DNA of 64,000 nt, from assembly GCF_902832885.1 (NCBI RefSeq), contig NZ_CADFDK010000002.1:1-64000 (forward strand), read 5' to 3'. Shown piece after piece: positions 1 to 64,000 of the stretch. Below the pieces are notes generated by a model. The model searched no databases. It had not been told where the DNA came from and saw only the letters and a list, made by a program, of their open reading frames with translations. Within the stretch, counting starts at the first letter, position 1; each line of letters begins with the position of its first letter. This stretch comes from Burkholderia seminalis DSM 23518. Lineage in GTDB: Bacteria; Pseudomonadota; Gammaproteobacteria; Burkholderiales; Burkholderiaceae. Made by a program: the position numbers and the translations under genes.

Positions 1-707
1 TCAGACGTCGGCCTGCAGATCAAGGAAGGCGAGATCTACGGCCTGATCGGCCCGAACGGCGCCGGCAAGACGACGTTCTTCAACGTGATCACAGGCCTCT
101 ACACGCCGGATTCCGGCGACTTCAAGCTGGACGGCCAGAACTACACGCCGACGGCCGTGCACCAGGTGGCCAAGGCCGGCATCGCGCGCACGTTCCAGAA
201 CATCCGCCTGTTCGGCGGGATGACGGCGCTCGAGAACGTGATGGTGGGCCGCCACGTGCGCACCAAGCACGGGCTGCTCGGCGCGGTGTTCCAGACGCCG
301 GCCGAGCGCCAGGAAGAGCGCGAGATCAAGGAACGCGCGATCGAGCTGCTCGAGTACGTCGGCGTGCTGCAGTACGCGGACTACACGTCGCGCAACCTGT
401 CGTACGGCCACCAGCGCCGTCTCGAGATCGCGCGCGCGCTGGCCACCGATCCGAAGCTGCTCGCGCTCGACGAGCCGGCGGCCGGGATGAACGCGACCGA
501 GAAGGTCGAACTCACGCGCCTGCTCGACAAGATCCGCTCGGACGGCCGCACGATCCTGCTGATCGAGCACGATGTGAAGCTCGTGATGGGATTGTGCAAC
601 CGGATGACGGTGCTCGATTACGGCAAGGTGATCGCCGAGGGTCTGCCGCAGGACGTGCAGAAGAACCCGAAGGTGATCGAGGCATATCTCGGCGCGGGGG
701 TGCACTG

Positions 708-708
<1 letters not shown>
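1..708 (+). CDS. livG: Branched-chain amino-acid ABC transporter ATP-binding protein LivG (5' end missing)
   Basis: This is the ATPase subunit of a high-affinity branched-chain amino-acid importer, acting at the cytoplasmic face of the inner membrane. The frame is open from the first base, so the gene starts upstream of the window; about 235 residues remain. The Walker A segment GPNGAGKTT is near the left edge. The signature region (NLSYGHQRRLEIARAL), Walker B (LLALDEPAAGMN) and the H-loop (LIEHDVKLVMG) follow. The NATEK segment after Walker B is typical of LivG rather than LivF. Its stop codon overlaps the start of livF in ATGA form, so the two are translationally coupled. Confidence 0.95.
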
Positions 709-1424
<716 letters not shown>

Positions 1425-1613
1425 CCTCGTGAACAAGTGCGGCATGCCGACGATGCTGGTCGAAACGAGCAATGCAGGGAGTGATATCACATGACTTGAC
1501 TCTCACGCCTTCGTGTCCTGAAAGTCCGGACATTCGCATCGACCGAACCGACTGATTGCGATCGGATGTGTCGAGGCCAGTACCGGGACCAATCATGCAG
1601 ATGATCCAGCCGC
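1425..1613. other. Intergenic stretch after liv operon, no gene seen
   Basis: I see no supported gene or clear terminator hairpin between the livF stop and the decayed reading frame that begins at 1614. Base composition falls below that of livF, which marks entry into the accessory region. Confidence 0.4.
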
Positions 1614-2048
1614 ATGAGTCGGCAGAATGCGTTTGTGCTGGAGCGCACTGAGCTTGAGGCCATCGTTGGAAGTTGGAGCGCGTTGCAAGCAAAGCATCCA
1701 CGACCTTTGGCATCGGGAGCAAGAGGATCCGACCTGAGCGCCCTTCAACGGCTCAAAGAGAGAAGTCTCAGTCGCCTTACCAAGTAGACCGGCACCATGC
1801 CGATCAAGTTTTTCAGCGGCCGGTCCGACAAGTGATCTTGGGAAACCAACGGGTTCTTGCCGGTGTCGGAAGCGGAGCAAGATGGGTGGTGGAGCGGGGC
1901 AGTCCTGGAGCGAGAGTCATCCTGATTTGCGTCGGGATTCAGCGTCGACGTTTCGGGTCACCGGATGCAAATCGTTACGTGTCGTTCTGGGATCAGGGTT
2001 TATGTGCCGGACCGCGATCAGTATGTCGATGATGAGAAGCGTGTGTGA
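1614..2048 (+). pseudogene. Possible decayed small gene with three in-frame stops
   Basis: A single frame of 145 codons runs from an ATG at 1614 to a TGA at 2046 without a shift, interrupted by TAG at 1785 and TGA at 1833 and 1923. Between the stops the translation looks protein-like, for example MSRQNAFVLERTELEAIVG at the start and HRMQIVTCRSGIRVYVPD near the end. Each stop is one C-to-T change away from a sense codon (CAG or CGA). I do not recognise the family. Three stops in 145 codons is close to chance, so the call is weak. Confidence 0.3.
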
Positions 2049-2132
2049 TGTACCCCGATCGGAACGCGTCGCTTCTTCCGGCAATATTGCATGCACTTGG
2101 GCAAGCCGTGATCGGGGTAACGGGACAATGGA

Positions 2133-2840
2133 TTACCAGTCGAGCGTAGCAAAGAGTTCCGGTACTTCGTGCAGCGTCTGTAACGTCGCGTCTGGAGTGT
2201 AGTCCGGCAGCAATTTTCGACCCGTGCCTCGATCAATCCACACGCAACGAAATCCGATGTCTCGCGCCGCTGCATGGTCCAGATGCGGGCTGGCGCAAAT
2301 GTGAACAACGTCGTCCTTCGATACATCAAGCTGTTCGTGCGCGTAATCGAACAGCCGACGTGCTGGTTTGTAGGCCCCGGCCTGTTGTGCAGTAATGACC
2401 CTGTCGATATAGCCGCCAAGTTGTGCTACGTTGCCTGCAATAATGTCGTCGTCCGTATTCGAGACAATACACAGACGGTATCCCATTGCTTTCAACTTCC
2501 CTAGCGTGCCGACGACCTCGGGAAACGGTGGCATCGCCGCAATCCTCGAAGTCAGCACTGCGGCGTCGCTTTCGCTCCCGGCAAGCCCGAATTCCTCCAG
2601 CGCAAGTCGAAGGCCCTGGCCGGAAACCTGACGGAAGGTGCGGTGGGGCGATTGCTGCTCGAGCTCATGTTCATACCGGTCGTAAACCTCGATGAATCTG
2701 GATGCGTCGACCTCCGTTGCCTGCCGTTTTCCAAGAATCTCGCGTACCGCTGCCAGCAAACCTTCGTCCCATTGAATGAGCGTGCCGTAGCAGTCGAATG
2801 TCAGCCATTGTGGCCGACTCGTATCTTTCAGTGACATCAT
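2133..2840 (-). CDS. Haloacid dehalogenase type II (HAD superfamily hydrolase)
   Basis: Predicted 235-residue cytoplasmic HAD hydrolase, most like the L-2-haloacid dehalogenases. HAD motif I is FDCYGTLIQW with the nucleophilic Asp. Motif II is the Ser/Asn of CIVSNTDDD. The motif III Lys is in AGAYKPARRLF. The C-terminal segment CASPHLDHAAARDIGFRCVWIDRG matches the loop of dehalogenases that carries the acidic residue. The start is placed at an ATG-ATG pair with AGGA just upstream, rather than 11 codons further up. It is transcribed divergently from the LysR gene at 2943, which suggests control by that regulator. Substrate is not predictable; a general phosphatase role is possible. Confidence 0.85.
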   Translation of the reverse strand: MMSLKDTSRPQWLTFDCYGTLIQWDEGLLAAVREILGKRQATEVDASRFIEVYDRYEHELEQQSPHRTFRQVSGQGLRLALEEFGLAGSESDAAVLTSRIAAMPPFPEVVGTLGKLKAMGYRLCIVSNTDDDIIAGNVAQLGGYIDRVITAQQAGAYKPARRLFDYAHEQLDVSKDDVVHICASPHLDHAAARDIGFRCVWIDRGTGRKLLPDYTPDATLQTLHEVPELFATLDW

Positions 2841-2942
2841 TGTTCCTGTTTGGCTAGAAGACATTCGCATCATAGGCAGAAGGTCTCATATTTAGAAATT
2901 AGATAATAAAATCATGGATATTTAAATTTCAAATGACCGACC

Positions 2943-3797
2943 ATGTTTGATCTCGAGCTACTGAAGACGCTGATTTGCGTCGTTGATGAAGGCAGCTTCA
3001 CTCGTGCAGGCGAACGTGTTCATCGCACGCAGTCGACTGTTAGCCAGCAGGTGCGAAAGCTGGAAGAGTCGGTAGGTCGCCCGCTGCTGCTCAGGGACCG
3101 TTCGGGGAATCATGTCGTTGCCACCGAACACGGTGTCTTGCTCGCGCAGTACGCGCGGAGGCTGCTGGCGTTGTCGCAGGAAGCCCGCGAGGTGCTCCAG
3201 CGCGACGTCAAGCTTTCGCCGGTTCGAATCGGGGTCCCGGAGGACTTCGATGCGCGGCGCATGTCGGCAATACTCTCGGGTTTTCTGAAGGTCCGACCGG
3301 ATGTGAGGCTTGAAACGTCGGCGGGTATGAGCGCGGATTTGCAAGGCAAGCTTGCCGCGAGGGAAATAGACCTCGCACTCGTCAAGCGGGAACCCGGCAG
3401 AGGCGACTGTTTCGCGGCTTGGCCAGAGTCGCTTGCTTGGGTGCGGGGGCGGGATGCTGATTCCCCGAAGCCGGATTCGGATGAGCCGATCGCGCTTGCG
3501 CTTTTTCCCCACGGATGTATTTACCGTCAGCGGGCGATCCGCAGTCTCGACAAGGCGCAGCGTGCCTGGCGCATAGCGTTTGGCAGCCAAAGCCTTACTG
3601 CGATTCAGGCAGCGGTCGCCGCAGGTCTGGCTATCTCGGTGCTACCGAAGTCTGCGATCTTGCCGGAGCATCGAGTCTGCACCGATTTGCCTCCATTGCC
3701 ACCGTCAGAGCTTGCGCTAGTCGGCACCGGCGATATTCTTGACAACGCACAGCGAGATATGGTCGATTTTTTGATCAAGCAAATCAAACGCGCGTAA
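2943..3797 (+). CDS. LysR-family transcriptional regulator (LrhA-like), divergent to dehalogenase
   Basis: A 284-residue LysR-type activator/repressor. The N-terminal winged helix-turn-helix covers about residues 1-60 (FTRAGERVHRTQSTVSQQVRK). The C-terminal effector domain is somewhat short and ends in a VLPKSAILPEHR segment typical of LrhA/HexA-type members. It shares an AT-rich promoter region of about 100 bp with the dehalogenase gene. It is a clear paralogue of the LysR gene at 9279-10148: many blocks match, such as RTQSTVSQQ against KTQSTVSQQ, LLRDRSGN against LVRDRSGN, and ALVKREPG in both. Confidence 0.9.
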   Translation: MFDLELLKTLICVVDEGSFTRAGERVHRTQSTVSQQVRKLEESVGRPLLLRDRSGNHVVATEHGVLLAQYARRLLALSQEAREVLQRDVKLSPVRIGVPEDFDARRMSAILSGFLKVRPDVRLETSAGMSADLQGKLAAREIDLALVKREPGRGDCFAAWPESLAWVRGRDADSPKPDSDEPIALALFPHGCIYRQRAIRSLDKAQRAWRIAFGSQSLTAIQAAVAAGLAISVLPKSAILPEHRVCTDLPPLPPSELALVGTGDILDNAQRDMVDFLIKQIKRA

Positions 3798-3984
3798 CCG
3801 CCCGAATACGAAATGCCTTAAGACATGCCGGCTTCAGGCCGATTTCAACGTGCTTCGAATCGTTGCATGAAGCCGCTACGCCACTTGCATTCATTAGTGT
3901 CGTTCAATCGTGGCAATCAGTGAGCCGTTCGAATTTCCCGAACCCGTGCTGAGCGCTGAGAGTCCATCAACCATCATTCTGCTT

Positions 3985-4899
3985 TCATTTGGATGAATCG
4001 GGGGTAGACGCGACAAGCATGTCGATCAGGGCCCGTGATGCCGCAGACAAGCGACGATGAGGCGCATAAATCACAGAAAACGGCCGTGTGCGGCCACGGA
4101 GGTGGGGCAGCAGTTCGACGAGAGTTCCGGCCTGAATCCGGTCCCGAACAATAAAATCATAGGTCTGGCAGATGCCGGCGCCGCTCTGCGCCATTGAAAC
4201 GACACCCAGCACATCGTCGGAGACCGCGATGTTCGAAGGCGGCAGCCAGTCGATGTCCTGACCGCCGTCCTGGAACACCCACGGTGCGATACGGCCGCTG
4301 CTGGGCAGCATGAAAGGCAAGCAAAGGTGGTGCTCCAGATCGGCCACGTTTTCCGGAATGCCAGCATTGGCGATGTAATCGGGCGACGCTACCAGGCATA
4401 ACACTGCATCTTCAAGCTTGCGCGCGACCAGTCCACTGTCGGGCAATGCGCCTAGCCGGATCGCCAGATCGAAACCTTCGGCCACCAGATCGACGTTCCG
4501 GTTCGCGATATTCAACTCCACGCGAACCTGCGGGTGTTGCTGCGTGAACTGCCGAAGCAGCGGTGGCAGACGATAGTGTCCGTACGTCGTCGGTACGCTG
4601 AGCCGGACATGACCTGTCAGCGCGCCGTCCTGCCCCTGAATGGCGCGCTCGGCATCGTCGATCAACAAGAACGCTGCGCGCGATTGTTCCAGATAGAGCC
4701 TGCCTTGCTCCGTCAGGCTCAACCGTCGGGTCGAACGACGCAGCAACTGCACACCCAGCCGAGTCTCCAGGCGCGTGATAGCTCGGCTCAGAACCGAAGG
4801 TGTGCTGCCCAAGGCCACCGCGCCGGCGGTCATCGAGCCTTTTTCAATTACCGTGACAAACGCTTCCACATCACCGAGATGGTCGAATCTTCGCCCCAT
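3985..4899 (-). CDS. LysR-family transcriptional regulator, divergent to DJ-1-like genes
   Basis: A 304-residue LysR-type regulator. The DNA-binding domain lies at about residues 8-68 (MTAGAVALGSTPSVLSRAITRLE), and the effector domain reads like members of the CrgA/DsdC type (HVRLSVPTTYGHYRLPPLL). The start codon follows GGAGG at optimal spacing. It is divergent from the gene at 5020 with a gap of about 120 bp, so it probably controls the DJ-1/SDR/monooxygenase series to its right. Inducer unknown. Confidence 0.9.
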   Translation of the reverse strand: MGRRFDHLGDVEAFVTVIEKGSMTAGAVALGSTPSVLSRAITRLETRLGVQLLRRSTRRLSLTEQGRLYLEQSRAAFLLIDDAERAIQGQDGALTGHVRLSVPTTYGHYRLPPLLRQFTQQHPQVRVELNIANRNVDLVAEGFDLAIRLGALPDSGLVARKLEDAVLCLVASPDYIANAGIPENVADLEHHLCLPFMLPSSGRIAPWVFQDGGQDIDWLPPSNIAVSDDVLGVVSMAQSGAGICQTYDFIVRDRIQAGTLVELLPHLRGRTRPFSVIYAPHRRLSAASRALIDMLVASTPDSSK

Positions 4900-5019
4900 C
4901 TTGTCCTCCAGAGAACAGAAGATTTACTTCTGACTCAGTTTATCTCCTCCATTGAGCCAAATAAAGTGGGCGCATTGTGATCCGTCGTCGGGTCACCCAC
5001 TGAAATCGAGGAGCGAACC

Positions 5020-5733
5020 ATGAATAGTGAACATCGCGACCGGCAGGACTTGTCCGTGCTGTTCGTACTCACGAGCCACGCGACGAAAGGCTCGACCGGC
5101 GAGCCGACCGGGTTTTATCTCGGCGAAGTGACGCATCCGCTTGCCGAACTCGACGCGGCCGGCATCCCGGTCGAATTCGCGTCGATTCTGGGCGGCGAGC
5201 CGCCCGTCGACGGGCTTGACCTGACGGACGAAGTCAACGCGCGCTATTGGAACGACAGTGCTTTCCGCGACGCGCTGCGCCACACGCAGCGACTGGGCGA
5301 TGTCGACGCGTCGAAATATGCGGCTGTCTTCTTTGCAGGCGGCCACGGTGCGATGTGGGATTTTCCGGGCAATCCCGACGTGCAAAAGGTGACTCGCGCG
5401 GTCTATGAGGCAGGTGGTGTGGTCGGTGCGGTATGTCATGGCCCCGCCGCGCTGGTGGATGTGACCCTCGGCGACGGAACGTACCTGGTCGCCGGCAAGA
5501 ACCTCAGCGCATTCACGGATGAAGAGGAGCGCGCGGTTCAACTCGATCGCGTCGTGCCTTTCCTGCTCGCGAGCACGTTGACACAGCGCGGCGCGCATCA
5601 CCATCCCGTACCGAATTGGACGGCGAAGGTCGTCGTCGACGGACGTCTCGTGACCGGCCAGAACCCGCAGTCGGCTTCCGGCGTTGGCGCGGCGATCCGT
5701 TATCTGTTGCTGAATCATTCAGGGCAGGCCTGA
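5020..5733 (+). CDS. Type 1 glutamine amidotransferase domain protein, DJ-1/PfpI (Hsp31-like), cytoplasmic
   Basis: A 237-residue DJ-1/PfpI superfamily protein. The nucleophile elbow AVCHGPAALVDV carries the catalytic Cys, and a conserved Glu/Asp cluster follows (FTDEEERAVQ). Members of this branch act as glyoxalase III or protein deglycases, or as stress chaperones; which applies cannot be told here. It has no signal peptide. A strong GAGGAG precedes the ATG. A paralogue with a signal peptide follows immediately at 5754, making a cytoplasmic/exported pair under the divergent LysR regulator. Confidence 0.88.
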   Translation: MNSEHRDRQDLSVLFVLTSHATKGSTGEPTGFYLGEVTHPLAELDAAGIPVEFASILGGEPPVDGLDLTDEVNARYWNDSAFRDALRHTQRLGDVDASKYAAVFFAGGHGAMWDFPGNPDVQKVTRAVYEAGGVVGAVCHGPAALVDVTLGDGTYLVAGKNLSAFTDEEERAVQLDRVVPFLLASTLTQRGAHHHPVPNWTAKVVVDGRLVTGQNPQSASGVGAAIRYLLLNHSGQA

Positions 5734-5753
5734 AATTCCCCATGGAGAACGCT

Positions 5754-6596
5754 ATGCATTCGATGCGCAAGCTCGCCGTTGCCGCCATACTCGGCATTGC
5801 AGCGTACAGCGCTCACGCGGCCAACGTGCTCGTGGTGTTGTCGGATTCCGATCACCTCGATCTGAAGGACGGCAAGGTCTTCGCGACGGGCTTCTACCTG
5901 AACGAACTGATGCAGCCCGTGAAGGCCTTGCTTGATGCCGGCCACCAGGTGACCTTCGCCACGCCCGAGGGCAACGCGCCCACGATGGATGCGACGTCTG
6001 CCGACAAGATGTACTTCAACGGCGACGAAAAGGCGATGCGCGGTTACCAGGCTTTGCTCGACAAGCTGCAAATCACGTCGCGCTCGCACTCTCCCGTGAT
6101 CAGTCTGTCGCGGGTGGAGCAGATCGGTTACGGGCACTTCGATGCCGTCTATGTTCCCGGCGGCCACGCGCCGATGCAGGATCTTCTGACCAGCCCCGCG
6201 GTGGGCCGACTGCTGGCCGATTTTCACGCGCGCGGCAAGACCACGGCGCTCGTTTGTCATGGTCCGATTGCGTTGCTGTCGACCCTGCCCGATGCACAGG
6301 GCTTTGCACGAAAGCTCGCCTCGGGGAACGCGAGCGGCAGCTACCCGAAATGGATCTATTCCGGTTACCGCATGACGGTGATCAGCAACGCGGAAGAGGA
6401 GCAGGCAAAAGGACTGCTTGGCGGCGGAGTGATGAAGTTCTATCCGCAGACCGCGCTGCAGCAGGCCGGCGGCATCTATAGCAGCAACGAGGTGCCATTT
6501 ACCGCGCACATGGTGACCGACCGCGAATTGATCACCGGTCAGAATCCGGCCTCCGCACTCGACGTCGCGGGCGAGATGCTGAAGCGGCTGAAGTAA
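5754..6596 (+). CDS. DJ-1/PfpI family protein with signal peptide (exported)
   Basis: A 280-residue DJ-1/PfpI protein. The start is taken at 5754 because GGAGAA lies 6-7 bases upstream; an alternative ATG at 5742 adds four residues. The first 22 residues (MHSMRKLAVAAILGIAAYSAHA) form a clear Sec signal peptide, so the protein should act in the periplasm, which is unusual for this family. The nucleophile elbow is ALVCHGPIALLS, and AEEEQ corresponds to the acidic cluster. It lies only 20 bp from its cytoplasmic paralogue at 5020, and the spacing suggests one transcript. Confidence 0.87.
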   Translation: MHSMRKLAVAAILGIAAYSAHAANVLVVLSDSDHLDLKDGKVFATGFYLNELMQPVKALLDAGHQVTFATPEGNAPTMDATSADKMYFNGDEKAMRGYQALLDKLQITSRSHSPVISLSRVEQIGYGHFDAVYVPGGHAPMQDLLTSPAVGRLLADFHARGKTTALVCHGPIALLSTLPDAQGFARKLASGNASGSYPKWIYSGYRMTVISNAEEEQAKGLLGGGVMKFYPQTALQQAGGIYSSNEVPFTAHMVTDRELITGQNPASALDVAGEMLKRLK

Positions 6597-6652
6597 TGCC
6601 ACGCAATGGACCGGCGTAGCCGGTCCTTCGACGAGCAAGGGAGAAGCAAACG

Positions 6653-7447
6653 GTGGATCTGCAACTTGAAGGTAAAACTGCCATCGTCACCGGCGCCACC
6701 GCTGGCATCGGTATGGCCATTGCACGAACGTTGGCCGGCGAAGGTGTGTCGGTCACGATCACCGGGCGTCAGCGTGACAAACTCGACACCGCCGTCGCCG
6801 AGATATCCGCTACCGCGCATCGCGGCAGCGTGCGCGGAATCGTCGCCGATGTGAGCGGCAAGCGAGGTGTCGCGGAACTGATCGAAGCGCAGCCGGATAC
6901 GGATATTCTCGTGAATAACCTTGGCTACTACGAAGCCAGGGCCTTCGCCGAGATCACTGATGACGAATGGCTGCGAATGATCGATGTCAACGTCATGTCG
7001 GGCGTACGGCTGTCACGTCATTACTTTCCTCGCATGCTTGCGAAGAACTGGGGGCGTGTCATCTTCATGTCCAGCGAAGTCGGGGCGTTCACGCCGCCGG
7101 ACATGGTGCACTACGGTGTCAGCAAATCGGCCCAGCTCGCGGTCTCGCGCGGAATGGCCGAACTGACAAAGGGTACGGGTGTGACCGTCAACAGCGTACT
7201 GCCGTCCGCTACGCGCTCCAAAGGCATCGTCGCGTATTTGCGGCAGACCGCGCCACGACCCGATATGACCGATGCGGAAATCGAATCCCACTTCTTCGAC
7301 ACGTATCGTCCGAGCTCACTGATCGCCCGCATGATCGAGGCCGACGAGATTGCCGCCATAGTGGCGTTGCTGGTCAGTCCTTTGGGTGCCGCATCCAACG
7401 GTGCTGCGGTGCGCGTCGAAGGCGGCACTTTTCGGTCGATTCTGTGA
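6653..7447 (+). CDS. SDR-family NAD(P)-dependent oxidoreductase
   Basis: A 264-residue classical short-chain dehydrogenase/reductase. The cofactor motif is GATAGIG at about residue 13. LVNNLGYY stands for the NNAG motif, the catalytic Ser is in FMSSEVGAF, and the YGVSKSAQ block holds Tyr and Lys. The start is a GTG with AAGGGAG eight bases upstream. It lies in the run 5020-8985 with DJ-1-like proteins and a small monooxygenase, a set typical of detoxification of reactive carbonyls or quinones. Substrate unknown. Confidence 0.9.
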   Translation: MDLQLEGKTAIVTGATAGIGMAIARTLAGEGVSVTITGRQRDKLDTAVAEISATAHRGSVRGIVADVSGKRGVAELIEAQPDTDILVNNLGYYEARAFAEITDDEWLRMIDVNVMSGVRLSRHYFPRMLAKNWGRVIFMSSEVGAFTPPDMVHYGVSKSAQLAVSRGMAELTKGTGVTVNSVLPSATRSKGIVAYLRQTAPRPDMTDAEIESHFFDTYRPSSLIARMIEADEIAAIVALLVSPLGAASNGAAVRVEGGTFRSIL

Positions 7448-7461
7448 ACAGGTGCCTCGAT

Positions 7462-7752
7462 ATGTCTGCCCACGTCATTGTCACACTCGTAGAGGCGAAG
7501 CACGGTTGCGAAGCGGTGCTGGTTCAAGCCCAACAGGAACTCGTCGAGATGGCGCGCCACCAGCCCGGCTGTCTCAGTTACGAACTGCATGAATCGCTGG
7601 ATCAGCCGGGGATGGTCGTCTTTTTTGAGCAATGGGCGGACCGCGCGTCGTGGGAGTACCACATGCGCAGCCCGCTGATGGACGCATTCCGCGCGACCGC
7701 CGGTCAATGGATCGAAACCTTCAAATTGCTGCATCTGCATCAAGTCGCATAA
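7462..7752 (+). CDS. Antibiotic biosynthesis monooxygenase (ABM) domain protein
   Basis: A 96-residue single-domain ABM-fold protein, related to YgiN-type quinol monooxygenases. Family marks are the PGCLSYELHES strand, the FFEQWADRASWEYHMRS block and the C-terminal LLHLHQV. AGGTG seven bases before the ATG supports the start at 7462. A GTG at 7444, overlapping the SDR stop, would add six residues. It probably works with the SDR and DJ-1 proteins of the same transcript on quinone or carbonyl stress. Confidence 0.87.
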   Translation: MSAHVIVTLVEAKHGCEAVLVQAQQELVEMARHQPGCLSYELHESLDQPGMVVFFEQWADRASWEYHMRSPLMDAFRATAGQWIETFKLLHLHQVA

Positions 7753-7782
7753 CCGCATCTAACGAATTCACCATCCTTCATC

Positions 7783-8985
7783 ATGTTCGAGCGCTTGAGT
7801 CGAGTTACGCCATTTGCTTTCGCAATTGCCTTCATCAGTTGCGCGACCGCAGCGACTGCGGTGGCCGATACCCGGCTTGAACGCTGGCGAAGCTACGCCG
7901 GAGTAAGTTGGGAGATTCCGAAAGACGGTGGAGATCCCGCGCCGTTCGCTGGCTCGGTCAATGCGCCGATTGCCGGGCTTCATTTCGACGCACGCGGTAC
8001 CGCATATGTGAGTACCCCGCGGTTTGTCGCCGCGTCGACACCGGCGACGCTGAGCAGGCTGGATACTCGGGCAACTACCGGCCCGGCGCGACTGACGCCA
8101 TTTCCGTCAATGGAAGGCAATTCCACAGCAACTGCTCCGAGCGAGCATTTGCGCAACGTGCTGGGCTTCTACGTCGATCGGAAAAACGACTGGCTCTGGG
8201 CACTTGACATGGGGTTCGTTGCCGGCGAATCGGAGGCACCTGCTGGAGCCCAGAAAATCGTGGTGTTCGATCTGAAATCCGGACGAATCGTGAAGCGCAT
8301 CGCCCTCGACGGTGTGGCCGATCGTGTCGGCAGCTTCCTCAACGACATCGTCGTCGACGAACACAGGCGCATCGCGTATGTTTCCGACAGTGGCTCGCGC
8401 AGTTCACCGCATAACAAGGTCGGACTGATCGTCGCCGATTTTGCGTCAGGCACGGCGCGACGTGTGCTGGACGGGCATCCGTATTTGCAGGTCGAAGCGG
8501 GGGTAAAGGTCGTCTCCCATGGCGTTGAAGTATGGCCGGAAAAGCCGCTGCTGATAGGTATCAATGGTATCGCGCTGTCGCCGGACGGTGCGACGCTGTA
8601 TTGGACCGTGACGACAGGAACACGCGCACGTTCGGTTCCGACCGCCGTTCTTAGGCTGCACGGTGCAACAGATGAGCAGATCGCCACGGAGATTCGTGAT
8701 CTTGGTGCTGTCGGTGGCAACACGGACGGAATCGTGACGGATTCGCACGGTGTGCTCTACATTACCGATGTCACGCACAATGGCATCGTGAAGTACGAAC
8801 CGGGCACGAAATCGATGTCGTTGATCGCATCCGACGATGGCGTGCATTGGCCGGACACTCCGGCTCTGCTTCCGACCGGCGATCTCGTCTTCACGTCGAG
8901 CGCGCTGAGTGACCATGTCGCAGGTCTGGTCCCAAACGGTCACGAGCGCTACGAGTTATGGCGGATATCGATCGGCGGCAAGTAA
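7783..8985 (+). CDS. Exported major-royal-jelly/yellow-type beta-propeller protein
   Basis: A 400-residue protein with an N-terminal signal peptide (FAFAIAFISCATAATAVA, cut near residue 28). The body reads as a six-bladed propeller of the MRJP/yellow family, related to SMP-30 gluconolactonases: FLNDIVVDEHRRIAYVSDSG, GINGIALSPDGATLYWT and GNTDGIVTDSHGVLYITD are repeated blade motifs. In bacteria such proteins are usually secreted or periplasmic and of unknown substrate; lactonase activity is possible. It is the last gene of the run starting at 5020. Confidence 0.82.
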   Translation: MFERLSRVTPFAFAIAFISCATAATAVADTRLERWRSYAGVSWEIPKDGGDPAPFAGSVNAPIAGLHFDARGTAYVSTPRFVAASTPATLSRLDTRATTGPARLTPFPSMEGNSTATAPSEHLRNVLGFYVDRKNDWLWALDMGFVAGESEAPAGAQKIVVFDLKSGRIVKRIALDGVADRVGSFLNDIVVDEHRRIAYVSDSGSRSSPHNKVGLIVADFASGTARRVLDGHPYLQVEAGVKVVSHGVEVWPEKPLLIGINGIALSPDGATLYWTVTTGTRARSVPTAVLRLHGATDEQIATEIRDLGAVGGNTDGIVTDSHGVLYITDVTHNGIVKYEPGTKSMSLIASDDGVHWPDTPALLPTGDLVFTSSALSDHVAGLVPNGHERYELWRISIGGK

Positions 8986-9278
8986 TTGGGAGTCGGGGCT
9001 GCATCTGTATTGGGCGACAGCCGTTTTATGGCCAACCGAGAATAGAACGGCGTGTGCGCTTGCGGCATTGGCTCCTGGTGTGACGGCGAAGGGTGCTGAA
9101 AGCCATGTGCCTGAGCAACCTGAAATTGCGCGGTTAAATTCGGCGATCCGATACGAGTCCGTTTATGCCTTGTGTCGAAACCGTGGCTGTTTCAGATCAT
9201 TCTCCGGCGCTCTGATTCATCGCCGCGAGAGGATGTTGATCATCGGCGAATAGACTGATATCTTACGCCATCATTCCT
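8986..9278. other. Intergenic region between convergent genes, no gene seen
   Basis: About 290 bp between the propeller gene and the LysR gene that points toward it. I found no gene and no convincing intrinsic terminator. AT content rises toward the right. Confidence 0.4.
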
Positions 9279-10148
9279 TTAATTTTCCTGATCGTCTAGG
9301 ATTTTTTCGATTTCACTGCAAAGAAAAATTACGAGAGGACGTTGTTCAAAGCTGACTGGATTCACTTTTGCAATTAAGGCAAGTTCGGTCCCCGGTAAAT
9401 CGGGCAGCTTATCGGAGGACGACAGGATTCGATGGGAGGGCAAGACGGCAGATCTTGGCAATACGCCAACGGCCAAGCCGGCAGATACCGCGGCTTGAAT
9501 TCCGGTCAAGCTGGGACTTTCGAAACCAACTCTCCATCGTATTCCTGCTTTTTTGAGAGCATATACCGCTCGTGCCCTGTAGATGCATCCTCGAGGAAAG
9601 ACTGCCAATGGCAACACGTCGTACGGCGTGACAGTCTGCCGGTTTGTCACCCAGACGACGGACTCTGGCCAAGACGCCACACACGCCCCCGTTCCGGGTT
9701 CCCGTTTTACCAAGGCGAGTTGAAGCTGATCAGCAGCAAGCTTCGCATGCAGATCAATACTCATGCCGCTTGCTATTTCAAGTCGAATGGACGGGTTTAT
9801 ACAGGCGAATCCGGAAAGAACTTGCGTAATCCGGTCGACCCGAAAATCTTCGGGTATTCCAATTCGAATTTGAATCAAATCCCGGTTGGCTGCAAGAGCA
9901 TTTTTTGCTTCCTGGGCAAGTTCAATAAGACGACGCGCGTAGGTCGCCAATATTTCACCCTGTTCCGTGACGACAACATTGTTACCACTTCTATCACGGA
10001 CGAGCAACGTGTGTCCAAGTGATCTCTCGAGCCTCGATATTTGTTGACTTACTGTGGATTGCGTCTTGTGGATTCTCTCCGCGGTTCTCGTAAAGTTCCG
10101 CTCTTCGACGACGCACAGCAGGGTGTTCAATAGATCGAGGTCAATCAT
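9279..10148 (-). CDS. LysR-family transcriptional regulator, paralogue of the one at 2943
   Basis: A 289-residue LysR-type regulator. The winged helix is at residues 1-60 (FTRTAERIHKTQSTVSQQISRLE), and the effector domain carries the same landmarks as its paralogue 7 kb to the left (IGIPEDF, GMSIDLHAKLAA, ALVKREPG, FPRGCIYRARA, GVLPRSAVLP). Codon use is less GC-biased than in neighbours on the far left. It faces an AT-rich region of 567 bp, beyond which lie a lipoprotein and a putative secreted toxin-like protein. Control of those genes is possible but unproven. Confidence 0.9.
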   Translation of the reverse strand: MIDLDLLNTLLCVVEERNFTRTAERIHKTQSTVSQQISRLERSLGHTLLVRDRSGNNVVVTEQGEILATYARRLIELAQEAKNALAANRDLIQIRIGIPEDFRVDRITQVLSGFACINPSIRLEIASGMSIDLHAKLAADQLQLALVKREPGTGACVASWPESVVWVTNRQTVTPYDVLPLAVFPRGCIYRARAVYALKKAGIRWRVGFESPSLTGIQAAVSAGLAVGVLPRSAVLPSHRILSSSDKLPDLPGTELALIAKVNPVSFEQRPLVIFLCSEIEKILDDQEN

Positions 10149-10715
10149 TATCGGGATGTGCTGAATCTCGGAATTAGAAACAGTAATTCATTTCCTTGAC
10201 GATTGTCATTCGGTGGCGCGGAACAATATTTTTGCTCGACGGATCAAGATTTCCGTCTTGCTTGGAGCGCCATCCATGGAATTGTCGCGAATCGCATGTG
10301 GTGGCTGGGAGTAAGGCGGTTTTGCATTTGATGAATAAAATGGGGGTTTTGATCTTCACATATTCAAATAGTCGATCGTGATTGTATGTGGAATGGCTGA
10401 GCTGGTGTGCATGAGGGGCATATTATTATAATTAATAACACTTATCGAGATATTTAATTTCCTCGTAAAAATGAGGCGGGTTAGGCTGCGGGTTGTAAAT
10501 TGGAGTCAAGAATGAGGTGTGGTCGTGTGGGGTGGCGTCACGGCCCGGTGGTGCTTCCGAGGTAATTATCCGAATCGGACCCGCTGCGCGGTATTCGATG
10601 CGGCTTTTTGCAAATATCGATTCACTGTAATGATGCGGTGTGCTGATGTATTGGTTGTTTTGTTGTGGGTGGTTATTTGAAACTTAGAAACTTTCAATGA
10701 ATTTGGGGGTGTCGG
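10149..10715. other. AT-rich intergenic region with promoter-like sequence
   Basis: This stretch is strikingly AT-rich for the window. It contains TATTATTATAATTAATAAC at about 10421-10439, which includes a perfect TATAAT. No open frame looks real. It probably holds the promoters of the LysR gene on the left and the lipoprotein on the right, and marks foreign DNA. Confidence 0.45.
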
Positions 10716-11342
10716 ATGAGGTGGCGCATTGCGTTGTTCATGGGAATTTCGTCGCTTGCGGTCAGTGCGTGTGGAGGGGATGACGGAGCTGTAGGTTCTC
10801 CTGCCAGTGTGCTGACGCAGCAGTCTGCATCCGGGCAGCAGTTCGAATCGAACTCCCTTTCGACCGCCGGGAAAAATTCCGTCGCGATCGATAAGGACTA
10901 TTCCGTAAGAAAATCTGCATGGGTCAACTTGTCGAGTGGATCCATGGGGATTGCAATGCAAGAACTTGGCCGTTCTGCAACAATCCAGTCCAGCGATTCG
11001 GTGAATCCCGCAATTCAGAATCAATTTGACGGGGTGATTGTGAACGCAGATGAAGATTTCGGTCGCTATAAAGAGAAAGTATCCAGTGCGCTGAACGAAG
11101 GCTATCTGATAATCATCGATTCATCGGGGAGTGCCGATAGTCAACAGCGCGTTCTCGATCTCAGTATCGAACTGGCCCATGTCGGGCGCAAAGCAGCGGT
11201 TGCGTTGCTGTATAAGGGGGCGCCGGATGAGGGGGTAGGCGTACTCGCATTTGATGCCGCAGAGCGAGATGAGTTGGCCACGCTCTTGCCCAAACTCGGG
11301 CGACGTGGAAGCGATTCGTTGATTAAACAAAAAACGCAATGA
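10716..11342 (+). CDS. Putative lipoprotein of unknown function
   Basis: A 208-residue protein with a lipoprotein signal: MRWRIALFMGISSLAVSACGG, lipobox LAVSAC with Cys 19 as the lipidation site and Gly-Gly-Asp-Asp after it. The mature part begins with a Ser/Gln-rich linker, followed by a mixed alpha/beta segment (FDGVIVNADEDFGRYKEKV, GYLIIIDSSG) that could be a small nucleotide-binding-like or flavodoxin-like fold. I do not recognise the family. It ends 16 bp before the next gene and is surely co-transcribed with it, so the two may work together. Codon use is AT-shifted. Confidence 0.72.
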   Translation: MRWRIALFMGISSLAVSACGGDDGAVGSPASVLTQQSASGQQFESNSLSTAGKNSVAIDKDYSVRKSAWVNLSSGSMGIAMQELGRSATIQSSDSVNPAIQNQFDGVIVNADEDFGRYKEKVSSALNEGYLIIIDSSGSADSQQRVLDLSIELAHVGRKAAVALLYKGAPDEGVGVLAFDAAERDELATLLPKLGRRGSDSLIKQKTQ

Positions 11343-11358
11343 TTGCGGGGTGAATCGA

Positions 11359-12081
11359 ATGAAAATTGAATCCTCTCGATATGCCGTTCTGGCAACATTG
11401 CTCGCGGCTTGCCTGGGCTTGCTTTCCCAAAATAGTCACGCTCTCGCTACCGGAACAACGAAGTGGGTGACGGACCCAACGATTTCCGCTGATCGAAATA
11501 ATTCGTATATTTCGTACTATTCCAATCAAGGTGCCCAAGGAACGTATTGGGTGTGGAGGGTCCAAAAATATTATCCCGAATTTACGCTCAGTTGCAGTAC
11601 GCCGTCGAATAGTGGATGCACAGCGAACAAGACAGAAGGCCGTAGCACGTCGATCACAAGGCAGTGGACGATCGGTATCGATTTATCCCCGACCTTCAAA
11701 AGCCAAGGCGGCGGCCTAAGTGCCTCCTATAGTCAGGCCGTGACGCAAGAGCAGAGTTTCACCATTGGGCAAACAATCTATGTGCCATCCGGATCTACGG
11801 CGTATGCGATGATAATCGCGCTCGATAAGTACATTCCGGCGGCGGATTATAGAGGTGTTTGGAGGGCGACGGGAAAAAGGCAGAATCCGACGTGTACCCA
11901 GTGGGGTTGTGGACCTTATCGTTACGAAATGCGATGGGATAACGACTATACATTCTCAACATGGAAGGGCCATATGGTGACGTATCACCGTGCTTTCATG
12001 TGTGCGACAAGAGATACCGTCGCGCCCCGAGTCGGGGACGGCCCGCCGAAGGGTTGCTCGTTGCCACCGATACCGTATTGA
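11359..12081 (+). CDS. Secreted protein, possible aerolysin/ETX-MTX2-like beta-pore-forming toxin
   Basis: A 240-residue protein with a signal peptide ending near SHA at residue 28. Start chosen at 11359 because GGGGTG lies six bases upstream. The mature part is rich in Ser, Thr, Tyr and Trp. Residues 95-130 form two Ser/Thr-rich strands with alternating polarity around a Gly-rich turn (KSQGGGLSAS), followed by QSFTIGQTIYVPSGST and a long strand. A hydrophilic hairpin followed by a VP-SG-S turn resembles the insertion region of aerolysin/ETX-MTX2 proteins. Paired cysteines (80/87, 179/184, 215/233) suggest disulfides. The toxin reading is inference; a lectin-like or structural secreted protein is the alternative. 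Confidence 0.6.
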   Translation: MKIESSRYAVLATLLAACLGLLSQNSHALATGTTKWVTDPTISADRNNSYISYYSNQGAQGTYWVWRVQKYYPEFTLSCSTPSNSGCTANKTEGRSTSITRQWTIGIDLSPTFKSQGGGLSASYSQAVTQEQSFTIGQTIYVPSGSTAYAMIIALDKYIPAADYRGVWRATGKRQNPTCTQWGCGPYRYEMRWDNDYTFSTWKGHMVTYHRAFMCATRDTVAPRVGDGPPKGCSLPPIPY

Positions 12082-12144
12082 CTTGGACGAAGGCCCTGGC
12101 AGGCTCCGCCCCTTTTTCGTCGAGGGGCGATCGGCCATGCGGGG

Positions 12145-12222
12145 CCAGATTGTTCGCGCAGAACGGCGAACCAGAAGTTGAAGTGACTAGCGGTGATCGA
12201 CGAGTACGCGCGTGAATGCCCG
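12145..12222 (+). pseudogene. Remnant of an IS3-type transposase (orfB core fragment)
   Basis: In one frame, a TGA interrupts a stretch reading NQKLK-stop-LAVIDEYAREC (12169-12219). This resembles the block around a catalytic Asp of IS3-family integrase-type transposases, in which an L-x-V-x-DEYTRE-type motif follows a DFV-D-RT segment. The match ends abruptly after the Cys codon. It is a short, decayed fragment; chance similarity cannot be excluded. Confidence 0.35.
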
Positions 12223-13246
12223 CCGATGACAAGGGCGTCAAACACGGATCACTCTCACCGTTCCAAAACGTCCGCACGGGGCTCGTGTGCCTCGCCTTGC
12301 CGAAGGATGCCAATCGGACGGACGAGTTCCTGACACGCGACGATCCTGCGCTGCGCGCAGTGGTATATGCGTCGCGTTCGATGAGTACGGACCAGATCGC
12401 CGCAGCCACCGAGCGCGATGGCGCCATGGGGCTCGACGAGATGGTACGCATACCTAGTTGTGGCGGGGGCAAGAGCATCGAGCCGAGTTGCGTGCAGCCT
12501 CCTAGGCGGTGATCAACACCGATCAGCACACCGATCTGCTGCCCACAACCTCTTCACAAGGGGGCGGACGGATGGATCTCGAACATCTATCGTGGTTCAG
12601 CAACGTGGTACCCACTGACCTCGATGATCTGGACTTGCTGGCCACTCGGGCAGACGTGCATCGCGTGCTCGAAACATAGGCGGATTCGAACACCGGTCTT
12701 GGACTCCAAGAGGTCGGCGCAGCCATCCAGGCGTTGAACAAGCGCCTGGGCTGGGTAGGGTGATTCTCGTTGGGCGCGCTGCTTGCCACCGTCGGCTACC
12801 GGTTGTAATGGGGCACATCCTCAAAGCAAGCGACGGGGACTTGCGGCCTCGTTGTCGTTTGCAGTCTCCGGATGCCGCGCTCGATCTCCCGGACCTGCTC
12901 GCGTTGTGCCGTCGCTCCTGTTTGCGTTCCCACGCCACGGTGATCACGGGCCCCGTAAGGCATCGGTGATCACCCGGGACGGGAAGTGAAATAAATAGGG
13001 CCACGACAATGAGCCGTGAGACTTGCCCGGACTAACGAGCCGTGCGAACTGCATGGGACGAGGAAATATCGCGTCCATCGTATAGCCACGAACGATCGAG
13101 ATGCACGCCGAGTTCCGTCGAATTCTCATCGGATTCAGCCAAGATCCTATTCAAGGACCGAGTGTGGCCACCGCCGATAGGAGTCACACCGGCGCGCTCG
13201 CCGCTTTCTGCACGAGATGTACCGAGGCAGCCGGACAACCGTCCAA
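12223..13246. other. Decayed non-coding region, mobile-element debris
   Basis: About 1 kb with no convincing intact gene on either strand. Frames are short, with Arg/Ser-rich translations typical of shadows. Together with the transposase fragment on its left and the Tn3-like repeats on its right, it reads as the decayed interior of one or more mobile elements. Confidence 0.45.
12572..12762 (+). pseudogene. Possible small gene broken by an in-frame TAG
   Basis: An ATG with AAGGGGGCGG upstream opens a 35-codon frame (MDLEHLSWFSNVVPTDLDDL at its start) that ends in TAG at 12677. The same frame continues with protein-like sequence (LGLQEVGAAIQALNKRLGWVG) to a TGA at 12761. It could be the end of a larger lost gene. 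Family not recognised. Confidence 0.3.
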
Positions 13247-13372
13247 AGACAGCTTTTCTGAGAATTTTCGTGCCCAAGGACACTTTTTCTGAGACGAGCA
13301 GCGTGCACTCGTCTCAGAAAAGATGTCCAAGTCCTTGATTTTTCAAGAGGGGCAAAGACATCTTTTCTGAGA
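13247..13372. repeat. Cluster of four Tn3-like terminal inverted-repeat copies
   Basis: The core TTTTCTGAGA occurs at 13247-13263, 13278-13298 and 13356-13372, and once inverted at 13308-13328. Copies 13278-13298 and 13308-13328 form a 21-bp palindrome with two mismatches and a 9-base centre. Read outward as CTCGTCTCAGAAAA, the element agrees with the outer part of Tn3-family terminal repeats (which typically begin GGGG, then CTCAGAAAA). The copy at 13356-13372 even has GGGCTCTCAGAAAA when read leftward. I take these as ends of nested or decayed Tn3-type elements. Confidence 0.5.
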
Positions 13373-13562
13373 GCCCACAGCGTGTTTGTAAAACCAGGAG
13401 ATTCCGGTGCATCCCCCGATGTCGTTTTTATGGCCAGCATCTACTCCGACTACGCGGCTTCGTCAGGCCCCGGCCAGCGTGGACAGAGCCTTCTCCGATA
13501 TTTCACCCAGAAAAATGATAGTTTCATATCCATAGATCATCTTTCATTGGGTGGAAGATTAA

Positions 13563-14474
13563 GTGGACAAACTGGAAGCAATGTCGATCGTGCTGCTCAC
13601 GATCGAAAAAGGTAGCCTCACTGCGGCCGCGAAAGCCTTGAATATGCCGCTGCCGACCGTGAGCCGGAAGGTCACGGAACTCGAAGCGTATCTCGGCACG
13701 AAATTGCTGCATCGTTCAACGCGCAAGCTGACCTTGACCGATGCCGGCCAAGCATACGTCGCGTCTGCCAGACGCATCATGGAAGACATCGAGGAAACCG
13801 AACGCGCCGCGGCTGGCGAGTACGCCACTCCACGGGGAGAGCTGGTGCTCACCGCGCCGGTGCTGTTCGGCCATGTGTACATCTTGCCCATCGTCACGGA
13901 CTTCCTGGCTGCCTATCCCGAGATCAACGTCCGGTTGGTTCTCTCGGATCGGAACCTTCATCTCTACGATGACCACGTTGACATGGCAGTGCGCATCGGC
14001 ACCCTGCCGGACAGCAACATGATTGCAACGCGTGTCGGCGCCATGGATACACTCGTGTGCGCTTCGCCGGCCCTGCTGGCTGCGCACGGCAAACCAAAAC
14101 ACCCGAGCGACCTGGAAAAGCTTCCGTGCGTTGTCTTCGCCGGCCCTTCCACCGCAACATGGTGGTTTCGGGATCCGTCGACCCAACGTGATTTCAACGT
14201 CAACATCACTCCGCGCCTGTCCGTGACCACGGCTGAGGCAGCGGTACAGGCGGCGCTCCGTCACACCGGTTTGACGAGGGTGTACCGCTACCACTGCGAT
14301 GCCGCGCTCCGCACCGGGGAGCTTGTCCACGTCCTTCCGAAGTTCGATGTCGAGTCGATTCCTGTCAGTCTCGTCCATGGAGAGCGCGGGCTGTTGCCGC
14401 TCAAGATGAGAGTCTTCCTCGACTTCGCAACCGACCGGTTGCGCTCGGCGATGTCGGAGCTGGGTAAGGCCTGA
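13563..14474 (+). CDS. LysR-family transcriptional regulator
   Basis: A 303-residue LysR-type regulator. The HTH is at residues 3-60 (SLTAAAKALNMPLPTVSRKVTELE), and the effector domain is of the PecT/CrgA type (GELVLTAPVLFGHVYILPIV). The GTG start is supported by GGAAG six bases upstream and by the position of the winged helix. It is 157 bp upstream of the CMD-type gene at 14632 on the same strand and may control it. It directly follows the decayed Tn3-like region. Confidence 0.9.
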   Translation: MDKLEAMSIVLLTIEKGSLTAAAKALNMPLPTVSRKVTELEAYLGTKLLHRSTRKLTLTDAGQAYVASARRIMEDIEETERAAAGEYATPRGELVLTAPVLFGHVYILPIVTDFLAAYPEINVRLVLSDRNLHLYDDHVDMAVRIGTLPDSNMIATRVGAMDTLVCASPALLAAHGKPKHPSDLEKLPCVVFAGPSTATWWFRDPSTQRDFNVNITPRLSVTTAEAAVQAALRHTGLTRVYRYHCDAALRTGELVHVLPKFDVESIPVSLVHGERGLLPLKMRVFLDFATDRLRSAMSELGKA

Positions 14475-14631
14475 CGAGCGTTCGCTCCAAGGAGTGCGCT
14501 CTTTCCAATTCCTCAATACTTTCACTGGATGGAATGTCGGTTCTCGAAAATAGCCAATTATTGTTTTGGATGGAAGTCACTACTATCTCTCCTACCGAAG
14601 CCACGGTGGCTCGGATTAACGGAGAAATCTC

Positions 14632-15189
14632 ATGGCCCGCCTTGTAATCCCCTCGAAAGAAGCCGCTCCCGCCAAAGCGCAACCGATCCTCGCGAACTAC
14701 GAGAAAGTTCTCGGTGTGATCCCGAACTTCTTCGCCCTGATCTCGCAATCTCCCGACGCACTGAAGGCGATCGCCGACATGCACGGCGCGCTCGGCAAGA
14801 GCCTCGGTCACAAGACCCGGGAGCGCATCCACGTGATGACCGCCGAAGTGAACGGCTGCAGCTACTGCCTGTCGGCCCACACCTACCTCGGCGCCAAGCT
14901 GCAGGGGCTGACGCCGGAAGACATGGAGCTCAATCGCGACGGCCATTCGACCGATCCGAAGGCCGACGCCGCGCTGCAGTTCGCCTACAAGATCGCCATG
15001 TCGCGCGGTCACATCGAAGACGCGGATGTCGAAGCCGTACGTGCCGCGGGTTACACCGACGAGCAGATCGTCGACATCGTCGCCGAGACCGCGTTCAGCT
15101 TCATCACCAACCTCTTCAACAACACGTTCAAGACCGACATTGACGCGACGTTCCCGCCGCTTCGGACGCGGGCCCGTCAGGCCGCCTGA
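14632..15189 (+). CDS. Carboxymuconolactone decarboxylase (AhpD-like) peroxidase-related protein
   Basis: A 185-residue CMD-family protein of the peroxidase-related branch. The redox motif is Cys76-Ser-Tyr-Cys79 with His83 in NGCSYCLSAHTYLG, the arrangement used by AhpD for alkylhydroperoxidase activity. A second conserved segment, DADVEAVRAAGYTDEQIVDIV, lies near residue 130. Full length for the branch. Its C-terminal part is duplicated as a remnant about 150 bp downstream, and another CMD domain is fused to the hydrolase at 17226. Confidence 0.9.
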   Translation: MARLVIPSKEAAPAKAQPILANYEKVLGVIPNFFALISQSPDALKAIADMHGALGKSLGHKTRERIHVMTAEVNGCSYCLSAHTYLGAKLQGLTPEDMELNRDGHSTDPKADAALQFAYKIAMSRGHIEDADVEAVRAAGYTDEQIVDIVAETAFSFITNLFNNTFKTDIDATFPPLRTRARQAA

Positions 15190-15319
15190 AATCCGGGGGC
15201 CGGGCGCCCTATGAAGCGTCCGGCTGCCTGGCCTCGATGGCTGGCTGCTCCGTTCTGGCCACGCGCAATTCCCTATGCGCGCGTGGTTGGTCGGAACGCT
15301 TCTATTGATGCAATCCGCT

Positions 15320-15541
15320 GGATGGTCGCGCCTGGTAGCGAAGCAGCTTGGTCATCTCGGCGATGCCGACATCGCTGCAGTGAGGCATGCGGGCTACGAC
15401 GACGCACCGAGCGTCGAAATCGTTGCACTCGCCGCCGTGAATGTCTTCACCCACGACCTCGACGAAGTGGCTAAAACCCACATCGACTTCCCCGTTGTGG
15501 CCGATCTGGCAGATCGACTGCATGCAGCAGAGACCCGATGA
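15320..15541 (+). pseudogene. Remnant of a second CMD/AhpD-like gene (C-terminal part)
   Basis: An 88-codon frame from 15275 contains, from about residue 17 on, a clear relative of the C-terminal third of the protein at 14632: DADIAAVRHAGYDDAPSVEIV against DADVEAVRAAGYTDEQIVDIV, then NVFTHDLDEVAKTHIDFPVV against NLFNNTFKTDIDATFPPL. The N-terminal part with the CxxC motif is absent, so this is best read as a truncated paralogue rather than a working gene. It ends directly before the hypothetical gene at 15545. Confidence 0.6.
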
Positions 15542-15544
15542 ATC

Positions 15545-16339
15545 ATGGACCATCCGCGCTTCGTTGATCCGCGTATAGCGAACGGACGAGCAAGAGTCAT
15601 TTCAGATGCGACGTCTCAGTTCGCGTTTTCCAGGGTATTTGATGGCGCGATAAAGCGGGTATCAAAGCAGTGGCGACCCGGGATGAGCGGCAGGAAGGCA
15701 TTCCGCTACATGGAACGTGTGCTGAAGCCGGAACTCGACAAGCACCTGATCACGTTTCCGCTGATACGCCTCGGCGAAATGACCATGTACTGCGGATTGT
15801 TCGAGCAACGTGGCGCCACTGGCGGGCTGGATTTCTTCTTCTTCGTCTGTTCGTCGGCTGTGCGGCCGGAAGACGGTCTCATGTACCGGATCGAGGTTAG
15901 CCAGCATGCAATGCAACGGATCATTCAGCGGACGGGCCGAACCGGCGAGGACGAGATCCGCACACGCCTCTATACCGCCATGGCAAATATCTATTGGTTG
16001 CAGCCGTGGATCTACCGGGACAAATGGTTGCAGTTGGGGCTCGCGTGCGAAGAAGGCGTATTTGTTGGCGAAGTGCGAGACGACTGCTACAGCATCAAGA
16101 CGTTCATCCCGGCGATCGACAACGGCAGACCGTCGCGATGGCGCGATTTGCATGCCGACCTGTGGCCCCGGATCCAGCGACGCGTTCCCCGCGACAAGAC
16201 GTACGAAGCGGATCAACGCTCGATTGGCGACTGGTACTTCTTCGCGGACGGGCTGACACGGCGTCATCCCTTTCTGCTGAGGCCTTATGTACCGGGACAC
16301 GATTATCTCGACGCGGCATGGGCGAGTCGTCCGGTTTGA
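15545..16339 (+). CDS. Hypothetical protein, 264 residues
   Basis: The frame is long, uninterrupted and has normal codon use for the region. The protein is soluble, without signal peptide or membrane segment, and rich in Arg, Trp, Tyr and Phe (LDFFFFVCSSAVRPEDG, WLQPWIYRDKWLQLGLACEEG, SIGDWYFFADGLTRRHPFLLRP). A central conserved-looking block is YRIEVSQHAMQRIIQRTG. I do not recognise a family. It sits between a CMD remnant and a TetR gene. Confidence 0.68.
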   Translation: MDHPRFVDPRIANGRARVISDATSQFAFSRVFDGAIKRVSKQWRPGMSGRKAFRYMERVLKPELDKHLITFPLIRLGEMTMYCGLFEQRGATGGLDFFFFVCSSAVRPEDGLMYRIEVSQHAMQRIIQRTGRTGEDEIRTRLYTAMANIYWLQPWIYRDKWLQLGLACEEGVFVGEVRDDCYSIKTFIPAIDNGRPSRWRDLHADLWPRIQRRVPRDKTYEADQRSIGDWYFFADGLTRRHPFLLRPYVPGHDYLDAAWASRPV

Positions 16340-16477
16340 TTCTGGAAATATCTGAAAGGTAAGCCGGAGCGTCACATGCCGCGCATGGAAAAAGGCCGTT
16401 CAATGCGTGCGATTCGCCCGCCGATGCCCTATGTCGCCCCGGAATCACCAGACGCCATCGGAAGCCGGCGACGAGAC

Positions 16478-17056
16478 CTACTCCGGAGCGTGTTCCCTGC
16501 CTTCCTTCGAAAGTTCGAGCAACGCGGCCATGGCCCGCTTGTACGGCCCGAGATCGCCGTTTGCCGCCTGCAGGATGAGTGCCCCTTGCAGGCGAGCGAC
16601 CCAGTCCTCCGCGAAATGCCGCGCCCGCGCCGGCGACATGCCACTTTCACGCGCCAGGGCTTCGATGGCGTCGATCCAGTGCGAAAACGCCAGCAACAAA
16701 CCCTGTTTCGCAACCGAGCCGATGTTGGCCGTGGCGAGTTGACCGAGCACGCAGGGGGCGCGCCCACCGACGTACATCTGGTCCAGCGTGGCCACGATTT
16801 TGCGAATGCGGGCTTTCAGCGTGCCGGACGAGTGCGCCGCGTTCAGGATTTCGCTGTCGATTACCGCTGTCGCGCGCTCCAACACGGCCTCGGCCATCTG
16901 CTCCTTTCCCTCGGGGAAGTGGTGATAGAGGCTCGACTTGCCGAGACCGGTTGCGCGCGACAGATCGGCGATCGACGCCCCGTCGAAGCCGCGATCCCGG
17001 AACACCGTGAACAGCCGGTCAATGATTTCGTCTTTCGATGCCTGAGCGGTGGCCAT
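16478..17056 (-). CDS. TetR/AcrR-family transcriptional regulator
   Basis: A 192-residue TetR repressor. The HTH is at about residues 8-50 (IIDRLFTVFRDRGFDGASIADLSRATGLGKSSLYHHF), followed by an all-helical ligand domain of the kind seen in YxaF/LmrA-type members (CVLGQLATANIG). The start is placed at the MATAQASKDE methionine, not 14 codons upstream, because the upstream extension runs into the operator at 17079. The divergent hydrolase-CMD gene and two matching palindromes between the genes indicate autoregulation and repression of that neighbour. Confidence 0.92.
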   Translation of the reverse strand: MATAQASKDEIIDRLFTVFRDRGFDGASIADLSRATGLGKSSLYHHFPEGKEQMAEAVLERATAVIDSEILNAAHSSGTLKARIRKIVATLDQMYVGGRAPCVLGQLATANIGSVAKQGLLLAFSHWIDAIEALARESGMSPARARHFAEDWVARLQGALILQAANGDLGPYKRAMAALLELSKEGREHAPE

Positions 17057-17078
17057 AGATCTTTTCGCTTCCCAAAAA

Positions 17079-17096
17079 GTACTGATCGTTCGGTAC
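17079..17096. promoter_or_regulatory. TetR operator 1
   Basis: GTACTGATCGTTCGGTAC is a near-palindrome that shares ATCGTTCGGTAC with the second site at 17161-17180. It lies 23 bp upstream of the TetR start codon, a position suited to autorepression. Confidence 0.75.
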
Positions 17097-17160
17097 AAGC
17101 GGAAGGGTAAGTTGCCTTGCTCGTTAAATCAACCTTGACGCCCATCATTTCCAGATGTAC

Positions 17161-17180
17161 TGTACCGATCGTTCGGTACA
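17161..17180. promoter_or_regulatory. TetR operator 2
   Basis: TGTACCGATCGTTCGGTACA has perfect 8-base arms around TCGT. It lies 46 bp upstream of the hydrolase-CMD gene and repeats the motif of the site at 17079-17096. Two sites 65 bp apart would let one TetR dimer type shut both divergent promoters. Confidence 0.8.
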
Positions 17181-17225
17181 GAAAACTCAGGCCGACGCCT
17201 CATTCCGTGATCCAGGAGATTTTCG

Positions 17226-18665
17226 ATGTCCACACGCGTGACCTATCAAACCGCCTCCGTCGCCGATCGTCGTACCGGCTCGGCCCTCAATCTGTTCTAC
17301 CGGGAAGCCGGCCAGAAGGACGCGCCCGCGGTGCTGCTGCTGCACGGTTTCCCGACTTCGAGCCATCAGTATCGCGGGCTGATCGAGCGTCTCGCCGACA
17401 AGTACCGGGTGATCGCGCCGGACCTGCCCGGTTTCGGTTTCTCCGACGCCCCGGAAGCGAAGGCGTTCGGCTACACCTTCGACCATCTCGCGGAAGTGAT
17501 CGAGCGCTTTACCGACACGCTCGGCCTGACGCGCTACGCGCTGTACGTTTTCGATTACGGCGCGCCGGTGGGCTTCCGTCTGGCTGCGTCGCGCCCGGAT
17601 CGCGTGTCCGCACTCGTCTCGCAGAATGGCAACGCGTACGAGGAAGGCCTGAGCGACGGCTGGAATCCGATGCGTGCATACTGGCAGAACCCGTCCGATG
17701 CGAACCGTGAGCAACTGCGCGGTTTCCTGACGGCCGGTACCACGCAGTTCCAGTACCGGCATGGCGAGGCGGATACGTCGCACATTGCGCCGGAGAGCTA
17801 CACGCTCGACCAGCACTTCCTCGACCGCGCGGGTAACGACGAGATCCAGCTCGACCTGTTCGCCGACTACAAGGCGAACGTCGCGGCCTATCCGCGCTTC
17901 CACGAATACTTCCGCACGCATCGTCCGCCGACGCTGGCGGTGTGGGGCAAGAACGATCCGTTTTTCCTGCCGGCGGGAGCCGAGGCGTTCAAGCGCGATA
18001 TCCCCGATGCCGAGGTGCATCTCGTCGATGGCGGTCATTTCCCGCTCGAGTCGCATCTGGACGAAGTGGCCGGCATCATTCGCGCATTCTTCGCGCGCAC
18101 GCTGGACGTCGCACAAGGTCAGGCGCTGTTTGGCGCACTGGACGACGTGTCTGCGTCGGCGGAGGCCCAGCCGCTGTTCGACGCGATGCGCGGCGTATTC
18201 GGTTTCGTGCCGAATCTCGGCCACGCGCTTGCGGTCGAGCCACCGGTGCTGTCGGCTTACCTGCAGTGGCTCCATGCTCTCGGTGCGACGTCCCTCGATG
18301 CGGTGGCGCAGCAGGTCGCAATGGCGGCCGCGAGCCGCGTGAATGCCGCGGACTACGGCGTGGCCGTCCACGCGACGCTGGCCGGCAAGCTCGGTGCCGC
18401 CGCGGACGTGGTCGACGCGTTGCGTACCGGCAGCGCGCTTGCCGATCCGAAGCTCGAAGCGGTGCGCCAGTTCGCGACAGCCATCGCATCGAAGCGCACG
18501 CAGGTATCGGATAGCGACGTGAACGCGCTGAAGGCGGCGGGCTTCGACCGCCGCGCGGCGGTGGCGATTGCGATGGCCGTGGCCGGCAAGACGCTCGTCA
18601 ATACGGTCGCGCACCTGTCGAAGATCGAGATCGATGCGGGTTTCCTGCCGGACGCCGCTGCCTGA
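17226..18665 (+). CDS. Alpha/beta hydrolase fused to a CMD-type domain
   Basis: A 479-residue two-domain protein. Residues 1-290 are an alpha/beta hydrolase of the haloalkane-dehalogenase/epoxide-hydrolase type: LLLHGFPTSS oxyanion region, LYVFDYGAPVG with Asp110 in the nucleophile position, and a C-terminal GGHFPLESH histidine. Residues 300-479 are a CMD/AhpD-like domain (VFGFVPNLGHALAVEPPVL, VSDSDVNALKAAGFDRR). In the CMD active-site block the two cysteines are lost (VNAADYGVAVH, 372-382), so this half should not be a peroxidase. It is controlled by the divergent TetR. Substrate unknown. Confidence 0.88.
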   Translation: MSTRVTYQTASVADRRTGSALNLFYREAGQKDAPAVLLLHGFPTSSHQYRGLIERLADKYRVIAPDLPGFGFSDAPEAKAFGYTFDHLAEVIERFTDTLGLTRYALYVFDYGAPVGFRLAASRPDRVSALVSQNGNAYEEGLSDGWNPMRAYWQNPSDANREQLRGFLTAGTTQFQYRHGEADTSHIAPESYTLDQHFLDRAGNDEIQLDLFADYKANVAAYPRFHEYFRTHRPPTLAVWGKNDPFFLPAGAEAFKRDIPDAEVHLVDGGHFPLESHLDEVAGIIRAFFARTLDVAQGQALFGALDDVSASAEAQPLFDAMRGVFGFVPNLGHALAVEPPVLSAYLQWLHALGATSLDAVAQQVAMAAASRVNAADYGVAVHATLAGKLGAAADVVDALRTGSALADPKLEAVRQFATAIASKRTQVSDSDVNALKAAGFDRRAAVAIAMAVAGKTLVNTVAHLSKIEIDAGFLPDAAA

Positions 18666-18677
18666 CCTGCTGCGGCG

Positions 18678-18699
18678 GGGCGGCCGTAAATGGCCGCCC
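18678..18699 (+). terminator. Likely terminator hairpin after hydrolase-CMD gene
   Basis: GGGCGGCC and GGCCGCCC form a perfect 8-bp stem with a six-base loop, 13 bp after the stop codon. There is no T-run, so Rho independence is uncertain. Confidence 0.5.
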
Positions 18700-18826
18700 G
18701 GCAAGCAGCCTCGAGGATCGAGAGCGTGTCGGGTAGTCAGCTCGACCGCGCGCGACGCGGCCGCGATGATCCCGGACACACGCCGGATCGTTTCGACGGG
18801 ATCGCCTTGCTGGCGCATCTCGCTAT

Positions 18827-18856
18827 CGACGGCGGGCCAGATGCGGCCCGCCGTCG
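18827..18856. terminator. Second hairpin between convergent genes
   Basis: A perfect 12-bp stem (CGACGGCGGGCC with GGCCCGCCGTCG, loop AGATGC) lies between the hydrolase-CMD gene and the convergent MFS gene. It probably ends one or both transcripts; no T-run is seen. Confidence 0.5.
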
Positions 18857-18915
18857 GTTGACCGATCGCCGCCGCCGGCCCGACTTTTTCACGTCGGCCC
18901 GCCGGTCGCGCGTGC

Positions 18916-20262
18916 CTATTCGGTCTCCAGCGTCGACGCACCGGGGACGACGTGCGAGGGACCCGGTCGAAGCACGATCAACAGCGCACCTGCCGCCATC
19001 AGGCTCGATAGCATATAGAGTGCCGGCGTCGTCGAATGGATCGTATCGTGGACCCAACCGATGAAATACGGACTGACGAAGCCGGCGATCTGCCCGAGCG
19101 AATTGATCAGTGCGACTCCGGCCGCGGGTGGGCGATTGGGCAGCGACGACGTGAATGGCCAGAACATCGCGATGCCGGTCAGCGTGCCTGCGGTCGCCAG
19201 CGTCAGGCCGACGATCGACAGGATCATGTCGCCGCCCGCGCCGCCCGTGAGCAAGAGTCCCAGAAAGCCGATCAACAACGGCACCCCGAGATGCAGACGG
19301 CGCTCCTGGCGGAAGTCGGCGGAACGGCCGACGACGACCATCGAGATACTCGCCGCAAGATAGGGCACCGCGCTTGCGAGGCCGATCTGGCCCGGCTTCG
19401 TGACGCCGAGCGCGTGAATGATCGTCGGCAGCCAGAAGTTCATCGCGTAGGCGCCCATCTGGATGCAGAAGTACACGAAGCCGAGCGACAGGACTGTTCG
19501 GTCGAACAGCACATGGCTCGTCGAGCCTGTCGGGTGTGCGGGCAGGGCACGCGTACGCGCGTCTCTGTCGAGATCCTCGCGGACCATCTGCTTTTCGGCA
19601 TCAGTCAGCCAGGACACCTGTTCGACGCGATCGCGCAGCACGAACAGCAGCAGGATGCCGAACAGGACGGTCGGCGCGCCCTGCAGCAGATAAAGCCACT
19701 GCCACGCGGACAGGCCGCCGCGACCGCCGGCGAAATAATCGAGCATCCAGCCGGACAACGGTCCGCCGACCGCGCCTGACACCGGAATCGAAACCAGAAA
19801 CAGCGACAATACCCGGCCGCGATGCTTGGTCGAGAACCATTGCTCGAGATACAGCACGATGCTCGGAAAGAAGCCGGCTTCCGCCACGCCAGTCAGAAAT
19901 CGCAGCGCATAGAACGATGCGGGTGTCTTCACCGACAGCAGGGCGGCTGACAGCGTGCCCCATGAAAGCATCAGGATGCACATCCAGCGGCGCGGCGACA
20001 CGCGGCGCAATACCAGGCTGCTCGGCACGCCTGCACACACATATCCGACGAAGAATACGCCGGCACCGATCCCGAACGCCGTGTTGCTCATTCGGAGTTG
20101 ATCGAGCATCTGCAGCTTGGCAAAGCCGACGTTGATGCGATCGAGATAGTTGCACATGTAGCAGATGAACAGGATCGGGATGATGCGTAGCGTCGCGGTT
20201 CGATACGCGCGCTCGAGCGCGGCCGGCCGATGCGTCGGCGATGATGAAAAGGCGGGGGACAT
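18916..20262 (-). CDS. MFS transporter, anion:cation symporter (ACS) type
   Basis: A 448-residue major facilitator with about 12 membrane segments. ACS-family marks are ICYMCNYLDRINVGFAKLQM in the first helix region, RFLTGVAEAGFFPSIVLYLEQWF, and the central cytoplasmic loop ending DAEKQMVREDLDRD. Relatives carry organic acids such as tartrate, phthalate or hexuronates. The start at 20262 has GGAG upstream and excludes a longer frame through the intergenic gap. It is the third gene of the leftward group oxygenase, dehydrogenase-like protein, carrier, so it may move the cluster's acid substrate or product. Confidence 0.92.
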   Translation of the reverse strand: MSPAFSSSPTHRPAALERAYRTATLRIIPILFICYMCNYLDRINVGFAKLQMLDQLRMSNTAFGIGAGVFFVGYVCAGVPSSLVLRRVSPRRWMCILMLSWGTLSAALLSVKTPASFYALRFLTGVAEAGFFPSIVLYLEQWFSTKHRGRVLSLFLVSIPVSGAVGGPLSGWMLDYFAGGRGGLSAWQWLYLLQGAPTVLFGILLLFVLRDRVEQVSWLTDAEKQMVREDLDRDARTRALPAHPTGSTSHVLFDRTVLSLGFVYFCIQMGAYAMNFWLPTIIHALGVTKPGQIGLASAVPYLAASISMVVVGRSADFRQERRLHLGVPLLIGFLGLLLTGGAGGDMILSIVGLTLATAGTLTGIAMFWPFTSSLPNRPPAAGVALINSLGQIAGFVSPYFIGWVHDTIHSTTPALYMLSSLMAAGALLIVLRPGPSHVVPGASTLETE

Positions 20263-20315
20263 GTCGAATTCTCCGTGCAGGAAGCGGGCCGGAAGTGACC
20301 GGTTGCCGCGTGCAT

Positions 20316-21251
20316 TCAGTGGCGTAGCGACGGAATCGCGTCGAGGATCTGCGGCGGGTACGCCGGACGGTCCGGCATCGCGTCTTGCGGCGGGTGGCGA
20401 AGCAGCAGCGACACCGCGTTTGCAGCCGCGCGCGCCTCGAGGTCGACCTCGAGGCCGGCCGGCAGGTCCATGTGCACCGGCAGGCCGATCTCGTACAGCA
20501 CGGCCGGGCCGTCCCCCACGCGGGCACGGGTGAGCAGACCGGGAAAGCCGGTCAGTGCGCTCGCGTGCGCGGCCAGCAGCGGCGCGAGGTCGCCGCCTGC
20601 GAGGACCGTATCGAACCCGTCCGGCTCGACGATGAACCGCTCGATCGCCTGCTCGACCAGCAGATGCTCGAGCTGAACGTCCGGGTACTGCAACGCGGTC
20701 TCGGACACGATGTCGCGCCACATCCCCATCACGTCCAGGCGATCCGACCGGTCGACCGAGGTCAGGCGTCGTGAGCGAGCGCCGGCCAGCCTGAAGGCCC
20801 GGTGCGCGAGGCGACGGATGTCGCTCTCCGTATAGCGCTGCGTATACCAGCCCACGAGCTCGCGTTCGCCCGCGACGACGCCGCTCGTATGCGTGTTCTT
20901 CGTGCCGCGCGACGCATCGCCCAGAATCAGGCAATCCGTTGCGCGTGCATGCCGCGTGGACACGGGAGAAAACCGCTTCAGCTCCGCCGGGATGGAGATC
21001 GCATGAAGTTCGGTATGCAGCCCGGCTACCTTGGCGAATGCGGCGACGGCCGTCGCATGTCTCGCGCCGGGTGTGGCAAGCACGATGTCCGATTCGAAAC
21101 AGGCCGAATACGCGCCGTCATCGGGCGTGCCCGCGTCGACGCACGTGTAGTCGAGCGCGCCGTTGCGCGACTTGAGATCGTCGAGCAGCGCGATCACGTG
21201 ACGGACGAGCGGGGCGGCGCGATTCGCGCCGGGAATGATCAGGATATGCAT
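20316..21251 (-). CDS. Degenerate isopropylmalate/isocitrate dehydrogenase-like protein
   Basis: A 311-residue protein that follows the isopropylmalate-dehydrogenase fold in outline. The central block YTESDIRRLAHRAFRLA, then VDRSDRLDVMGMWRDIV, YPDVQLEHLLVEQAIERFI and ALTGFPGLL are recognisable. Key positions differ from working enzymes: VDK is VDR, the VDNAA Asp is Glu, FGDILSD reads GGDLAPL, and the HGSAPDIAG nucleotide-binding motif is missing (LPVHMDLPAG). It is also shorter than the usual 350-360 residues. It may be a non-redox or altered-cofactor enzyme. It sits between the oxygenase and the MFS carrier, on the same strand. Confidence 0.75.
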   Translation of the reverse strand: MHILIIPGANRAAPLVRHVIALLDDLKSRNGALDYTCVDAGTPDDGAYSACFESDIVLATPGARHATAVAAFAKVAGLHTELHAISIPAELKRFSPVSTRHARATDCLILGDASRGTKNTHTSGVVAGERELVGWYTQRYTESDIRRLAHRAFRLAGARSRRLTSVDRSDRLDVMGMWRDIVSETALQYPDVQLEHLLVEQAIERFIVEPDGFDTVLAGGDLAPLLAAHASALTGFPGLLTRARVGDGPAVLYEIGLPVHMDLPAGLEVDLEARAAANAVSLLLRHPPQDAMPDRPAYPPQILDAIPSLRH

Positions 21252-21276
21252 GATGAGAGACCTGTGCCGTTGGCGG

Positions 21277-21305
21277 CATGCGTGACGATTGCTGCGTCAC
21301 GCATG
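21277..21305. repeat. Palindrome upstream of dehydrogenase-like gene (copy 1)
   Basis: CATGCGTGACG and CGTCACGCATG form a perfect 11-bp inverted repeat with a 7-base centre, 26 bp upstream of the start codon of the leftward gene. It shares the CGTCACGC half with the palindrome at 21382-21408. It could be an operator or an mRNA-stabilising stem-loop. Confidence 0.6.
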
Positions 21306-21381
21306 ACGAAAGACCGAGGGGACTGGCGTGGGACGAAGGAGCGGCAGGGACGCCGATCGCCGGATAGGCGAGGGCGTGCTG

Positions 21382-21408
21382 CGTCACGCGCGCGGTACGC
21401 GCGTGACG
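21382..21408. repeat. Palindrome upstream of dehydrogenase-like gene (copy 2)
   Basis: CGTCACGCGCG and CGCGCGTGACG form a perfect 11-bp inverted repeat with a 5-base centre, between the oxygenase stop and the next gene. The CGTCACGC half recurs from the palindrome at 21277-21305, so the gap carries four related half-sites. Confidence 0.6.
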
Positions 21409-21469
21409 AACCACTCCGGCCTTGGCGATGCAAGGCAGGGTGCGACCGCGACGGCAGTCGATTGGAAAA

Positions 21470-22489
21470 TCAGGCGAGGGCGGCCGATTCCCGGACGAGG
21501 CCGGGCTGTTCCGCGAAGTAGTGGTCGAAGCGGTGCATGCTCGCGTCGTCGCGGAAGCTGTAGGTCTTCAGAAGCCAGCGCTTGAGCGCGTCTTCGTGAT
21601 CGTTGACCTCGATCAGTTCGCGGTTGTGGAGCGCATCCTGATTCGCGAACGAGAACAAGTCGCCGGTGCGGATCTGCACGCGTTCCTTGTTGGCTTTCAC
21701 GATCGCGTTTTTCAGCGACAGCAGTGCGTCGATTGCGCCGAGCGGCGCGCCCGGGGCGTAGGTGGTACGCGTGTCGTAATAACGGAAGCTGTGCGCGTTC
21801 TCGAGGATCACGTGCCGGTCCGACACCGTCTGATTCAGGTTCGAATCACGGGAGTATTCGTCGTACGGCGTGATGAAGTGCGGTTCGCGCAACAAGGCCT
21901 GATGCGCCTCGCTGATGTGATCGAGCAGCGCGCGGCCGTCGAGGAAGCCCGTGTAGATGCGATTGGCGTCGTTGCAACGCATGCCGAGCAGGCTGAGGTA
22001 GTCGGCCCGCACCGGGTGAGCCGTGCGGTCGTTGTGGAAGAACAGTTCGCCGTCCGTTTTCTGCGTCTGGGTCTGGCTATATTTCTTGTGAGCGTAGACG
22101 TCGTGGAAGAAGTCGCCGTTGTTGCGGGTCTGGTACGCGAGCAGCGGGGTCCGCGTCAGTTGGGCGAACAACTCGAGCAGCGCCTCGCCCACGTAGGATT
22201 TCTTCTTCGCGTACTTGTCCTGGACCGGATCATTCTGATCGAAGACCGGAATCGTGTCGTCGAGCGGGACATTGCGCAGCAGATGCGCGTAGCGCTTCTG
22301 GCCGGTTCGTTCGTTGCGGATGGTTTCGCAGACGTTCAGAAAGAAGACCGGAATGCTGCCGTTCTCGACCAAGGCGCCGATACCGCGATGAAACCCCGAG
22401 TAATCCTGGTACGGGCTTTTATCGATTTTTCGTAGCGCGGTCGATAGGTCGCTTTTTTCTTGGTCGGAAAATTCAAACGTCGACTTCAT
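21470..22489 (-). CDS. Clavaminate synthase/TauD-like 2-oxoglutarate Fe(II) oxygenase
   Basis: A 339-residue non-heme iron oxygenase of the clavaminate-synthase-like group, whose known members hydroxylate free amino acids such as arginine or asparagine. The metal triad is readable as His152-Asn-Asp154 (LFFHNDRTAH) and His288 (NQDALHNR). Arg304 in KRWLLKTYS, 16 residues on, fits the 2-oxoglutarate-binding Arg. GAGG precedes the ATG. It is the first gene of a leftward group with a dehydrogenase-like protein and an MFS carrier, and is a good candidate for a tailoring enzyme in a biosynthetic cluster. Confidence 0.88.
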   Translation of the reverse strand: MKSTFEFSDQEKSDLSTALRKIDKSPYQDYSGFHRGIGALVENGSIPVFFLNVCETIRNERTGQKRYAHLLRNVPLDDTIPVFDQNDPVQDKYAKKKSYVGEALLELFAQLTRTPLLAYQTRNNGDFFHDVYAHKKYSQTQTQKTDGELFFHNDRTAHPVRADYLSLLGMRCNDANRIYTGFLDGRALLDHISEAHQALLREPHFITPYDEYSRDSNLNQTVSDRHVILENAHSFRYYDTRTTYAPGAPLGAIDALLSLKNAIVKANKERVQIRTGDLFSFANQDALHNRELIEVNDHEDALKRWLLKTYSFRDDASMHRFDHYFAEQPGLVRESAALA

Positions 22490-23046
22490 AATATCCTCGA
22501 TAAGGTAAGAAACTTCAACGCGAATTTCCAGCCCGGCCGGGCGGGAACACTACATCGCGCCCGGCATGAGGGTTCATGACGGGCACCGAATTCTTTGTTT
22601 CCGTATTCGAGAATTTCTGGTCGCAGGCGAGCCGGTTCCTTGCCAACGGAACGTTCTCCTGGCGGCAGGCGTGCAAAAGCAGTCTGTTTTTAAACAAACA
22701 TTGAATATTTAAATTTGATAATTTAAGGACTGCTTTTTAATGGAATCGTAAAGTTTCGATCCGTTTGATGGTCTTCATCTGGTTTATCTCTCAGGTTCCA
22801 TTGTGGGTGGTTGGTGCGCAACGACGTGGCGCGCTTTATTGGAGTTCAGACTATCACCGGATTGCTGGAGACGTTACTCGAACATTTGTGGGCGTTGAAT
22901 TGTTTCCAATGGGAAACTCTTGAATCGAATCGGCGCGACGAAAAGTCGTACGCATGCCTGATCGACGAGCGACCCGGACGGGCGAATGCGAGGAAGGGGG
23001 GGATTGAGGCGGGGCTGCGAGACAGGGAAGCGCGAGGCAGCGCGGC
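22490..23046. promoter_or_regulatory. Promoter region of the oxygenase operon, no gene
   Basis: About 560 bp without a supported gene. The part 22680-22745 is AT-rich and contains TGTTTTTAAACAAACA (22685-22700), which shares AAACAAAC with the LysR-LeuC intergenic region at 24023-24059. This suggests that the neighbouring LysR protein also controls the oxygenase operon. Confidence 0.4.
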
Positions 23047-23077
23047 GCCAATCGACGCGCGACGGGCGTCGATTGGC
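23047..23077 (-). terminator. Terminator hairpin of the LysR gene
   Basis: A perfect 12-bp stem, GCCAATCGACGC with GCGTCGATTGGC, loop of seven, begins 10 bp beyond the LysR stop codon at 23088. Confidence 0.65.
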
Positions 23078-23087
23078 CGGCGCGTGA

Positions 23088-24008
23088 CTAGTTGCCGAGC
23101 GCGCGCATTTCCGTCGCGAAGAAGCGGGTGAGATCCTGAACGAACATCCGGACACGAGGCGACAGGAAATTGTCTTCGCGATACAGCACGTAGGCCGTGC
23201 GCACTTCGGACGCCCAGTTCGGCAGCAGCTGAACCAGCTCGTTGCTGGCGATGGCGTCCCGCACGACGTAGCGCGGCAGGTAGGCGACGCCGACGCCGGC
23301 GACGGCCGCGTTCAGCAGCGCGACGCTGTTGTTCGAGCGCAGGATGCAGCGCACGCGCGTCTCGAGCTGGCGCTTGCCCTGCCGCAACTGCAGCGCGGTC
23401 GTGTGCGCGGGGCCGCGAAACAGCAGGAACGGGTGTCGAGCGAGATCTTCCGGGCGCGTGACCGGCGGGTGTGCGGCGATGTAATCCGGTGACGCATAGA
23501 TGCCCCAATGGATGTCGGTCAACGCGTGCGTGTTGGTGCCCGGCTGCTCCGGGTTGTCGCGGCTGATCACGATCGCGACGTCGATGTTCTGCTCGCCGAG
23601 ATCGACCATCCGGTCGGTCAGCTCGAGGTCGACCTGGACGTGGATGTTGTTCGAGATGAAACGGCACAGCGTCGGCACGATCGCGTGATTGCCGAAGGTC
23701 ATCGGCGCGACGACACGGAGATTGCCGATCGGCTCTTCGTGATACTGGCGCACGAACGCGTCGGCGCCGCGCACTTCCGCGAGCAATCGCGAACAGTACG
23801 CGTAATAGGTGCGCCCGACCTCCGTGACTTCGATACGCCGGGTCGTACGTTTCAGCAGCGTGACCCCGAGCCCGGTTTCCAGCCGGCTGATCTCCTTGCT
23901 GACGGCCGACTTGGACAGGCCGAGCACTTTCGCCGCCTCCGTGTAGCTCAACGTGTCGACGATCTTCGCGAAGATCGCCATCGAATTCAGTTGATCGAGC
24001 TGATTCAC
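23088..24008 (-). CDS. LysR-family regulator of the aconitase/oxygenase cluster
   Basis: A 306-residue LysR-type regulator. The HTH is at residues 10-65 (LSYTEAAKVLGLSKSAVSKEISRLE); the effector domain is CrgA-like (NLRVVAPMTFGNHAIVPTL). The start is the GTG at 24008, with GGAG seven bases upstream; a much longer frame beyond it crosses the promoter. It is divergent from the LeuC/LeuD pair, and the gap holds an imperfect AAACAAA inverted repeat, so it is the likely pathway-specific regulator. Confidence 0.9.
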   Translation of the reverse strand: MNQLDQLNSMAIFAKIVDTLSYTEAAKVLGLSKSAVSKEISRLETGLGVTLLKRTTRRIEVTEVGRTYYAYCSRLLAEVRGADAFVRQYHEEPIGNLRVVAPMTFGNHAIVPTLCRFISNNIHVQVDLELTDRMVDLGEQNIDVAIVISRDNPEQPGTNTHALTDIHWGIYASPDYIAAHPPVTRPEDLARHPFLLFRGPAHTTALQLRQGKRQLETRVRCILRSNNSVALLNAAVAGVGVAYLPRYVVRDAIASNELVQLLPNWASEVRTAYVLYREDNFLSPRVRMFVQDLTRFFATEMRALGN

Positions 24009-24022
24009 TTCGTTTCTCCATG

Positions 24023-24059
24023 GAAACAAACGCTCGAAATATAAACGATTTGTTTTCGA
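24023..24059. promoter_or_regulatory. Putative LysR binding region
   Basis: GAAACAAACG at the left and CGATTTGTTTTC at the right form an imperfect inverted repeat in the gap between divergent LysR and LeuC-type genes. The arms recur in part upstream of the oxygenase gene near 22690. Confidence 0.45.
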
Positions 24060-24150
24060 CTGTATGCGTGCCGTGTTACTTTTTTTGCATACGACGGCGA
24101 TGCATTCATCGAGGCCGCGCCGATATCCCAATGCCAGAAAAAGGGTGAGC

Positions 24151-25455
24151 ATGAACCACGGACAAACATTGAGCCAGAAGGTATTGGCGAAGGCGAGCGG
24201 TCGGACGCATATCACGCCCGGAGAGGTGATCTGGGCCAAGGTGGACATCCTGATGTCGCACGACCCGTGTTCGCCGGGCGTGATCAGCATCTTCAAGAAG
24301 GAGTTCGGCGCCGACGCGCGCGTATGGGATCCGGCGCGCTTCGTGATGATCCCGGATCACTTCATCTATACGGCCGACGTGCTTGCCAACCAGAACGTCC
24401 GCGTGATGCGGGAGTTCGCGCGCGAGCAGCAGATCAAGTATTTCTATGACGTCGGGACGCCGAAGTATCGCGGCGTCTGCCATATCGGCCTCGCGGAAGG
24501 GGGCCACAACCGGCCGGGCGAAGTGTTGCTCGGCACCGATTCGCACACGGTCACGTCGGGTGCGTTCGGCACCTTCGCGGTCGGCCTCGGGATCACGGAC
24601 GCCGCATTCGCGCTCGGCACGGGCGAGATCCCGTTGAAGGTACCCGACACGATCCGCGTCAACTTTCACGGCGAACTGCCGCGCCATGTCCTCGCGAAAG
24701 ACCTGATTCTCGCCGTGCTCGGCGAACTGACGATCGACGGGGCGACGTATCAGGCGATCGAGTTCGGCGGTGAAGTCACCGATGCGCTGTCGGTCGAAGA
24801 GCGGATGACACTCTGCAACATGGTCGTGGAATGCGGTGCGAAGAACGGGATCATGGTGCCGAATCAGGCAACGCTCGACTATCTCGCCGCGCGTAACGAC
24901 ATCCCGTTCGAGGTCATCACGCCCGACGCGAATGCACGGTATGCGCGCGTACTCGACATCGACGTATCGAAGCTGCAGCCCCTCGTCGCGAAACCGCATT
25001 CGCCGGACAACGTCGACAGCGTCGACAACGTCGGCGATATCCGGATCGAGCAGGCGTACATCGGTTCGTGCACGGGCGGCAAGCTCGAGGATTTCGTCGC
25101 CGCTGCGAAGGTGCTGAAAGGACGCAAGGTCGCCGTGCCGACTTTTGCCGTGCCGGCGACGAAGGAAGTCTTCCATGGCATCGTGACGACCCAGATCGGC
25201 GACACGTCGATCTACTCGATCCTGACCGATTCGGGCGTCACGCTTTCATCCGAGCCGAGTTGCGCGGCGTGCTGCGGCGGCCCGGCCGACACGTTCGGCC
25301 GCGTCAACGAACCGCTGTCGGTGGCGTCCACCACCAACCGGAACTTCGTCGGCCGCATGGGCAACAAGCGCGCCAACATCTACCTCGGTTCCCCCTATAC
25401 GGTGGCCGCGGCCGCGGTGGCCGGCCGGCTCGTCAATCCCAACGCATTTTTGTGA
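24151..25455 (+). CDS. Aconitase-family / 3-isopropylmalate dehydratase large subunit (LeuC-like)
   Basis: A 434-residue [4Fe-4S] hydro-lyase large subunit. The LLGTDSHTVTSGAFG block at about residues 126-140 is the hallmark substrate loop. Cluster ligands are Cys307 (GSCTGGK), Cys371 and Cys374 (CAACCGG). Length fits the HacA/LeuC2 type. The start follows AAGGGTGAG. It would isomerise a 2-substituted malate-type acid together with the small subunit 10 bp downstream. Its location among an oxygenase, carriers and a dehydrogenase-like protein, rather than with leuA/leuB, argues for a dedicated pathway rather than leucine synthesis. Confidence 0.9.
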   Translation: MNHGQTLSQKVLAKASGRTHITPGEVIWAKVDILMSHDPCSPGVISIFKKEFGADARVWDPARFVMIPDHFIYTADVLANQNVRVMREFAREQQIKYFYDVGTPKYRGVCHIGLAEGGHNRPGEVLLGTDSHTVTSGAFGTFAVGLGITDAAFALGTGEIPLKVPDTIRVNFHGELPRHVLAKDLILAVLGELTIDGATYQAIEFGGEVTDALSVEERMTLCNMVVECGAKNGIMVPNQATLDYLAARNDIPFEVITPDANARYARVLDIDVSKLQPLVAKPHSPDNVDSVDNVGDIRIEQAYIGSCTGGKLEDFVAAAKVLKGRKVAVPTFAVPATKEVFHGIVTTQIGDTSIYSILTDSGVTLSSEPSCAACCGGPADTFGRVNEPLSVASTTNRNFVGRMGNKRANIYLGSPYTVAAAAVAGRLVNPNAFL

Positions 25456-25465
25456 GACCCGACAG

Positions 25466-26029
25466 ATGACCGAAAAAACGATTCGGGGCATGGCCTACGT
25501 GCTCGGCGACAACATCGATACCGACCAGATCCTGACGGCCGAGTATCTGAAGATCAATCCGTCGAGCGCGGAAGGGTACGCTCAACTCGCGTCGCTCGCG
25601 ATGTGCGGGCTGCCGGAAGGTTCGATCCCGTTCATCGATCCGGCGCTTGGCAAGTCGCCGTACAGCATCGTCGTCGCCGGGCAGAACTTCGGCTGCGGCT
25701 CGTCGCGCGAGCATGCGGTGGTCACGCTCGGCGCGGCCGGTGTCAGGGCCGTGATCGCGCAGTCGTACGCACGGATCTTCTTCCGCAATTGCGTATCGAC
25801 GGGGCAATTGCTGCCGGTCGCGTCGAAAGAACGGTTGTGCGAGCGGATCAGGACCGGCGACATCATCGAGATTTCGGTCGACGATCAGGTCGTCCGGATC
25901 GACGACGGCCAGCCGGGTGCGCCGATCGAGCCGGTCGGCGAGCTCGCCAACATCGTCGATGCGGGCGGATTGTTCGCCTACGCGCGCCTGGTGGGCAAGA
26001 TTCCGGCGCGCGTGCCGGAAACCGCCTGA
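25466..26029 (+). CDS. 3-isopropylmalate dehydratase small subunit (LeuD-like)
   Basis: A 187-residue swivel-domain subunit. DNIDTDQILTAEYLK and GQNFGCGSSREHAVVTL are the family signatures that close over the active site of the large subunit. It lies 10 bp behind the LeuC-type gene, so the two make one heteromeric isomerase. A clear intrinsic terminator follows at 26064. Confidence 0.92.
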   Translation: MTEKTIRGMAYVLGDNIDTDQILTAEYLKINPSSAEGYAQLASLAMCGLPEGSIPFIDPALGKSPYSIVVAGQNFGCGSSREHAVVTLGAAGVRAVIAQSYARIFFRNCVSTGQLLPVASKERLCERIRTGDIIEISVDDQVVRIDDGQPGAPIEPVGELANIVDAGGLFAYARLVGKIPARVPETA

Positions 26030-26063
26030 TCCATCCGTCCGGGCCGTCGGCCCGGCGGATCGC

Positions 26064-26104
26064 CGGCCGTCTGTCGATGCATCCGCACGACAGACGGCCG
26101 TTTT
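26064..26104 (+). terminator. Rho-independent terminator after LeuD-like gene
   Basis: A perfect 13-bp stem (CGGCCGTCTGTCG with CGACAGACGGCCG, loop of 11) followed directly by TTTT. It ends the LeuC/LeuD transcript; the convergent TolC-type gene lies beyond. Confidence 0.85.
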
Positions 26105-26197
26105 CGTTTGACGGGTCGGGTTTCGGTTGGTACGCGTTCGCTCGAACCGGCGTGACGCGTCGGGCGGGGGCGTCACCCGGCCGCGCCGCCGACGGGT

Positions 26198-27586
26198 TCA
26201 ACGGACGGACGTCGCGGACGGCAACGACGTCGTGAGCAGCGCGTTGACGTTCGCGAGTTCGGCGTCGGTCAACTGTCCGGCGGCACGGGAGAGTTCGAGC
26301 CAGTGCAGCATGTAGTCGTAGCGGGCGCGGCTGAATGCGGTGCGCGACCGATACTGCTTGTCCTCGGCGATGAGCACGTCGGTGCTGGTGCGATCGCCGA
26401 TCTCGTAGGCAGTCTTCGCGGATCGGGTCGAGGTCCGGGTCGAGACGACCGCCGAGCGCAGCGCCGCGATCATGTCTCTCCCGTTGAGCAACGACAGATA
26501 CGTCTGCCGTGCATCGAGGACCGCGTTTTCGCGTGCATCGAGCAACGCGTTGCCGGCGCGGCTTTCGAGCGCGAGCGTTTCGCGTTTGCGACTCTGCACG
26601 TAGCCGCCGGTGAAGATCGGGATCGTGATCTGCACGCCGATCACCGATGAGTTGCCGGCGCCGCCCGCGACACCGATGCCGTTCTGGCTGGGCAGCGTCG
26701 CCGAGTACATGTATCGCGAGTTGCCCTGGCTGCTGTGGTTGAAGGTGGCGATCAGATCGACTGTCGGCAGGTCGGCGGACTGCGCGCGGCGGGTTTCGCG
26801 GCTGGCCATCTCGCTGTCGATCTCGCAAGTCGCGACGTCGAGGTTGCGTTGCCGCGCAAGCGTGGTCCACTGGTCGAGATCGGCCGCGGCGAGCGGCGAT
26901 ACCGACGCATCGTCGGGCAATGCGGCCAGCGAACCGACCGGATGGCCGACCAGCTTGTTCAGGCGTTCGGTGCGGATCTGATAGTCGTTCAGCGCGCCGG
27001 CTCGCTCGGCCCGCGCGAGGTCAAGCGCGGCACGCGCCTGATCGAGATCCACGACGGTCTGCGTGCCTGCGTCGAAGGCGGCCTGGGCGATCTTGAGCTG
27101 CTCATCGAGTGCCGCCTCGTGCGCGCGCGAAAACGCGAGCTGATCCTGCGCTTGCAGCACGTCGAAGTACGCGCGCGCGACGTCGATCATCAGGGCTTGC
27201 CTGGCCTTCTCGAACACGATCTCGCTGCGCGCGACCTTCAGCTTGCCGATCTCGTAACCCTGCCAGTCGCCCCAGTGGAACACCGGTACGACGAGTGACG
27301 CGCCATAGCCATTGGTCGTGTATTCCTGGCGAGGCAGGTCGGACACGCTCGCCCAGGTCGATCCGACGCCGAGCGCCGCCTGCAGGCGCGGCAACAGCGC
27401 CGCGCGTGCCTGCGGCAACGCCTCGACGCCCGCCGCTCGCTGAGCGCGCGCGGCGGCGTAACCAGGATCGCTCGCCTGCGCGTCCTGCCACGCGCTCATC
27501 AGGTCGGTCGCATACGCGGCTTGCGCGCACGCGCCCAGCACGAGCAGCGCGCAGGCTTTCAGGGATGTCGAGAGTCGTCCGGTCAT
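26198..27586 (-). CDS. TolC-family outer-membrane efflux protein
   Basis: A 462-residue outer-membrane channel subunit. The N-terminal signal peptide ends near AAYAT. The body has two repeats of long amphipathic helices with beta strands, typical of OEP proteins: LMSAWQDAQASDPGYAAARA opens the first, and AYEIGDRTSTDVLIAEDKQY the second. TolC-type proteins form trimers across the outer membrane. It lies back to back with PEBP and HlyD genes, so it likely pairs with the HlyD-type adaptor at 28411 for export of the cluster product. Confidence 0.92.
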   Translation of the reverse strand: MTGRLSTSLKACALLVLGACAQAAYATDLMSAWQDAQASDPGYAAARAQRAAGVEALPQARAALLPRLQAALGVGSTWASVSDLPRQEYTTNGYGASLVVPVFHWGDWQGYEIGKLKVARSEIVFEKARQALMIDVARAYFDVLQAQDQLAFSRAHEAALDEQLKIAQAAFDAGTQTVVDLDQARAALDLARAERAGALNDYQIRTERLNKLVGHPVGSLAALPDDASVSPLAAADLDQWTTLARQRNLDVATCEIDSEMASRETRRAQSADLPTVDLIATFNHSSQGNSRYMYSATLPSQNGIGVAGGAGNSSVIGVQITIPIFTGGYVQSRKRETLALESRAGNALLDARENAVLDARQTYLSLLNGRDMIAALRSAVVSTRTSTRSAKTAYEIGDRTSTDVLIAEDKQYRSRTAFSRARYDYMLHWLELSRAAGQLTDAELANVNALLTTSLPSATSVR

Positions 27587-27863
27587 GCGATGAGGCCTCC
27601 TGAGCGTCGACCGTTCGAGGGCCGTTTGCTCCGGACTCTAACGCAGAACGGACAGCCTGCAGCGCCTGCCGAGCGTTGACTCCCTGGCGAAATGATTGTC
27701 CTCTGGGAGAAACAATCGACGTACTGTCGATCCAATTGTTCGAAGGAAAACGGGTGCGTGCTATCTTGGCCCTGCATCGAAAGCCGGGCCCGTCGCGTCG
27801 CGTTGGCCTGATGCCGCCGGCGGAATCCGAATCCGTACGCAACCGTTAGAACAGGACAGAAAA

Positions 27864-28358
27864 ATGACAACGTTCAGCCTTACTTCGCCGGAATTCGCCG
27901 AGCAGGGCAAGCTCGCCAAGGCACACGAGTACAACGATTTCGGCGGTGACGGCGACAACCGATCGCCGGCCTTGCGCTGGATTGGCGTGCCCGCCGGCAC
28001 GCGGAGTCTCGCGATCACGCTGTACGATCCGGACGCGCCGACGGGCAGCGGGTTCTGGCATTGGGTTGCGTTCGACATTCCTCCGGACACCGAAGGATTG
28101 TCCGCCAACAGCGGCGCGAAGGATGGCCGCCTGCTGCCGGCCGGCGCGATCCAGAGCACGAACGACTACGGCGTTCAAGGCTTCGGCGGCGCATGCCCGC
28201 CGCCGGGCGCGGAACCGCATCGATACGTGTTCACCCTGCACGCGTTGTCCGTCGAAAAGCTGGGTATCGACGGGACCACGCCGAACGCGGTCGCCCGGTT
28301 CCTGATTCACGCGAACACGATCGACAGCGCGTCGACGACCGCCTACTACGGACGTTGA
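27864..28358 (+). CDS. YbhB/YbcL-type PEBP (Raf-kinase-inhibitor-like) protein
   Basis: A 164-residue phosphatidylethanolamine-binding-protein fold. Landmarks are SPALRWIGVPAGTRSLAITLYDPDAP, FWHWVAFDIP and YGVQGFGGACPPPGAEPHRYVFTLHAL. There is no signal peptide. Bacterial members are often found beside biosynthetic or transport genes, but their role is unclear. It is divergent from the TolC-type gene and 52 bp upstream of the HlyD-type gene. Confidence 0.92.
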   Translation: MTTFSLTSPEFAEQGKLAKAHEYNDFGGDGDNRSPALRWIGVPAGTRSLAITLYDPDAPTGSGFWHWVAFDIPPDTEGLSANSGAKDGRLLPAGAIQSTNDYGVQGFGGACPPPGAEPHRYVFTLHALSVEKLGIDGTTPNAVARFLIHANTIDSASTTAYYGR

Positions 28359-28410
28359 GCGCCCGGGCCTCGATCGCACGGAATCCAACCAGAGAAAAAG
28401 GGGAAGCACG

Positions 28411-29649
28411 ATGCGTCGCGAATCGTGGGTAGCGCTCCACGTCGATTCGGCCCGGGCGGCGTGGAAGCGTGCGTTGCCCGTGGTCGCCATCATCGTCGCG
28501 ATCCTGGCGGTAGGCTGGTGGTGGCTGAAGCGGCCAGCCAGCAAGCAGGCGTTCATCAATGCCACCGTCATCGTCGTGCGCGCACCGATTGCGGGGACGT
28601 TGTCGTTCGTCCCCGGTGTCGAGGTCGGCAATTTGGCGAAAGCGTCGCAGCCGGTCGCGACGATTGCCGGCGACCTGTCGAACCCGCGTGCATCGGAGTT
28701 GCGGGTACTCGAGCAACAACTGAAGGTGCAGAGCAGCGATCTCGCGCAACGCGAGCGCAGCCTCGCCTTGCGGATCGCGGATCGGCAACAGCAGCAGGAT
28801 CAGTACCGCAGCGAAAGCCGCAGTCAGCAGACGCTGCAGGCACGCTACGCGGGCGCGCAGATCGCGCAGGCGCATGCGGAGCTTTCTCGCCTCGATGCAA
28901 TGTCGGCGTTGTCGGAAGCCGACATGCGCCGCGCCACCGCGTTGTTCGAGAAAGGCTACCTGAGTCGCGCCGGATACGACCGCAGCATCGCGAATGCGCG
29001 GGTGAGCGTCGCGCAGGTGCAGGCGCAGCGCGCACAGGTCAGCCAGAGCGAGGCCACGTACGCCGCGGCACGCGTCGGCCTGCAACTCGACGGACCGCGC
29101 GCGCTGAGCGAGCCCGAACAGCGCAACCGGCAACTGGAACTGGAACTCGTCGATCTGCGTCAGCAGTTGCAGGAAACGAAGGCACTCGGCGCGTCGACGA
29201 ACGAGGAGCTGGCCCGCGTCAGCGCCGAATACGCGCGTCAGCGCATGGCAACGCTCGTCGCGGACCGGCCGAGCGTCGTCTGGTCGCTCGATGCGCAGAG
29301 CGGCGAAGCGCTGACCGCGGGGGCGCCGATCATGCAACTGATCGACTGCAACGACGTGTGGGTCGATGCGTTTTTCGACGAATCGGACGTGCGCGACCTG
29401 AAGGTCGGCGCGCCGGTCAAGGTGTCGCTGTCGCACGATGCGCGACATTGGACGGGGGTGATCGAGACGGTCCGGTCAGGCTCCGGCCGCGTGACGGTTG
29501 GCCAGTACGTCGCGGCACCGCCGCCCGAAATCGCTCGCCGGCAACTGCCGGTCAAGGTGGTCACGGTGCGTGTGCGGGTCGACTGGAAGCGGGCGTTGCA
29601 GCCGAGCCAGTACTGCCTGGCCGGCCGCAGCGTCGAGGTGAGCATCTGA
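28411..29649 (+). CDS. HlyD-family membrane fusion (efflux adaptor) protein
   Basis: A 412-residue periplasmic adaptor. One N-terminal membrane anchor (ALPVVAIIVAILAVGWWWL) is followed by the lipoyl half-motif APIAGTLSFVPGVEVGNLAKASQP. A long coiled coil at about residues 100-260 is rich in Gln/Glu/Arg. The closing barrel includes IDCNDVWVDAFFDESDVRDLKVGAPV. It is of EmrA type, yet no EmrB-type 14-helix carrier is adjacent; the MFS gene at 30325 may be the inner-membrane partner. Good AAGGGG site before the ATG. Confidence 0.9.
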   Translation: MRRESWVALHVDSARAAWKRALPVVAIIVAILAVGWWWLKRPASKQAFINATVIVVRAPIAGTLSFVPGVEVGNLAKASQPVATIAGDLSNPRASELRVLEQQLKVQSSDLAQRERSLALRIADRQQQQDQYRSESRSQQTLQARYAGAQIAQAHAELSRLDAMSALSEADMRRATALFEKGYLSRAGYDRSIANARVSVAQVQAQRAQVSQSEATYAAARVGLQLDGPRALSEPEQRNRQLELELVDLRQQLQETKALGASTNEELARVSAEYARQRMATLVADRPSVVWSLDAQSGEALTAGAPIMQLIDCNDVWVDAFFDESDVRDLKVGAPVKVSLSHDARHWTGVIETVRSGSGRVTVGQYVAAPPPEIARRQLPVKVVTVRVRVDWKRALQPSQYCLAGRSVEVSI

Positions 29650-29715
29650 CGCGCATGGCGCGGCGACGGCGAGTCGCCGCGCTGCCCACGACTTCAACCA
29701 GAGGAGACTGGATTC

Positions 29716-30309
29716 ATGTTACCCAACGCGCATGCCGCGCAGGTCTTGAAAAACGGTGGCGTATTGATGGTGCCCACCGACACGAACTATGCGTTCGCGG
29801 CGGATCCGTGGAACGAGCGCGCCTGCGCGCGTCTGTACGAGATCAAGAAGCGCGACGTCAAGAAGCCGCTGACGCTTTTCGTGTCCGACCCGCAGGAGCT
29901 GTGGGCATATGCGAGTCTCGAAGCGGAGCAGGCCGATACGGTGCGCACGCTGATGGAACGGTTCTGGCCGGGGCCGCTGAATTTCGTGTTGCCGAAGTCG
30001 GCACGCGCGCCGGATCACCGCTACCTGAAGGAGGATTCCATCTCGGTCGTCTGCAACCGGAATCCGGTGCTGAATGAACTGATCGGAACGTTCGGACGGC
30101 CGCTCGCGATGACCTCCGCGAATCTCTCGGGCGTCGAGCACGATTGCCTGATCGACTACGATCTCGCCACGCGGACCTTTCCCGATGCGGTCGACTTCAT
30201 TGTCCCGCCGGCGCCCGGCAAGCCGACGACGACGAAATCGAGCACGATCGTATCGCTGCTCGACGGTACGCTGAAAGTCCTGCGCCAGGGCGACATCGTG
30301 ATCGCCTAG
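29716..30309 (+). CDS. TsaC/YrdC/Sua5-like L-threonylcarbamoyladenylate synthase-type protein
   Basis: A 197-residue protein of the YrdC domain. The nucleotide/threonine pocket motifs are seen: VLMVPTDTNYAFAAD, KKRDVKKPLTLFV (KR...KP) and the TSANLSG block. Family members condense threonine, bicarbonate and ATP to threonylcarbamoyl-AMP for t6A in tRNA. This copy is of the YciO/YrdC stand-alone length, and it sits in a cluster that ends with a threonyl-tRNA synthetase and a Thr-codon leader, so a dedicated role with threonine or a threonine analogue is plausible. GAGGAG precedes the ATG. Confidence 0.88.
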   Translation: MLPNAHAAQVLKNGGVLMVPTDTNYAFAADPWNERACARLYEIKKRDVKKPLTLFVSDPQELWAYASLEAEQADTVRTLMERFWPGPLNFVLPKSARAPDHRYLKEDSISVVCNRNPVLNELIGTFGRPLAMTSANLSGVEHDCLIDYDLATRTFPDAVDFIVPPAPGKPTTTKSSTIVSLLDGTLKVLRQGDIVIA

Positions 30310-30324
30310 CGATTGCGCGCGACG

Positions 30325-31557
30325 ATGAGCGATCCGGTCCCGACTCCGCCGCCCGGCCTCCGCGACATCCGGTTGTTCGTGCTGTACCGGGTCGTCTCGC
30401 GGTTGTACTTCCATTTGCCGGTGCTGTTCCTCCACCTTTACCTGGTGGAGCTCGGGTTGTATCGCGTGATTGCACTGCTGGCCATTTACGGGCTGGTGAC
30501 GACCGTCACGTCGGGGCTCGGCGGAAAGCTGCTCGGCGTGATGTCGGAAAAAAAAGTCGTGGCGGCCGGCGAAACCATGAAGGCAGGCGGAATCGTGCTG
30601 TTGCTCGCCGGCACGCGGCTCGCGGATGTCGACATGAACCTGCTGGTGCTGGCGCAGATCGTCGGCGGCACCGGATTCAGCGTCGCGTTGTCGACGGATT
30701 CAAGCCTGCTGCGCACGCTGGCGGGCGCGGCCGGCGACGCGACGCTGTTCATGCGCACGCAGACGCGCTCGCAAAGCCAGATGTTCATCGCGACGCTGGT
30801 GGCCGGATCGACCGGCAGCATCCTGTTCGACTATCAGCCGTTCTGGCCGTTCTATGCGTCACTCGCGGCAAGCATCGCGTCGACGCTGCTGGTGCTGATG
30901 ATTCGCGAGCCGCGGGCCGAGCCGCGGCCGGCAACGGAAGCGGCGACCGAGGCGGCCGTGCTCGACCCGAGACAGCGTTTCTGGATGGGCTTTTACTCGT
31001 TGTCGCGCGCGTTCACCCTCGCTCCGTTCGTCGGTTTCCTGCCGTTCTATTTCATCATGGTCGATGTCGATCCGCTTCTGTTCGGCGCCGTGCTCGGCCT
31101 GTTTACGCTGTCTGCGTTCGCGACTTCGCTGGCCGTGAACGGATTCATTGCACGCTTCGGCGTGAAAGCGCTGATGATCGCGACGCTCGCCTGCATGTTC
31201 AGCTCCATGCTCGTGCTCGGGTGCAGCGACGTGCTGGCCTACCACGGCATCGACTATTTCGTGTCGGGGCTGGTCGGCATCAGCCTGCTCGGTCTCGGCT
31301 CGGGCGGCGTGCGGCCGGCGACGATGGCGAATCTCGACCTGTCGGCGCTCGACCCGCTTGCGCGGGTCGCGATGTTTGCGCGCATGGAACGCAACTTCGG
31401 GGTGGCCAACGGGATATTGCTCGCGATCGGTGCCTATCTGCTCGCCGATGCCGGCTTTCAGGCACTGATGCTGTGGTTGAGCGGCCTGTACCTGCTTGCG
31501 CTGGGTGCGCTGTTTCATGCGAACCGGGCGGTCGACACCGGCGAGGCCACACCGTGA
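30325..31557 (+). CDS. MFS transporter, probable exporter
   Basis: A 410-residue integral membrane protein with about 12 helices (LFVLYRVVSRLYFHLPVLFLHLYLVEL, ALLAIYGLVTTVTSGLGGKLLGV) and a central charged loop rich in Glu/Ala/Thr near residue 200 (PRAEPRPATEAATEAAVLDP). It lacks the ACS signature of the carrier at 18916 and looks like a drug- or product-efflux member. It follows the YrdC-like gene by 15 bp and overlaps the next gene in GTGA form if that gene starts at 31554. The start is the ATG at 30325; an upstream TTG is less likely. Confidence 0.85.
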   Translation: MSDPVPTPPPGLRDIRLFVLYRVVSRLYFHLPVLFLHLYLVELGLYRVIALLAIYGLVTTVTSGLGGKLLGVMSEKKVVAAGETMKAGGIVLLLAGTRLADVDMNLLVLAQIVGGTGFSVALSTDSSLLRTLAGAAGDATLFMRTQTRSQSQMFIATLVAGSTGSILFDYQPFWPFYASLAASIASTLLVLMIREPRAEPRPATEAATEAAVLDPRQRFWMGFYSLSRAFTLAPFVGFLPFYFIMVDVDPLLFGAVLGLFTLSAFATSLAVNGFIARFGVKALMIATLACMFSSMLVLGCSDVLAYHGIDYFVSGLVGISLLGLGSGGVRPATMANLDLSALDPLARVAMFARMERNFGVANGILLAIGAYLLADAGFQALMLWLSGLYLLALGALFHANRAVDTGEATP

Positions 31558-31607
31558 GTCATGCGCGCGTGCCCGTCAGGGGCGATATCGACCGGCGGGC
31601 GCACCGC

Positions 31608-32705
31608 ATGCGAACGGCGCTCGCCGCGTGCATGCGGTGGCTTGGTGCGATGTCGATCGCGGCGACCGGCTGTCTGACGCTGACGGGCTGTGCCGACACG
31701 CCGGCCGATTCCACGGCGACGTATCGCAGCGATGCGCGCACGCTGGAGGTCGCGTCGATCGGCAGTTTCCATATCGGCGGACATGCGGCAGTGCTGTCCG
31801 GCCTGCCGTCGCGCAGCATCGTATTCTCGCCCGGGGCGCCGCCGACCGTCGTCGACCCGAACGGCACGTTCGAAGTCGGCCAGATGTATGTGCAGTACGT
31901 GAAGCTCGCCCATCCGCGCAAGGCGTTGCCCGTGTTGTTGTGGCACGGCGGCGGCCTGACCGGCGTGAACTGGGAGACGACGCCGGACGGGCGCGACGGC
32001 TGGCAGATGGCCTTCCTGCGCGCGGGCTACGACGTGTATGTCAGCGATGCCGTGGAGCGCGGGCGGGCGTCGTGGGCGCGTTACCCGGATCTCTATCCGG
32101 ACGAGCCGTTCTTCCGGTCGAAGCGGGAAGCATGGCTGCTCTTCAGGATCGGGCCGTCCTATTCGGATACGCCGGCGTCGCGCGCGGCCTACCCGGAGTC
32201 GCAGTTTCCGGTCGACGCTTTCGATGCGTTCAGCAAGCAGTTCGTGCCGCGCTGGGCCACCAACGACGCATTGACCCAGGCCGCCTACGACGCGCTCGTG
32301 CAGCGCGTATGCCCGTGCGTCGTCATCGCGCACAGCCAGGCCGCGAATTTTGCGTTCGTGGCCGCATTGCACGCACCCGACAAGATCCGCGCCATCGTCG
32401 CGCTCGAGCCGACCGGTATGCCCGACACGAAACAGGCCGACCTGCACGCCATCGCCGCGATCCCACAATTGTTCGTATGGGGTGACAACCTGGACGGATC
32501 GGCGTTCTGGCGTGGTTTGACCCGCGTGTCGTTGCGCTACGAGCGGGCGCTGGCGGAGCAGGGCGGGCGATTGGAAACGCTGTCGCTGCCCGCGCACGGT
32601 ATCCATGGCAACTCCCACATGCTGATGCTGGACCGCAATTCCGACCGGATCGCCGCGATGGTGCAGGCATGGCTTGCCGTACGCCTGCCCCACGCCGACC
32701 CGTGA
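31608..32705 (+). CDS. Alpha/beta hydrolase, esterase-713-like, lipoprotein or exported
   Basis: A 365-residue hydrolase. Its N-terminus carries a hydrophobic signal and a lipobox (LTLTGC), pointing to export and possible lipid anchoring. The body resembles the Alcaligenes esterase 713 type: VLLWHGGGLTGVNWETTPDGR, SDAVERGRASWARYPDLYP and the nucleophile elbow VIAHSQAANFAF, then HGIHGNSHMLM with the catalytic His. The start may instead be the GTG at 31554, which overlaps the MFS stop. Its place in the run suggests hydrolysis of an ester or lactone outside the cytoplasm, perhaps activating or detoxifying the cluster product. Confidence 0.82.
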   Translation: MRTALAACMRWLGAMSIAATGCLTLTGCADTPADSTATYRSDARTLEVASIGSFHIGGHAAVLSGLPSRSIVFSPGAPPTVVDPNGTFEVGQMYVQYVKLAHPRKALPVLLWHGGGLTGVNWETTPDGRDGWQMAFLRAGYDVYVSDAVERGRASWARYPDLYPDEPFFRSKREAWLLFRIGPSYSDTPASRAAYPESQFPVDAFDAFSKQFVPRWATNDALTQAAYDALVQRVCPCVVIAHSQAANFAFVAALHAPDKIRAIVALEPTGMPDTKQADLHAIAAIPQLFVWGDNLDGSAFWRGLTRVSLRYERALAEQGGRLETLSLPAHGIHGNSHMLMLDRNSDRIAAMVQAWLAVRLPHADP

Positions 32706-32771
32706 GCGACCGCCGCCGACAGCGTGGACTGCCCGGCGCCACCGATGACCGAATGCAACCGAGGAGCACTT

Positions 32772-34733
32772 ATGGAAGATACGTTTCGACTGACGGGGAA
32801 GGTGTTGTACCTGACTCGCGATCCGGACACGATCGATGCGCAGTTCGCGGGGCGCGCGCTGACGCGGCAGGAGGCCGGTGCGTTGCGCGATGACGTGTCG
32901 ACCGACGAGATCACGCCGGTCACCGTCATGCTGACCTACGACGAGCGGCTCGGCGAGTTTCCGTACGTCGGCTTCAAGGCGGGCGGCCGCTTACCGATCG
33001 GGAATCACGCGGTGCGTGACGGCGGCTTCCAGGTGACCGTGGCCGGCAAGCGATACGGCAAGGGCTCGTCGCGCGAATCGGCACCGCTGGCCGAACTGTC
33101 GGCCGGCATCCGCCTGATCGTCGCGGAAAGCTTCGAGCGGATCTACCAGCAGAACTGCGACAACATCGGCATCCTCACCACGACCGATTTCTCCGTGCTG
33201 GACCGCCTGCTCGCGGGTGAAGCGATCCCGATCGACGTGTTCCTGCAGGGCCGGGATGCGCTCACGCAACGGATTATCCGCAGCGGCGGGCTGCTCGCCT
33301 ACAGCAAGACCGTCCGATGGCCGAACGCGGACGAGCGCACCGTGCCGGCCGACGGGGGCGCGGGCGCGGCGCACGGGCCGCGTACGCTCGTCGAGAAGAT
33401 TCTCGCACGCCACCTTCATCCGGAAATGCAGGGGGCATCGCGAGGAGACGGCGTTTTCGTCGCCGCGGACTGGCGCTTCAGCCACGACTACTTCACCGGC
33501 ATGTGTGCGTATCTGATGCACCGAGCGTTCGGCAAACCGGCGGAGCTGCACGATCCGGACCGCATCATCGCGTTCCACGATCATCTCGCACTTGCGCGGC
33601 AGAGCATTCCGCACGTGAGAGACGGGCTGCTGCCCGGGATCGCGAATCTCGTCGCCGGGCACAGCGAATTCGCACGCGATTACCCGGTGCGCGCACACGG
33701 TGCGTTGCCGGACGCGCCCGGCTCGGAAGGCATTTGCCATTCGATGATGGCGGAGCAGTACGCGTTGCCGGGGCAGATCGTCGCGGGCACCGATTCGCAT
33801 ACGCCGCACGCCGGTGCGTTGGGTAGCCTGGCATTCGGCGCCGGCGCCACCGAGATCGCCAACAGTTGGGTCACGGGTTATGTTCGCTGCCGGATTCCGG
33901 AAACGTTGCGGATCGAGGTTGACGGCGCGCTGCGTCCCGGCGTGACGGCGAAAGACATCGTGCTCTATCTGCTGCAGATGGACGAGATCCGCTCCGGCGG
34001 CGCGATTGGCCTGGTATTTGAATACGGCGGTTCAGCCGTGCGCGCGTTGCCGGTCGACGAGCGCGCGACGCTGACGAACATGGTCGCCGAACTGGGCGGG
34101 TTCACGGGGATCGTCGAACCCGATGCACGGACCGTTGCGTTCCTGAAAGAACGTCGCGGCGTGGACTTCGTGCTCGAGCCGTGGATGAGAAGCGACCCCG
34201 ATGCCGTCTACCGCGACGTGATCCACATCGATGCGCGCGAGATCGAGCCGATGCTGGCGCGACCGGGCGACCCGAGCAACGGTGTCGCGGTGAGCGGGCT
34301 GGCCGATAACGTCGCGATCGACGTGGCTTACGGCGGATCGTGCACGGCCGGCAAGCAGGCGGACTTCGACTTTTATCACGAAGTGCTGCGGTGGGGCGTC
34401 GATCGCGGCATGCGCGTGGCACCGACGACACGCTTGTTCCTGCAGTTCGGCACGATGCACGTGCGCGAATACTGCGCGGAACGCGGCTATCTTCCCACGT
34501 TCGAGCAGGCCGGCGTGACGCTCGTGATGCCGGGCTGCGGTGCGTGCGCGAACTGCGGGCCGGGTCAATCGGCCACCAAGGACGATGTGACGATCAGTGC
34601 GATCAACCGCAATTTTCCGGGGCGCTCCGGCCCCGGGGACGTATGGCTGGCCAGTCCGTACACGGTTGCCGCGAGCGCGCTGGCCGGCCGTATCGTGACG
34701 TTCGAAGCGCTGCGCGCGCTGCACGCCGCGTGA
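32772..34733 (+). CDS. Single-chain aconitase-family enzyme with N-terminal swivel domain
   Basis: A 653-residue hydro-lyase in which the LeuD-type swivel domain comes first (DDVSTDEITPVTVM, KRYGKGSSRESAPLAE, QNCDNIGIL within residues 35-160) and the LeuC-type catalytic part second (AGTDSHTPHAGALGSLAFG, GSCTAGK, and MPGCGACANCGPG for the cluster cysteines). Ordinary AcnA has the swivel at the C-terminus. Swivel-first order recalls AcnB, but the helical AcnB N-domain is missing. It is the second aconitase system in the cluster besides the LeuC/LeuD pair, so two isomerisation steps are likely. GAGGAG precedes the ATG. Confidence 0.87.
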   Translation: MEDTFRLTGKVLYLTRDPDTIDAQFAGRALTRQEAGALRDDVSTDEITPVTVMLTYDERLGEFPYVGFKAGGRLPIGNHAVRDGGFQVTVAGKRYGKGSSRESAPLAELSAGIRLIVAESFERIYQQNCDNIGILTTTDFSVLDRLLAGEAIPIDVFLQGRDALTQRIIRSGGLLAYSKTVRWPNADERTVPADGGAGAAHGPRTLVEKILARHLHPEMQGASRGDGVFVAADWRFSHDYFTGMCAYLMHRAFGKPAELHDPDRIIAFHDHLALARQSIPHVRDGLLPGIANLVAGHSEFARDYPVRAHGALPDAPGSEGICHSMMAEQYALPGQIVAGTDSHTPHAGALGSLAFGAGATEIANSWVTGYVRCRIPETLRIEVDGALRPGVTAKDIVLYLLQMDEIRSGGAIGLVFEYGGSAVRALPVDERATLTNMVAELGGFTGIVEPDARTVAFLKERRGVDFVLEPWMRSDPDAVYRDVIHIDAREIEPMLARPGDPSNGVAVSGLADNVAIDVAYGGSCTAGKQADFDFYHEVLRWGVDRGMRVAPTTRLFLQFGTMHVREYCAERGYLPTFEQAGVTLVMPGCGACANCGPGQSATKDDVTISAINRNFPGRSGPGDVWLASPYTVAASALAGRIVTFEALRALHAA

Positions 34734-35066
34734 GCAAAGCGGCTTCTTCGCGGTTGAAGCGTGCGGTTTCGACGGGGGCGTTGAACGCCGGCATCGAGTC
34801 GACCGTGGATCGCGCGATGGTGTGGGTACGGCTGGGCGCGTGTATGTCGACATGCCAGGCGCCGCGCAGCGCCGCCATGAAATGGTGGAGATCCATGGGA
34901 GGCGTTGCGTTGCGAGTGAGGTCGGGATTAGACGCAACCGGCACTCGATCGGGGTTACCGCCCGCCATGTCGTCGTGAGGCGGCGAACATACGCGCGTGA
35001 GGATTTGCTGTCGCGATACCGAACCGGCGGGCGGCGCGCGTAACGCATCGCGATTCGAACGCATGA
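34734..35066. other. Intergenic region upstream of the Thr leader, no gene seen
   Basis: About 330 bp between the aconitase stop and the leader promoter. I see no gene; short Arg-rich frames look like shadows. Confidence 0.4.
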
Positions 35067-35095
35067 TTGACAGGCCGCACGAGGTTGACTAGATT
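35067..35095 (+). promoter_or_regulatory. Predicted sigma70-type promoter of the leader
   Basis: TTGACA (35067-35072), a 17-base spacer and TAGATT (35090-35095) make a good housekeeping promoter. Transcription would begin close to 35102, the A of the leader ATG, so the leader mRNA may be leaderless. This would fit the lack of a well-placed ribosome-binding site. Confidence 0.55.
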
Positions 35096-35101
35096 CACCC
35101 C

Positions 35102-35341
35102 ATGAACGCACGTTTCGTCACGACCACCACGACCACCACCACGACCGCCAACGGCGGGCCGGGGGGGAGGTTGCACGTCGTAGATTCATGCGTCACATCA
35201 TCCCCAGGAGCCCCGCCGGCAACGGACGGGGCTTTTTTCATGCTCCGTTCGACCGGCACCCCAGTCAACGGAGAACGTGATGGACGATTTCGATCATCGA
35301 GTGCTTGGCAGCAGACTCGATCTGTTTCACCAGCAGGATGA
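35102..35341 (+). CDS. Threonine-rich leader peptide (attenuator reading frame)
   Basis: The frame starts MNARFV, then has nine consecutive Thr codons (35120-35146), then ANGGPGG. It resembles the regulatory peptide ThrL of enteric bacteria in having a Thr run followed by a Gly/Asn tail. Read as given, the frame stays open through the terminator and into the synthetase gene to 35341. One base fewer in the seven-G run (35161-35167) would give a TAG stop at 35181 and a 25-residue peptide. Either the ribosome slips there or the run length varies. A peptide function is not implied; the Thr codons are the sensor. Confidence 0.7.
   Translation: MNARFVTTTTTTTTTANGGPGGRLHVVDSCVTSSPGAPPATDGAFFMLRSTGTPVNGERDGRFRSSSAWQQTRSVSPAG
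35152..35218 (+). promoter_or_regulatory. Predicted antiterminator pairing
   Basis: CGGCGGG (35152-35158) can pair perfectly with CCCGCCG (35212-35218), which contains most of the left arm of the terminator. The following G-run can also pair with CCCC at 35202-35205. A ribosome stalled on the Thr codons would leave this pairing free to form and let transcription continue into the synthetase. Confidence 0.5.
35210..35238 (+). terminator. Rho-independent attenuator terminator before the ThrRS-like gene
   Basis: GCCCCG (35210-35215) pairs with CGGGGC (35227-35232). An inner CCG/CGG pair closes a GCAA tetraloop with one bulged A. Six T residues follow (35233-35238). It lies after the leader and 42 bp before the synthetase start, in the right place to stop transcription when Thr-tRNA is plentiful. 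Confidence 0.88.
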
Positions 35342-36500
35342 AAGTCCGGGCGCCATCTTCTGGCATCCGCGCGGCATGGTCCTTTACCGGACCGTCGAGG
35401 AATACATCCGCGCCAGGATGCGGCAAGCCGGCTTCGCCGAAGTCAGGACACCGCAGATCGTGTCGCGCGGCCTGTGGGAGCAGAGCGGCCACTGGGAGAA
35501 GTTCGGGAAGAACATGTTCTCGCTCGAGAGCGACAGCCACCCATACTGCCTCAAGCCGATGAGCTGCCCGTGCCATGTGCAGCTCTTCAGGAAGGGCGTT
35601 CGTTCGTATCGCGACCTGCCGGTCCGCTACGCGGAATTCGGCGCGGTGCACCGCGCGGAGCCGTCGGGCGCGCTGCACGGGCTGATGCGCGCCCGCGCCT
35701 TCACGCAGGACGATGCGCATGTGCTGTGCCTGCCCGATCAGGTCGAGGTCGAAGTCGCGCGATTCTGCGTGCTGCTGAAGACGATCTACGCGGACTTCGG
35801 GTTCGACGGGTTCGACGTCGCGCTGTCGACGAGGCCGGCGGTTCGCGCGGGCGACGATGCGGTCTGGGATCGGGCGGAAGCGATGCTGGCGTCCGCCGCC
35901 CGAGCGGCCGGCCTGGATTTCGCGATGCTGCCCGGGGAAGGCGCGTTCTACGGCCCCAAACTCGAGTTTCACCTGCTCGACCGTCAGGGGCGGAAGTGGC
36001 AGTGCGGGACGATCCAGCTCGACTTCGTGTTGCCGGAGCGGCTTGGCGCAACCTATGTCGCGGAAGACGGCGTGCGCGCGACGCCCGTCATGCTGCATCA
36101 CGCGGTGCTGGGCAGCCTCGAGCGGTTCATCGGCATCCTGCTCGAGCATTACGAGGGATGGTTGCCGACGTGGCTGGCCCCCGACCAGATCGTCGTCGCG
36201 AACATCGGGCAGGACGAACGCGCATTTGCGGACAACACGGCGTTCGCGTTCGAGGACATCGGCTGCCGGGTGCTGCGGGATTTCCGTGCCGAGCGCTTGC
36301 CGCGCAAGATCTTCGACGCGCGGGAACTCGCTGCGCCGATCGTCGCGGTGGCCGGGCGGAAGGAAGCGCTGGCCGGCGAGGTGTCGCTGCGGATGAGGAA
36401 CGGGGAGCAGCACGTGCTGTCGATCGACGCTGCGCTTGCGTACCTGAAGCGGCATGTGCGTGCACCCTCCGCGACGCGTGTGTTTCGCTCGCCGGTTTGA
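35280..36500 (+). CDS. Threonyl-tRNA synthetase lacking TGS and editing domains
   Basis: A 406-residue class II synthetase containing only the catalytic core (residues 1-290) and the anticodon-binding domain (300-400). Housekeeping ThrRS is about 635-640 residues with N-terminal TGS and editing domains, both absent here. The zinc ligands are kept as Cys96, His147 and His273; motif 2 Arg125 and motif 3 Arg282 are also present. The usual PMNCPGH block reads PMSCPCH and the motif 2 loop reads GAVHRAEPSG, changes close to the threonine pocket. Start at 35280 with GGAG upstream. A Thr-codon attenuator controls it. Likely a resistance or special-purpose second ThrRS. Confidence 0.92.
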   Translation: MDDFDHRVLGSRLDLFHQQDESPGAIFWHPRGMVLYRTVEEYIRARMRQAGFAEVRTPQIVSRGLWEQSGHWEKFGKNMFSLESDSHPYCLKPMSCPCHVQLFRKGVRSYRDLPVRYAEFGAVHRAEPSGALHGLMRARAFTQDDAHVLCLPDQVEVEVARFCVLLKTIYADFGFDGFDVALSTRPAVRAGDDAVWDRAEAMLASAARAAGLDFAMLPGEGAFYGPKLEFHLLDRQGRKWQCGTIQLDFVLPERLGATYVAEDGVRATPVMLHHAVLGSLERFIGILLEHYEGWLPTWLAPDQIVVANIGQDERAFADNTAFAFEDIGCRVLRDFRAERLPRKIFDARELAAPIVAVAGRKEALAGEVSLRMRNGEQHVLSIDAALAYLKRHVRAPSATRVFRSPV

Positions 36501-36606
36501 CCCGTCGGCAGGCCCGTCCATGTGAAGAACGCGTTGGATGGGCGGGCCGATCGCCGTCGTGGTGAGCGGCTCGCGTATCGATGCGGGTGCCGGCGACGGC
36601 GCCGTG

Positions 36607-37341
36607 CTACCCGCGTGCGATGACCCGCGCCTTCACGCACTTGAGCCACAGCCGGGCGGCCCCGACACCGCCCGCGACCGGAATCCGCGGCAGCAGGAAC
36701 GGATCGTCGGCCGCGCCGGCACATCCGCGCCGGGTCGTCGTCGCATTGTCGTATCCGGCGTCCGCGACCTGGTCGCGTACCCGCGCATCTAGGTCGCCGT
36801 ACGGGTAGCAGAACGATTCGACGGGCTGGCCGCTCAATGCCTCGAGGCGCCGCTTCGACTCGCTTACCTGATGATCCGACTCGAACCCGGGCACCTGCGA
36901 CAGCGCGACGTGATCGAGCGTATGCGAGCCGACTTCATGGCCATGGTCGCGCCACATGAGCATGTCCTCGCATGTCATCAGCGGTGAGCGCGCGGTGTCG
37001 TCAGCCGCATCCCAGTCGTTCTGGCCGCCGAAGCGGCCGGCGACGAAATAGCAGGTCGCGGTGAACCCGAGCGCGTCGAGCACCGGCATCGCATGGGTCA
37101 GTACGTTGCGAAAACCGTCGTCGAACGAAATGCCGAAGACCTTGCCGCTGCGCTCGCCGCGCAGATACGGCCGCAGTTCACGCACGCTCAGCCCGCGGTA
37201 GCCGAGCCGCTTGAACAGCGTCATCTGGCGGCGGAACGCGTCCGGTGCGACGCTCAGGCCGCGTAGCCGGTCGGCCGGCGGCGGCAACGGGCGTATCTGG
37301 TGATACATCAGGATCGGATGGCGCGTGGCGGAAAGAAACAT
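36607..37341 (-). CDS. Polysaccharide deacetylase (NodB homology)
   Basis: A 244-residue NodB-fold deacetylase. Motif 1 is GISFDDGFRN with the catalytic and metal Asp; motif 2 is HEVGSHTLDHVALS with the metal His pair; then FCYPYGDLDARVRDQV. No signal peptide is evident, so it probably acts on a lipid-linked or nucleotide sugar at the cytoplasmic side. It is the last gene of a leftward operon with a glycosyltransferase and a methyltransferase-like protein, 24 bp after the latter. Confidence 0.92.
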   Translation of the reverse strand: MFLSATRHPILMYHQIRPLPPPADRLRGLSVAPDAFRRQMTLFKRLGYRGLSVRELRPYLRGERSGKVFGISFDDGFRNVLTHAMPVLDALGFTATCYFVAGRFGGQNDWDAADDTARSPLMTCEDMLMWRDHGHEVGSHTLDHVALSQVPGFESDHQVSESKRRLEALSGQPVESFCYPYGDLDARVRDQVADAGYDNATTTRRGCAGAADDPFLLPRIPVAGGVGAARLWLKCVKARVIARG

Positions 37342-37365
37342 CGGCAGCCCGGGAAAAACGCGGCG

Positions 37366-37932
37366 TTACGCGGCCTTGCGGAAGATCCGCAGGGTCTTGA
37401 AGTCGCCGATCTCGACGAAATCGGCGTTTGCCGCCCACTGCGCGATGATCGGCTCGGCCTTGCGGTATGCCGACGAGCCCTTGTAGAACAACAGGTGACC
37501 ATTGGGCGCGGTATGGCGTGCGAACAGGTCGAGCACCTCTTCGTCCGTTTTCGCGCCATAACGGCTGTTCGACTCGTCGCGAAATTCGCACAGATGGAAC
37601 AGCGTGACGACGTCGAATGCCGGCAGCAGGCCCGAATTGCTCGTATAGATGTCGCCGAAATACGCGAGGTAGGTCTTGCTGATCTCCGGTTGCCGCGTGA
37701 CGAGCTCGACGTACGACTTGTATTCCTTCGGCGATGCCGTCACGCCGAAAACGGTGTTGTTCAGGTGCGGCCGCGCGCATTCCATGCCGACATGGTGATG
37801 GCCGCCGGTGCCGAAGTGATAGATGCGTACGCCCCTGAGACGCACGGATTCCAGCCATTCGACGAAGTGCACGTCGCACGGACATTCCTGCGTCCGCAAA
37901 TCCCAGTACTTCTTCCAGATATTCATTGCCAT
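37366..37932 (-). CDS. Class I SAM-methyltransferase-like protein of a glycan operon
   Basis: A 188-residue protein. IYHFGTGGHHHVGMEC is in the place of a glycine-rich SAM loop, FDVVTLFHLCEF follows as the post-motif strand, and NGHLLFYKGSSAYRKAEPII ends the fold. The loop has an unusual His-rich sequence, so cofactor binding is not certain. The ATG overlaps the stop of the glycosyltransferase gene (TGATG), and GAGGT supports it. It probably modifies the glycan made by its neighbours. Confidence 0.75.
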   Translation of the reverse strand: MAMNIWKKYWDLRTQECPCDVHFVEWLESVRLRGVRIYHFGTGGHHHVGMECARPHLNNTVFGVTASPKEYKSYVELVTRQPEISKTYLAYFGDIYTSNSGLLPAFDVVTLFHLCEFRDESNSRYGAKTDEEVLDLFARHTAPNGHLLFYKGSSAYRKAEPIIAQWAANADFVEIGDFKTLRIFRKAA

Positions 37933-39077
37933 CAAGCGGACCTCATGGATGTCGCCCAGCGGTAGGGGTTGTGTCGAATCGATTTCTGATAGACGGACAG
38001 CGTCGCGTCGACGAAGGTGTCGAACGAGAACTCGCGCTTGCCTTTCAGCCGCGCGCTGCGCCCCATCGAACGGACGCAGCCGGGTTCGCGCACGATCGCG
38101 CGCAAGATGGCCTCGATCGCCTCGGGCTCGCGCGGCGGGACGACCCAGCCGTCGATGCCCGGCTCGACGTTCTCGGGCAGCCCGCCCACGCGTGTGACGA
38201 TCGCGGGGCAGCCGAGCGACATCGCTTCGCGGCACGCGTACGACAGGCTCTCGTGGTACGACAGCACGAACGACACGTCGACGATCGCGAACGGCGCCCG
38301 TACGTCGTCGAGGCGACCTGTGAACGCGGTGCGCGACGCCATGCCGTGCCGCGCGATCTGTTCGCGCTGCTCGCCGGACGGCTCCGCGCCGACCAGCAGC
38401 ACGCGAAACCGCTCGCGCTCGCTTTCGGGCAGCCGGCCCAGCGCCGCGATCAGGTCCATCCAGCCTTTCTCCGGCGCGGTGCCGGCGCTGCTGCCCAGCA
38501 CGATTGCGTCCGCGCCGGACGGCCCGAACAGCGCGATCTTGCGGCGGCGGATTTCGTCGCCGGCCAGCCGTTCGGCGGCCGGGCGGCGCACGCCGTGCTT
38601 CACGACCGTGACGTTTCCATACGGCGAACGCAGCGCGAGCATGCTCGCGACATAGTCGCTGACCGCGATGGTGTGGTCGGTGGCGAGCCGTGCGCGCAGC
38701 AGGTTGCCGAAACTGTCGGCCCGATAGGTGTTGTGCTTGGTGAGCACGACCGCGGGCCGGTAGCGGCACCCGAGCAGCGCGAGCATGACCTGCCGGTGGT
38801 CGGCGGACCCGTTCACGTGAATGACGTCGAAGCGCTCGGCGACGATGCGCCGGCGCAGCCGGACGATTTCCTGGCACAGCCGGTTCCAGCGCGGCTTGAA
38901 TTCCATGTCGAAGATGGCCACGTCGGGGCTGTCCTTCAACAGACGCGACAGGCGGCTTCCCGCCGGCGACGCGACGGTCACGCGGTGATGCCGGCTCATC
39001 GCGGCGGCGAGATCGCGTACGTAGGTATCCTGGCCGCCGCCGTAGTCGCCGTGGAAGTTGGTGTACAGAATGTTCAT
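37932..39077 (-). CDS. Glycosyltransferase family 4 (GT-B)
   Basis: A 381-residue GT-B enzyme. The N-terminal acceptor domain begins MNILYTNFHGDYGGGQDTYVRDL, typical of GT4. The C-terminal donor domain has GSSAGTAPEKGWMDLIAALG and FVLSYHESLSYACREAMSLGCPAIV, with the E-x7-E pattern (ESLSYACRE). It starts a three-gene operon for surface polysaccharide or LPS-type sugars. The ATG at 39077 is preceded by a GTG at 39080; either could serve. Confidence 0.92.
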   Translation of the reverse strand: MNILYTNFHGDYGGGQDTYVRDLAAAMSRHHRVTVASPAGSRLSRLLKDSPDVAIFDMEFKPRWNRLCQEIVRLRRRIVAERFDVIHVNGSADHRQVMLALLGCRYRPAVVLTKHNTYRADSFGNLLRARLATDHTIAVSDYVASMLALRSPYGNVTVVKHGVRRPAAERLAGDEIRRRKIALFGPSGADAIVLGSSAGTAPEKGWMDLIAALGRLPESERERFRVLLVGAEPSGEQREQIARHGMASRTAFTGRLDDVRAPFAIVDVSFVLSYHESLSYACREAMSLGCPAIVTRVGGLPENVEPGIDGWVVPPREPEAIEAILRAIVREPGCVRSMGRSARLKGKREFSFDTFVDATLSVYQKSIRHNPYRWATSMRSA

Positions 39078-39079
39078 CA

Positions 39080-39547
39080 CGATGCCGCTTTTCCTCGATC
39101 GTCCATTAAAAGGACTACTGATGAAATGAATGGCTCAACCCGTCGGGAGCAATGACTCGAACACGGTGCCGCGTTTGCGGCTCGCGATCGCGGATCGACG
39201 CCCGGACATGGCGCCAACGCGAATCATTTCCAAATATTACATATCGTTTACGTATCGTAGTGTCGAGGTCTGCGCATCTTTGTGAGAATGTGTCGCGATC
39301 GCTTGACCGTCTCGGCCGCCCGCGCGGAGCGTGGCGCTGACGCGTGCGTGCGCGCAACCCGTTTGCCACGGCGGCGCCGACCGATTTCTCGCCGCTCGGC
39401 CGGGCTGTTCCACGCCGGCCGGCCCTCGCCAGGGGTGTGCTGGATCGCGACAAAACCTGTTTTGCCGGCGACATCCGGACACAGATCAACCGGCGCCGCT
39501 TTCAGATTTGAAAGCCGGTGCGCCATTTGCGTTAGAATGCCCCCCTT
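39080..39547. other. Intergenic region left of the symporter, no gene seen
   Basis: About 470 bp with divergent promoters expected for the glycan operon and the symporter. TTAGAAT at 39531-39537 is a -10-like element. No protein-like frame is supported. Confidence 0.4.
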
Positions 39548-39575
39548 GTCCGCCCTGGCGACCGCCAGGGCGGAC
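39548..39575 (+). promoter_or_regulatory. Strong hairpin in the 5' region of the symporter gene
   Basis: GTCCGCCCTGGC and GCCAGGGCGGAC form a perfect 12-bp stem closed by GACC, about 95 bp upstream of the symporter ATG and just after a -10-like TTAGAAT. Without a T-run it is not a standard terminator. It may be a 5' UTR regulatory or stabilising hairpin. Confidence 0.5.
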
Positions 39576-39670
39576 TGGTCGCCCGCGTGGCCACACAGGT
39601 TCCGATTCGCAGCCGGACGCGAATGATTTGCCAGCCGTTAGCAACATACGTTTTGTGATTTGGATTACTA

Positions 39671-40969
39671 ATGAAGAAGAAGCACAACATTACCAAGTAC
39701 ATCGTCATTGCGATGATGCTTGGTATCGCCGTGGGTTATGCATGCCACAGCGCGTTTCCCGACCCGAAGATGGCGAAGGAAGTCGCCGGTTACGTGTCGT
39801 TGCTGTCTGATGTATTCCTGCGCTTGATCAAGATGATCATCGCACCGCTGGTCTTCGCGACGCTGACCGTCGGCATTGCGCAGATGGGCGACGGCAGCGC
39901 GGTGGGCCGTGTGGGCGTCAAGGCGTTCGGCTGGTTCTTCATCGCGTCGTTCACGTCGCTGCTGCTCGGCCTGCTGACCGCGACGATCCTGCAGCCGGGC
40001 AGCCACCTGAGCCTGCCGCTGCCGCCTTCCGATGCGGCCCTCAACCTGAAGACGGGCGCCTTCACGCTGAAGGACTTCGTGGTCCACCTGGTGCCGAAGT
40101 CGATCGCCGAGGCGATGGCGAACAACGAAATCCTGCAGATCGTCGTGTTCTCGATCTTCTTTGGCACCGCGCTGTCCGCGCTCGGCGACGCGGGCAAGCG
40201 CCTGACTGGCGTGATCGAGGATCTCGCGCAGGTGATGCTGAAGGTGACGGGCGCGGTGATGTGGTTTGCGCCGGTCGCGGTGTTCGCGGCGCTCGCGTCG
40301 ACGATCACGACCGAAGGGCTCGGCATCCTGCTGACGTTCGCGAAGTTCATGGCGAGCTTCTATCTGGCGCTCGCGCTGCTGTGGGGCGTGCTGACGCTCG
40401 CCGGCGTGACGTTCCTCGGCAAGCGTGCGTTCACGCTGATCCGGCTGATTCGCGAGCCGTTCCTGCTGTCGTTCGCGACGGCGAGTTCCGAGGCCGCGTA
40501 TCCGAAGCTGCTGGACGCGCTCGACCGCTTCGGCGTGAACCGCAAGATCTCGAGCTTCGTGCTGCCGATCGGGTATTCGTTCAACCTCGACGGCTCGATG
40601 ATGTACTGCACGTTCGCGGTGCTGTTCATCGCCCAGGTGTACGGCATTCATCTGCCGCTGGGCACGCAGATCACGATGCTGCTGATGCTGATGGTGACGT
40701 CGAAGGGGATGGCCGGCGTGCCGCGCGCGTCGCTGGTCGTGATCGCGGCGACGCTCAACCAGTTCAACCTGCCCGAAGCCGGGTTGCTGCTGATCATGGG
40801 CGTCGACATGTTCCTCGACATGGGGCGCTCGGCCACCAACGCGGTCGGCAACTCGATCGCGGCCGCGGTGGTCGCGAAGTGGGAAGGGCAACTCGGCGAA
40901 CCGCGCGACGACAATGATTCGGACGCCGGCACGGTAACCGAGGTAAAGGTGCGGGAGACATCGGCATGA
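39671..40969 (+). CDS. Dicarboxylate/amino acid:cation symporter (DAACS, DctA/GltP type)
   Basis: A 432-residue secondary transporter. Family marks are FLRLIKMIIAPLVFATLTVGI, the reentrant-loop serines in SFATASSEAAYPKLL, LPIGYSFNLDGSMMY and DMFLDMGRSATNAVGN, which bind the carboxylate substrate and cations. It imports C4-dicarboxylates or acidic amino acids across the inner membrane. It is a single-gene unit with its own terminator at 41015. The ribosome-binding site is weak. Confidence 0.95.
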   Translation: MKKKHNITKYIVIAMMLGIAVGYACHSAFPDPKMAKEVAGYVSLLSDVFLRLIKMIIAPLVFATLTVGIAQMGDGSAVGRVGVKAFGWFFIASFTSLLLGLLTATILQPGSHLSLPLPPSDAALNLKTGAFTLKDFVVHLVPKSIAEAMANNEILQIVVFSIFFGTALSALGDAGKRLTGVIEDLAQVMLKVTGAVMWFAPVAVFAALASTITTEGLGILLTFAKFMASFYLALALLWGVLTLAGVTFLGKRAFTLIRLIREPFLLSFATASSEAAYPKLLDALDRFGVNRKISSFVLPIGYSFNLDGSMMYCTFAVLFIAQVYGIHLPLGTQITMLLMLMVTSKGMAGVPRASLVVIAATLNQFNLPEAGLLLIMGVDMFLDMGRSATNAVGNSIAAAVVAKWEGQLGEPRDDNDSDAGTVTEVKVRETSA

Positions 40970-41014
40970 TGCATGGCAGCGCGGCGACGCGTTGCCTGAT
41001 CCGCAGTCGATGAC

Positions 41015-41058
41015 AATCGCCGGCCAGGATTCGCGACGGATTCTGGCCGGCGATTTGT
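41015..41058 (+). terminator. Rho-independent terminator after the symporter
   Basis: AATCGCCGGCCAG (41015-41027) and CTGGCCGGCGATT (41043-41055) make a 13-bp perfect stem, followed by the T-rich TTTGTTTTG. Confidence 0.85.
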
Positions 41059-41226
41059 TTTGTGCAGTGATTTTGCGCCGCGTTCGGCGGCCTTTTTCGA
41101 TTCTCCGCTAAAAGCGTTTGCCGTTTCAATCGGTCGCCGCTGGACGAGCGGCGATATTCCCGCAGGCGAACGCCCGATTCTCCCCATTCCCGTGCTGGTG
41201 CGTAAGTGAACATTCACTGTCGCACA

Positions 41227-41249
41227 CTCGTGCTTGCCGCAAGCACGAG
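41227..41249. promoter_or_regulatory. Hairpin upstream of the propeller gene
   Basis: CTCGTGCTTG and CAAGCACGAG form a perfect 10-bp stem with loop CCG. It is followed 10 bp later by a run of seven T residues. It could be a terminator for an unseen transcript or part of a 5' regulatory region. The rest of the gap 41059-41434 shows no gene. Confidence 0.5.
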
Positions 41250-41434
41250 CGGACCGCAATTTTTTTCGATTTATATAACGCTATTCTCGCCCTGCTCATT
41301 ATCGAACGCATGCCGTACGTAATACCGATTGCGCCGGATGATTCACGGGAAGAATTTACGCATTGCGGATTTCAAGCCATCTGGCCGGCCGGTCCCTCAG
41401 GTGAATGTCTGCATCATTCAGGAGAGCAACCGTC

Positions 41435-43369
41435 ATGGTCGCCAGCAAACGAATCCAGGCTGCGCTTGTTGCCGCGGCGATCGCCGCGATTGTGCCGGCC
41501 GCGCACGCGGGTAATACCACCGACTGGCTGGCGAACACCTACGGTACGCTCGCGGCGCACGTCGGCAACGTCGCGCGCGCGATGTGGGTCGCGCCCGAAG
41601 GCGTGATCTATACCGCGTCGATGTGGGACGAGGATGAAGGCGGTGTGGCGATCTACCAGAACGGCAAGAGCATCGGCTCGATCGGCACGCATTCGGAATT
41701 CCAGGGCAGCGCGATCACCGGCAACGCGACGTCGCTCTTCGTCGCGCTGCAGCCCGGCAAGACGTACGGCAGCGGCGCGGTGGGGCGCTACAACCGCGCG
41801 ACGAAATATCGCGACCGCGTGATCCAGATCAGCGCGGCGACCAACCAGCCGCGCATCGACGTCGTCACCGGGCTCGCGACGGCCGGTTCGCTGCTCTATG
41901 CCAGCGACTTCTACGGCAATCGCGTGCGCGTATTCACCACCGACGGCGTGTGGCAGCGGGACATCGACGTGTCGGCGCCGGGCGCGCTCGCGGTGGACGG
42001 TGCGGGCAACGTGTGGGTCGCCCAGAAGAGCGCGGGCTCGATCGTCGGCTTCAGCCCGGCGGGCGCGTTGCTGAACACGATCCGGATGCCGACCGGGTCG
42101 CGGCCGTCGGCGCTGTATTTCGATGCGGCGGCCGGCCAGCTGCTGGCGGGCGACGAAGGCCCCGACCAGAACATCAAGCGCTATACGGTGGCGGGCCGAC
42201 CGGCGCTGGTCGGCACGTTCGGCGTGCGCGGCGGCTATCTCGACACGACGACGGGCATCAAGGGGCAGGTCGGCGCGCAGCGCTTCACGCGCATCGTCGG
42301 GATCGGCAAGGACACCGGCGGCAACCTGTACGTGCTCAACAATCCGTGGGGCGGCAGCTGGGATCTCGGCCGCAACGGCGCGACCGACATTCATGCGTAC
42401 AGCAGCACCGGGAGCCTGCGTTATACGCTGCAGTCGTTGAATTTCGAAGGCATCGCCGCGCCGGATCCCGTCACGGACGGCGCGCTGTTCTATGGCGGCA
42501 CGCACGTGTACAGCGGCACCGCGGGCGGCAAGTTCGTCGCGAACACCGTCGATCCGTTCGCGTACCCGGCGGACCCGCGCATCAACATGAGCGACACGCA
42601 GCGCGACGAACACTTCGGTCTGCTCACGTCGGTGGGCACGAACCGGATTCTCGTCGCAGCCGGCCAGAATCCGCCGGTCTTCTACTTCTACCATTTCAAC
42701 GCGGCGAACGGCTATGTCGCGATTCCGGACGGCTCGATTCCGGGCCCCGCATTCAACACGACGCAGCGCGTGACGAGCGGCTTCAGCATCGACAGCAAGG
42801 GCGGCGTGTGGGCGGGCCTCGACAAGACCGGCGCGATCACGCATTACCCGCTGACCGGCTTCGACGCGAACGGCAAGCCGTCGTGGGGGCCGGGTGTCGC
42901 GACGCGCATTCCGGCCAGCATCCTGCCGCTGACGCGCATCGTCTATCTCGCGGACAGCGACACGATGGTGCTCGCGCAGGGTGCGCCCGGCAGCAACGAC
43001 TGGACGTCGATCGGCACGCGCGTCGAGGTGTACCACGGCTGGAGCGCGGGCAACACGACGAAGCCCGATCCGGTGATCATGCTTCCGCACAGCGGCGCCA
43101 AATCGATCGACGCGGTCGGCAATCATCTGTTCGTCGGCTACTGGTTCAGCAGCAGCGGACCGCTGTGGCCGAACGTCGACGCGTTCAACCTCGCCACCGG
43201 CAATCTCGACACCACGCTGGTCAATGCGAGCCCCGCGACGGTCGATACGAGCAGCGCGATCGACGCGATGTACAGCCTCCGCGCGTACCGTCGATCGAAC
43301 GGCGAGTACGTGGTGATGAAGAACAACGTGAAGGGGAACAGCATCACCGTGTACCGCTGGACGCCTTGA
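41435..43369 (+). CDS. Secreted beta-propeller (NHL/SMP-30-like) protein
   Basis: A 644-residue exported protein. AGGAGAG eight bases before 41435 and a signal peptide (IQAALVAAAIAAIVPAAHAG) fix the start. The mature part carries repeated blade motifs: VGNVARAMWVAPEGVIYTASMWDEDEGG, PGALAVDGAGNVWVAQKSAG and FSIDSKGGVWAGLDKTGAITHYPL. It has no obvious catalytic signature. Likely extracellular or periplasmic binding or lactonase-like function. It stands alone, followed by the parvulin gene. Confidence 0.82.
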   Translation: MVASKRIQAALVAAAIAAIVPAAHAGNTTDWLANTYGTLAAHVGNVARAMWVAPEGVIYTASMWDEDEGGVAIYQNGKSIGSIGTHSEFQGSAITGNATSLFVALQPGKTYGSGAVGRYNRATKYRDRVIQISAATNQPRIDVVTGLATAGSLLYASDFYGNRVRVFTTDGVWQRDIDVSAPGALAVDGAGNVWVAQKSAGSIVGFSPAGALLNTIRMPTGSRPSALYFDAAAGQLLAGDEGPDQNIKRYTVAGRPALVGTFGVRGGYLDTTTGIKGQVGAQRFTRIVGIGKDTGGNLYVLNNPWGGSWDLGRNGATDIHAYSSTGSLRYTLQSLNFEGIAAPDPVTDGALFYGGTHVYSGTAGGKFVANTVDPFAYPADPRINMSDTQRDEHFGLLTSVGTNRILVAAGQNPPVFYFYHFNAANGYVAIPDGSIPGPAFNTTQRVTSGFSIDSKGGVWAGLDKTGAITHYPLTGFDANGKPSWGPGVATRIPASILPLTRIVYLADSDTMVLAQGAPGSNDWTSIGTRVEVYHGWSAGNTTKPDPVIMLPHSGAKSIDAVGNHLFVGYWFSSSGPLWPNVDAFNLATGNLDTTLVNASPATVDTSSAIDAMYSLRAYRRSNGEYVVMKNNVKGNSITVYRWTP

Positions 43370-43539
43370 TGTGCCGGGCGTGCGGCCGCGTTGCGCGGCG
43401 CGGCATTCCCCAACCTCCCGACGCGGAAACGCGGTTCCGTGCACAATGACAGCGGCACACGCAGGCGCTGCGTGTGCGTGCACGATGAACCGGCGCGGCG
43501 CTCCATGCCGCGCTTCTTACGCTCGAAGCGACGATAACG

Positions 43540-44370
43540 ATGAAGATGAAGACGACACCGAACCGCCTGGTGCTGATTGCCGCGCTGGCCGGCGCACTGT
43601 GCGGCCCTGTTCACGCGCAGACGGCCGCGACCGTCGCGACCGTCAACGGCACGCCGATCACGCAGGCCGACGTCGATACGCTGCTGCGTGCGTCCGGGCA
43701 ACCCGACTCGCCGCAGGTCCGGCAGGCGATCAAGAACCAGCTGATCACGCGCGTGCTGGTGCAACAGGCCGCCGAAAAGGCGAACTACGGCGACAAGCCC
43801 GAGGTCAAGGCGGCGGTGCAGCAGGCGAAGGTGACGGCCGAGGTGCAGCTGTACCTGCGCGACAACGTGAAGCCCGAGCCGGTGACCGACGAGCAGGTGA
43901 AGGCGCGCTACGACGCACTCGTCGCGACGCTCGGCAAGAGCGAATACAAGCCGCGCGTGATCGTCGTCAAGGATCCGGTGACGGCCGCGACCGTGCTGAG
44001 CGAACTGAAAGCGGGCAAGTCGTTCGACGGGCTCGCGCGGCAGTACAGCATGGCGCCGAGCCGCGACAGCGGCGGCGAGCTGCCTTGGGTGAGCTTCAAC
44101 ACGCCGGCGGCGGAAGGCAAGACGGGCGGGTTGCCGCTGCCGGTCGCGCAGGCGCTCGAGAAACTGGCCGTCGGCGCGACGACCAAGGATTCGATTCCGG
44201 TCGACGGTGTGCGGGCGATCGTGAAGCTGGATGCGAAGCGGCCGACGCAGGTGCCGGGTTTCGAGGCCGCGAAGCCGGGACTTCAGCAGCAGCTGCAGGC
44301 GATCGCGGTCGAGAAGGCGAGCGCGCAGATGATCGGCGATCTGCTGAAGGACGCGAAGATCACGCAGTAA
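43540..44370 (+). CDS. Exported parvulin-type peptidyl-prolyl cis-trans isomerase
   Basis: A 276-residue periplasmic PPIase. The signal peptide ends near HAQ at residue 27. A SurA/PrsA-like N-terminal helical region (NGTPITQADVDTLLRASG) is followed by the PpiC domain at about residues 135-225. That domain includes KAGKSFDGLARQYSMAPSRDSGGELPWVS and the GLPLPVAQALEKL segment. It helps fold outer-membrane and periplasmic proteins. The domain order and length match the PpiC family common in Burkholderia. Confidence 0.92.
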   Translation: MKMKTTPNRLVLIAALAGALCGPVHAQTAATVATVNGTPITQADVDTLLRASGQPDSPQVRQAIKNQLITRVLVQQAAEKANYGDKPEVKAAVQQAKVTAEVQLYLRDNVKPEPVTDEQVKARYDALVATLGKSEYKPRVIVVKDPVTAATVLSELKAGKSFDGLARQYSMAPSRDSGGELPWVSFNTPAAEGKTGGLPLPVAQALEKLAVGATTKDSIPVDGVRAIVKLDAKRPTQVPGFEAAKPGLQQQLQAIAVEKASAQMIGDLLKDAKITQ

Positions 44371-44392
44371 TGCGGCGGCGATATCGCGCGCG

Positions 44393-44830
44393 TCATGCGC
44401 GCCAGATCAGATTCGCGCTCGTGGCGGTTTCCGACGCGAGCCGGAAGCCGAGCCGTTCGTAGAGCCTTCGCGCCGGGTTACCGTGCAGCACGCTCAGCGA
44501 GACCGGCACGTGCTCGCGTGCGGCGTCGGCCAGCAAGGCGCGCAGCACGGCCTCGCCGATGCCGCGGCCCTGGTGCGCGGGGAGGATCTGGATCTGGTGG
44601 ACGTGCCACTCGACGGCGGTGCGCGTCACCTTCAGCAGGCCGATCGCGGCGGCACCTTCGCAGACGATCATCGCGTCTTCGAAGTGGGCGCGGATGCGCT
44701 GGTCGTGCGCTGCGTCGTCGGTCGGCGCGCCGACCCGCTGCAGGTGCTCGGTCATCGTCAGTCGACGGAGCGTCAGCAGGAAGGGGAGGTCGGCGGCGGA
44801 GGCAGGACGCAGATCGATCGCCGTTTTCAT
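44393..44830 (-). CDS. GNAT-family N-acetyltransferase
   Basis: A 145-residue acetyl-CoA-dependent acetyltransferase. Motif A is IQILPAHQGRGIGEAVLRALL with the Q-x-x-G-x-G/A signature; motif B is VLHGNPARRLYERLGFRL. The start at 44830 gives MKTAIDLRPASAADL, the expected first strand; a longer frame overlaps the next gene and is rejected. Substrate unknown. Confidence 0.92.
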   Translation of the reverse strand: MKTAIDLRPASAADLPFLLTLRRLTMTEHLQRVGAPTDDAAHDQRIRAHFEDAMIVCEGAAAIGLLKVTRTAVEWHVHQIQILPAHQGRGIGEAVLRALLADAAREHVPVSLSVLHGNPARRLYERLGFRLASETATSANLIWRA

Positions 44831-44873
44831 GATGGATGACGGATTGCGTTGGGCATTGGAGCGGCGACGCGGA

Positions 44874-45773
44874 TCACAGGCCGGGCAACTGAATCTGCCG
44901 GCCGGCCGGACGATGTTCGAGGACATCCGTGACTTCGTATTCGGTTTTTGCCCCGTCCGAAGTTTGCCATTGCTGCATGCGGACATTGCAGACGAGCACG
45001 TCCCCCTTGCTGAAACTGATCTGGCTGTTGTTCACGCGCGACAGGAAGCCGGCATCCGTGATCGCCGCATGAATCGTCGACGTGCCGTCGTGCAGCCGCC
45101 ATTTGTTGTCGTCCTTGAACGCGAGCGACACGATCGAGAACGCCATCTTGCGATGCTCGTCGAGCAGGAGCGCATCGGCTGGCTCGGGCGCGTGAAACCA
45201 CGCAATTTCGTGGCGGGCGACCGTCTCGAACACTTGCGTATCGGTGCCGGCCGCGAACATCTCGATGCCTTCGTGCGCGAGCGGCGCAAGGACCTGCGCG
45301 GTTGCGTGGCGAACGCGGACGTCGCGCAACAGCGTGAGGACGGGCAGGTCGATCTCGAGTTCGTCGCCGTCGACCTGCAGCACCGCGCCGTGGTCCTGCA
45401 CCCGCACGTGCCGGATCTCGCGTCCGCGCTGCCACTTGAGGACGGCGAAAAGCCCCTTGCTCGTCTTGGGCGCGGCGATGCCGAGCGCCGTCAGGATCGT
45501 GACCGCATTGGCGAGCGCCGTGCCTTCGTTGCCGCTCAGCATGTCGCGCATGCGGCCGAGCAACGAGGTCGCGAGCGTGAAGTCGATGCCGAAGCTGCCG
45601 GTCTTGAAGCTGCCGCGCACATTCACTTGCGGCCGAACCTGATCGCCGCACAGTGCACGCGTCGACGCGTCGAGCAAATCGCCGAATGCAAGCAGCGCGG
45701 GCGCGAGTTCGCGCACGTCCATCTCGGACGATTCGAGCGCGGGGCCGTCGTACGTGACGCGAAATCGGCTCAT
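44874..45773 (-). CDS. Conserved-looking hypothetical protein, 299 residues
   Basis: A soluble protein starting MSRFRVTYDGPALESSEMDVRELAP, with no signal peptide. Residues 10-100 form a helical part (LLAFGDLLDASTRALCGDQV, SFKTGSFGIDFTLATSLLG), the middle is rich in charged strands, and the C-terminal half has alternating strands (KMAFSIVSLAFKDDNKWRLHDG, ISFSKGDVLVCNVRMQQWQT). I have seen no family I can name with confidence. An upstream ATG at 45830 would add 19 residues; neither start has a good ribosome-binding site. Single gene. Confidence 0.75.
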   Translation of the reverse strand: MSRFRVTYDGPALESSEMDVRELAPALLAFGDLLDASTRALCGDQVRPQVNVRGSFKTGSFGIDFTLATSLLGRMRDMLSGNEGTALANAVTILTALGIAAPKTSKGLFAVLKWQRGREIRHVRVQDHGAVLQVDGDELEIDLPVLTLLRDVRVRHATAQVLAPLAHEGIEMFAAGTDTQVFETVARHEIAWFHAPEPADALLLDEHRKMAFSIVSLAFKDDNKWRLHDGTSTIHAAITDAGFLSRVNNSQISFSKGDVLVCNVRMQQWQTSDGAKTEYEVTDVLEHRPAGRQIQLPGL

Positions 45774-46128
45774 GGCATCAAAGGGGCCGAGATCGGCCGG
45801 GCCGGGACGGTTTCCATTGCATGTGGTCATGTCGAATGCGGGCTGGAAAGGGGGACGATACCCGAAACGAGTGCTTCCGGATGTCTTTCATGATGGGGGT
45901 GAACGACCTGCCATGCGCGAATTTGGCCATTCGGCCAGGGGGACACGCGGACGTGTCCCGACAGCATCCGGCCACCCGCGAACTTTTCCGATATCTTCCC
46001 GGTCACAACCGCCGGCTTGCGGGCACGCCGGCGCCGCCGGCCCCCGGTATTCCCCGGCCCGCGCCGTCCGCATATCATTCGCACATCGCGCACCTGCAGG
46101 CCGCAGGCGCGGCATACAGGGATTCTCG
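45774..46128. other. Divergent promoter region, no gene seen
   Basis: About 355 bp between the hypothetical gene and the divergent MASE1 gene. Frames that cross it on either strand are extensions of the neighbouring genes or shadows. Confidence 0.4.
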
Positions 46129-47421
46129 ATGGACACCAAACGATCGCGGCCGGGGCTCGTCGCCGCGCTGCTCTGGGCGGCGCTGTATCTCGCGACCGGC
46201 TACATCTCGCACGAGTTCAACGGCCCCGTCCGGCTGACGGGCTATATCTGGCTGCCGGCCGGCGTGACGGTCGGCGCGTTCATGCTGCGCCCGGTGCGCG
46301 ACTGGCTGACGCTGGCCGGCGCGTTCCTCGTCGGCCAGCTCGCGCTGACCGCGATCGAACACGGCAGCCTCGTCAACGCCGTGCTGTTCACGGTCGACGA
46401 GGTCGGCGCGGCCGCGCTGGCCGTCTGGCTCGTGCAGCGCGTGCGCTTCTCGCTCGAAGGGCTGTACTTCCTGCGCTCGGTGATCCTCGCCGGGCTGATC
46501 GCGGGCGTCGTCGGCGCGATCGGCGGCGCGGCGTGGTACACGACGGTCAAGGGCGCGTCGTTCTTCGACGTGTGGTCGGTGTGGGCCGCGTCCGATTTCG
46601 TCGGCGTGCTGCTGGTCACGCCGGTGCTCGCGTCGTGGTCGCGCTTTCGCGCGCACCGCTCCGGCGACCACGAGCGCTTCGACCTGATGCTCGGCATCGT
46701 CGCGTTCGCGCTGCTCGGGCTCGTCGCGCTCGCCATCTTCGACGGCGATACGTCGCGGAAATTCGGCACGGGCGCCGGCTTCGCGCTCACCTATGTCCCG
46801 CTGTTCCTGGCCGTGGCGGTCACGCTGCTGCTCGGCGGCCGCGCGGGCTCGTCGTCGGTGCTGGTGCTCGCGCTGATCGTGATCGAGCAGACCGCGCAGG
46901 GCGACGGCCCGTTCTCGTCGTTCCACGAACACTACGGCAGCGCGCTGCTCGAAGCGCAGCTTTATCTCGCGGTTGCATCGCTGCTGGTGCTGGCGGTCAG
47001 CACGCTGAAGACGACCCGCGAACGCGTGCACGAGCATGCGGCGGTGCTGCAGAACAACATGGAGCTCGCGCTCGCGAGCGCCGGCCAGATCGCGTACGTG
47101 CTCGATCCGGAGTCGGGCCGGATCGACTGGAGCGGCGACGTCGAGCGCGTGTTCGGCGTCGGCGTCGACGCGTCGCAGATCGCGAGCGTGCCGCTCGTGC
47201 TCGAACGCGTGCAGCCGGGCGACCGCGAAGCACTGAGCGACTACTGGAACGCGGAGATCGCGGGCGAGGACCGCGCGTCGCTGTCGCTGCGCATCGTGCT
47301 GCGCGACGGCGGCACGCGGACGGTCACCGACCACGGCGCGCCGCTGCTCGATTCGAACGTCGACGTGACGGTGGTCGCGGGCGTCTGGCAGATCGAGCGC
47401 GTGTGGCCGGCGGACGAATGA
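46129..47421 (+). CDS. MASE1-domain membrane sensor with C-terminal PAS-like segment
   Basis: A 430-residue inner-membrane protein. Residues 1-300 are a MASE1-type sensory domain with about eight membrane helices (GLVAALLWAALYLATGYISHEF, GYIWLPAGVTVGAFML, WSVWAASDFVGVLLVTPVL). A short helix (TTRERVHEHAAVLQNNMELALA) leads into a PAS-like domain at about 320-430 (GQIAYVLDPESGRIDWSGDVERVFGV). MASE1 is normally linked to GGDEF, EAL or histidine-kinase outputs; none is present here before the stop, so the output must be a partner protein, or the gene is shortened. Confidence 0.85.
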   Translation: MDTKRSRPGLVAALLWAALYLATGYISHEFNGPVRLTGYIWLPAGVTVGAFMLRPVRDWLTLAGAFLVGQLALTAIEHGSLVNAVLFTVDEVGAAALAVWLVQRVRFSLEGLYFLRSVILAGLIAGVVGAIGGAAWYTTVKGASFFDVWSVWAASDFVGVLLVTPVLASWSRFRAHRSGDHERFDLMLGIVAFALLGLVALAIFDGDTSRKFGTGAGFALTYVPLFLAVAVTLLLGGRAGSSSVLVLALIVIEQTAQGDGPFSSFHEHYGSALLEAQLYLAVASLLVLAVSTLKTTRERVHEHAAVLQNNMELALASAGQIAYVLDPESGRIDWSGDVERVFGVGVDASQIASVPLVLERVQPGDREALSDYWNAEIAGEDRASLSLRIVLRDGGTRTVTDHGAPLLDSNVDVTVVAGVWQIERVWPADE

Positions 47422-47434
47422 GCGGGCACGCGTC

Positions 47435-48250
47435 ATGACAGGGCGTACGGGCGTCCTGCTGATCCATGGGCTCGGCGGCACGCAATACGATCTCGGTTCG
47501 CTGCACAAGGCGATGCGGCGCGCGGGCGCCGACCCGCACATGATCACGCTGCCGGGGCACGGCACGCGCCCCGAGGATCTGGTCGGCGTGCGCGCGGAGG
47601 CGTGGCTCGACGCGGTGACCGAACAGTATCGTGCGCTGGAACGCGAGTACGACACGCTGCATGTCGCGGGGATGTGCATGGGCGCGCTGGTCGCGCTGCT
47701 GCTGTGCCACCGCGTGCAGCATGCGCGCGGCCGGCTCGCATTGCTGGCCGCACCGGTATTCATCGACGGCTGGTCGACGCCGTGGTATCGGTCGCTGCGG
47801 CACGTGCTGTATCGCGTGCCGGGGGTGGCGGAACGGATGCGCGTCGAGGAAGGCGATCCGTTCGGCATCAAGAACGCGACGATCCGCGCGATCGTGAAGA
47901 AGAAGTTCGAGCGGCAGGACGGTTTCCACTATGCGTGGGTGCCGCTCGCGTGCGTGCGGCAGGTCGACCGGATGCGCGACTGGGTGCGCGAGGCCGCGCC
48001 AGGCACGCCGTGCCCGACACTCGTGCTGCATGCGCGCGAGGACGAACTGACGAGCCTGCGCTCGGCCGATTTCCTGCTGGAGAAGATGCCCGACGCGCGC
48101 GGGATCGTGCTGGAAAACAGCTATCACATGATCTGCGCGGACAACGATCGCGACGACGTCGCGCGGCACGTGCTCGAATTCTTAGGCTTCGATCCCGTGC
48201 ATGCGGTGAGCCCGGCGATGGCGCGCAGGCTGGGGCGGCTGGAATCCTGA
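47435..48250 (+). CDS. Alpha/beta hydrolase with a cysteine in the nucleophile elbow
   Basis: A 271-residue hydrolase of the carboxylesterase/serine-aminopeptidase-like lipase type. It opens directly with VLLIHGLGGTQYDLGSL. The nucleophile elbow reads G-M-C-M-G (Cys81) instead of G-x-S-x-G. Asp is likely in LVLHAREDELTSL and His in NSYHMICAD. Cysteine in this place is known for dienelactone hydrolases and PHA synthases, but this protein is short and lipase-like. It starts 13 bp after the MASE1 gene, so the two are probably co-transcribed. Confidence 0.87.
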   Translation: MTGRTGVLLIHGLGGTQYDLGSLHKAMRRAGADPHMITLPGHGTRPEDLVGVRAEAWLDAVTEQYRALEREYDTLHVAGMCMGALVALLLCHRVQHARGRLALLAAPVFIDGWSTPWYRSLRHVLYRVPGVAERMRVEEGDPFGIKNATIRAIVKKKFERQDGFHYAWVPLACVRQVDRMRDWVREAAPGTPCPTLVLHAREDELTSLRSADFLLEKMPDARGIVLENSYHMICADNDRDDVARHVLEFLGFDPVHAVSPAMARRLGRLES

Positions 48251-48257
48251 TACCTGC

Positions 48258-49283
48258 TCACGCCGCTTCCGGCCGGCGGGCGAGCCGCTCGCGGACCGCC
48301 GGCGACGCCAGGCATGTCGCCACCGCCTCGTAACCGGGCGCGCCCGGGTAAGGCGCCACCCGTGAAGGCGGGCTGTGATTGGCCGGGCACAACAGGATGG
48401 TTTCGTCGGGGCCGACGGCCGCCAGGTCGAGGATCGCCGACGAGCGCGTGAGCAGGAACAGCGGCCGCCTGCCGGCGGCGGCGGCGCGTTCACGCAGATG
48501 GGCCATCAAGGCCAGTTGCGTGGAACGGTCGAGATCCTGTTCGATCATGTCGACGACCAGCGTGCGCGGGCCTTCCGCTTCGAGGTTGACGAGCAGCGCG
48601 GTCAGCGCTGCCGACGGCGTGGCGCCCCTGTCGGCAAGCGAGGTCAGCGCGCGGTCGACGCACGACTTCAGCGCTGGATCGGCGCGCACTGCCGCGCATG
48701 CCGCCGCACAGTCGTTTTCCAGCCGATCGAGCCCCACGAACACCGCACCGGGCAGCGCATCGGCCAGCCGAAGCGCGAGCCGCGTCTTGCCGCTTCCCAG
48801 CGAGCCGATGATGTAGTTCAGCGGCCGGATATCGCGACACTCGAACCACTCGCCGCCCCACGGCCACGGCAGGCTGAACGCGACGCCGGTACCCGAATCG
48901 TCGAGCAGCCGCGTCAGCTCGCCGCCGGCAGGCATCCGGCCGCGCGCGAGGCCGGCGCGGATCGCGCGCACGCGGTCCATCTTGCGCACCAGATCCTGAA
49001 CGCCGCGATCGAGCGCGGCTTCGTGTGCCGCGAGTGCGGCATCGAGGCTGCGCGCATCGCCGTCGAGCACGTTCGCCACCTGCGCGAGGCTGAGGCCGAG
49101 CTTGCGCAGTGCCGCGATGTCGGCGGCGCGGGCGAGGTCGTCCGGGCCGTACGCGCGGTATCCGGCCGGCGTGCGCTCCGGCATGACGAGGCCATGCTGC
49201 TCATACAGCCGCAGCGCCTTGGTCGAAACACCAAGCTGCGCGGCGGCCGCGGATGCGTTCAAACGGGGCGTGGACCTACCCAT
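48258..49283 (-). CDS. MerR-family regulator fused to a P-loop ATPase domain
   Basis: A 341-residue fusion. Residues 1-120 are a MerR winged HTH (GVSTKALRLYEQHGLVMPERTPAGYRAYG) with its dimerisation helix. Residues 145-341 are a P-loop domain with Walker A GSLGSGKT (160-167) and Walker B LVVDM (242-246). MerR regulators normally carry only a short or ligand-binding C-terminus, so an ATPase effector is unusual. It is convergent with the hydrolase at 47435; the target is unknown and might be its own promoter. Confidence 0.88.
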   Translation of the reverse strand: MGRSTPRLNASAAAAQLGVSTKALRLYEQHGLVMPERTPAGYRAYGPDDLARAADIAALRKLGLSLAQVANVLDGDARSLDAALAAHEAALDRGVQDLVRKMDRVRAIRAGLARGRMPAGGELTRLLDDSGTGVAFSLPWPWGGEWFECRDIRPLNYIIGSLGSGKTRLALRLADALPGAVFVGLDRLENDCAAACAAVRADPALKSCVDRALTSLADRGATPSAALTALLVNLEAEGPRTLVVDMIEQDLDRSTQLALMAHLRERAAAAGRRPLFLLTRSSAILDLAAVGPDETILLCPANHSPPSRVAPYPGAPGYEAVATCLASPAVRERLARRPEAA

Positions 49284-49365
49284 CCGTCACCTCTTTGCGG
49301 TCGATTGGTTGCGTCCAGCATAAAGGCGACCCCAAGGGCCGGGTCAAGTGCGATGGCGCGGCCGC

Positions 49366-50832
49366 TCAGTCGGCGGCCGCGAATTCCTCCCGCAACGCCC
49401 GATACAACCGCCGATACCGCGCGAGCCGCCCCGCCAGCCGATCGACCGACGCCGAATCGGGCGCGACCGTCTCCGTCACCGGCGGCGCGACGCAGACTGC
49501 CTCGAGCGGGTCGCCCGTCGCCGCCAGTCGCGCCAGACGCGCGGCGCCGAGTGCCGCGCCGACGGCACCGTCCGCATGACGCTGCATCGCGAGCCCGGTC
49601 GCATTCGCGCACAGCCGCGCCCAGAACGCGCTCTTCGAGCCGCCGCCGATGAACGACACCGTGTCGAGCGTCGTGCCGGCCGCACGCAGTGCGTCGTAGC
49701 CGTCGGCCATCGCGAACGCGACACCTTCCATCACCGCATAGGCGAGGTCGTCCGCGTCGTGCTCGTTGGACAACCCGAAGAACACGCCGCGCGCATGCGC
49801 GTCGTTGTGCGGCGTGCGCTCGCCGCCGAGATACGGCAGGAACAGCGGCGCACGCGCCGGATCGGCGTGCTCGGCGCGCGCGGCCAGCGCGCCGGCGGTC
49901 GTGCCGTGCGCGCGCGCGAGCCAGTCGAGGCTCGCGGCGGCCGACAGGATCACGCTCATCTGGTGCCACCGTCCTTCGATGCAGTGGCAGAACGCGTGCA
50001 CCGCCGCATCCGGGTTCGGCGCGAAGCGGTCGTTGCCGGCGAACAGCACGCCGGACGTGCCGAGCGACAGGAAGCCGCTGCCGGCGCCCGTGACGCCCAT
50101 GCCGATCGCCGACGCCGCGTTGTCGCCGGCCCCGCCGGCGATCGTCACGGGCCCCGCGATGCCCCATTCGCGCCGCAGCGCATCGCGCAGTTGCGCGGCC
50201 GGCGCATTGCCTTCGACGAGGCGCGGCATCTGCGCGCGCGACAGCTCGGTCGCGGCGAGCATCCGGTCGGACCAGTCGCGGCGCGCGCAGTCGAGCCACA
50301 GCGTGCCCGACGCATCGGACAGGTCGGACACGAATTCGCCGGACAGGCGCCAGATCAGGTAATCCTTCGGCAGCAGCACCTTGTGCACCGCGCGGAACAC
50401 GGCCGGCTCGTACTTCGCGAGCCACAGCAGCTTCGGCGCGGTGAAGCCCGGCATCGCCATGTTGCCGGTGATCGCGCGCGACTCCGGCACCAGCGCCTCG
50501 AGTTCGACGCATTCGGTGTCGGCGCGCGTGTCGTTCCACAGGATCGCGGGCCGCAGCACTTGGTCCGCGCGATCGATCAGCGTCGCGCCGTGCATCTGCC
50601 CGGACAGCGCGATGCCGCGCAGCGCGGCGAAGCCGGCCGGATGCGCGGCGCGCACCGACGCGATCGCATCGAGCATCGCGTGCCACCACGCCTGCGGGCT
50701 CTGTTCGGACCAGTGCGGATGCGGGCGGCTGATCGACAGCGTGGCCGAGCCGGTCGCGAGGGGCACCGAGCCGGAATCGGTGAGGAGAACCTTGACCTCG
50801 GACGTGCCGAGATCGATGCCGAGAAATGTCAC
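49366..50832 (-). CDS. xylB: Xylulokinase
   Basis: A 488-residue FGGY-family carbohydrate kinase that phosphorylates D-xylulose. FLGIDLGTSEVKVLL is the phosphate-1 motif, LSGQMHGATLID is the QMHG motif specific to xylulokinases, GGAGDNAASAIG and FIGGGSKSAFWARLCA mark the C-terminal adenosine side. The start is a GTG that overlaps the stop of the AraC gene by four bases, so translation is coupled. It is the last gene of the polyol operon, and takes the xylulose formed by the dehydrogenase at 52993. Confidence 0.95.
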   Translation of the reverse strand: MTFLGIDLGTSEVKVLLTDSGSVPLATGSATLSISRPHPHWSEQSPQAWWHAMLDAIASVRAAHPAGFAALRGIALSGQMHGATLIDRADQVLRPAILWNDTRADTECVELEALVPESRAITGNMAMPGFTAPKLLWLAKYEPAVFRAVHKVLLPKDYLIWRLSGEFVSDLSDASGTLWLDCARRDWSDRMLAATELSRAQMPRLVEGNAPAAQLRDALRREWGIAGPVTIAGGAGDNAASAIGMGVTGAGSGFLSLGTSGVLFAGNDRFAPNPDAAVHAFCHCIEGRWHQMSVILSAAASLDWLARAHGTTAGALAARAEHADPARAPLFLPYLGGERTPHNDAHARGVFFGLSNEHDADDLAYAVMEGVAFAMADGYDALRAAGTTLDTVSFIGGGSKSAFWARLCANATGLAMQRHADGAVGAALGAARLARLAATGDPLEAVCVAPPVTETVAPDSASVDRLAGRLARYRRLYRALREEFAAAD

Positions 50833-51767
50833 GTATGAAGCGTCCTGTCTGGGGCGCGCGGCGGCGCGCGTCGCGGGAGCGGCGCGTCGTCGTCGCGGCC
50901 GTGCGGTTCGTTGAGGCGATGCAGCGCGCGGAACTTCGACGGCGGCACCTGTTTCATCGCGAGAAACTGACGGTTGAAGTTCGACAGGTTGTTGAAGCCG
51001 ACCCGGTAGCAGATGTCGGTCACCGTCAGGTCGGAAAACATCAGCAGCTCGCACGCCTCGTTGATGCGCAGCCGGTTCAGGTAGCGCACGAACGACGAGC
51101 CGGTATGGCGGTGGAAGAACCGCGTGAAGGTGCTGACGCTCATGCCGGCGAACGCGGCGACGTCGGTCTCGCGCAGCACGCCGGGCAGGTTCTGCTGCAG
51201 GTACGACAGCACCTGGTTGATGGTCGACGACATGTAGTGCTGCGCGTCGCTGCGGTAGCCGGGGCCCGCGAGCACGCGCCGCTCGCGGCACGACGACAGC
51301 CGGTCGAACAGCGACATCAGGATCTCGACGCGCCGGCAGCCGTGCGCGTTCGCGAGCTCGAGCATCAGCGGCGCGACCTCGATGCCGATGCGGTCGGGAA
51401 ACTGCACGCCGCGCGCCGCGTCGTCGATCAGGTCGATCACCGGCTGCAGCTCGCTGAACGCGCCGACCATCTTCTCGATCGCATCGCGCGAGAACTGCAG
51501 CACGACGTCGCGCGACGGCACACGCTCGCCGTCGGGGAGTTCGCTGACCCAGTTGTGCGGCAGGTTCGGCCCGGTGACGATCAGGTTGCCGGGGCCGAAA
51601 TCGCCGATATGGTCGCCGACGAACACCTTGCCGTGCGACGCCTGGATCAGATGAATCTCGTATTCGGGATGAAAGTGCCACTTCGCGACCGAATGCGGAT
51701 AGTCGTGGACCCACGCGCGGAACGATTCGTCGCGGTGGGTGGGAACGATCTCGAGATCCGGGTTCAT
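50829..51767 (-). CDS. AraC-family transcriptional regulator of the polyol operon
   Basis: A 312-residue regulator. An N-terminal cupin (WHFHPEYEIHLIQASHGKVFVGDHIGDFGPGNLIV) senses the sugar alcohol, and the C-terminal double HTH is at about residues 180-285 (VAAFAGMSVSTFTRFFHRHTG, TVTDICYRVGFNNLSNFNRQF). It lies inside the operon between the transporter ATPase and xylulokinase, a usual arrangement for MtlR/ArdR-type activators of pentitol uptake. Confidence 0.93.
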   Translation of the reverse strand: MNPDLEIVPTHRDESFRAWVHDYPHSVAKWHFHPEYEIHLIQASHGKVFVGDHIGDFGPGNLIVTGPNLPHNWVSELPDGERVPSRDVVLQFSRDAIEKMVGAFSELQPVIDLIDDAARGVQFPDRIGIEVAPLMLELANAHGCRRVEILMSLFDRLSSCRERRVLAGPGYRSDAQHYMSSTINQVLSYLQQNLPGVLRETDVAAFAGMSVSTFTRFFHRHTGSSFVRYLNRLRINEACELLMFSDLTVTDICYRVGFNNLSNFNRQFLAMKQVPPSKFRALHRLNEPHGRDDDAPLPRRAPPRAPDRTLHT

Positions 51768-51795
51768 CGTGTGCTCCGTCGGGCGTGCCGGCGTG

Positions 51796-52989
51796 CTACG
51801 AGCGGGACATCGACCAGCCCGTCGCGGCAGGCGGCGTGGCGCGCGTCGCGGCCGCCGGCGGGGCCGCGTGCGCGATCGGGTTCGCGTCGGGCAGCGTGAC
51901 GTTGCGCTCGGTGCCGGCGTCGAACAGGTGCAGGGCTGCTTCGTCGAAGCGCAACGCTACCACGGCGCCCGGGGCCGGTGCCATCGGGGCCGGCACGAGG
52001 GCCGCGCACGGCTGGCCGTGCCAGTCGAGCGTGACGAGCGCCTCGGCGCCGAGCAGTTCGACGAGTTCCACGGTGCCGGTCAGCGCGAGCGTGCCGGGGG
52101 TCGAATCGCTTTCGGCGACGAGCCGCAGGTGATTCGGGCGGACCGCCGCCTTGACCTGCTGGCCGTCCTGCAGCCGCGCGAAGCGCGACGACGCGAGCGG
52201 CCAGCGCGTGCCGTTGCAGTCGAGCACCACGGTCGCGCCGTGGCGCCCGATCGTGCCGTCCGCGAAGTTCATCGCGGGCGTGCCGACGAACCCGGCGGCG
52301 AACACGGTATGCGGCTGACCGTACAGCTCGGCCGGCGTACCGATCTGCTCGATGCGACCGCCGCGCATCAGCACGACGCGGTCCGCGAGCGTCATTGCCT
52401 CGAGCTGGTCGTGCGTGACGTACAGCGTCGTCGTCTTCAGCCGCCGGTGCAGCCGCTTGATGTCGCCGCGCAACTGCGTGCGCAGCTTCGCGTCGAGGTT
52501 CGACAGCGGCTCGTCGAACAGGAACACGGCCGGCGTCTTGATCATCGCGCGCGCGATCGCCGCGCGCTGCTGCTGGCCGCCCGACATCGCGCGCGGGCGG
52601 CGCTCGAGCAGCGCGTCGAGGCTCAGGATGCGCGCGACGTCGCGCACGCGGCGGTCGATCTCGTCGGCCGGCACCTTCAGGCGCCGCAGGCCGAACGCGA
52701 TGTTGTCGTACACCGTCATGTGCGGGTACAGCGCGCAGTTCTGGAACACCATCGCGACATTGCGCTCGCGCGACGGCAGGTCGTTCACGACCGCATCGCC
52801 GATCACGAGTTCGCCGCCGGTGACCGCCTCGAGGCCCGCGATCATCCGCAGCATCGTCGACTTGCCGCAGCCGGACGGGCCCAGCAATACGATGAATTCG
52901 CCGTCGGCGATCTCGAGGTCGAGCGGATGCAGCACGGCGGGGCCGCCGTCGTAGTGCTTCGACAAAGCCTTGCAGGTGATCTGGGCCAT
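51796..52989 (-). CDS. Polyol ABC transporter ATP-binding protein (MalK/SmoK type)
   Basis: A 397-residue ATPase of a carbohydrate importer. Walker A is GPSGCGKST, signature AMSGGQQQRAAIARA, Walker B VFLFDEPLSNLDA. The C-terminal regulatory TOBE region (VKAAVRPNHLRLV) is typical for MalK, UgpC and SmoK. It energises the two permeases at 54038 and 54865. Three bases separate it from the dehydrogenase gene. Confidence 0.94.
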   Translation of the reverse strand: MAQITCKALSKHYDGGPAVLHPLDLEIADGEFIVLLGPSGCGKSTMLRMIAGLEAVTGGELVIGDAVVNDLPSRERNVAMVFQNCALYPHMTVYDNIAFGLRRLKVPADEIDRRVRDVARILSLDALLERRPRAMSGGQQQRAAIARAMIKTPAVFLFDEPLSNLDAKLRTQLRGDIKRLHRRLKTTTLYVTHDQLEAMTLADRVVLMRGGRIEQIGTPAELYGQPHTVFAAGFVGTPAMNFADGTIGRHGATVVLDCNGTRWPLASSRFARLQDGQQVKAAVRPNHLRLVAESDSTPGTLALTGTVELVELLGAEALVTLDWHGQPCAALVPAPMAPAPGAVVALRFDEAALHLFDAGTERNVTLPDANPIAHAAPPAAATRATPPAATGWSMSRS

Positions 52990-52992
52990 GGC

Positions 52993-54027
52993 TCAATCCA
53001 TTTCGATCTGAATCTTGACGTCGCGCGGCTGGCCGCTCGCCGCTTCCTCGAACGCGCGCACGCCTTCGGAAAACGGGAACGTGCGCGAGATGAACGGCTT
53101 TACGTCGATCGCGCCGGACGCGATCAGCGCCAGTGCGCGCGGGAAGATGTTCGCGTAGCGGAAGACCGATTCGATGCGGCCTTCCTTCGCCTGCAGCGCG
53201 ACCACGTCGAGCGGCACGGGGGCGACCGGCATGCCGATCAGCACCGCGCAGCCGCCCGGGCACATCAGGTCGACGAGGCCCGCATAGGCGTTCGCGCTGC
53301 CGCTTGCCTCGAACACGACGTCCGCGCCCCAGCCGCCGGAGGCTTCCGCTACGGCGTCGGCAAGCGGTCGCGTGCGCACGTCGACGGTCGTGACGGCCGG
53401 GTTGCCGGCGAACAGCGCGAGCTTCTCGGGTACGACGTCGGCGAGGATCACGCGCGCGGCGCCGCCCGCGAGCGCGGCGAGCGCCGTCATCGCGCCGATC
53501 GTGCCGGCGCCGATCACGACCGCGAGGTCGCCCGGCTTCATCGCCGCCTTCTTCGCGGCCTGCAGGCCGATCGACAGCGGCTCGACGATCGCGCCTTCGG
53601 CAAACGACACGTTGTCGGGCAGCCGGTACGTGAACGCGGCCGGGTGCACGACGAACGGCGTCAGGCAGCCGTGGACGGGCGGCGTCGCCCAGAAGCGCAC
53701 GTCGGGATCGAGGTTGTAGAACCCGCGCAGCGTCGCGGGCGAATCGAGGCGCGGCACGCCGGGCTCCATGCACACGCGGTCGCCGACGCGCAGGTGCGTG
53801 ACGGCGGCGCCGGTCTCGACGACGGTGCCGGACGCCTCGTGGCCGAGCACCATCGGCGCGTCGACGCGAAACGGGCCGATGCCGCCGTGAACGTAGTAAT
53901 GCACGTCGCTGCCGCAGACGCCGACCGTATGCACCTTGATCCGGACATCGCCGGGGCCGACCTGTTGCGGCAGGTCGATGTCGCGCAGCGCGAGCTCGCG
54001 CGTGCGTTCGAGTACGAGCGCTTTCAA
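52993..54027 (-). CDS. Zinc-dependent polyol dehydrogenase (sorbitol/xylitol type)
   Basis: A 344-residue medium-chain dehydrogenase. Catalytic zinc ligands are in [14 protein letters not shown] (Cys) and [10 protein letters not shown] (His-Glu). The nucleotide-binding GAGTIGAM motif follows. The usual four structural-zinc cysteines are missing ([14 protein letters not shown]), as in bacterial polyol dehydrogenases. The start codon is TTG, fixed by a near-perfect AAGGAGGAA at ideal spacing. It oxidises the imported polyol, probably to xylulose or fructose. Confidence 0.92.
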
Positions 54028-54037
54028 CGTTTCCTCC

Positions 54038-54877
54038 TTATTTTCCCTTGACCATCGAATTGAGCAGGCGGCTCAGCATGCCGACGAACACGAGCGGCGG
54101 CAGCGCGAGCAGCACCGTCGACGCATTGATCACGCCCCACGGCACTTCCTGGCCGAGCGACGTGAACGCGGACGCGACCACCGGCAGCGTCGCGCTGCGC
54201 GACGACGTCAGCGCGAGCGCGATCATCAGTTCGTTCCAGACCAGCACGAAGCTGAACACGATGCCGCCGAGCAGCGTGCTCGCGCACACCGGCAGCGCGA
54301 TATGCCAGAACACCGCGTACGGGCCGTAGCCGTCGAGCGCGGCGGCTTCCTCGATCTCGCGCGGCAGCCGGCGGAACACCGGAATCGACAGCCACGTGAT
54401 GGTCGACAGCGTGACCAGCAGGTACGTGACGATCATCGACAGCTTCGTGTCGTACAGCCCGAGATCGACCCAGATCGCGATCAGCGGCAGCGCGACCGCG
54501 ACCGGCGGCAAAAAGCGCAGCGACAGCAGGAAGAACTGGATGTCGCGCTTGCCGCGCACCGGGTAGCGCGCGATCGCATACGCGGCCGGCACGCCGAGCA
54601 CCGCGCCGATCAGCACGGCCGCGCCGACGATCGCGATGCTGTTGCCGAGCCCGATCAACACTTCGGGGCTCGACAGCACCTGCTCGTAGTTCGCGAGCGT
54701 CGGCGTGAAGATGAAGCGCGGCGTCGGCGTGACGATGTCGAGCAGGTGCTTGAGCGAATTGAGCACGGCCCAGAACAGCGGAAACGCGGCGACGAGCAGG
54801 ATCGCGCCGGCGATCGCGACGGTGGAAACGGCGGCGGGGCCGCGGCGAGCCATTCGGCGAGCCATCAGTCGTCCCAT
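54038..54877 (-). CDS. Polyol ABC transporter permease (MalG-like)
   Basis: A 279-residue inner-membrane permease with six helices. The EAA loop reads [23 protein letters not shown], which docks to the ATPase. A start at 54877 (GAGGG seven bases upstream) overlaps the preceding permease by 13 bases; an alternative ATG at 54865 overlaps its stop as TGATG. Second permease of the polyol importer. Confidence 0.93.
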
Positions 54878-55824
54878 TTGTTGACCCTCTTCCAGATGAG
54901 CGTGAAGACGAGCGTGGTCGCGACCATCATCAGCACGGCCATGCCCGACGCATACGACACCTTGCCGGCGAGGCCGATGCCCTGCTGGTACGCGTAGAGA
55001 TCGAGCGTCTCGGTCGCGATGCCGGGGCCGCCCTTGGTCATCACGTAGATCAGGTCGAACGAACGCAGCGACTCGACCATCTTGATGAACACGAGGCTCA
55101 CGAGCGGCGCCTTCAGCATCGGCAGCGCGATGTACGCATGCACCTGCCACGTCGTCGCGTAGTCGAGCCGCGCGGCTTCGAGCGGCTCGGGCGGCAGCGT
55201 CTCCAGCAGCTTCAGGATCACGACCGCGAAGAACAGCCCCCATTGCCATACGTCGACGAGCGCGACCGCGTACAGCGCGAGATGCGGATCGGCGAGGAAC
55301 GCGGTGTTCTCGATGCCGAGCGTACCGAGCAGCCAGCTCAGGATGCCGGTGAGCGGCGCGTACATGAACTTCCAGATGAACGCGGCCGACACGCGCGGCA
55401 GCAGCACCGGCATGATCAGCACCAGCGACGCAAGACGGCGCCAGCGGCCGTGCACGCGCTCGAACAGGAACACGGCGAGCGCGATTCCGACCAGCACCGC
55501 GCCGGCGACCGTGACGACTTCCCACAGCACCGACACCTCGATCGCGTTCAGGAAGCGGCGGTCCGACGCGAGCCGGACGAAATTGCGCAGGCCGACGTAT
55601 TCGCTGTCCGGGTAGCGCAGCACGCGGTTGCGCAGCGCGAGGTTGATCGCGGCGACGGTCGGGACGAGGCTCAGGACCGCGAGCAGCGCGAGCGTCGGCG
55701 CGAGGAATACCCACGGCAGGCTCGTGCGGTCGCGGCGCGCGCGGCCGTGCCGGGCCGCAGGAGGGGAAGGGGCAGGGCGGACGTCGAGCGCGCGCCCGCC
55801 CGCGCCGTCATTTGCGAGCGCCAT
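54865..55824 (-). CDS. Polyol ABC transporter permease (MalF-like)
   Basis: A 319-residue permease. An N-terminal cytoplasmic tail rich in Arg/Pro is followed by six helices (VFLAPTLALLAVLSLVPTV first), and the EAA loop is PEPLEAARLDYATTWQVHAYIALP. The start at 55824 overlaps the binding-protein gene by 17 bases. Forms the channel with the MalG-like partner. Confidence 0.93.
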   Translation of the reverse strand: MALANDGAGGRALDVRPAPSPPAARHGRARRDRTSLPWVFLAPTLALLAVLSLVPTVAAINLALRNRVLRYPDSEYVGLRNFVRLASDRRFLNAIEVSVLWEVVTVAGAVLVGIALAVFLFERVHGRWRRLASLVLIMPVLLPRVSAAFIWKFMYAPLTGILSWLLGTLGIENTAFLADPHLALYAVALVDVWQWGLFFAVVILKLLETLPPEPLEAARLDYATTWQVHAYIALPMLKAPLVSLVFIKMVESLRSFDLIYVMTKGGPGIATETLDLYAYQQGIGLAGKVSYASGMAVLMMVATTLVFTLIWKRVNKWDD

Positions 55825-57082
55825 GTTCGAGCGCATCCTTCGCGTACTGGGCCGCGTCGTCGAGCGTGCCGCGGATATCCGTCTGCGTGCCGGTGAACAC
55901 CTGTTCGAGCGCGATGCCGAGGTTGTCGCCGATGTCCGGCCACTGCGGCGTGCGCCAGATCGTCACCTGCGTGACGGGGTTGGTGTCGTTCAGTCCGGCC
56001 TGGATCTGCGGCGCGACGTGCTGCTTGAAGTACGGGCTGCCGATCGTGCTCGAGCGGTTGTAGTCGCTGAACACGCCGTTGCGCAGCCGCGCCTGTTCCT
56101 GGTCCTTGCTGGTCGCCCACGCGATGAAGCGGCCGGCGGCCATCCGCGTGCAGTCGTCCTTCGCGCCGACCGCCGAGATCGCGAAGCCGTGGCCGTACGC
56201 GGCCGACGGCAGCGGCGCGGGCGGGCGCGTGTAGCCGACCTTGCCGGCCACGCTCGACTTGCTCGCATCCTCCATCCAGTCGGCGAACGGCGTCGATTCG
56301 ATCATGAACGCGACCTTGCCCGAGCGGAACGCTTCGAGCGCGTTGCTCCAGTCGTAGGTCGCGGCGCCCGGCGGCGCGTACTTGAACAGGTCGCTGTAGA
56401 GCTGCGTGGCCTTCACGGCGGCCGGCGAGTTGAACGCGGGCTGGCCGCCCTTGTCGGTCCATGCGCCGCCCATCCCGAGCATGAACGGCGACCAGCGCCA
56501 CACGTTCATCCCCGAGCCGCGCTGGCCGCGCGCGACCCAGCCGTACAGCTTCGGCGGCGCGTTGAGCTTCTTGATCGCGGCGACGAGCTGGTCGAGCGTC
56601 TTCGGCACCGGGATGTGCGCGGCGTCGAGCAGGTCGCGGCGGTAGAACAGGAAGTCGCCGCCGCCGATCAGCGGCGCGAAGTACGCGACGCCGTTGTAGC
56701 TCGCGACCGCGCGGCGGCCGGGCAGGAAATCGTCGTAGTCGTATTCCTTCGGGTAGTACTTGAGGAGCGGCACGATCCAGTTGGCCGACGCGAATTCGGC
56801 GACGTTTGCCTCGTCGACGTAGTAGATCTGGTAGGAACCCGCGCCGGTCGACGCGTCGAGCCGCGATTTCGCGCGACGGTCGTTCTCGCCGAAATAGCTG
56901 ATCTCGACCCTGGTGCCGCTCTTCTTCTCGTAGTCGGCCAGCGACTTCTCCATCACCGACAGGCCGAGGCTCTTCTGCGCGAGCACCCGAAGGGTCGGCA
57001 CCTTGCAGGCTTGCGCGGCCGCGACGCCCGGCAGACAGGCGCCGAGCAGCAGGCCGGCTGCGACGATTCGCATCTTGTTCAC
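55808..57082 (-). CDS. Polyol ABC transporter substrate-binding protein
   Basis: A 424-residue periplasmic binding protein of the extracellular solute-binding family 1. The signal peptide ends near AAAQ at residue 24. The mature part has the family's sugar-binding layout (TRVEISYFGENDRRAKSRLDAS, PLIGGGDFLFYRRDLLDAA, AFMIESTPFADWMED). The GTG start at 57082 has GGAG six bases upstream. It is the first gene of the seven-gene leftward polyol operon, so the promoter lies in 57083-57213. Confidence 0.93.
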   Translation of the reverse strand: MNKMRIVAAGLLLGACLPGVAAAQACKVPTLRVLAQKSLGLSVMEKSLADYEKKSGTRVEISYFGENDRRAKSRLDASTGAGSYQIYYVDEANVAEFASANWIVPLLKYYPKEYDYDDFLPGRRAVASYNGVAYFAPLIGGGDFLFYRRDLLDAAHIPVPKTLDQLVAAIKKLNAPPKLYGWVARGQRGSGMNVWRWSPFMLGMGGAWTDKGGQPAFNSPAAVKATQLYSDLFKYAPPGAATYDWSNALEAFRSGKVAFMIESTPFADWMEDASKSSVAGKVGYTRPPAPLPSAAYGHGFAISAVGAKDDCTRMAAGRFIAWATSKDQEQARLRNGVFSDYNRSSTIGSPYFKQHVAPQIQAGLNDTNPVTQVTIWRTPQWPDIGDNLGIALEQVFTGTQTDIRGTLDDAAQYAKDALEHGARK

Positions 57083-57213
57083 CCGTGTCTCCTTGATTCT
57101 GCTTGTTCGAATGCCGTCGATGACGGCAGGAACAATGGTGTGACGCGGGCGATGCGATCACCACATCAAAAGAGTTTGGAAACCGATACTTTTTGCTCAG
57201 GGTCGGTCGTGCG

Positions 57214-57495
57214 ATGCACAAAATGTGGTGGTCGGGCGGGAAGCGGGCCGGAGCCGGGCCGGTGCCGGTGTACGTGTCCGGCGCGGTGCGCAAGCTCGCG
57301 ATCGCCCGGATCGAGGAACTGGAGGCGCTGCGTCACGCCACGGTCGGCACGCAGCTGAAATTCGATCGCGCCGGCGCCGTGCGCGCGGTGGTCGTGCAGG
57401 GCGCCGGCGGGAGAGGAACGGTGTCCGTGACGGAATACACGGTGCTCGGCTTCGGCCCGCCGCTCGAACAGGTTGGACGCGAGCGGTGCGCATGA
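57214..57495 (+). CDS. Small hypothetical protein, 93 residues
   Basis: A short frame beginning MHKMWWSGGKRAGAGPVPVYV. A charged helix (VRKLAIARIEELEALRH) precedes strands (GAVRAVVVQGAGG, GTVSVTEYTVLGFGP). It has coding-like third-position bias and fills the gap between the divergent polyol operon and the convergent kinase. No family recognised; it could be spurious. Confidence 0.42.
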   Translation: MHKMWWSGGKRAGAGPVPVYVSGAVRKLAIARIEELEALRHATVGTQLKFDRAGAVRAVVVQGAGGRGTVSVTEYTVLGFGPPLEQVGRERCA

Positions 57496-57513
57496 GCGCG
57501 TAACGGCGCCGCG

Positions 57514-58599
57514 TTACGCCGGGAAGCGCTCGAGGTCGGATGCCGGCACGAGGTTGTCGGGCCACTGCAGCTCGAAGCGCGTGCCGCCCGCGCCGGTCGG
57601 CACGCAGATGGCCTCGCCGCGGTGCGCATGCGCGATCGCCGCGACGACGGCGAGCCCGAGGCCGGTGCCGCCGGGTTGCGTATCGTCGATCCGGCGGAAT
57701 GCCTGGAACACATGGGGCGCGAAATCGGCCGGGATGCCGGGGCCGTCGTCCTCGACGCTCAGCCGGCACATGCCGTGCTCGACGCGCGTCCGGATCCGGA
57801 TCGCGCCGGGCACTGCATGGCGGCGCGCGTTCTCCAGCAGCGCCAGCAACGCCTGGCGGATGCGGACCGGGTCGCAGCACATGCGCCGCGTATCGAGATC
57901 GAGCTCCGGATGCTGGCCGGCGGCCTGCAGCGTGGGCGCGAACACGTCGACCACGGCGCGCACGTCGGCGGCGAGGTCGGTGTCGCGGATCTCGATGCTC
58001 AGGTGGCCGCTGTCGGCGAGGCTGACCACGCGCAGATCCTCGATCAGCCGCGTCAACCCCTCGACCTGCGCGAGCAGGCTGCGGTACAGCGCTTCGTTCG
58101 GCGTGAACACGCCTTCGGCGAGCCCCTGCAGCCGGCCGCGCAGCACGGTTACGGGCGTGCGCAGCTCGTGCGCGATCGCCGCATTCCAGAAGGTCTGCTC
58201 CTCGGTCACGCGCTGCAGCTCGCTCGCGAGCGCGTTGAAGTTGTCGGCGAGCAGCGCGGCTTCGCGCAGCGAACGGTCGCCGGCGACGGCGCGCGCGCGG
58301 AGGTCGCCGCGCGCGACGCGGCGGATGCCGTCCGTCACCGAGTTCAGCGGCACGAGGATGCGGCGCGACAGGTTGATCGCGACGACGACCGAGATCAGCA
58401 GGCCGACCAGCGTGGTCGAGACGATCCACACCCACTCCGGTCCGCTCGGGAGCCAGCTCTGCGGCTTGAAGTACTCGGGCGAGTACTGGTACAGCAGGTA
58501 GTAGAACGCGTAGGCCGTCACGACGATCAGCACCGTGATGCCGAACGCGATCGCGCCCATCGTCAGCGCGATCTGGCGGCTCAGGCCATCGAGTTTCAC
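57514..58599 (-). CDS. Sensor histidine kinase (BaeS-like)
   Basis: A 361-residue membrane kinase. Two membrane helices (IALTMGAIAFGITVLIVVTAYAF, VWIVSTTLVGLLISVVVAINL) enclose a very short periplasmic loop. A HAMP region follows, then the H-box NAAIAHELRTPVTVL, N-box LLALLENARRHA, G1 VEDDGPGIPADF and G2 GGTGLGLAVV. The short loop suggests sensing within or near the membrane. The GTG start overlaps the stop of the response regulator by four bases, so both are translated together. Confidence 0.93.
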   Translation of the reverse strand: MKLDGLSRQIALTMGAIAFGITVLIVVTAYAFYYLLYQYSPEYFKPQSWLPSGPEWVWIVSTTLVGLLISVVVAINLSRRILVPLNSVTDGIRRVARGDLRARAVAGDRSLREAALLADNFNALASELQRVTEEQTFWNAAIAHELRTPVTVLRGRLQGLAEGVFTPNEALYRSLLAQVEGLTRLIEDLRVVSLADSGHLSIEIRDTDLAADVRAVVDVFAPTLQAAGQHPELDLDTRRMCCDPVRIRQALLALLENARRHAVPGAIRIRTRVEHGMCRLSVEDDGPGIPADFAPHVFQAFRRIDDTQPGGTGLGLAVVAAIAHAHRGEAICVPTGAGGTRFELQWPDNLVPASDLERFPA

Positions 58600-59333
58600 T
58601 CGCCGCTCCACAGTTTGTAGCCGACGCCGCGCACGCTGGCGGGCACGCCTTGTACGCCGAGGTCGTCCAGTTTCTTGCGCAGCTTGCTGACGTGGCTGTC
58701 GACCGTACGTTCCAGCGCATCGCCTTCCGGCAGGCAGGTGGCCATCAGCTCGGCGCGGCTGAACACGCGGCGCGGCGCGCGCGCGAGTTGCGCGAGCAGC
58801 TTGAATTCGGTGAGCGTCAGCACGAGCGTGTGGCGTGTGCCGCCGACCTCGACCGTCGCTTCGTGATGTTCGAGATCGATCTCGAACGGCGCGGCGCGCA
58901 GCACGCGCTGTTCTTCCTGGCGCGAGCCGGCCATCGACCGGCGCAGCACGGCCTGCGCGCGCGCGACGACTTCGGCCGGGTTGAACGGCTTGACCACGTA
59001 GTCGTCGGCGCCGATGCGCAGCCCGGTCAGCTTGTCGATGTCCTGGTCGAGCGCGGTCAGCATGATGACCGGCGTGTCGCCGCGATGGCGGATCTCGGCG
59101 AGCACCTTCCAGCCGTCGACGTGCGGCATCTGCACGTCGAGCAGCACGAGGTCCGGCTTCAGCGACAGGTGAAGTTCGAGCGCGCGGCGGCCGTCGGCGG
59201 CGTGCACGGTGCGCAGACCGTTGCGCGCGAAGTAGGCGGTCAGGATCTCGGCGATCTCGGGCTCGTCCTCGGCGATGAGGACGAGCGCTTGCGCGCCCTG
59301 GCCGGCGCCGGGAGACGAGGAAAATTCGGGCAT
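58596..59333 (-). CDS. OmpR-family response regulator
   Basis: A 245-residue regulator. The receiver domain spans about residues 15-130: acidic pair in IAEDEPEIAEIL, phospho-acceptor Asp in LVLLDVQMP, Thr in VIMLTALDQ and Lys in VVKPFN. A winged-helix output domain is at 145-245 (TEFKLLAQLARAPRRVFSRAELM, RTVDSHVSKLRKKL). Start at MPEFSSSPG. It is upstream of its cognate kinase in a two-gene operon. Confidence 0.95.
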   Translation of the reverse strand: MPEFSSSPGAGQGAQALVLIAEDEPEIAEILTAYFARNGLRTVHAADGRRALELHLSLKPDLVLLDVQMPHVDGWKVLAEIRHRGDTPVIMLTALDQDIDKLTGLRIGADDYVVKPFNPAEVVARAQAVLRRSMAGSRQEEQRVLRAAPFEIDLEHHEATVEVGGTRHTLVLTLTEFKLLAQLARAPRRVFSRAELMATCLPEGDALERTVDSHVSKLRKKLDDLGVQGVPASVRGVGYKLWSGE

Positions 59334-59568
59334 GGCCACTCGTTCAGATCTATCGGGGTTCCATCGAGTCGCCATCCTACCGCACGGTCCGGTCGATCGA
59401 ACGAAGGCGGGCAACGCGCCCGGAACAGGTGGGCGAGCGTGCAAGCGTGACGGACGGCACCGCGTGTGCTGCTACGGTTTGCTCGCGTGTGTAAAGAAGT
59501 CACGACGGAAGTCCTGGCGCCGGGACTGGAACGCGCGTGCTCATGCAACGGGCACGCGCGTTCGTGCG

Positions 59569-59724
59569 TCAAATCCGACCCAGCAGCACCAGCACGACGA
59601 CGATGACGACGATGAGCCCGACCGAGCCCGATGGCCAGTAACCCCAGCTTCGGCTGTGCGGCCATGCAGGAAATGCGCCGATGAGCAGCAGAATCAGAAC
59701 GATGATGAGGATCGTACCGAGCAT
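59569..59724 (-). CDS. Small membrane protein, DUF3309-like
   Basis: A 51-residue protein of two hydrophobic segments (MLGTILIIVLILLLIGAFP and GLIVVIVVVLVLLG) around a SRSWGYWPSGS loop, the pattern of DUF3309 proteins common in Proteobacteria. GGAGGG lies five bases before the ATG. Function unknown. Confidence 0.87.
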   Translation of the reverse strand: MLGTILIIVLILLLIGAFPAWPHSRSWGYWPSGSVGLIVVIVVVLVLLGRI

Positions 59725-59843
59725 CGCATCCCTCCAGAATTTATTCGACACGGTGCTGTCGCAATTTGCGTACCGCGCCGCCGGGGCCGATGCGTCCGTG
59801 GGCGCCGCTGCCGCATCGGACGATGCGCGGCGGGCGGCCGGGA

Positions 59844-60050
59844 TTACGCGCCGGCGTCCGTGTCGGTGGCGTCCGCCCAGAGCAGCGCCTGGGCGACGAC
59901 GACGTGATCGCCGTTGAAGGTGGCGGCGGGCGATCCGTACAGGCGATAGCCGAGCGCCAGTGCATCCGATACACGGTGGCAAAACGTGGCGTCGTCCTTG
60001 CCCGTCAGCAAGCGATAGCGAGGCAGGTCGTTGGGCGGGGAATGCGACAT
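59844..60050 (-). CDS. DUF1737-domain protein
   Basis: A 68-residue protein matching the DUF1737 pattern: YRLLTGKDDATFCHRVSDAL, GYRLYGSPAATFNGDHVVVAQAL. The start is the ATG at 60050; a longer frame upstream crosses non-coding sequence. Function unknown. Confidence 0.87.
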   Translation of the reverse strand: MSHSPPNDLPRYRLLTGKDDATFCHRVSDALALGYRLYGSPAATFNGDHVVVAQALLWADATDTDAGA

Positions 60051-60219
60051 GGTCTGGACTCCTGTGAAGGGGGCGGATCGGGCAGTATAAGTCGGACAAA
60101 CCCGGGCCACCCGCGAGGGCAAGTGTATTTCCGTCATGAATGTCGGTTCATTCAACAAATAAATTTCAAAAATGCTGCCCCGCTGGCTATGCTGAATCCT
60201 TCACTCAGGCGGGCATGCG

Positions 60220-60894
60220 ATGGCTGAACTCTTTCTGGTACGGCACGGGCAGGCATCATTCGGCACCGACGACTACGACCGACTTTCCGCTGCCGGCGAG
60301 CAGCAGGGCGCGTGGCTCGGCGAATACTTCGCGCGGCAGGGCCTGACGTTCGATCGCGTGATCCGCGGCACGATGACCCGCCACGCGCAGACGGTCGACG
60401 CGATCCTGCGCGGGATGGGCCGCGAGGGCGTGCCGGTCGACCGCCATCCCGGCCTGAACGAATACGACTTCCACGGGCTGTTCGCGGCGGCCGCGAGCGA
60501 CTATCCGGACGTCGCGCGGCTGGCCGCCGGCTCGATGAAGGAGCACTTCCGCGCGCTCCGGCAGGTGCTGCAGCTGTGGACCGAGGACAAGCTCGGCGAC
60601 GCGGCCCCCGAAACCTGGTCGCATTTCCAGCAGCGCGTCGCCGACGCACGCGCCGCGATCCGCGAGGGCGGCGGTCAGCGCGTGCTCGCGGTGAGTTCCG
60701 GCGGCCCGATCGCGGTGACCGTCCAGCAGGTGCTCGCGGCACCGCCGTCGAGCGCGATCGCGCTGAACCTGCAGATCCGCAACAGCAGTCTTTCGCAGTT
60801 TTTCTTCAATGCCGATGCGTTCCACCTCGCGTCGTTCAACGGCATCCCGCATCTGGAGGATCCCGAACGGCACGCGTGGCGAACCTACGGCTGA
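60220..60894 (+). CDS. Histidine phosphatase family protein
   Basis: A 224-residue phosphoglycerate-mutase-like phosphatase. The catalytic RHG motif is at the start (LFLVRHGQASFG), the second Arg-x-Thr block is VIRGTMTRHAQTV, and the second His is replaced in VLAVSSGGPIAVT, where most members have an S-H-G motif. The loss of that His may reduce catalysis. It begins a rightward run with an APH-like kinase, two SDRs and an acyl-CoA dehydrogenase. Confidence 0.87.
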   Translation: MAELFLVRHGQASFGTDDYDRLSAAGEQQGAWLGEYFARQGLTFDRVIRGTMTRHAQTVDAILRGMGREGVPVDRHPGLNEYDFHGLFAAAASDYPDVARLAAGSMKEHFRALRQVLQLWTEDKLGDAAPETWSHFQQRVADARAAIREGGGQRVLAVSSGGPIAVTVQQVLAAPPSSAIALNLQIRNSSLSQFFFNADAFHLASFNGIPHLEDPERHAWRTYG

Positions 60895-60913
60895 CCCACG
60901 AACGATCGCGACG

Positions 60914-61945
60914 ATGACGAACCCTTCCCAGCAACTCGACGTAGCCCGCCTGACGCGCTATCTGGAAACGCATGTGCCGGGCTTCGAAGGCCCGGTCGAC
61001 ACGGAGAAGTTTGCCGGCGGCCAGTCGAATCCGACTTTCCTGCTGAACGCGAAGAGCGGCCGCTATGTATTGCGCCGCCAGCCGCCGGGCGAACTGCTGA
61101 AGTCCGCGCACGCGGTCGACCGCGAATTCCGCGTGCTGACCGCGCTGTCGGGCACCGCGGTGCCGGTCGCGCGCCCGTATCACCTCTGCGAGGACCGCGA
61201 CGTGATCGGCAGCCTGTTCTACGTGATGAGTTTCGAGGACGGCCGGATCTTCTGGGATCCCGCGCTGCCGGAACTGCCGCGGGCCGATCGCGCGACGTGC
61301 TACGACGCGCTGCTGCGGACGATGGCCGCACTGCACGACGTCGATGTCGACGCGGTGGGCCTGGCCGACTACGGCCGCCCCGGCAACTACTTCGAGCGCC
61401 AGATCGGCGTGTGGACGAAGCAGTATCGCGCGGCCGAAACGGGGCGCCTCGACGCGATGGAGACGCTGATCGACTGGCTGCCGAACGCGTGCCCCGAGGA
61501 TACGGGCCGGCCGGCGCTGGTGCACGGCGATTTCCGGATCGACAACCTGATGTTCGCGCATGACGGTTATCGCGTGCAGGCCGTGCTCGACTGGGAACTG
61601 TCGACGCTCGGCAACCCGCTCGCCGATCTCGCGTATTTCTGCATGTGCCTGCGGCTGCCGTCCGGCGGGCAGGTGCGCGGGCTCGCGGGCCAGGATCGCG
61701 CGGCGCTCGGGATTCCCGACGAAGCGGCGATCGTCGCGCGCTATTGCGAGCTGCGCGGCATCGCGCCGATTCGCGACTGGCACTTCTACCTCGCGTTCAG
61801 TTTCTTCCGGCTCGCGGCGATCGCGCAGGGCGTGAAGGCGCGCGCGCTGCAGGGCAACGCATCGAGCGAGCAGGCGCTGCGTGTCGGCGAAATGGCCGGC
61901 CGGCTCGCCGAACTGGCGGTCGGCGTGATCGACGCGCATCGCTGA
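60914..61945 (+). CDS. Phosphotransferase family protein (APH-like, ACAD10/11 kinase type)
   Basis: A 343-residue kinase of the aminoglycoside-phosphotransferase fold. Landmarks are GGQSNPTFLL, YVLRRQPPGELLKSAHAVDREF, the catalytic loop LVHGDFRIDNLMF and the metal Asp in VLDWELSTLGNPLADLAYF. Relatives beside acyl-CoA dehydrogenases phosphorylate 4-hydroxyacyl-CoAs for beta-oxidation; the acyl-CoA dehydrogenase at 63570 in the same operon supports that. Confidence 0.92.
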   Translation: MTNPSQQLDVARLTRYLETHVPGFEGPVDTEKFAGGQSNPTFLLNAKSGRYVLRRQPPGELLKSAHAVDREFRVLTALSGTAVPVARPYHLCEDRDVIGSLFYVMSFEDGRIFWDPALPELPRADRATCYDALLRTMAALHDVDVDAVGLADYGRPGNYFERQIGVWTKQYRAAETGRLDAMETLIDWLPNACPEDTGRPALVHGDFRIDNLMFAHDGYRVQAVLDWELSTLGNPLADLAYFCMCLRLPSGGQVRGLAGQDRAALGIPDEAAIVARYCELRGIAPIRDWHFYLAFSFFRLAAIAQGVKARALQGNASSEQALRVGEMAGRLAELAVGVIDAHR

Positions 61946-62004
61946 GCGCGCCAGGGTCGCCGGGCGGCGACACGACAATCCAATCAATGGAGGAGCACAG
62001 CAAC

Positions 62005-62769
62005 ATGGCAACGAACCTGTTCGACCTGACGGGCAAGATCGCACTGGTGACGGGCGCAAGCCGCGGCATCGGCGAGGAAATCGCGAAGCTGCTCGCGGAG
62101 CAGGGCGCGCACATGATCGTGTCGAGCCGCAAGCTCGACGACTGCCAGGCCGTGGCCGACGCGATCGTCGCGGCGGGCGGCCGCGCGGAGGCGCTGGCGT
62201 GTCACGTCGGGCGCCTGGAGGATATCGCCGCGACGTTCGAGACCATTCGCGGCAAGCACGGGCGGCTCGACATCCTCGTGAACAACGCGGCCGCGAACCC
62301 GTATTTCGGGCATATCCTCGATACCGATCTCGCCGCGTACGAGAAGACCGTCGACGTGAACATCCGCGGCTACTTCTTCATGTCGGTCGAGGCCGGCAAG
62401 CTGATGAAGGAACACGGCGGCGGCGCGATCGTCAACACGGCGTCGGTCAACGCGCTGCAGCCGGGCGACCGGCAGGGCATCTACTCGATCACGAAGGCGG
62501 CCGTCGTCAACATGACGAAGGCGTTCGCGAAGGAATGCGGGCCGCTCGGCATCCGCGTGAACGCGCTGCTGCCGGGGCTCACGAAGACGAAGTTCGCGGG
62601 CGCGCTGTTCGCCGACAAGGACATCTACGAGACGTGGAAGGCGAAGATCCCGCTGAAGCGCCACGCGGAGCCGCGCGAGATGGCCGGCACCGTGCTGTAC
62701 CTCGTGTCGGATGCGGCAAGCTACACGAACGGCGAATGCATCGTCGTCGACGGCGGCCTGACGATCTGA
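62005..62769 (+). CDS. SDR-family oxidoreductase
   Basis: A 254-residue classical SDR. The cofactor motif is GASRGIG, followed by the NNAAANPYFG block, catalytic Ser in NTASVNAL, and YSITKAAVVNMTKAFAKE with Tyr and Lys. AGGAG precedes the ATG. It is the third gene of the fatty-acid-type operon and is followed by a second SDR after 7 bp. Confidence 0.94.
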   Translation: MATNLFDLTGKIALVTGASRGIGEEIAKLLAEQGAHMIVSSRKLDDCQAVADAIVAAGGRAEALACHVGRLEDIAATFETIRGKHGRLDILVNNAAANPYFGHILDTDLAAYEKTVDVNIRGYFFMSVEAGKLMKEHGGGAIVNTASVNALQPGDRQGIYSITKAAVVNMTKAFAKECGPLGIRVNALLPGLTKTKFAGALFADKDIYETWKAKIPLKRHAEPREMAGTVLYLVSDAASYTNGECIVVDGGLTI

Positions 62770-62776
62770 GCGCGCG

Positions 62777-63535
62777 ATGAAAATCGACAGCTACGCCGGG
62801 CAGGCCGTGATGATCACCGGCGCCGCGAGCGGCTTCGGCGCGTTGCTCGCGAGCGAACTCGCCGCGATGGGCGCGCGGCTCGCGCTCGGCGACCTGAACG
62901 GCGACGCGCTCGAACGCGTGGCCGCGCCGCTGCGCGCGGCCGGTGCCGACGTGATCGCGCAGCGTTGCGACGTGCGCGTCGAAGCAGAGGTGGCTTCGCT
63001 GGTGCATGAGGCCGCCGCGCGCTTCGGGCGGCTCGACGTCGGCATCAACAACGCGGGCATCGCGCCGCCGCTGAAGGCGCTGATCGATACCGACGAAGCC
63101 GATCTCGACCTGAGCTTCGCGGTGAACGCGAAGGGCGTGTTCTTCGGGATGAAGCATCAGATCCGCCAGATGCTCGCGCAGCGCGAAGGCGTGATCCTGA
63201 ACGTCGCGTCGATGGCCGGGCTCGGCGGCGCGCCGAAGCTCGCCGCGTACGCGGCGTCGAAGCATGCGGTGGTCGGGCTGACGAAAACGGCCGCGCTCGA
63301 ATACGCGCGCCACGGCATCCGCGTGAACGCGGTGTGCCCGTTCTACAGCACGACGCCGATGGTCACCGACAGCGATATCGGCGAGCGCCAGGACTTCCTC
63401 GCGCAGGGCTCGCCGATGAAGCGGCTCGGCCGGCCCGACGAAATCGTCGCGACGATGCTGACGCTGTGCGCAAAGGAAAACACTTATCTGACCGGGCAGG
63501 CCGTCGCCGTCGACGGCGGCGTCTCGGCCTTCTGA
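62777..63535 (+). CDS. SDR-family oxidoreductase
   Basis: A 252-residue classical SDR. The cofactor motif is GAASGFG, then [19 protein letters not shown], and [20 protein letters not shown]. The NAD(P)-binding D-L-N (LGDLNGD) suggests NAD preference. It probably carries out a 3-hydroxyacyl dehydrogenase step in the same pathway as its neighbours. Confidence 0.94.
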
Positions 63536-63569
63536 CCGAACGGAACACGACAATCTCGAGGAGTCGATC

Positions 63570-64000
63570 ATGGACTTTGGCTATACCCCGAAAGTGGAGG
63601 CGCTGCGCGAACGTGTGAGCGCGTTCATGGACGCGCACATCGTGCCGCGCATCCGCCAGTGGAACGAGGAAGTGCACGCGGGCCGGTATCCGGTGTCGTT
63701 CATGGAGGAACTGAAGGAGCGTGCGAAGGCGGAAGGGCTGTGGAACCTGTTCCTGCCGCACCTGAAGGACGACGAGCCCGGGACGGGCCTGACGAACCTC
63801 GAATACGCGCCGCTCGCCGAGATCATGGGGCGCGTGGGCTGGGCGTCGGAAGTGTTCAACTGCAACGCGCCGGACACCGGCAACATGGAGCTGCTGCACA
63901 TGTTCGCGACGCCCGAGCAGCGCGAACAGTGGCTGCTGCCGCTGCTGCGCGGCGAGATCCGCTCGGCGTTCGCGATGACGGAGCCGGACGTGGCGTCGTC
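63570..64000 (+). CDS. Acyl-CoA dehydrogenase (3' end beyond window)
   Basis: Only the first 143 codons are present. They read as the N-terminal helical domain of an ACAD11-type acyl-CoA dehydrogenase ([46 protein letters not shown]), ending in the flavin/substrate motif [19 protein letters not shown] lies upstream. Together with the APH-like kinase it suggests a route for 4-hydroxy fatty acids. Confidence 0.93.

What the first reader, a model, noticed from the sequence alone, without database searches (positions are those of the whole stretch)
35067..35280. Threonine-codon attenuator in front of a second threonyl-tRNA synthetase
Seen: TTGACA-N17-TAGATT, an ATG, nine uninterrupted Thr codons (35120-35146), a G-rich block able to pair over 7 bp with the left arm of the next hairpin, then a GC stem with GNRA loop and six T residues, 42 bp before the synthetase gene. 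Known: ribosome stalling at runs of Thr codons controls the enteric thr operon by transcription attenuation. Inference: here the same logic senses failing Thr-tRNA charging and switches on a back-up ThrRS, that is, an alarm for ThrRS inhibition. Bacterial ThrRS genes are otherwise known for translational autoregulation or T-boxes, so leader-peptide control of a ThrRS would be new to me.
Basis: partly seen in the sequence, partly recalled or inferred. Interest (0 to 1): 0.92.

Follow-up and report, generated by a model that had tools for sequence, protein, structure and literature searches.

The report
Threonine alarm switching on spare ThrRS
In Burkholderia and relatives a spare threonyl-tRNA synthetase gene sits behind a short, conserved, threonine-rich leader that probably turns it on when ribosomes run out of charged threonine tRNA, and the same leader also sits in front of an efflux pump and hydrolase genes, which hints at a defence against poisons of this enzyme.

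Summary
In detail: promoter, ATG, nine Thr codons, G-rich block, GNRA-loop terminator and T6 stand before a 406/407-aa ThrRS paralogue without TGS and editing domains. All 50 distinct orthologues compared (Burkholderia, Caballeronia, Paraburkholderia, an Acidocella MAG, two unnamed families of another class) have a leader ORF with 4-10 Thr codons and fixed geometry: a Thr codon exactly three codons before block 2 in 49 of 50; the stop 27 nt after block 2 begins in 47 of the 49 other leaders. The terminator covaries; the alternative hairpin is predicted in 50 of 50 when the terminator's 3' arm is left out. Best explanation: ribosome-mediated transcription attenuation reading Thr-tRNA charging. 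This is inferred; there are no expression data. Additions: the leader is probably leaderless; a second hairpin can hide the ribosome-binding site; the same leader precedes a full-length second ThrRS, MFS transporters, isochorismatase-fold hydrolases and ABM proteins. Caveats: the window's own leader frame misses the conserved stop; U-tracts are weak in most non-Burkholderia-type copies; drug or starvation as trigger is untested; obafluorin-resistance residues are absent. Closest precedent: attenuated auxiliary trpRS1 of Streptomyces (citation seen only). New variant of a known kind.

The parts
35067..35095 (+). sigma-70-type promoter TTGACA-N17-TAGATT; its -10 box ends 6 nt before the leader ATG
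   Evidence: a similar promoter with a 4-8 nt gap to the ATG in 48 of 50 by a permissive pattern
35102..35341 (+). leader ORF as it reads in this window (79 codons plus stop, overlaps the synthetase start out of frame); a 25-32 codon leader peptide in the 49 others
35120..35146 (+). nine consecutive Thr codons, the proposed sensor
   Evidence: 4-10 Thr codons before block 2 in 50 of 50
35152..35158 (+). block 2 (CGGCGGG): can pair with 35212-35218 (antiterminator) or with the codons just upstream
35199..35205 (+). C-rich 3' arm of the inner antiterminator helix, partner of the G-run after block 2
35210..35232 (+). terminator stem with GNRA loop and one bulged A
   Evidence: GNRA loop in 43 of 50
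35233..35238 (+). six T residues after the stem
   Evidence: five or more T directly after the core stem in 18 of 50 (the 16 Burkholderia-type leaders, L113, L144), fewer in the other 32
35243..35273 (+). second hairpin: CTCCGTT 35243-35249 pairs with AACGGAG 35267-35273, covering the Shine-Dalgarno sequence
   Evidence: z -1.63; six or more Watson-Crick pairs in 29 of 50, 4.65 expected from shuffles
35280..36500 (+). ThrRS2: catalytic plus anticodon-binding domains only, no TGS or editing domain
   Evidence: TIGR00418 432 bits over profile 172-556 of 565; Pfam PF00587 and PF03129 only; 53% identical to the genome's full-length ThrRS

Best explanation
A ribosome-mediated transcription attenuator that reads Thr-tRNA charging and controls a short second ThrRS. 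Proposed steps: transcription starts at or next to the leader ATG, so a ribosome loads directly on the 5' end (inferred from promoter spacing). If Thr-tRNA is plentiful, the ribosome passes the Thr codons to the stop 27 nt beyond the start of GGCGGG and covers that block; the terminator hairpin forms and transcription ends. If Thr-tRNA runs short, the ribosome stalls on the Thr codons; GGCGGG is free, pairs with CCCGCC of the terminator's 5' arm and the transcript runs on. A second hairpin over the ribosome-binding site may add a translational gate. Shown: the sequence anatomy, its conservation and predicted folds. Inferred: stalling, termination, induction, enzyme activity. In the window's own copy the leader frame runs past the stop position and through the terminator, so this copy may be leaky or constitutively on, or the frame difference may be an assembly error.
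For: 50 of 50 distinct orthologues have a leader ORF with 4-10 Thr codons before block 2. The codon three before block 2 is Thr in 49 of 50; block start to stop codon is 27 nt in 47 of the 49 leaders other than the window's. GGCGGG is exact in 45 of 50; its pairing with CCCGCC holds in 97.7% of cells. Terminator: 43 cells changed on both sides against 17.6 +/- 2.8 in shuffles, covariation score 0.167 against 0.096 +/- 0.008. Five or six of the six antiterminator core pairs form in the minimum-energy fold of 50 of 50 when the terminator's 3' arm is left out; the inner helix has mean z -1.9; native arms pair better than arms swapped between sequences, -13.9 against -12.69 +/- 0.33. The model hits the window at 97.1 bits and no place at the housekeeping thrS of the same genome at E up to 1. 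Zinc ligands C334/H385/H511 and R363/R520 are kept in 50 of 50 ThrRS2, so an active enzyme is likely. ThrRS2 is one side of a branch, SH-aLRT 100.
Against: No expression data. The window's leader lacks the conserved stop. Fewer than five T follow the core stem directly in 32 of 50. The antiterminator core is nearly invariant and gives no covariation, and it also forms in about 90% of shuffles that keep its two arms; the inner-helix signal shrinks when arms are swapped within groups only (-13.56 +/- 0.21). RNAalifold found no covarying antiterminator pairs on the sequence-based alignment. The window's own antiterminator has z -0.62 against shuffles that keep its ends, -2.32 against full shuffles. 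Folding the complete stretch from block 2 through the terminator gives the terminator in 11 of the 13 sequences folded that way (L091 and L144 give the antiterminator), so antitermination would have to be kinetic. L129 has no clear promoter.
Confidence: 0.84

Rival explanations
1. Same attenuator, but the physiological signal is plain threonine shortage; ThrRS2 is an extra synthetase for starvation, not an answer to inhibitors.
For: The sensor reads charging only and cannot tell starvation from inhibition. G463 and L489 (the residues changed in ObaO; passages of PMC11252418) are unchanged in 50 of 50 ThrRS2.
Against: The same leader drives an MFS transporter whose best, sub-threshold family hits are efflux proteins, and isochorismatase-fold and ABM proteins, rather than threonine-biosynthesis genes; none of the 39 loci with a recognised gene among the 40 fetched is a biosynthesis gene.
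Confidence: 0.35
2. ThrRS2 replaces a housekeeping ThrRS that is disabled by zinc shortage or oxidation, as in cyanobacteria, with the leader sensing the loss of charging.
For: Anabaena has a second ThrRS, T2, discussed in relation to zinc shortage (passages of PMC4787780). Lack of an editing domain would remove an oxidation-sensitive editing site (recalled).
Against: ThrRS2 keeps all three zinc ligands (50 of 50). Zinc-related neighbours were not searched for.
Confidence: 0.15
3. Control is mainly translational: the hairpin CTCCGT/ACGGAG hides the ribosome-binding site and the upstream hairpin is a mere stabiliser, somewhat as in the E. coli thrS operator (recalled).
For: Ribosome-binding-site hairpin with six or more pairs in 29 of 50, 4.65 expected; few T after the stem in 32 of 50.
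Against: Does not explain Thr codons at a fixed distance from a block that pairs with the terminator arm, nor the T6 in Burkholderia-type leaders; 21 of 50 lack a six-pair ribosome-binding-site helix.
Confidence: 0.12
4. A relic in this genome: the window's leader no longer regulates and ThrRS2 is constitutive (this can be true together with the best explanation for the relatives).
For: The leader frame misses the stop found in 49 of 49 others.
Against: All other parts are intact and the gene is full length; the frame difference may be an assembly error.
Confidence: 0.3

Closest known systems
trpRS1 of Streptomyces coelicolor (auxiliary, antibiotic-resistant TrpRS under ribosome-mediated attenuation; Vecchione and Sello 2010, title seen in the reference list of PMC4787780; the paper is not held; organism and gene name recalled)
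   Same: spare synthetase under ribosome-mediated transcriptional attenuation
   Different: Thr instead of Trp, Proteobacteria, enzyme cut down to catalytic and anticodon domains, leader shared with transporter and hydrolase genes; resistance not tested here
thr operon leader of enteric bacteria (Rfam RF00506; mechanism recalled)
   Same: run of Thr codons before a terminator with an alternative fold
   Different: controls biosynthesis; no family match (13.9 bits, gathering score 55)
His leader peptides before hisZ and a hisS paralogue in bacilli (passages of PMC2965389)
   Same: leader peptide before a synthetase paralogue
   Different: other amino acid and phylum
pheM-pheST of E. coli (recalled)
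   Same: synthetase operon under leader-peptide attenuation
   Different: housekeeping enzyme, Phe codons
ObaO, obafluorin self-resistance ThrRS (passages of PMC11252418)
   Same: second ThrRS in some Proteobacteria, reported there also from Burkholderia diffusa
   Different: ObaO carries Ser at position 463 and Met at 489; ThrRS2 keeps Gly and Leu in 50 of 50 and lacks the N-terminal domains
two ThrRS genes of Bacillus subtilis under transcriptional antitermination (title seen; T-box mechanism recalled)
   Same: two ThrRS genes controlled by antitermination
   Different: T-box RNA binds tRNA directly; no Rfam family reached its gathering score in the window

Membership tests
ribosome-mediated transcription attenuator (leader-peptide type) | short ORF with a run of the regulatory codon | tested here: met
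   50 of 50, 4-10 Thr codons before block 2, longest run 3-10
ribosome-mediated transcription attenuator (leader-peptide type) | intrinsic terminator between leader and gene | tested here: met
   stem with covariation; T6 in the window; five or more T directly after the core stem in 18 of 50 only
ribosome-mediated transcription attenuator (leader-peptide type) | mutually exclusive antiterminator using the terminator's 5' arm | tested here: met
   predicted in 50 of 50 with the 3' arm left out; core invariant, no covariation there; inner helix moderate; prediction only
ribosome-mediated transcription attenuator (leader-peptide type) | leader stop placed so that a finishing ribosome covers block 2 | tested here: inconclusive
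   27 nt in 47 of the 49 other leaders; absent in the window's frame
ribosome-mediated transcription attenuator (leader-peptide type) | short terminated RNA and induction on loss of charging | not testable with these tools
   needs RNA data
Rfam Thr_leader RF00506 | score at or above gathering (55 bits) | tested here: not met
   13.9 bits, E 5.4
T-box | Rfam T-box match | tested here: not met
   no family at gathering score in the window; not among the six families listed at E up to 10 for 34950-35350
ObaO-type obafluorin immunity ThrRS | Ser at 463 and Met at 489 (E. coli numbering) | tested here: not met
   Gly and Leu in 50 of 50 ThrRS2
threonine--tRNA ligase (TIGR00418) | score over the curated cut-off, catalytic and zinc residues | tested here: met
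   432 bits, cut-off 383.65; residues kept in 50 of 50
threonine--tRNA ligase (TIGR00418) | TGS and editing domains | tested here: not met
   profile matched only from position 172; no TGS or tRNA_SAD in Pfam
attenuated auxiliary antibiotic-resistant synthetase (trpRS1 type) | resistance to an inhibitor of the housekeeping enzyme | not testable with these tools
   biochemistry needed

The most novel reading that the evidence does not exclude
The leader is a mobile, Thr-specific charging alarm that bacteria attach to different countermeasures against natural ThrRS poisons: bypass (short ThrRS2, and independently a full-length second ThrRS), efflux (MFS) and possibly chemical inactivation (isochorismatase-fold hydrolase, ABM protein). 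Two protein changes next to zinc ligands, fixed in the 50 ThrRS2 compared (Ser at 333, His at 512), would be part of inhibitor evasion. The ribosome-binding-site hairpin and a Shine-Dalgarno-like stretch in the terminator's 3' arm would couple antitermination to translation.
Probability: 0.33. Interest if true: 0.88.

Novelty: new variant of a known kind. Interest (0 to 1): 0.74.

Why it matters
If right, this is a second amino acid, after Trp in Streptomyces, for which bacteria guard an essential synthetase with a charge-sensing switch on a spare enzyme, and it predicts that these bacteria meet ThrRS poisons often enough to keep a dedicated alarm. The alarm is short, conserved and easy to put in front of a reporter, so it makes two open questions testable: what these poisons are, and what the attached hydrolase, ABM and MFS proteins act on.

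Tried and rejected
Known RNA family: none at gathering score; weak matches only. Obafluorin-type immunity: residues 463 and 489 unchanged. RNAalifold on the MAFFT alignment of the antiterminator gave only five core pairs without covariation, probably because the variable arms are not aligned; arm swapping was used in addition. Library searches for prior reports of a leader-controlled ThrRS, or of Thr leaders before isochorismatase or efflux genes, found none. The idea that Thr codons are low-complexity noise was dropped because of the fixed geometry. A first ribosome-binding-site hairpin tally summed a different quantity from the one reported and was replaced. A terminator scan missed the hairpin. 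The 29 housekeeping rows used for comparison are those at hand, not a balanced sample. Rows left out of the 50: L134 (same genome as L059), L004-L008 (same upstream sequences as loci already in), L139 and L140 (other full-length paralogues) and the G212 copy (gene split between two contigs).

Full report
WHAT IS THERE. The ORF behind it matches thrS (TIGR00418, 432 bits, cut-off 383.65) only from profile position 172 on, with the class II core and the anticodon-binding domain and nothing else in Pfam: a ThrRS without TGS and editing domains, 53% identical to the genome's full-length ThrRS on another contig. I call it ThrRS2. The next long ORF downstream that looks like a gene is on the other strand (36607-37341), so ThrRS2 looks monocistronic here.

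IS IT MORE THAN CHANCE. Nine ACN codons in a row: one place in the window, none in 100 shuffles. The terminator hairpin has z -5.45, the whole leader -2.21. The strongest evidence is comparative.

DISTRIBUTION. A ThrRS2 at 60% identity or more is in 18 of 64 other same-genus genomes. At E 1e-147 or better there is one in 43 of 398 genomes of the family, 17 of them same-genus, and in 8 of 398 genomes of the phylum, four of these (56-60% identical, open frames of 416-441 aa) in families f41 and f48 of another class. Named carriers: Burkholderia arboris, B. ubonensis, B. pseudomultivorans, two unnamed Burkholderia species, Paraburkholderia ginsengisoli and an Acidocella MAG, and Caballeronia SBC1 (hit and record length). 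In a tree of 82 proteins the 50 ThrRS2 form one side of a branch with SH-aLRT 100, and they share a branch (support 96) with 11 housekeeping ThrRS, nearly all from MAGs named as Alphaproteobacteria (quick method, long branches present). Patchy spread and this placement suggest horizontal transfer; this is inference.

THE LEADER IS AT ALL 50 COMPARED. For 50 distinct ThrRS2 (dropped rows are listed under Tried and rejected) each upstream region holds a leader ORF with 4-10 Thr codons before block 2; the longest run is 3-10, most often 6. The codon three before block 2 is Thr in 49 of 50 (L137 has Pro); block 2 reads Gly-Gly in 48, Cys-Gly in L009 and Arg-Arg in L144. The stop codon begins 27 nt after the start of block 2 in 47 of the 49 leaders other than the window's, and precedes the terminator in all 49. 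GGCGGG is exact in 45 of 50 although both third positions could change without changing glycine. The -10 box ends 4-8 nt before the ATG in 48 of 50 by a permissive pattern; the Acidocella leader fits by eye and L129 is unclear. The leader ORF is thus probably translated from a leaderless 5' end. Sinorhizobium trpL is a recalled precedent for that.

FOLDS. Terminator: 15 pairs counted on alignment A1, 90.2% of cells paired, six pairs with changes on both sides, 43 such cells against 17.6 +/- 2.8, covariation score 0.167 against 0.096 +/- 0.008; the best slid control has 57.3% paired and 0.083. The loop is GNRA in 43 of 50. Antiterminator: GGCGGG with CCCGCC holds in 97.7% of cells but hardly varies, so it carries no covariation, and RNAalifold found none; five or six of the six core pairs form in the minimum-energy fold of 50 of 50 when the terminator's 3' arm is not yet made, but also in about 90% of shuffles that keep the two core arms, so that count alone says little. 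With the 3' arm present, 11 of 13 sequences tried fold into the terminator. The helix inside the antiterminator is more stable than shuffles (mean z -1.9, below -1.5 in 31 of 50; the window itself -0.62) and shows several pair types. Swapping arms between sequences weakens it (-12.69 +/- 0.33 against -13.9 native; the lowest of 5000 permutations was -13.93), but swapping within lineages gives -13.56 +/- 0.21, so much of the signal is lineage. Five or more T follow the core stem directly in 18 of 50 only.

A SECOND HAIRPIN. CTCCGTT before the gene pairs with AACGGAG over the Shine-Dalgarno sequence (z -1.63). Six or more Watson-Crick pairs are found in 29 of 50 against 4.65 expected from shuffles. 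The terminator's loop and 3' arm carry a similar AACGGA, which could take up the anti-Shine-Dalgarno strand once the antiterminator has formed: 34 of 50 against 7.66 expected; the two counts are not independent. This coupling is a conjecture.

THE SAME LEADER ELSEWHERE. A covariance model of the 50 leaders (R1) finds the window at 97.1 bits and nothing at the housekeeping thrS of the same genome. In the family it has matches at E 0.001 or better in 185 of 398 genomes, weak ones included. I fetched 40 places from that list that are not among the 50, chosen by hand from strong to weaker, and read the genes behind them: 22 isochorismatase-fold hydrolases (four broken or altered, the copy of the window's own genome included), 5 ABM-domain proteins (one broken), 7 DUF2917-like proteins whose leaders have no Thr run, 1 full-length ThrRS, 1 decayed ThrRS2 followed by an MFS gene, 1 ThrRS2 at a contig end, 2 leaders with only an MFS remnant, 1 without a recognised gene. 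Three more (L191-L193) drive an MFS gene of 417-419 codons. Pfam was run on one or two of each kind: MFS_1, Isochorismatase, ABM, DUF2917; the rest were assigned by tblastn or by reading. The MFS protein's best NCBIfam hits are efflux transporters MdtH and YdeE, far below their cut-offs. The full-length ThrRS (L198) is a second one, 59% identical to its genome's other ThrRS, and lies outside the ThrRS2 branch: two ThrRS lineages have this leader. In the MFS loci the match to ThrRS2 loci runs through promoter, leader and the first 20-26 codons of ThrRS2 (84-87% over 250-289 columns), and L196 keeps leader, decayed ThrRS2 and MFS in a row: the pump seems to have inherited the switch when ThrRS2 was lost. 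In 329 genomes of the phylum, 28 had a match at 1e-4; of the 21 loci I read, three outside the family (L238, L241, L244) again show Thr leaders before the same hydrolase type, and many of the weaker ones look like chance terminators.

THE ENZYME. Zinc ligands C334, H385, H511 and the motif arginines R363 and R520 are unchanged in 50 of 50. Two positions beside zinc ligands differ without exception from 29 housekeeping sequences: 333 (Ser 50 of 50, Asn 29 of 29) and 512 (His 50 of 50, Arg 29 of 29); at 575 in the anticodon domain Asn is replaced in 49 of 50, against 2 of 29 (E. coli numbering by alignment offset). Gly463 and Leu489, whose change marks obafluorin-resistant ObaO (passages read in PMC11252418), are unchanged in 50 of 50. 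An inhibitor-evading pocket is possible but not shown.

MECHANISM AND VERDICT. Ribosome-mediated attenuation is the reading that explains the codon run, the fixed distances and the two exclusive hairpins together. What the switch is for is open. A charging sensor cannot tell starvation from inhibition; the company it keeps (spare synthetase twice, pump, hydrolase) leans towards an answer to ThrRS poisons, and I put this at about one in three. The window's own leader is the odd one out, because its frame misses the conserved stop; whether that is real is unknown.

COMPARISON. The principle is known: an auxiliary TrpRS under ribosome-mediated attenuation (title seen in the references of PMC4787780; paper not held) and His leaders before hisS-family paralogues (passages of PMC2965389). 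Enteric thr leaders, pheST and the E. coli thrS operator are recalled. I found no report of leader control of a ThrRS, nor of this leader family, in the library searches; the library lacks most subscription papers.

Noticed in passing
G000:C6:306203-306314 (L155, L226): The window's genome has a second leader of this family, in front of a broken isochorismatase-fold hydrolase gene; the leader also lacks the ATG seen in relatives.
   Followed up: partly
L156, L157, L218-L223, L225, L259; also L240, L242, L243 in family f48: Leaders with a similar block-2 and terminator design but without Thr runs stand before DUF2917-like proteins, and in f48 before other small proteins (L240 not assigned); what they sense is unknown.
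   Followed up: no
window 35243-35273 and the same place in relatives: A hairpin that covers the Shine-Dalgarno sequence, and a Shine-Dalgarno-like stretch in the terminator's 3' arm that could compete for the same strand.
   Followed up: partly
L196 (G027), L191-L193, L194, L195: A series from leader-ThrRS2-MFS to leader-MFS to leader with an MFS remnant: apparent loss of ThrRS2 with the pump taking over its leader and first codons.
   Followed up: partly
L139 (G050) and L140 (G014): Two other same-genus genomes have a different second ThrRS with long open frames, 50-52% identical to ThrRS2, outside the ThrRS2 branch and with Gly463 kept.
   Followed up: partly
window 32724-34733: An aconitase-like protein whose small (LeuD-like) domain comes before the large domain (profile matches).
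   Followed up: no
search_dna_similar, plasmids: Several Klebsiella, Thioclava and other plasmids carry an annotated thrS; their leaders were not looked at.
   Followed up: no
ThrRS2 residues 96 and 275 of the window protein: Ser and His next to zinc ligands are fixed in 50 of 50 ThrRS2 where 29 of 29 housekeeping enzymes compared have Asn and Arg.
   Followed up: partly
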